Source of the DNA: Candidatus Latescibacterota bacterium
GTDB taxonomy: Bacteria; JAAXHH01; JABIQT01
DNA: 11,487 nt
NCBI GenBank assembly: GCA_018667995.1
Contig: JABIQT010000554.1
Span: 1 to 11,487 of the forward strand
Direction: 5' to 3'
In this document: one piece after another, positions 1-11,487 of the stretch
How positions within the stretch are numbered: position 1 is the first letter of the stretch
How the letters are laid out: every line of letters begins with the position of its first letter
Program-made: the position numbers and the translations under genes
Notes under the pieces: generated by a model
The model's input: the letters and a program-made list of their open reading frames with translations, nothing else
Told to the model about the DNA's origin: nothing
Databases searched by the model: none

Positions 1-1
1 C

Positions 2-2767
2 GGACTCACGCGGTATGACGGTACCACTTTCGAGATCCTCGACGTATCCCTCGACTACAGTTTTCTGTGGGGAAGCTGCATGGACGAGTCGGGTGACCTC
101 TGGTTCGGACTCGATCGGCGGCCGGGTAGGCCGGCCGGAGTAGTGCGTTGGGATGGCAGTGACCTGGAGCTCATCGAGGCCGAAGGGTCTGAGGGGATAT
201 CAGGGAATAGTGTGAAGAGTGTTGCATGCTCTGCTGAAAGGGGCATTTACCTGTGTGCCAACGATCTGTATCACATATCAAGCGGTCGCTTGTCCAAGCT
301 CAGGTGGCCAATTGAAGAGGGTGCTCACCATCACTTCAACCGTCTGGGATTTGGGTCAACTGGAGTCCTCACTGTGCTGACGTCAACTGGTGCTTTCACA
401 TGGGAAGGCTCTGATCTCAGGAAGATCTCTAAGGCTGACATGCCTGGATACGCTTCGTTCGCAGTCCACGACGACGTTCACTTCTTGGGTTCTCACGCGG
501 GTCGCCTTGAGAGGGTCTCCAACGAAGAGAGTGACAATGAACTCCAAATCAGCAAGTCTATCCAATCTCTGTTGACCGATAGCGCAGGAAATCTCTGGGT
601 CGGCACTTTCGGGGCAGGTCTGGCTCGTACAGAGCCTGGCGTCTGGCGTCTCTTCGATGGCGACGGACCTGAGTGGTCTCCACTATCCATCACAAGGCGA
701 AACGGGAAGGATGGTGTATGGGTTGGGTCGACCCATGGTCTCGGGACCGCGACTGAGAGTGGTTGGAGCAACCCTCAAGTCCAATCTAGATACGCCATTA
801 CAGCGGTCTGTCAGGATGACTCGGACGGTGTATGGATGGGAGAGCGAAATGGGGCGGTGAGTCTAGTAAGGGACGGAAAGGAGTTTCGTCGTTTTACCTC
901 GGCCGAAGTAAGAGGTTTTCGGGTTTCTACGATTGCCCACGGCGACGACGATGTCTGGTATTCATGTTCTCCAGGACTTGGCCTCAGAAGAATAAGAGCC
1001 CAAAGCGACCCCCCAGTAGACGAGGTCGTAAATGGCGCACCTAGCTGGGTCGGAGCTCTCTGCTATTCTCAAAGCCGTGGTCTACTGATAGGTACGAATT
1101 CGGGAGATAGCGACCGAGTTATTGCCTACAAGGATGGGGAGTTTCTATCCCTCGCCGAAATGACACACCCCGTAACCGCTATCGTGGAACTGGGTGACGA
1201 GATATATGTCGGCACTACGAGAGGATTGGAGATACTACGGGAACGTAGTTCTGAACTTGATAGAGGAGGTCTCGAAGACTTCTGTGTGAAATGCCTCTGC
1301 GTGGATCAAAGTGAGAGGCTATGGGTTGGAACGGAGGGCGCGGGCATGTATCTGTGTCGTGATGCTGAGATGAGTCAGATCCGACTCCCACAGGGAATAA
1401 GTTGGCAAATCATTGATGCGATCGAGGTTGATTCAAGTGAAGGTGTTTGGATTGCTACGCCCGGAGGGCTCGCTCTATACACCCAGCGCTCGCTTGGTGC
1501 ACAATTACCTGCTCTTCAGGTTATAGCTGAAGGTGCTACCAACTCAATTGTCACCATTGAAGCTCACCAAGAGTGCAGCTTGCGATTTGCTGTCCGCGGA
1601 CATGGCTGGCCATCAATAGGAAGCGTCATCAGGTGGAGAATACCGGAGTTTGATTTGGCTTGGGTAACTTCAGAGACACGATCGGTCACCCTGCCGAGAC
1701 TACCCGAAGGTAGCTATTCGATTGAGGCATACGGTAGAGACCGGAATCTGAATCGCAGCCAGGAGTTCAGAACCCAGATTCATGTCACTGCGCGGAGAGT
1801 TGACCTGATGATAGAAGAAGCCTTGAAGGGGCAGCCGACTGCCGAACTCATAGGTCGGAGCGAGGCGAGTGACAATCTAAGGCAGGAACTCACACAAGCG
1901 GCCCTGAGTGAGCTCCCTGTGCTTCTTCTGGGCGAAACAGGCACTGGCAAGACCATGGCGGCGAAAATGCTCCACGATATCAGCCACCGATCAAAGGGGC
2001 CATTTGTATCTGTCAACTGCGCCGCGATAGCCGATTCTCTTGCTGAATCTGAGCTGTTTGGGCACGTCAAGGGCGCATTCACCGGCGCTGTCAGGGATAG
2101 AGTTGGGAAATTCGAGTTGGCAAATGGGGGGACTCTGCTACTGGACGAAATCGGTGATCTAAGCCAACGAATTCAAGCGAAGCTTCTCCACGTTCTGCAT
2201 GACGGATACGTAGAACCACTCGGCGGGTCTGAGCCGGTGCGGGTTGATGTGCGCGTGATAGGTGCTACAAATCGGGACGTAGACGCGGCAATCGCCTCAC
2301 ACCAGTTTCGTGAGGACCTCTACTACCGACTAAACGCATTCGAGATTGAAGTCCCGGCGCTCCATCGGAGGGAGGAGGACATAGAGTTGCTTGCGGAGGT
2401 TTTCATGCGGCAGGTCGCAGATAGGTTGTCGCTACCCTCTCCCATGCTGGATCCCCAAGCGCTCAGCGGGCTCCTCGCTCACAATTGGCCAGGAAACGTT
2501 CGGGAGCTCAAGCACGTCATCGAAAGAGGGGTCATTCTATCGAGCGGGGGGTTGGTGACGCTACATCATCTTGCTCTGCGTCAGGCCCCTCAGCCGATAA
2601 CCGTAGGGCCCTCAATAGTGAGCTGGGATGAGCACGAGCGAGAATATCTCGAAATGGTGCTCGCTTCGACGAATGGGGTTGTTGCCGGAGAAGGTGGTGC
2701 TGCTTCAGCCCTAGGACTCAAGCCCAGTACGCTTCGCAGCCGCATGAAGCGTCTCGGTATCCTGTGA
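2..2767 (+). CDS. Propeller (Reg_prop)/Y_Y_Y sigma-54 activator, 5' end outside window
   Basis: The frame is open from base 2, so the start lies upstream; the ATG at 80 is internal. The visible 921 or so codons begin with repeated blades of the Reg_prop type, marked by motifs such as LWVGT, VWVGS, VWMGE, IYVGT and VWIAT up to about base 1480. A Y_Y_Y-like beta domain follows at about 1575-1790, ending in EGSYSIEAYGRD. A sigma-54 interaction AAA+ domain starts near 1850, with Walker A GETGTGKT (1931-1954), the sigma-54-contacting loop GAFTGA (2072-2089), Walker B LLLDE (2135-2149), and later ATNRD, an REDLYYRLN arginine-finger region and WPGNVREL. A Fis-type HTH of the FhlA/NorR kind (LGLKPSTLRSRMKRLGI) ends the protein. 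No membrane segment separates sensor from ATPase, so it should be a cytoplasmic one-component activator that remodels RNA polymerase-sigma-54. The ligand is unknown. Gene 3700-6768 is a paralogue. Domain assignment is firm; the role of the propeller is inference. Confidence 0.95.
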   Translation, partial: GLTRYDGTTFEILDVSLDYSFLWGSCMDESGDLWFGLDRRPGRPAGVVRWDGSDLELIEAEGSEGISGNSVKSVACSAERGIYLCANDLYHISSGRLSKLRWPIEEGAHHHFNRLGFGSTGVLTVLTSTGAFTWEGSDLRKISKADMPGYASFAVHDDVHFLGSHAGRLERVSNEESDNELQISKSIQSLLTDSAGNLWVGTFGAGLARTEPGVWRLFDGDGPEWSPLSITRRNGKDGVWVGSTHGLGTATESGWSNPQVQSRYAITAVCQDDSDGVWMGERNGAVSLVRDGKEFRRFTSAEVRGFRVSTIAHGDDDVWYSCSPGLGLRRIRAQSDPPVDEVVNGAPSWVGALCYSQSRGLLIGTNSGDSDRVIAYKDGEFLSLAEMTHPVTAIVELGDEIYVGTTRGLEILRERSSELDRGGLEDFCVKCLCVDQSERLWVGTEGAGMYLCRDAEMSQIRLPQGISWQIIDAIEVDSSEGVWIATPGGLALYTQRSLGAQLPALQVIAEGATNSIVTIEAHQECSLRFAVRGHGWPSIGSVIRWRIPEFDLAWVTSETRSVTLPRLPEGSYSIEAYGRDRNLNRSQEFRTQIHVTARRVDLMIEEALKGQPTAELIGRSEASDNLRQELTQAALSELPVLLLGETGTGKTMAAKMLHDISHRSKGPFVSVNCAAIADSLAESELFGHVKGAFTGAVRDRVGKFELANGGTLLLDEIGDLSQRIQAKLLHVLHDGYVEPLGGSEPVRVDVRVIGATNRDVDAAIASHQFREDLYYRLNAFEIEVPALHRREEDIELLAEVFMRQVADRLSLPSPMLDPQALSGLLAHNWPGNVRELKHVIERGVILSSGGLVTLHHLALRQAPQPITVGPSIVSWDEHEREYLEMVLASTNGVVAGEGGAASALGLKPSTLRSRMKRLGIL

Positions 2768-2768
2768 G

Positions 2769-2810
2769 ACGAAATATCGTGCATCTGTTCCACGTGACGC
2801 GATATTCCGT
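2769..2810. promoter_or_regulatory. Inverted pair of 12-bp dyads, probable activator binding sites
   Basis: ACGAAATATCGT (2769-2780) and GCGATATTCCGT (2799-2810) are imperfect palindromes. They are also near inverted copies of each other, with centres 30 bp apart. They start one base after the stop codon of the upstream activator gene. The same arrangement occurs at 6770-6809. The half-site ACGAAAT/ATTTCGT resembles the FhlA upstream activating sequence as I recall it (CATTTCGTACGAAATG), and the neighbouring activators carry FhlA-like HTHs. The pair could also fold as an RNA hairpin, but no U tract follows. Confidence 0.6.
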
Positions 2811-2869
2811 GCTCTGCCCTAACCGACTGTGGAATCACAGGTTTGGCGTGGCCGTCAAATGAACGCGAC

Positions 2870-2881
2870 GCGACATGTCGT
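2870..2881. promoter_or_regulatory. Third dyad copy upstream of the AraC-type gene
   Basis: GCGACATGTCGT keeps the outer CGA...TCG arms of the 12-bp family and its inner CATG is self-complementary. The nine bases before and into it (AACGCGACG, 2862-2870) also occur at 6792-6800, next to a dyad in the other intergenic region. It lies about 80 bp upstream of the candidate sigma-54 promoter at 2961, a usual distance for an enhancer site. It is the most diverged copy in its core. Confidence 0.45.
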
Positions 2882-2960
2882 TTAGACATGGCGAAACAGA
2901 GATTCAGGTAAATGTCCGTATGTGTCATAGTTTCCGGCACTTATGACTACTTTTTGTGGA

Positions 2961-2976
2961 TGGCACGCTTCATGAT
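2961..2976 (+). promoter_or_regulatory. Candidate sigma-54 promoter for the AraC-type/activator operon
   Basis: TGGCACGCTTCATGAT matches the -24 element TGGCACG exactly. The -12 element is poor: ATGAT against TTGCW, with GA in place of the nearly invariant GC. Spacing from GG to the -12 G is right. Transcription would begin near 2988, giving a leader of about 26 nt before the ATG at 3014 and excluding the upstream ATG at 2912. Dyads lie 80-190 bp upstream. The weak -12 keeps confidence low. Confidence 0.35.
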
Positions 2977-3002
2977 AGGTCGAATGGCACAACCCTCTAC
3001 CG

Positions 3003-3009
3003 AAAGGTG
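3003..3009 (+). promoter_or_regulatory. Ribosome binding site supporting the start at 3014
   Basis: AAAGGTG ends four bases before the ATG at 3014. It favours this start over the in-frame ATG at 2912, which would add 34 residues lacking the character of a receiver-like fold and would lie upstream of the candidate promoter. Confidence 0.5.
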
Positions 3010-3013
3010 CACC

Positions 3014-3697
3014 ATGTCGACAGTAGCCATACTTCAGAAGAATTTACATTGGATCGACGAACTGACGGTTGGGCTATCCCGTCTTCGTATTGACGTGACC
3101 CACGTCCGGGACGGCTTAGAGCTTCGGACCTCCGGTGCCGATATCGGACTTGCTGAGGCGAGTCTCTTCCATCATGAGTATTCAGGCGATGAGTGTCGAC
3201 CGCCGCTCATACTCGTCGCCGAAGAGGGGGACTACGAAGCCGCATTGCTGGCATTGAAACTGAGGGTCACGGACTTCTGGACAACGACGATCCCGATCCC
3301 AACGGCCATTGAGCGAATTGATACTCTCCTGCTTCAGACTCTTCCATCTCCGCACTACCTAGCTCGCCGCATCGACAGATACCTCAGCCAGAATCATTCC
3401 ACAACCTCAATTGACTCGACCTCAGTTGCAAGGGAATTCGGAATTTCACCCGGATATGTGTCCCGACTGATGAACTTGGCGCCTTGGAAGGGCTTCGGTA
3501 AGAGGCTGCTGCACCATAGAATCAGACATGCTGAGCATCTGTTGACCCACACTGACGAGCCGCTATACCTCGTGTCGGAAGAATGCGGTTTCAAGTCCCC
3601 GGCAAGGTTCAGTGAGGCGTTCTCGAGAGCTGTTGGCGTTCCACCTAAGAGGTTTCGCTCTGGCGCAAGATCAATTGCACCACGACGAGGCAAATAG
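3014..3697 (+). CDS. AraC-family regulator with degenerate receiver-like N-terminus
   Basis: The 227-residue product ends in an AraC/XylS-type double HTH (about residues 115-220). Visible marks are VAREFGISPGYVSRLMN for the first HTH, RIRHAEHLLTHTDEPLYLVS for the linker, and CGFKSPARFSEAFSRAVGVP followed by KRFR for the second. The first 105 or so residues alternate strand- and helix-like stretches as in a response-regulator receiver, with RPPLILVAEEGDYEAALLAL resembling beta4-alpha4. The N-terminal acidic pair, the phosphorylatable Asp and the Lys expected before the last helix cannot be found, so it is probably a pseudo-receiver not controlled by phosphorylation; this is inference. The start at 3014 has AAAGGTG in front; an ATG at 2912 is in frame but less likely. 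The stop codon is two bases from the GTG of the next activator gene, so the two form an operon. Arg is often AGA/AGG (10 of 22), unlike the downstream biosynthetic genes. Confidence 0.88.
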   Translation: MSTVAILQKNLHWIDELTVGLSRLRIDVTHVRDGLELRTSGADIGLAEASLFHHEYSGDECRPPLILVAEEGDYEAALLALKLRVTDFWTTTIPIPTAIERIDTLLLQTLPSPHYLARRIDRYLSQNHSTTSIDSTSVAREFGISPGYVSRLMNLAPWKGFGKRLLHHRIRHAEHLLTHTDEPLYLVSEECGFKSPARFSEAFSRAVGVPPKRFRSGARSIAPRRGK

Positions 3698-3700
3698 GAG
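3687..3700 (+). promoter_or_regulatory. Two overlapping ribosome-binding possibilities for the second activator
   Basis: GAGG at 3687-3690 lies nine bases before the GTG at 3700. AGGAG at 3696-3700 lies eight bases before an in-frame TTG at 3709. The stronger Shine-Dalgarno therefore points to the TTG, which would shorten the protein by three residues. Either choice keeps translation coupled to the AraC-type gene. Confidence 0.4.
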
Positions 3701-6700
3701 TGGATTCGTTGCTTGATTCGGTATGGCCCCGCCAAGGGATCTGGCAATCATTCGGCCTGGCTCACGGCCTTCCCGACATGAAGGTGGAGGGGCTTTGCAT
3801 CGACTCAAGAGGCGTTGTCTGGGCAGGGACTCATGACAAGGGGGTCGCCTTCTATGATGGGTCGAGTTTCGCCTGTCTCTCTCGGCAGGAAGGTCTCCCG
3901 GGGCACGGTGTCTATGCTATTCGCTCACTAGGGAACGGCACCGTCTTACTTGCTACAGATGACGGGATTGCCAGATATGCCAACGGCGGATTGGAGTGCT
4001 TGGATGGTGATCATGGTCCAGTACTGTGGGGTTGTGCGACCCATGGTGACAGGATCTATTTCGGCCTTGATCGCCTATCGGGGGAGCCTCCGCGAATCGC
4101 AATCTGTGATGAAAATAGTGTAAATGTTGTAGAACTTGACGATCAGCCTGACGCTCGCGGAATGAGTGTTACGGCGATGACGCTGGCAGGGGATGGCAAC
4201 ATCTGGTGTGGAGGGACTCATCTCTACTCATATGACGGAAAGGAATTCGATAGGAAGGATACTCCAGGGGACCTAGGGCAGATCAGGGTCCTCTGTGCTC
4301 GGGAGACCTCGTCCGAAATATGGGGAGCGGCAGATTCAGGTCTTTTCCGCATCAGAGATGGTGAGTTCGAACCACTACAGGGGCCAGAGACAATCCAGGG
4401 CATGGTCGAAAGTAATGCGGGCGATCTTTGGGCGACGGGCCATGACGGGAACCTGTATCGCGCACGAGGTTCGAGTCTGGTTACCGAGTCCAACATCGGC
4501 GTGCCATTGTGGCGTGGGGTTGTTGTCGATCCCGAAGGAAGGATTTGGGTGGGCTCGTACGGCTACGGTCTTTTCTGTTACGATCCAACTAGGATGATGA
4601 TTCCAGTGACAGCGAGAGGAGGCGCAGGTATAGCCTCAGCGGCTGCGGTTGGCAGCGACGGTGACCTCTGGATCGGCTCAGGATCTGAGCTAATCCGTTC
4701 TCAAAACGATCTTGCTCCGGAGGTTCTGACGTGGCCGGCAGAGATCAGTTCACACGCAATCACCGCGTTGCTAGTCGACTCCGATGGCACGCTCTGGATT
4801 GGCAAGAGGAACGGAACAGTTTTTAGAATCGAGCGCAGCGATATCACGCAGTGTCAGACTCACGACAGTATTGAGGGGTACGGAATACGTGATCTTGCGC
4901 AAGACAATCTGGGGAATGTCTGGTTTTGCTTGGGTTACTCTGATGGTTTCGGGTACTTCGACCGGTCGGGGACGATCTCTATGGTCTCGGTGCCTGGAGG
5001 ACCCTCAAGAGTTGCTTGCGTGGCGCCGTCGAGTACCGGATCTATTTATCTCGGAGTACAGCGATTCGGCGAGTGGGATGGGGTGTGGGAATATGTCGAC
5101 GGTGAGGTTCATCGTGTTGCTGGAACGCAGGGCGTGTCAGCAAACGCTATGCTCGAGGATGAGCAAGGGATACTCTGGGTCGGAACGTCAGAGGGTGTCC
5201 TCAGGTTGGACAACGAATTTGCGGTTACTTACAACATGTCTGACGGTCTACCTTCTGACCTCGTCACGTGCCTTTTCGAGGATTCAAGAGGTGTTCTCTG
5301 GATAGGGACTGAGGGGGGCGGCGCTGCATGCTACGACGGAGGGGTTTTTCAGACGGTCCGAGTTCCCTCCAATCCGGCACTAAACTCAGTCGTTTCAGTT
5401 TCGCAGGCGGTCGATGACGAAATCTGGTTCGCAACAAACGGCGGCGTCGTTCGATATCGGCAAAAAAGGGTTCTCCCTACTGTCGAGATGCTACAGGTGT
5501 CAGCCGACCGTGATCACCTACCTCGGGACGGGCTTCAGCTTCCTGACACCGCAGGGCGTGTTTCCATTTCGTTTAGGGGACTCTCTCGCTCGGTTGTTTC
5601 TTCGGATCTCGTATATCGGCATCGGCTAGTCGGGCTTTCTGACGAATGGACACAGACTCGCGAACTCGAGGCCGAATTCGTGAAGCTGAGGCCGCGAAAT
5701 TACCGATTCGAACTTCAAGCAGTCGATCCCGACCTAAACTACTCAGAAGTTCTTGCGATCGACTTCGACGTCACAGAGGATCCTAGAATTGGAGCTCTTA
5801 CGGCGGCGCTGAGTGACGCTCGTCACGGAGAATTTATTGGCGAGAGTGAGGCCCTAGAGGAAGTTAGGCGTCAGGTTCGAGAGGTGGGTTGGACCGACCT
5901 TACCGTTCTGATATTGGGGGAGACCGGGACAGGCAAAGGCCTCGCAGCTAGATTGGTTCACGAGCTTAGTGAGAGGCGCAACGGTCCTTTCATTCACGTG
6001 AATTGTGGAGCGTTGCCCTCGGGTCTGGTTGACAGCGAATTGTTTGGACACGACAAGGGGGCCTTCACTGGCGCGATTTCCAAGAAGCTAGGAAAGTTCG
6101 AACTCGCGGAAGGTGGATCGATCTTTTTGGACGAGATCGGCGATCTGCCTGAAGAGTCGCAGACAAGACTGTTACGAGTGCTTCAAGATCGTTGCATAGA
6201 GCGTGTAGGTGGGGCCACGACAATCCCGATTGATGTGCGCGTCATCGCAGCCACCAATCGCGATCTGACGGAGGCTGTCCGAAAAGCGGAGTACCGAGCC
6301 GATCTCTTCTACAGGCTCAACGTGTTTCCCATTACGATTCCACCGCTCAGAGCACGAGTTGAAGACATTTCGCAACTCTCGAACCACTTTGCTGATACCT
6401 TTTCTGATCACCTGAATGTGCCCATGCCGATCATGTCTGAAAGCGCTCAAAGGGCACTAATGGAATACGGGTGGCCAGGCAACGTACGTGAGCTTGAACA
6501 CACGATTCAGAGGGCTGTGTTGCTGGCGAGGGGGGGGGTGATTGGAAGGGAGCATCTGGGAATGGTTTCTTCCGACGAGGCACCCCAGGGTGATCAAGGA
6601 ATGATTATTCCCTTGTCAGCTTACGAGAAGCAATATATCGAGCGGGTTCTTCGGATCACCGATGGCGTGATTCATGGCGCGAAAGGGGCTGCTAAGCTTC

Positions 6701-6768
6701 TTGGAATGAAACCGACTACTCTCAGAAGCCGCATCGAAAAGCTAGGAGTGAAGCGACCCTTGAGATAA
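3700..6768 (+). CDS. Propeller (Reg_prop)/Y_Y_Y sigma-54 activator, complete
   Basis: This 1022-residue paralogue of the gene at 2-2767 shows the whole architecture. Residues about 12-600 hold roughly a dozen Reg_prop blades (VVWAGT, RIWVGS, DLWIGS, TLWIGK, ILWVGT, VLWIGT), enough for two seven-bladed propellers, with the family opening 'W.SFG..HGLPD'. A Y_Y_Y domain spans about 620-693. The sigma-54 AAA+ domain (about 705-950) has Walker A GETGTGKG (740-747), GAFTGA (787-792), FLDEIGD Walker B, AATNRD, RADLFYRLN and WPGNVREL. A Fis/FhlA-type HTH (LGMKPTTLRSRIEKLGV) closes it. There is no signal peptide or membrane helix, so the sensor should be cytoplasmic. In histidine kinases such as Bacteroides hybrid sensors, the same Reg_prop/Y_Y_Y modules are periplasmic and bind glycans. 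Start: GTG 3700, or TTG 3709 with a better RBS. It probably activates the sigma-54 promoter at 6993. A run of nine G (6530-6538) precedes the HTH coding part. Confidence 0.96.
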   Translation: MDSLLDSVWPRQGIWQSFGLAHGLPDMKVEGLCIDSRGVVWAGTHDKGVAFYDGSSFACLSRQEGLPGHGVYAIRSLGNGTVLLATDDGIARYANGGLECLDGDHGPVLWGCATHGDRIYFGLDRLSGEPPRIAICDENSVNVVELDDQPDARGMSVTAMTLAGDGNIWCGGTHLYSYDGKEFDRKDTPGDLGQIRVLCARETSSEIWGAADSGLFRIRDGEFEPLQGPETIQGMVESNAGDLWATGHDGNLYRARGSSLVTESNIGVPLWRGVVVDPEGRIWVGSYGYGLFCYDPTRMMIPVTARGGAGIASAAAVGSDGDLWIGSGSELIRSQNDLAPEVLTWPAEISSHAITALLVDSDGTLWIGKRNGTVFRIERSDITQCQTHDSIEGYGIRDLAQDNLGNVWFCLGYSDGFGYFDRSGTISMVSVPGGPSRVACVAPSSTGSIYLGVQRFGEWDGVWEYVDGEVHRVAGTQGVSANAMLEDEQGILWVGTSEGVLRLDNEFAVTYNMSDGLPSDLVTCLFEDSRGVLWIGTEGGGAACYDGGVFQTVRVPSNPALNSVVSVSQAVDDEIWFATNGGVVRYRQKRVLPTVEMLQVSADRDHLPRDGLQLPDTAGRVSISFRGLSRSVVSSDLVYRHRLVGLSDEWTQTRELEAEFVKLRPRNYRFELQAVDPDLNYSEVLAIDFDVTEDPRIGALTAALSDARHGEFIGESEALEEVRRQVREVGWTDLTVLILGETGTGKGLAARLVHELSERRNGPFIHVNCGALPSGLVDSELFGHDKGAFTGAISKKLGKFELAEGGSIFLDEIGDLPEESQTRLLRVLQDRCIERVGGATTIPIDVRVIAATNRDLTEAVRKAEYRADLFYRLNVFPITIPPLRARVEDISQLSNHFADTFSDHLNVPMPIMSESAQRALMEYGWPGNVRELEHTIQRAVLLARGGVIGREHLGMVSSDEAPQGDQGMIIPLSAYEKQYIERVLRITDGVIHGAKGAAKLLGMKPTTLRSRIEKLGVKRPLR
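6530..6538. repeat. G9 homopolymer inside the activator gene
   Basis: Nine consecutive G encode part of LARGGVIG between the AAA+ core and the HTH. The paralogue has six G at the matching place (2546-2551). Slippage by one base would remove the DNA-binding domain while leaving the ATPase. The frame is intact as given. Confidence 0.6.
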
Positions 6769-6769
6769 A

Positions 6770-6809
6770 GCGAAATATCGTAACTGTGACAAACGCGACG
6801 ATATTTCGT
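6770..6809. promoter_or_regulatory. Inverted pair of 12-bp dyads, probable activator binding sites
   Basis: GCGAAATATCGT (6770-6781) and ACGATATTTCGT (6798-6809) are inverted copies with 11 Watson-Crick pairs plus a G:T and a 16-bp spacer. Like the pair at 2769-2810, they start one base after the stop codon of a sigma-54 activator gene. Centres are 28 bp apart, against 30 bp there. They lie about 185-225 bp upstream of the sigma-54 promoter, a typical enhancer position. Use as an RNA hairpin terminator is less likely because no immediate U tract follows. Confidence 0.65.
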
Positions 6810-6879
6810 AGAAGCAACCTAAGGCCTTGTTTTATTACTCTCTTGCCGAGTTTTCGATTCTTGGAAAGTCTTAGTTGTC

Positions 6880-6891
6880 ACGTTATTTCGT
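6880..6891. promoter_or_regulatory. Dyad copy, half-site ATTTCGTA
   Basis: ACGTTATTTCGT differs by one base from ACGATATTTCGT at 6798-6809. The 10-mer TCGTAACTGT across its end (6888-6897) is also found at 6778-6787 across the first dyad of this region. It is about 100 bp upstream of the sigma-54 promoter. Confidence 0.55.
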
Positions 6892-6924
6892 AACTGTCAA
6901 ACGTCGAATGAGCATCAACAGTAT

Positions 6925-6936
6925 CCGGTATTCCGT
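6925..6936. promoter_or_regulatory. Diverged dyad copy nearest the promoter
   Basis: CCGGTATTCCGT shares TATTCCGT with the copy at 2799-2810 (GCGATATTCCGT). It is the last of four family members in this intergenic region and lies 57 bp upstream of the -24 element. An A/T-rich stretch (about 6946-6968) separates it from the promoter and could aid DNA bending; no clear IHF consensus is seen. Confidence 0.4.
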
Positions 6937-6992
6937 ACCTATCCTTAGAATAAACAATACTATAGAAACGGTTTTCACCGACATGTGATCTC

Positions 6993-7008
6993 TGGCACAC
7001 TCTGTGCT
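6993..7008 (+). promoter_or_regulatory. Sigma-54 promoter of the peptide-glycosyltransferase operon
   Basis: TGGCACACTCTGTGCT fits the consensus TGGCACGNNNNTTGCW at all but two positions (A for G at 7, G for T at 12). GG (-24) and GC (-12) are correctly spaced. Transcription would start near 7018-7020, leaving a leader of about 45 nt before the small secreted-protein gene. Two sigma-54 activator genes and four dyad repeats lie directly upstream, which strongly supports the call. Confidence 0.8.
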
Positions 7009-7024
7009 CTCTTTGTTCCCGTCG

Positions 7025-7047
7025 ACACGGCTGATACCCAGCCGTGT
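7025..7047 (+). promoter_or_regulatory. 5' leader stem-loop
   Basis: ACACGGCT (7025-7032) and AGCCGTGT (7040-7047) form a perfect 8-bp stem with a 7-nt loop. It begins only a few bases after the predicted sigma-54 start site and ends six bases before AGGAG. A stem at the extreme 5' end usually stabilises an mRNA; control of ribosome access is the alternative. A run of five A follows on the sense strand rather than U, so it is not an intrinsic terminator. Confidence 0.6.
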
Positions 7048-7053
7048 AAAAAC

Positions 7054-7058
7054 AGGAG
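7054..7058 (+). promoter_or_regulatory. Ribosome binding site of the small secreted protein
   Basis: AGGAG lies three bases before the ATG at 7062 and nine before the ATG at 7068. The second spacing is closer to the usual range, so the true start may be 7068. Confidence 0.6.
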
Positions 7059-7061
7059 CAC

Positions 7062-7280
7062 ATGATCATGCAGGGTCAGAAGAACAAAGTGAGTAGGATT
7101 CTCGAGTGGTCCATCGGACTTGTTGCGTTCGTAGTCCTAGCCGCCACAGGGCGTGCGGAAGCCGCCCTCACTGATCAGCCAGTAGACGAGAGTTCAGTGG
7201 ATTTCGTTGGCGGGGCTATGGCATACCTAGATGTAGACGATGTTGTCAACGACGATGATCCGGCACCGAAATCTGAGTAA
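7062..7280 (+). CDS. Small acidic secreted protein (signal peptide + 38-residue mature part)
   Basis: The product is 72 residues, or 70 if translation starts at the ATG at 7068, which is better spaced from AGGAG. I recognise no family. Residues 1-34 look like a Sec signal peptide: basic n-region (K7, K9, R12), hydrophobic core at about 17-28 (SIGLVAFVVLAA) and an AEA cleavage motif at 32-34. The mature part would be 38 residues and very acidic (nine Asp, two Glu, one Lys), with clusters DVDD and NDDD and a C-terminal PAPKSE. It has no Cys, exactly one Gln and exactly one Lys. It is the first gene after the sigma-54 promoter, with a leader hairpin and a good RBS, which suggests strong production. 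The next gene encodes a transglutaminase-like domain, so the peptide could be a substrate, a secreted signal or a structural component; this is speculative. A short protein with coherent signal-peptide architecture and promoter context is likely real. Confidence 0.82.
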   Translation: MIMQGQKNKVSRILEWSIGLVAFVVLAATGRAEAALTDQPVDESSVDFVGGAMAYLDVDDVVNDDDPAPKSE

Positions 7281-7314
7281 GGCAGGTTCAAGGGATACGT
7301 AGCGCCTACTCCCC

Positions 7315-9834
7315 ATGGCGACACGTGACATTGCTCGAGCCCTGGCGGACGGTCTTCGAACTAAGGCTGCCTCCCTCAGGCTAGATCGGAACAGTTTGCC
7401 TGTTCTGATCTTCTTTCACGGGCAAGCTCTCGCTCATACGATTCGTCCTCTGGTTCTGGCGAGGGCACTCCGGAATCGTGGATATCCGGTTGTTCTGGCA
7501 GGACGTGGCCCGCACGTGGTTCGCGTTCGCCAGGAGGGTTTCGAGGTTCATGATGTCGAGACTCTGCCCCAATCTCGAATGGATCAGTATGTCGAGCGCG
7601 GTGACTATGGTTACTACGATGTAGACTGGATTGACCGTTGCGTGGCGGCAGAGCGCACGATTATCCAGATGGTGCGGCCCTCGCTGATTGTTCACGACAT
7701 GAAGCCAACAGCTCATATCAGTGCGCGTCTTGAGGGCGTCGACGACGCTCGCATTACGCAGGCCTACAACCATCCCGCCTATGCTCATCCTTTGCGTCTC
7801 CCCGCTGGATTTGATCCATCTGCGGGGCCTTTTGACGCGTATCTCGAGACTCACGCGCCGCGCACGCGACCGCAGAAGTCATTCTTCTTCCTTGCCGACG
7901 TGCCCCAGTTGCACGACGTCGAACGGCCTGCACCGGGCTATCACTTCATCGGCCCACTTCTCGATCAACCTGCTCGACCGTCACATGTAGACGTACTCGA
8001 CAACTGGTCTGACGAAGGGCCGCTTGTATATCTCACATGTGGGAGCAGTGGGCGAGATCCTGACTACCTCGCCGAGTTGGTGGAGGCAGTAAGAGATCGC
8101 CCCTATCGGTTGCTGGTTACGACGGCAAATCGATGGACACCGCGTCCTGATCGGCAGTTGCCAACGAATGTGCGAGTCGTGCCATTCCTTTCAGGTGAGT
8201 GGATTCTCCAGCACGCGTCTATGCTGGTTGGAATCGTCGGTGTGGGGGCCATCTACCAGGCCCTCTCTCAGGGCAAGCCTATCGTCGGTGCGCCAGAGCA
8301 TCTGGATCAGGAGTTCCATCTCAATCGTGTCAGAGATCTCGGACTCGGAATCAAGCTTGATCGAGCTGATTTCTGCACAGACTCGATTCTGCAGGCGATC
8401 GACCATGTGTTACTGCATGAATCTGAGTTCCATGAACGTTGTGCCCCATTTGCCGCAGGCCTCGCACCCTATGCGGCAGGAGTGGCGGCAGTCGACCTTG
8501 TAGATCAGCACTTCCTGCATCGGGACGACAAGTATCGATTCAACGCAGCCTTCGGTATTTCAGGTGAAGAATTTGTCCGGTATCTCGAGGCCACGACGCC
8601 AACGCAACTGTCGGGTGCCGTTATCCAGAAAATGCTTCTGCGGAATCTTCGACGTGGTCTGCCGCATCGTTGGGTCGGTGACTCGCTGGTCTTCGACCGC
8701 GTCGATTCGTGGAATTGGCTTTACGAGAATGAGCCCATCTTCTTTGAGGCTGACTATCGTGCGCTGGAATTGAAGAGACACGCTTTTCATCGCATGGATC
8801 GAGAAAAGGTGGTCTCACGCAACCGTTGGCAGCGATACCGTCTTAGATACCGACTGACGCTGGATCCACTCGGACCCGGAGGAAAGCCTGCCTTCAAGGC
8901 CGGTCAGCGGCTCAAGGTTTTTCTGCCGATCCCCGTCGATCGTCCCGGACATCAGCGTGGTGTCAACATTCTGCAGACGACACCAAGTGCATTGACTGAG
9001 CAAGTGGCTCACGGTTTGGGTTTCATCTACGGCGCCATCGTAACAATTGAGGATCCCTCGCTTCCACTGACGATTGGCTACGATGCCGAAGTCAATGTCC
9101 GTGCCATCGGCGATGAACAAGCTGTCCGCAGGGACGAGCTCTCCGGACGCGAAAGGACACATCGACTACAGGTGGATGAGTCGATCCTACATCTGCCTGA
9201 GGTCTTGAAGTTTCGCGCCGAACTCGATCGCGCCCCTGATGATTCCGACGAAGCTACGGCACGGGCCATCTATAGAGCCCTGGCCACTACCCGCCGCTTT
9301 GGCAAGACCCACGATCGCACTCAGAGTCCCAAGTACTGCACGAGCCTTGTTCTGCGATCGGAGCGAGGCCACTGCACAACACTGGCTCGCACATTTGCCA
9401 CCCTCTGCCGAGCAGAAGGAATCCCGACACGCGAAGTGCACGGGGCTCTGATCGGTTACCCCCTCGACGAAAAGACCTATCTGCACGCGAGCCGAAATGA
9501 ACCGCTCTTCGGTCACACATGGGTGGAGATCTTCCTGTCTGAGAAGGGCTGGGTACCCGTGGAGTTTCACGGAATTGTCATCGGCCAACAGGCGATGACT
9601 GGTCGCAACGTGCGAGATCGACGACTGCGTCGGCAGATCGAGGCCAACACCGAACCCTACCTCGACTACTACTTCGGCCATCTCGATCATCAACGAATTC
9701 TCTGCTCGCCCTCCGTAAAACGTATGCACACGCTCTTGCTTGAACATCCGGAAGAGCGGGAGACCATGCGTGGCCCATGGCGTTCTGCACCTGAACTGCG
9801 CTACGATAATTCACTCAGGGTAGACTGCCTGTGA
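7315..9834 (+). CDS. GT-B glycosyltransferase fused to transglutaminase-like protease domain
   Basis: The 839-residue protein has two enzymatic halves. Residues about 28-395 resemble GT1/GT28 glycosyltransferases: an N-terminal strand-loop with His41 in LAHTIRP, then the C-terminal donor half with LVYLTCGSSG (238-246), VPFLSGEWILQHASMLVGIV and ALSQGKPIVGAPEHLDQEFH (316-335). The usual HGG donor motif is replaced by GIVGVG, so donor use may be unusual. Residues about 400-505 form an unassigned linker. Residues about 505-600 look like the beta region that precedes transglutaminase cores (LKVFLPIP). The core has Cys687 in ERGHCTTLARTFATLCRAEG, His734 in FGHTWVEIF and an acidic Glu750 in GWVPVE where Asp is common: a plausible catalytic triad. 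It has no signal peptide, so it should act in the cytoplasm. The ATG at 7315 lacks a good RBS, but a stop (TAG 7300) lies just upstream. Its stop overlaps the next start. Transglutaminase folds can be proteases or amidases, so the reaction is open. Confidence 0.92.
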   Translation: MATRDIARALADGLRTKAASLRLDRNSLPVLIFFHGQALAHTIRPLVLARALRNRGYPVVLAGRGPHVVRVRQEGFEVHDVETLPQSRMDQYVERGDYGYYDVDWIDRCVAAERTIIQMVRPSLIVHDMKPTAHISARLEGVDDARITQAYNHPAYAHPLRLPAGFDPSAGPFDAYLETHAPRTRPQKSFFFLADVPQLHDVERPAPGYHFIGPLLDQPARPSHVDVLDNWSDEGPLVYLTCGSSGRDPDYLAELVEAVRDRPYRLLVTTANRWTPRPDRQLPTNVRVVPFLSGEWILQHASMLVGIVGVGAIYQALSQGKPIVGAPEHLDQEFHLNRVRDLGLGIKLDRADFCTDSILQAIDHVLLHESEFHERCAPFAAGLAPYAAGVAAVDLVDQHFLHRDDKYRFNAAFGISGEEFVRYLEATTPTQLSGAVIQKMLLRNLRRGLPHRWVGDSLVFDRVDSWNWLYENEPIFFEADYRALELKRHAFHRMDREKVVSRNRWQRYRLRYRLTLDPLGPGGKPAFKAGQRLKVFLPIPVDRPGHQRGVNILQTTPSALTEQVAHGLGFIYGAIVTIEDPSLPLTIGYDAEVNVRAIGDEQAVRRDELSGRERTHRLQVDESILHLPEVLKFRAELDRAPDDSDEATARAIYRALATTRRFGKTHDRTQSPKYCTSLVLRSERGHCTTLARTFATLCRAEGIPTREVHGALIGYPLDEKTYLHASRNEPLFGHTWVEIFLSEKGWVPVEFHGIVIGQQAMTGRNVRDRRLRRQIEANTEPYLDYYFGHLDHQRILCSPSVKRMHTLLLEHPEERETMRGPWRSAPELRYDNSLRVDCL

Positions 9835-10922
9835 GCGACCGCCTCGACATATCCGTCGTGATTCCCACCCGTAATCAGGCGCCGCGCTTGGCGCTGGTTC
9901 TGGCCGGACTTGATGTCCAGACCTTCGCTGCGGATCGCTTCGAGGTCATCGTGGTGGATGATGGTTGCCAGGACGAAACGGTAGAGATGCTGGGTCACCG
10001 CCGAAGTTCATTCAGTCTTCGACGCATCGGCGGGCGGCCCGTAGGACGCAATGCCGCACGAAACCTGGGTATCGAAGCCGCTCATGGCGTATTGACTGTC
10101 TTCCTGGATGCTGATGCTCTCCCCGAACCCGAACTGCTGGCCAAGTATTGGCAGGGTCACCTTGAGCATGGTGGTATGGCCATCCTCACGGGCATGCAAT
10201 ATCACTTGCCCGAATTGGAATTCCTGCACGATCCGCGTACCGGTGAGCTGCTGACACATATCGATGTGCCCAGTGTCGTCCGCGACCTGCATCAGACACG
10301 GCCTGCAGATTTTGGTCTCACAGAGCGAACGGTGCGCGAGGATTTCGATACAGTTCGACGTCGTGGTGTCGAAGGCAGTTATCCGAACCCTGGTACCATC
10401 GAGCGCCAGGCTCAGGCAAGACAGTTACTTGACCTGTGCCCCCGGAGCAGGACGGGCTGGCTGGCCTTTATCCCCCACAATGGCGCCATTACGACCTCCT
10501 TGCTGCGCTCTACCGGTGGCTTTGACGCTGAGATCCCCTTCAACGAAGGGTGGGAGCTGGCATACCGACTGCAGCGCCAGCAAGGGGCTTTTGTACAGAC
10601 GACTCACGCGTCGACGTACCACCTGTATCACTATCACGATTTTGAGAGCCATCAACAGATACGTGATCGCTATGACGCGATCGAGCACATGGTCGCCAGA
10701 CATGCCGACCCGCGTATCCGCATGGTCTACTTCTGGTATGCGCAGCTGTGGCCTGACCCCTACATCCCCGAGGAGGCAGTGATTCCCGATCTGCTCGAAT
10801 TCGATCGACTCTACGCCGACCTCTCCGACGTGTTGTGGCGCGAGTATGAACTCGTCCTTGCCCACCATCCCAAAGAACTTCCCCTGATCCCAGTTGAGGT
10901 GACCTATGATAGCTGTGCTTGA
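9831..10922 (+). CDS. GT2-family glycosyltransferase
   Basis: The 363-residue protein starts like a GT-A, family 2 enzyme: ISVVIPTRNQ (7-16), EVIVVDDGCQDET (38-50), GRNAARNLGIEAAHG (72-86) and the metal-binding DxD motif in VFLDADALPEPELL (Asp93/Asp95). A galactosyltransferase-like second half has GGFDAEIPFNEGWELAYRLQ (229-248), where the acceptor-side acidic motif normally lies. Residues about 265-345 are a less typical extension rich in His, Trp and Tyr. There is no membrane segment, so it should transfer sugars in the cytosol from a nucleotide-sugar donor; donor and acceptor cannot be told. The GTG at 9831 overlaps the preceding stop by four bases (GTGA), which implies translational coupling. 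An AGGG at 9817-9820 may help. Only 3 of 33 Arg codons are AGA/AGG, far fewer than in the regulatory genes upstream. Confidence 0.93.
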   Translation: MSDRLDISVVIPTRNQAPRLALVLAGLDVQTFAADRFEVIVVDDGCQDETVEMLGHRRSSFSLRRIGGRPVGRNAARNLGIEAAHGVLTVFLDADALPEPELLAKYWQGHLEHGGMAILTGMQYHLPELEFLHDPRTGELLTHIDVPSVVRDLHQTRPADFGLTERTVREDFDTVRRRGVEGSYPNPGTIERQAQARQLLDLCPRSRTGWLAFIPHNGAITTSLLRSTGGFDAEIPFNEGWELAYRLQRQQGAFVQTTHASTYHLYHYHDFESHQQIRDRYDAIEHMVARHADPRIRMVYFWYAQLWPDPYIPEEAVIPDLLEFDRLYADLSDVLWREYELVLAHHPKELPLIPVEVTYDSCA

Positions 10923-11487
10923 TCCAAAAAAAGAGGCTCTATTGGTGCAGGCGTTGCGCCAACATGAAGATGCTGGCGATCGGAAGGCCATGGCCCTCGA
11001 CTGCTATCAGCTCGGCGCATTCTATCAGGCTCAAGGCCAGATCGACATGGCCATCCATTGTATCCGCCGTGCCCTGGTGTTGTGTGAAGCCCTGCGAGAT
11101 GTGCAAGGCGTGGCGATGGCCTATTGCCGCCTCGGTCTGCTGCATGAGATTCTTGGTGATTTCGGTCAGGCAGAATTTCTCTTGCAGGAAGCACGCCGGC
11201 GACACGATCAGATCCACGATCTGCGCGGACTGGCAGATGATCTTGGATACATCGGTTTCGTGCACTTTCAGCAAGGCGACCACGTAGCCGCTGAGTCGCA
11301 CTATCGTGAGGCCCTGACTCTGCATCAGCAGCTGAGAAACAATGGTAAGCAGGCCGAGGATTGGGGAAATCTCGGCAATCTGTTCTCCGCTCAAGGAGAC
11401 GGGGTGCAGGCGCGAGATGCTCACCACCAGGCCCTGGAACTCTACGAGCTGGCAGGTGACAAACAGGGAATGGGAAATCAGTATCGC
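10906..11487 (+). CDS. TPR-repeat protein, 3' end outside window
   Basis: The frame begins with the ATG at 10906, preceded by GAGGTG at 10896-10901, and stays open to the window end (194 codons). It overlaps the end of the GT2 gene by 17 bases in another frame, so it is probably translated by coupling. After about 25 residues, the sequence is four tetratricopeptide units of roughly 40 residues, with a fifth beginning. Each carries the TPR pattern: YQLGAFYQAQGQIDMAIHC, CRLGLLHEILGDFGQAEFLL, GYIGFVHFQQGDHVAAESHY and GNLGNLFSAQGDGVQARDAH. The 40-residue period is typical of TPR_12-type helical scaffolds that bind peptides or partner proteins. There is no signal peptide at the N-terminus. In this operon it may hold the glycosyltransferases together or bind the secreted protein before export; that is inference. 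A C-terminal effector domain may follow beyond the window. Confidence 0.9.
   Translation, partial: MIAVLDPKKEALLVQALRQHEDAGDRKAMALDCYQLGAFYQAQGQIDMAIHCIRRALVLCEALRDVQGVAMAYCRLGLLHEILGDFGQAEFLLQEARRRHDQIHDLRGLADDLGYIGFVHFQQGDHVAAESHYREALTLHQQLRNNGKQAEDWGNLGNLFSAQGDGVQARDAHHQALELYELAGDKQGMGNQYR

What the first reader, a model, noticed from the sequence alone, without database searches (positions are those of the whole stretch)
6993..11487. Candidate new sigma-54-controlled peptide/glycan modification operon
Secreted peptide, glycosyltransferase-transglutaminase fusion, GT2 glycosyltransferase and TPR protein follow one sigma-54 promoter in one direction, the last three with overlapping reading frames. 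Two dedicated activators and an AraC-type regulator lie immediately upstream. I do not recognise this gene set as a described system.
Basis: inference. Interest (0 to 1): 0.75.

Follow-up and report, generated by a model that had tools for sequence, protein, structure and literature searches.

The report
Sigma-54-controlled exported-peptide modification cassette
An uncultured marine bacterium carries a switchable gene cassette that makes a small exported peptide together with an unusual sugar-transferase/transglutaminase fusion enzyme; related bacteria carry the same enzyme set next to many fast-changing small peptides, which suggests an undescribed family of modified signal or weapon peptides.

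Summary
The GT-B/transglutaminase fusion (GTTG) and the GT2 subfamily occur in exactly the same 12 of 64 genomes searched and are adjacent in all 21 loci compared. TPR and, in window-type loci, a histidine kinase usually join them. The small peptide is real: five other window-like loci carry a comparable 72-82 aa export-type peptide directly before GTTG. Sister GTTG clades carry other peptide families with conserved leaders and hypervariable Cys-rich cores. Sigma-54 control is well supported: a -24/-12 site precedes the peptide, and three palindromic TACGATATWTCGTA sites with 28 + 80 bp spacing recur at six loci. A second contig of the same MAG shares both flanks at over 99% identity, but the 7.2 kb between them (activators, AraC, peptide) is only 24-43% identical at protein level, which points to exchange of a matched regulator+peptide module upstream of shared enzymes. 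Best reading: a RiPP-like cassette in which cytoplasmic GTTG/GT2 (with TPR) glycosylate and trim or cross-link an exported peptide that acts as a strain-specific signal or effector. That the peptide is the enzymes' substrate is inferred, not shown. No described system matches.

The parts
1..202 (.). left flank shared with contig C132 of the same MAG (99.5% DNA identity); divergence begins after it
   Evidence: blastn; only these two contigs of G000 hold it
2..2767 (+). ACT1: soluble sigma-54 activator, Reg_prop propeller + weak Y_Y_Y + AAA+ (GAFTGA) + Fis-type HTH; 5' end beyond the contig
   Evidence: Pfam; no transmembrane-like segment
2768..2881 (.). activator-site-like palindromes (ACGAAATATCGT and degenerate copies) before the AraC-type gene
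   Evidence: sequence
2961..2976 (+). sigma-54 -24/-12 site TGGCACGCTTCATGAT before the AraC-type gene
   Evidence: 13 of 500 shuffles score as well
3014..3697 (+). AraC-type regulator (HTH_18); start at 3014 preferred over 2912
   Evidence: Pfam; promoter position and sequence
3700..6768 (+). ACT2: second propeller-type sigma-54 activator (Reg_prop, weak Y_Y_Y, GAFTGA AAA+, Fis-type HTH)
   Evidence: Pfam
6769..6892 (.). three activator sites TACGATATWTCGTA-like, starting at 6769, 6797, 6879 (spacing 28 and 82)
   Evidence: same triple spacing at 6 loci; enrichment in window
6993..7008 (+). sigma-54 -24/-12 promoter TGGCACACTCTGTGCT
7025..7047 (+). 5'-UTR hairpin (9-bp perfect stem) just before the ribosome-binding site; not conserved in most relatives
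   Evidence: fold z-score -5.85
7062..7280 (+). 72-aa peptide precursor: basic N-end, hydrophobic segment, AEA site, acidic 38-aa C-part without Cys
   Evidence: counterparts at the same place in L020, L058, L059, L060, L063
7315..9834 (+). GTTG: GT-B glycosyltransferase (about residues 29-400) fused to a transglutaminase-like domain (about 642-760; Cys687, His734, Glu750 invariant)
   Evidence: invariant in all 21 sequences aligned
7366..7628 (.). right flank shared with contig C132 (99.2%); boundary of the variable module at codon 18 of GTTG
9831..10922 (+). GT2 glycosyltransferase (conserved DAD), N-part related to chondroitin polymerase and peptide GalNAc-transferases
   Evidence: same 12/64 genomes as GTTG
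10906..11487 (+). TPR protein, 3' end cut (409 aa in L005)

Best explanation
A sigma-54-switched cassette for making a modified, exported small peptide. Supported by sequence: two cytoplasmic activators with beta-propeller sensor domains and a Fis-type HTH are encoded beside three conserved palindromic enhancer sites and a -24/-12 promoter, which precedes peptide - GT-B/transglutaminase fusion - GT2 - TPR - histidine kinase in one run. Inferred: the activators bind those enhancer sites and the run is one transcript. Inferred: the soluble enzymes act on the precursor in the cytoplasm (GT-B and GT2 build a glycan on it, the Cys-His-Glu transglutaminase-like domain trims or cross-links it, TPR presents it). 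The peptide then leaves through Sec with cleavage after AxA. It acts outside as a strain-specific signal or antagonist, and the propeller activators and/or the kinase read the state of the pathway. The regulator+peptide module is exchanged as a block between strains, while the enzyme genes stay the same.
For: GTTG and GT2 found in the same 12 of 64 genomes and adjacent in all loci compared. Peptide gene at the same position in 6 window-type loci; its profile finds no other clear hit in the 64 genomes. The GTTG clades that could be checked sit with different peptide leader types (tree; peptides): acidic peptides (A), MQ(S/A)xTFxL...AQA Cys-rich (B1), (D/Q)xLREFFxSSSGL...AxA Cys-rich (B2), MKKRI..LPQKAEA Cys-rich (C). 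Cores are much more variable than leaders (B1 leader 86% vs core 36% aa identity; B2 77% vs 24%); Cys number even in 16 of 18. Triple activator-site spacing conserved. Sigma-54 sites before window-type peptides and near-perfect ones before most B2/C peptides. rpoN fragment present in the genome. Catalytic Cys/His/Glu invariant in 21 of 21. Swapped 7.2 kb module between >99% identical flanks.
Against: No direct evidence that the peptide is the substrate. Cys-rich peptides outnumber GTTG copies in some genomes (16 profile hits vs 3 GTTG loci in G068, one of these matching only in two pieces), and leader-like hits also occur without GTTG (G078, G062). No dedicated exporter or leader peptidase in the window-type operon. 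The window-type peptide has no Cys and only weak profile similarity to the Cys-rich leaders (E 0.001, 26 columns). The donor-site motif of the GT-B domain is partly altered, more so in clade B2. The two module versions could be two copies in one genome rather than strain alleles.
Confidence: 0.5

Rival explanations
1. The enzymes make a glycan or small glycoconjugate, and the small peptide is a regulator or membrane-anchored accessory of the pathway, not a substrate.
For: GT-B domain is nearest to macrolide/small-molecule glycosyltransferases. In B and C loci large secreted FG-GAP proteins or ABC-2 permeases lie beside the enzymes. Peptides exist without GTTG in some genomes.
Against: No lipid-carrier, polymerase, flippase or nucleotide-sugar genes in the operon. 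Enzyme clade and peptide leader type track each other. The peptide is the first gene after the promoter in each window-type locus.
Confidence: 0.25
2. A cytoplasmic glycosylation system for secreted proteins (FG-GAP/sorting-tail proteins in B loci), with TPR as substrate receptor as in FlmG; the window locus acts on proteins encoded elsewhere.
For: FG-GAP proteins directly upstream of GTTG in B1 loci. TPR+GT pairing known for flagellin glycosylation (PMC7591256).
Against: Window-type loci have no such protein. The transglutaminase domain is unexplained.
Confidence: 0.15
3. On the module swap only: the divergence between C603 and C132 is old paralogy within one genome or binning of a second, very close species; there is no allele exchange.
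For: MAG with 4% contamination; contigs end inside or at the edge of the shared flanks.
Against: Both flanks >99% identical, both contigs start at the same base, gene order and site spacing are the same. G016 carries only the window version.
Confidence: 0.3

Closest known systems
Glycocins (sublancin, glycocin F, thermoglycocin)
   Same: Small precursor peptide beside a soluble glycosyltransferase; Cys-rich cores with even Cys number in the sister B/C loci, thioredoxin-like proteins in B1 loci.
   Different: No C39 peptidase-transporter and no double-glycine leader in the window operon; leaders look like Sec signal peptides; the GT-B/transglutaminase fusion and sigma-54 propeller activators are not part of the glycocin clusters described in PMC12457901; the window peptide has no Cys.
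comQXPA pherotype loci
   Same: Peptide gene, modifying enzyme and regulators side by side; peptide and regulators diverge strongly between versions of one locus.
   Different: No isoprenyltransferase ComQ, no ComP/ComA; here the enzyme gene lies in the conserved flank (except its first 17 codons) and the regulators are sigma-54 activators.
FlmG flagellin glycosylation
   Same: TPR module together with a soluble glycosyltransferase acting before export.
   Different: Separate polypeptides, GT2 plus GT-B/transglutaminase fusion, no flagellin genes nearby.
Lasso peptide B2 proteases
   Same: Transglutaminase-like domain encoded next to a small precursor peptide.
   Different: Fusion to GT-B, PF01841 rather than the lasso family, no asparagine-synthetase-like cyclase.

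Membership tests
Glycocin | glycosyltransferase encoded beside a precursor peptide | tested here: met
Glycocin | C39 peptidase-ABC transporter in the cluster | tested here: not met
   No such gene in the window or the L005 flank; ABC-2 permeases only in C loci
Glycocin | S- or O-glycosylated, disulfide-bonded core | not testable with these tools
   window core has no Cys; glycosylation needs mass spectrometry
comQXPA-type pherotype locus | peptide and regulators polymorphic between versions of the locus | tested here: met
   whether the versions are strain alleles is not settled
comQXPA-type pherotype locus | isoprenyltransferase ComQ and ComP/ComA pair | tested here: not met
Sigma-54-controlled operon | -24/-12 promoter, enhancer sites, AAA+ activator with GAFTGA, rpoN in genome | tested here: met
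   (sequence features only; transcription not measured)
Transglutaminase-like superfamily | Cys-His-acidic catalytic residues | tested here: met
   Cys687, His734, Glu750 (Glu in place of the usual Asp) invariant in 21 of 21
Lasso peptide cluster | asparagine-synthetase-like cyclase | tested here: not met

The most novel reading that the evidence does not exclude
A new class of ribosomal, glycosylated and transglutaminase-processed export peptides, under dedicated propeller-type sigma-54 activators, serving as exchangeable strain-recognition peptides in a little-known bacterial group.
Probability: 0.3. Interest if true: 0.9.

Novelty: new variant of a known kind. Interest (0 to 1): 0.7.

Why it matters
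It links a GT-B/transglutaminase fusion that was found in no curated family library or paper searched here to several families of exported peptides with conserved leaders and hypervariable cores, and to one-component propeller/sigma-54 regulators. If the peptide is the substrate, this is a new peptide-modification class. If the module swap is allelic, it is a natural system for studying peptide-based strain recognition in uncultured bacteria. Both claims can be tested directly, the first with a few genes in E. coli.

Tried and rejected
AlphaFold model of GTTG from 3 sequences: pLDDT 43.5, not used; no fold search made on it. PHROGs and PADLOC: no informative match for peptide or GTTG. Plasmid tblastn: no record covers 80% of GTTG; the ten best of 27 records match only the GT-B half, at 25-32% identity. 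The NCBIfam hit of TPR to HaaT (93.9 bits against a cut-off of 1125) is a generic TPR match. 5'-UTR hairpin as a conserved element: strong in the window and L020, borderline in L058, absent in L059, L060, L063. Window-type peptide as a proven relative of the Cys-rich leaders: not established. Genome-wide activator-site regulon: outside the two module contigs, 6 one-mismatch hits against 4 for the reversed control pattern. One-to-one peptide/GTTG dependence: contradicted by genomes with leader-like peptides but no GTTG.

Full report
What is there. The window is a whole contig (C603) of a 6.06 Mb, 85%-complete MAG, G000. All genes run on the + strand: ACT1 (5' cut), an AraC-type regulator, ACT2, a 72-aa peptide, the GT-B/transglutaminase fusion (GTTG), a GT2 and a TPR protein (3' cut). 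A 99.94%-identical contig from another MAG, titled Gemmatimonadetes bacterium SI074_bin69 (L005), completes the run: TPR (409 aa) and, 40 nt later, a soluble HisKA/HATPase kinase, then a gene on the opposite strand.

Does the set co-occur? Yes. Of 64 genomes in the phylum of the L007 genome, 12 have GTTG, and the same 12, no others, have the GT2 subfamily at E<=1e-30. By my arithmetic, identical sets of 12 out of 64 have a probability of about 3e-13 if independent; relatedness of the genomes makes the real value weaker. In all 21 loci compared GT2 lies directly beside GTTG, and TPR is beside them in most. In the 16-genome phylum to which the tool assigns the window's own genome, only that genome has GTTG, so the set is patchy.

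Four kinds of neighbourhood were seen. Type A (window, C132, G063, G064, G071, G073; also G075, and probably G017, by enzyme clade): propeller activator(s), AraC or receiver protein, small acidic peptide, GTTG, GT2, TPR, kinase. Type B1: thioredoxin-like proteins, a 106-118 aa peptide with leader MQSLTFVLEATLLAPLVEFATSTSGHVEPRQGLALGWLGSVVAGLAVVFG..AQA and a Cys-rich core, an FG-GAP protein (with a T9SS-type tail in the copy scanned), then GTTG, GT2, often TPR. Type B2: TPR before GTTG, with peptides of leader (D/Q)xLREFFxSSSGLxPxRxGxxLGWV in the G061 and G068 genomes. Type C: 59-70 aa peptides, mostly MKKRI...LPQ..A, plus ABC-2 permeases and YGG-rich proteins. The GTTG tree separates the B1, B2 and MKKR-type C copies with support 1.00 each; the A copies fall together with L061/L062 at 0.99, and no support value was printed for A alone.

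The peptides. Mean identity in B1 is 86% in leaders but 36% in cores; in B2 77% and 24%. One G061 pair has a 100% identical 200-bp upstream region, 99% identical leader DNA and 69% identical core DNA. Cys numbers are even in 16 of 18 (for the rows where that script found no leader end the count is over the whole peptide). The A peptides diverge over their whole length and have no Cys; only G063/G064, and less so G071/G073, are clearly alike. Their link to the B leaders is suggestive only.

Regulation. The window has a -24/-12 site 69 nt before the peptide start and another 53 nt before the AraC-type start. The palindrome TACGATATWTCGTA (up to 2 mismatches) occurs three times before the peptide in the window, L020, L058, L059, L060 and L063, with spacings of 28-29 and 78-82 bp in each; shuffled copies of four of these loci gave none. 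Related palindromes lie before peptides in L110. B2 and MKKR-type C peptides in L054, L067, L070, L104, L105, L108, L109b, L110 and L113 have strong sigma-54 sites at -150 to -172; B1 peptides and those of L061, L065 and L109a do not. An rpoN fragment is in the genome. The activators are soluble, by hydropathy.

Two versions of one locus. Contig C132 of the same MAG matches the window over 1-202 (99.5%) and 7366-7628 (99.2%), and both contigs begin at the same base. Between these flanks C132 has the same gene order, but ACT1 is 36%, AraC 40% (C-part), ACT2 43% and the peptide about 24% identical. No third contig of G000 holds the left flank, and G016 lacks the C132 version. The simplest reading is two alleles in coexisting strains, exchanged between the start region of ACT1 and codon 18 of GTTG, reminiscent of comQXPA pherotypes (PMC4008528); two copies in one genome are not excluded.

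Mechanism. Cys687, His734 and Glu750 of the transglutaminase-like domain are invariant in 21 of 21 sequences, with Glu in place of the usual Asp. The GT-B C-domain keeps HLDQE in most copies but lacks the usual HxG, and clade B2 has lost HLDQ (the comparison with the usual motifs is from my knowledge of the GT1 family). Neither enzyme has a transmembrane-like segment, so they should act in the cytoplasm before export. TPR-GT pairing occurs in FlmG (PMC7591256), and transglutaminase-like domains serve as leader peptidases in lasso peptides (PMC10885120). I therefore favour glycosylation plus trimming or cross-linking of the peptide before Sec export; this step is inference.

Comparison. Glycocins have a C39 transporter-peptidase (PMC12457901), absent here; comQXPA needs ComQ/ComP/ComA, absent here. 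The system works like both in part and is a member of neither. No Pfam, NCBIfam, PHROGs or PADLOC model matched the peptides scanned, and the paper searches gave no description of the gene set. The library lacks most subscription papers, so novelty is provisional.

Noticed in passing
L020 (contig C132) vs window 1-7628: A second, strongly divergent version of the ACT1-AraC-ACT2-peptide module between >99% identical flanks in the same MAG.
   Followed up: yes
L070, L104, L105, L108, L109, L110, L113: Peptides with conserved LREFFxSSSGL...AxA-type leaders and hypervariable Cys-rich cores, most with near-consensus sigma-54 sites and FG-GAP protein genes next to them; 16 profile hits in one genome (G068).
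   Followed up: partly
window 7025-7047: Very stable 5'-UTR hairpin (z -5.85) whose outer stem covers the ribosome-binding site; not conserved in most relatives.
   Followed up: partly
window about 6530-6538: Run of nine G inside ACT2, a possible slippage tract; the same length in L005 (no gaps in the alignment).
   Followed up: no
L054, L061, L065, L067: 59-70 aa Cys-containing peptides near ABC-2 permeases and YGG-rich proteins of unknown family.
   Followed up: partly
L057 1606-4860: GTTG and GT2 read as one fused frame, possibly a deletion or assembly indel.
   Followed up: no
L069, L070, L071 GTTG: GT-B donor-site motif HLDQE replaced by NFTQE-like sequence, so this clade may use another donor or be inactive as a GT.
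   Followed up: no
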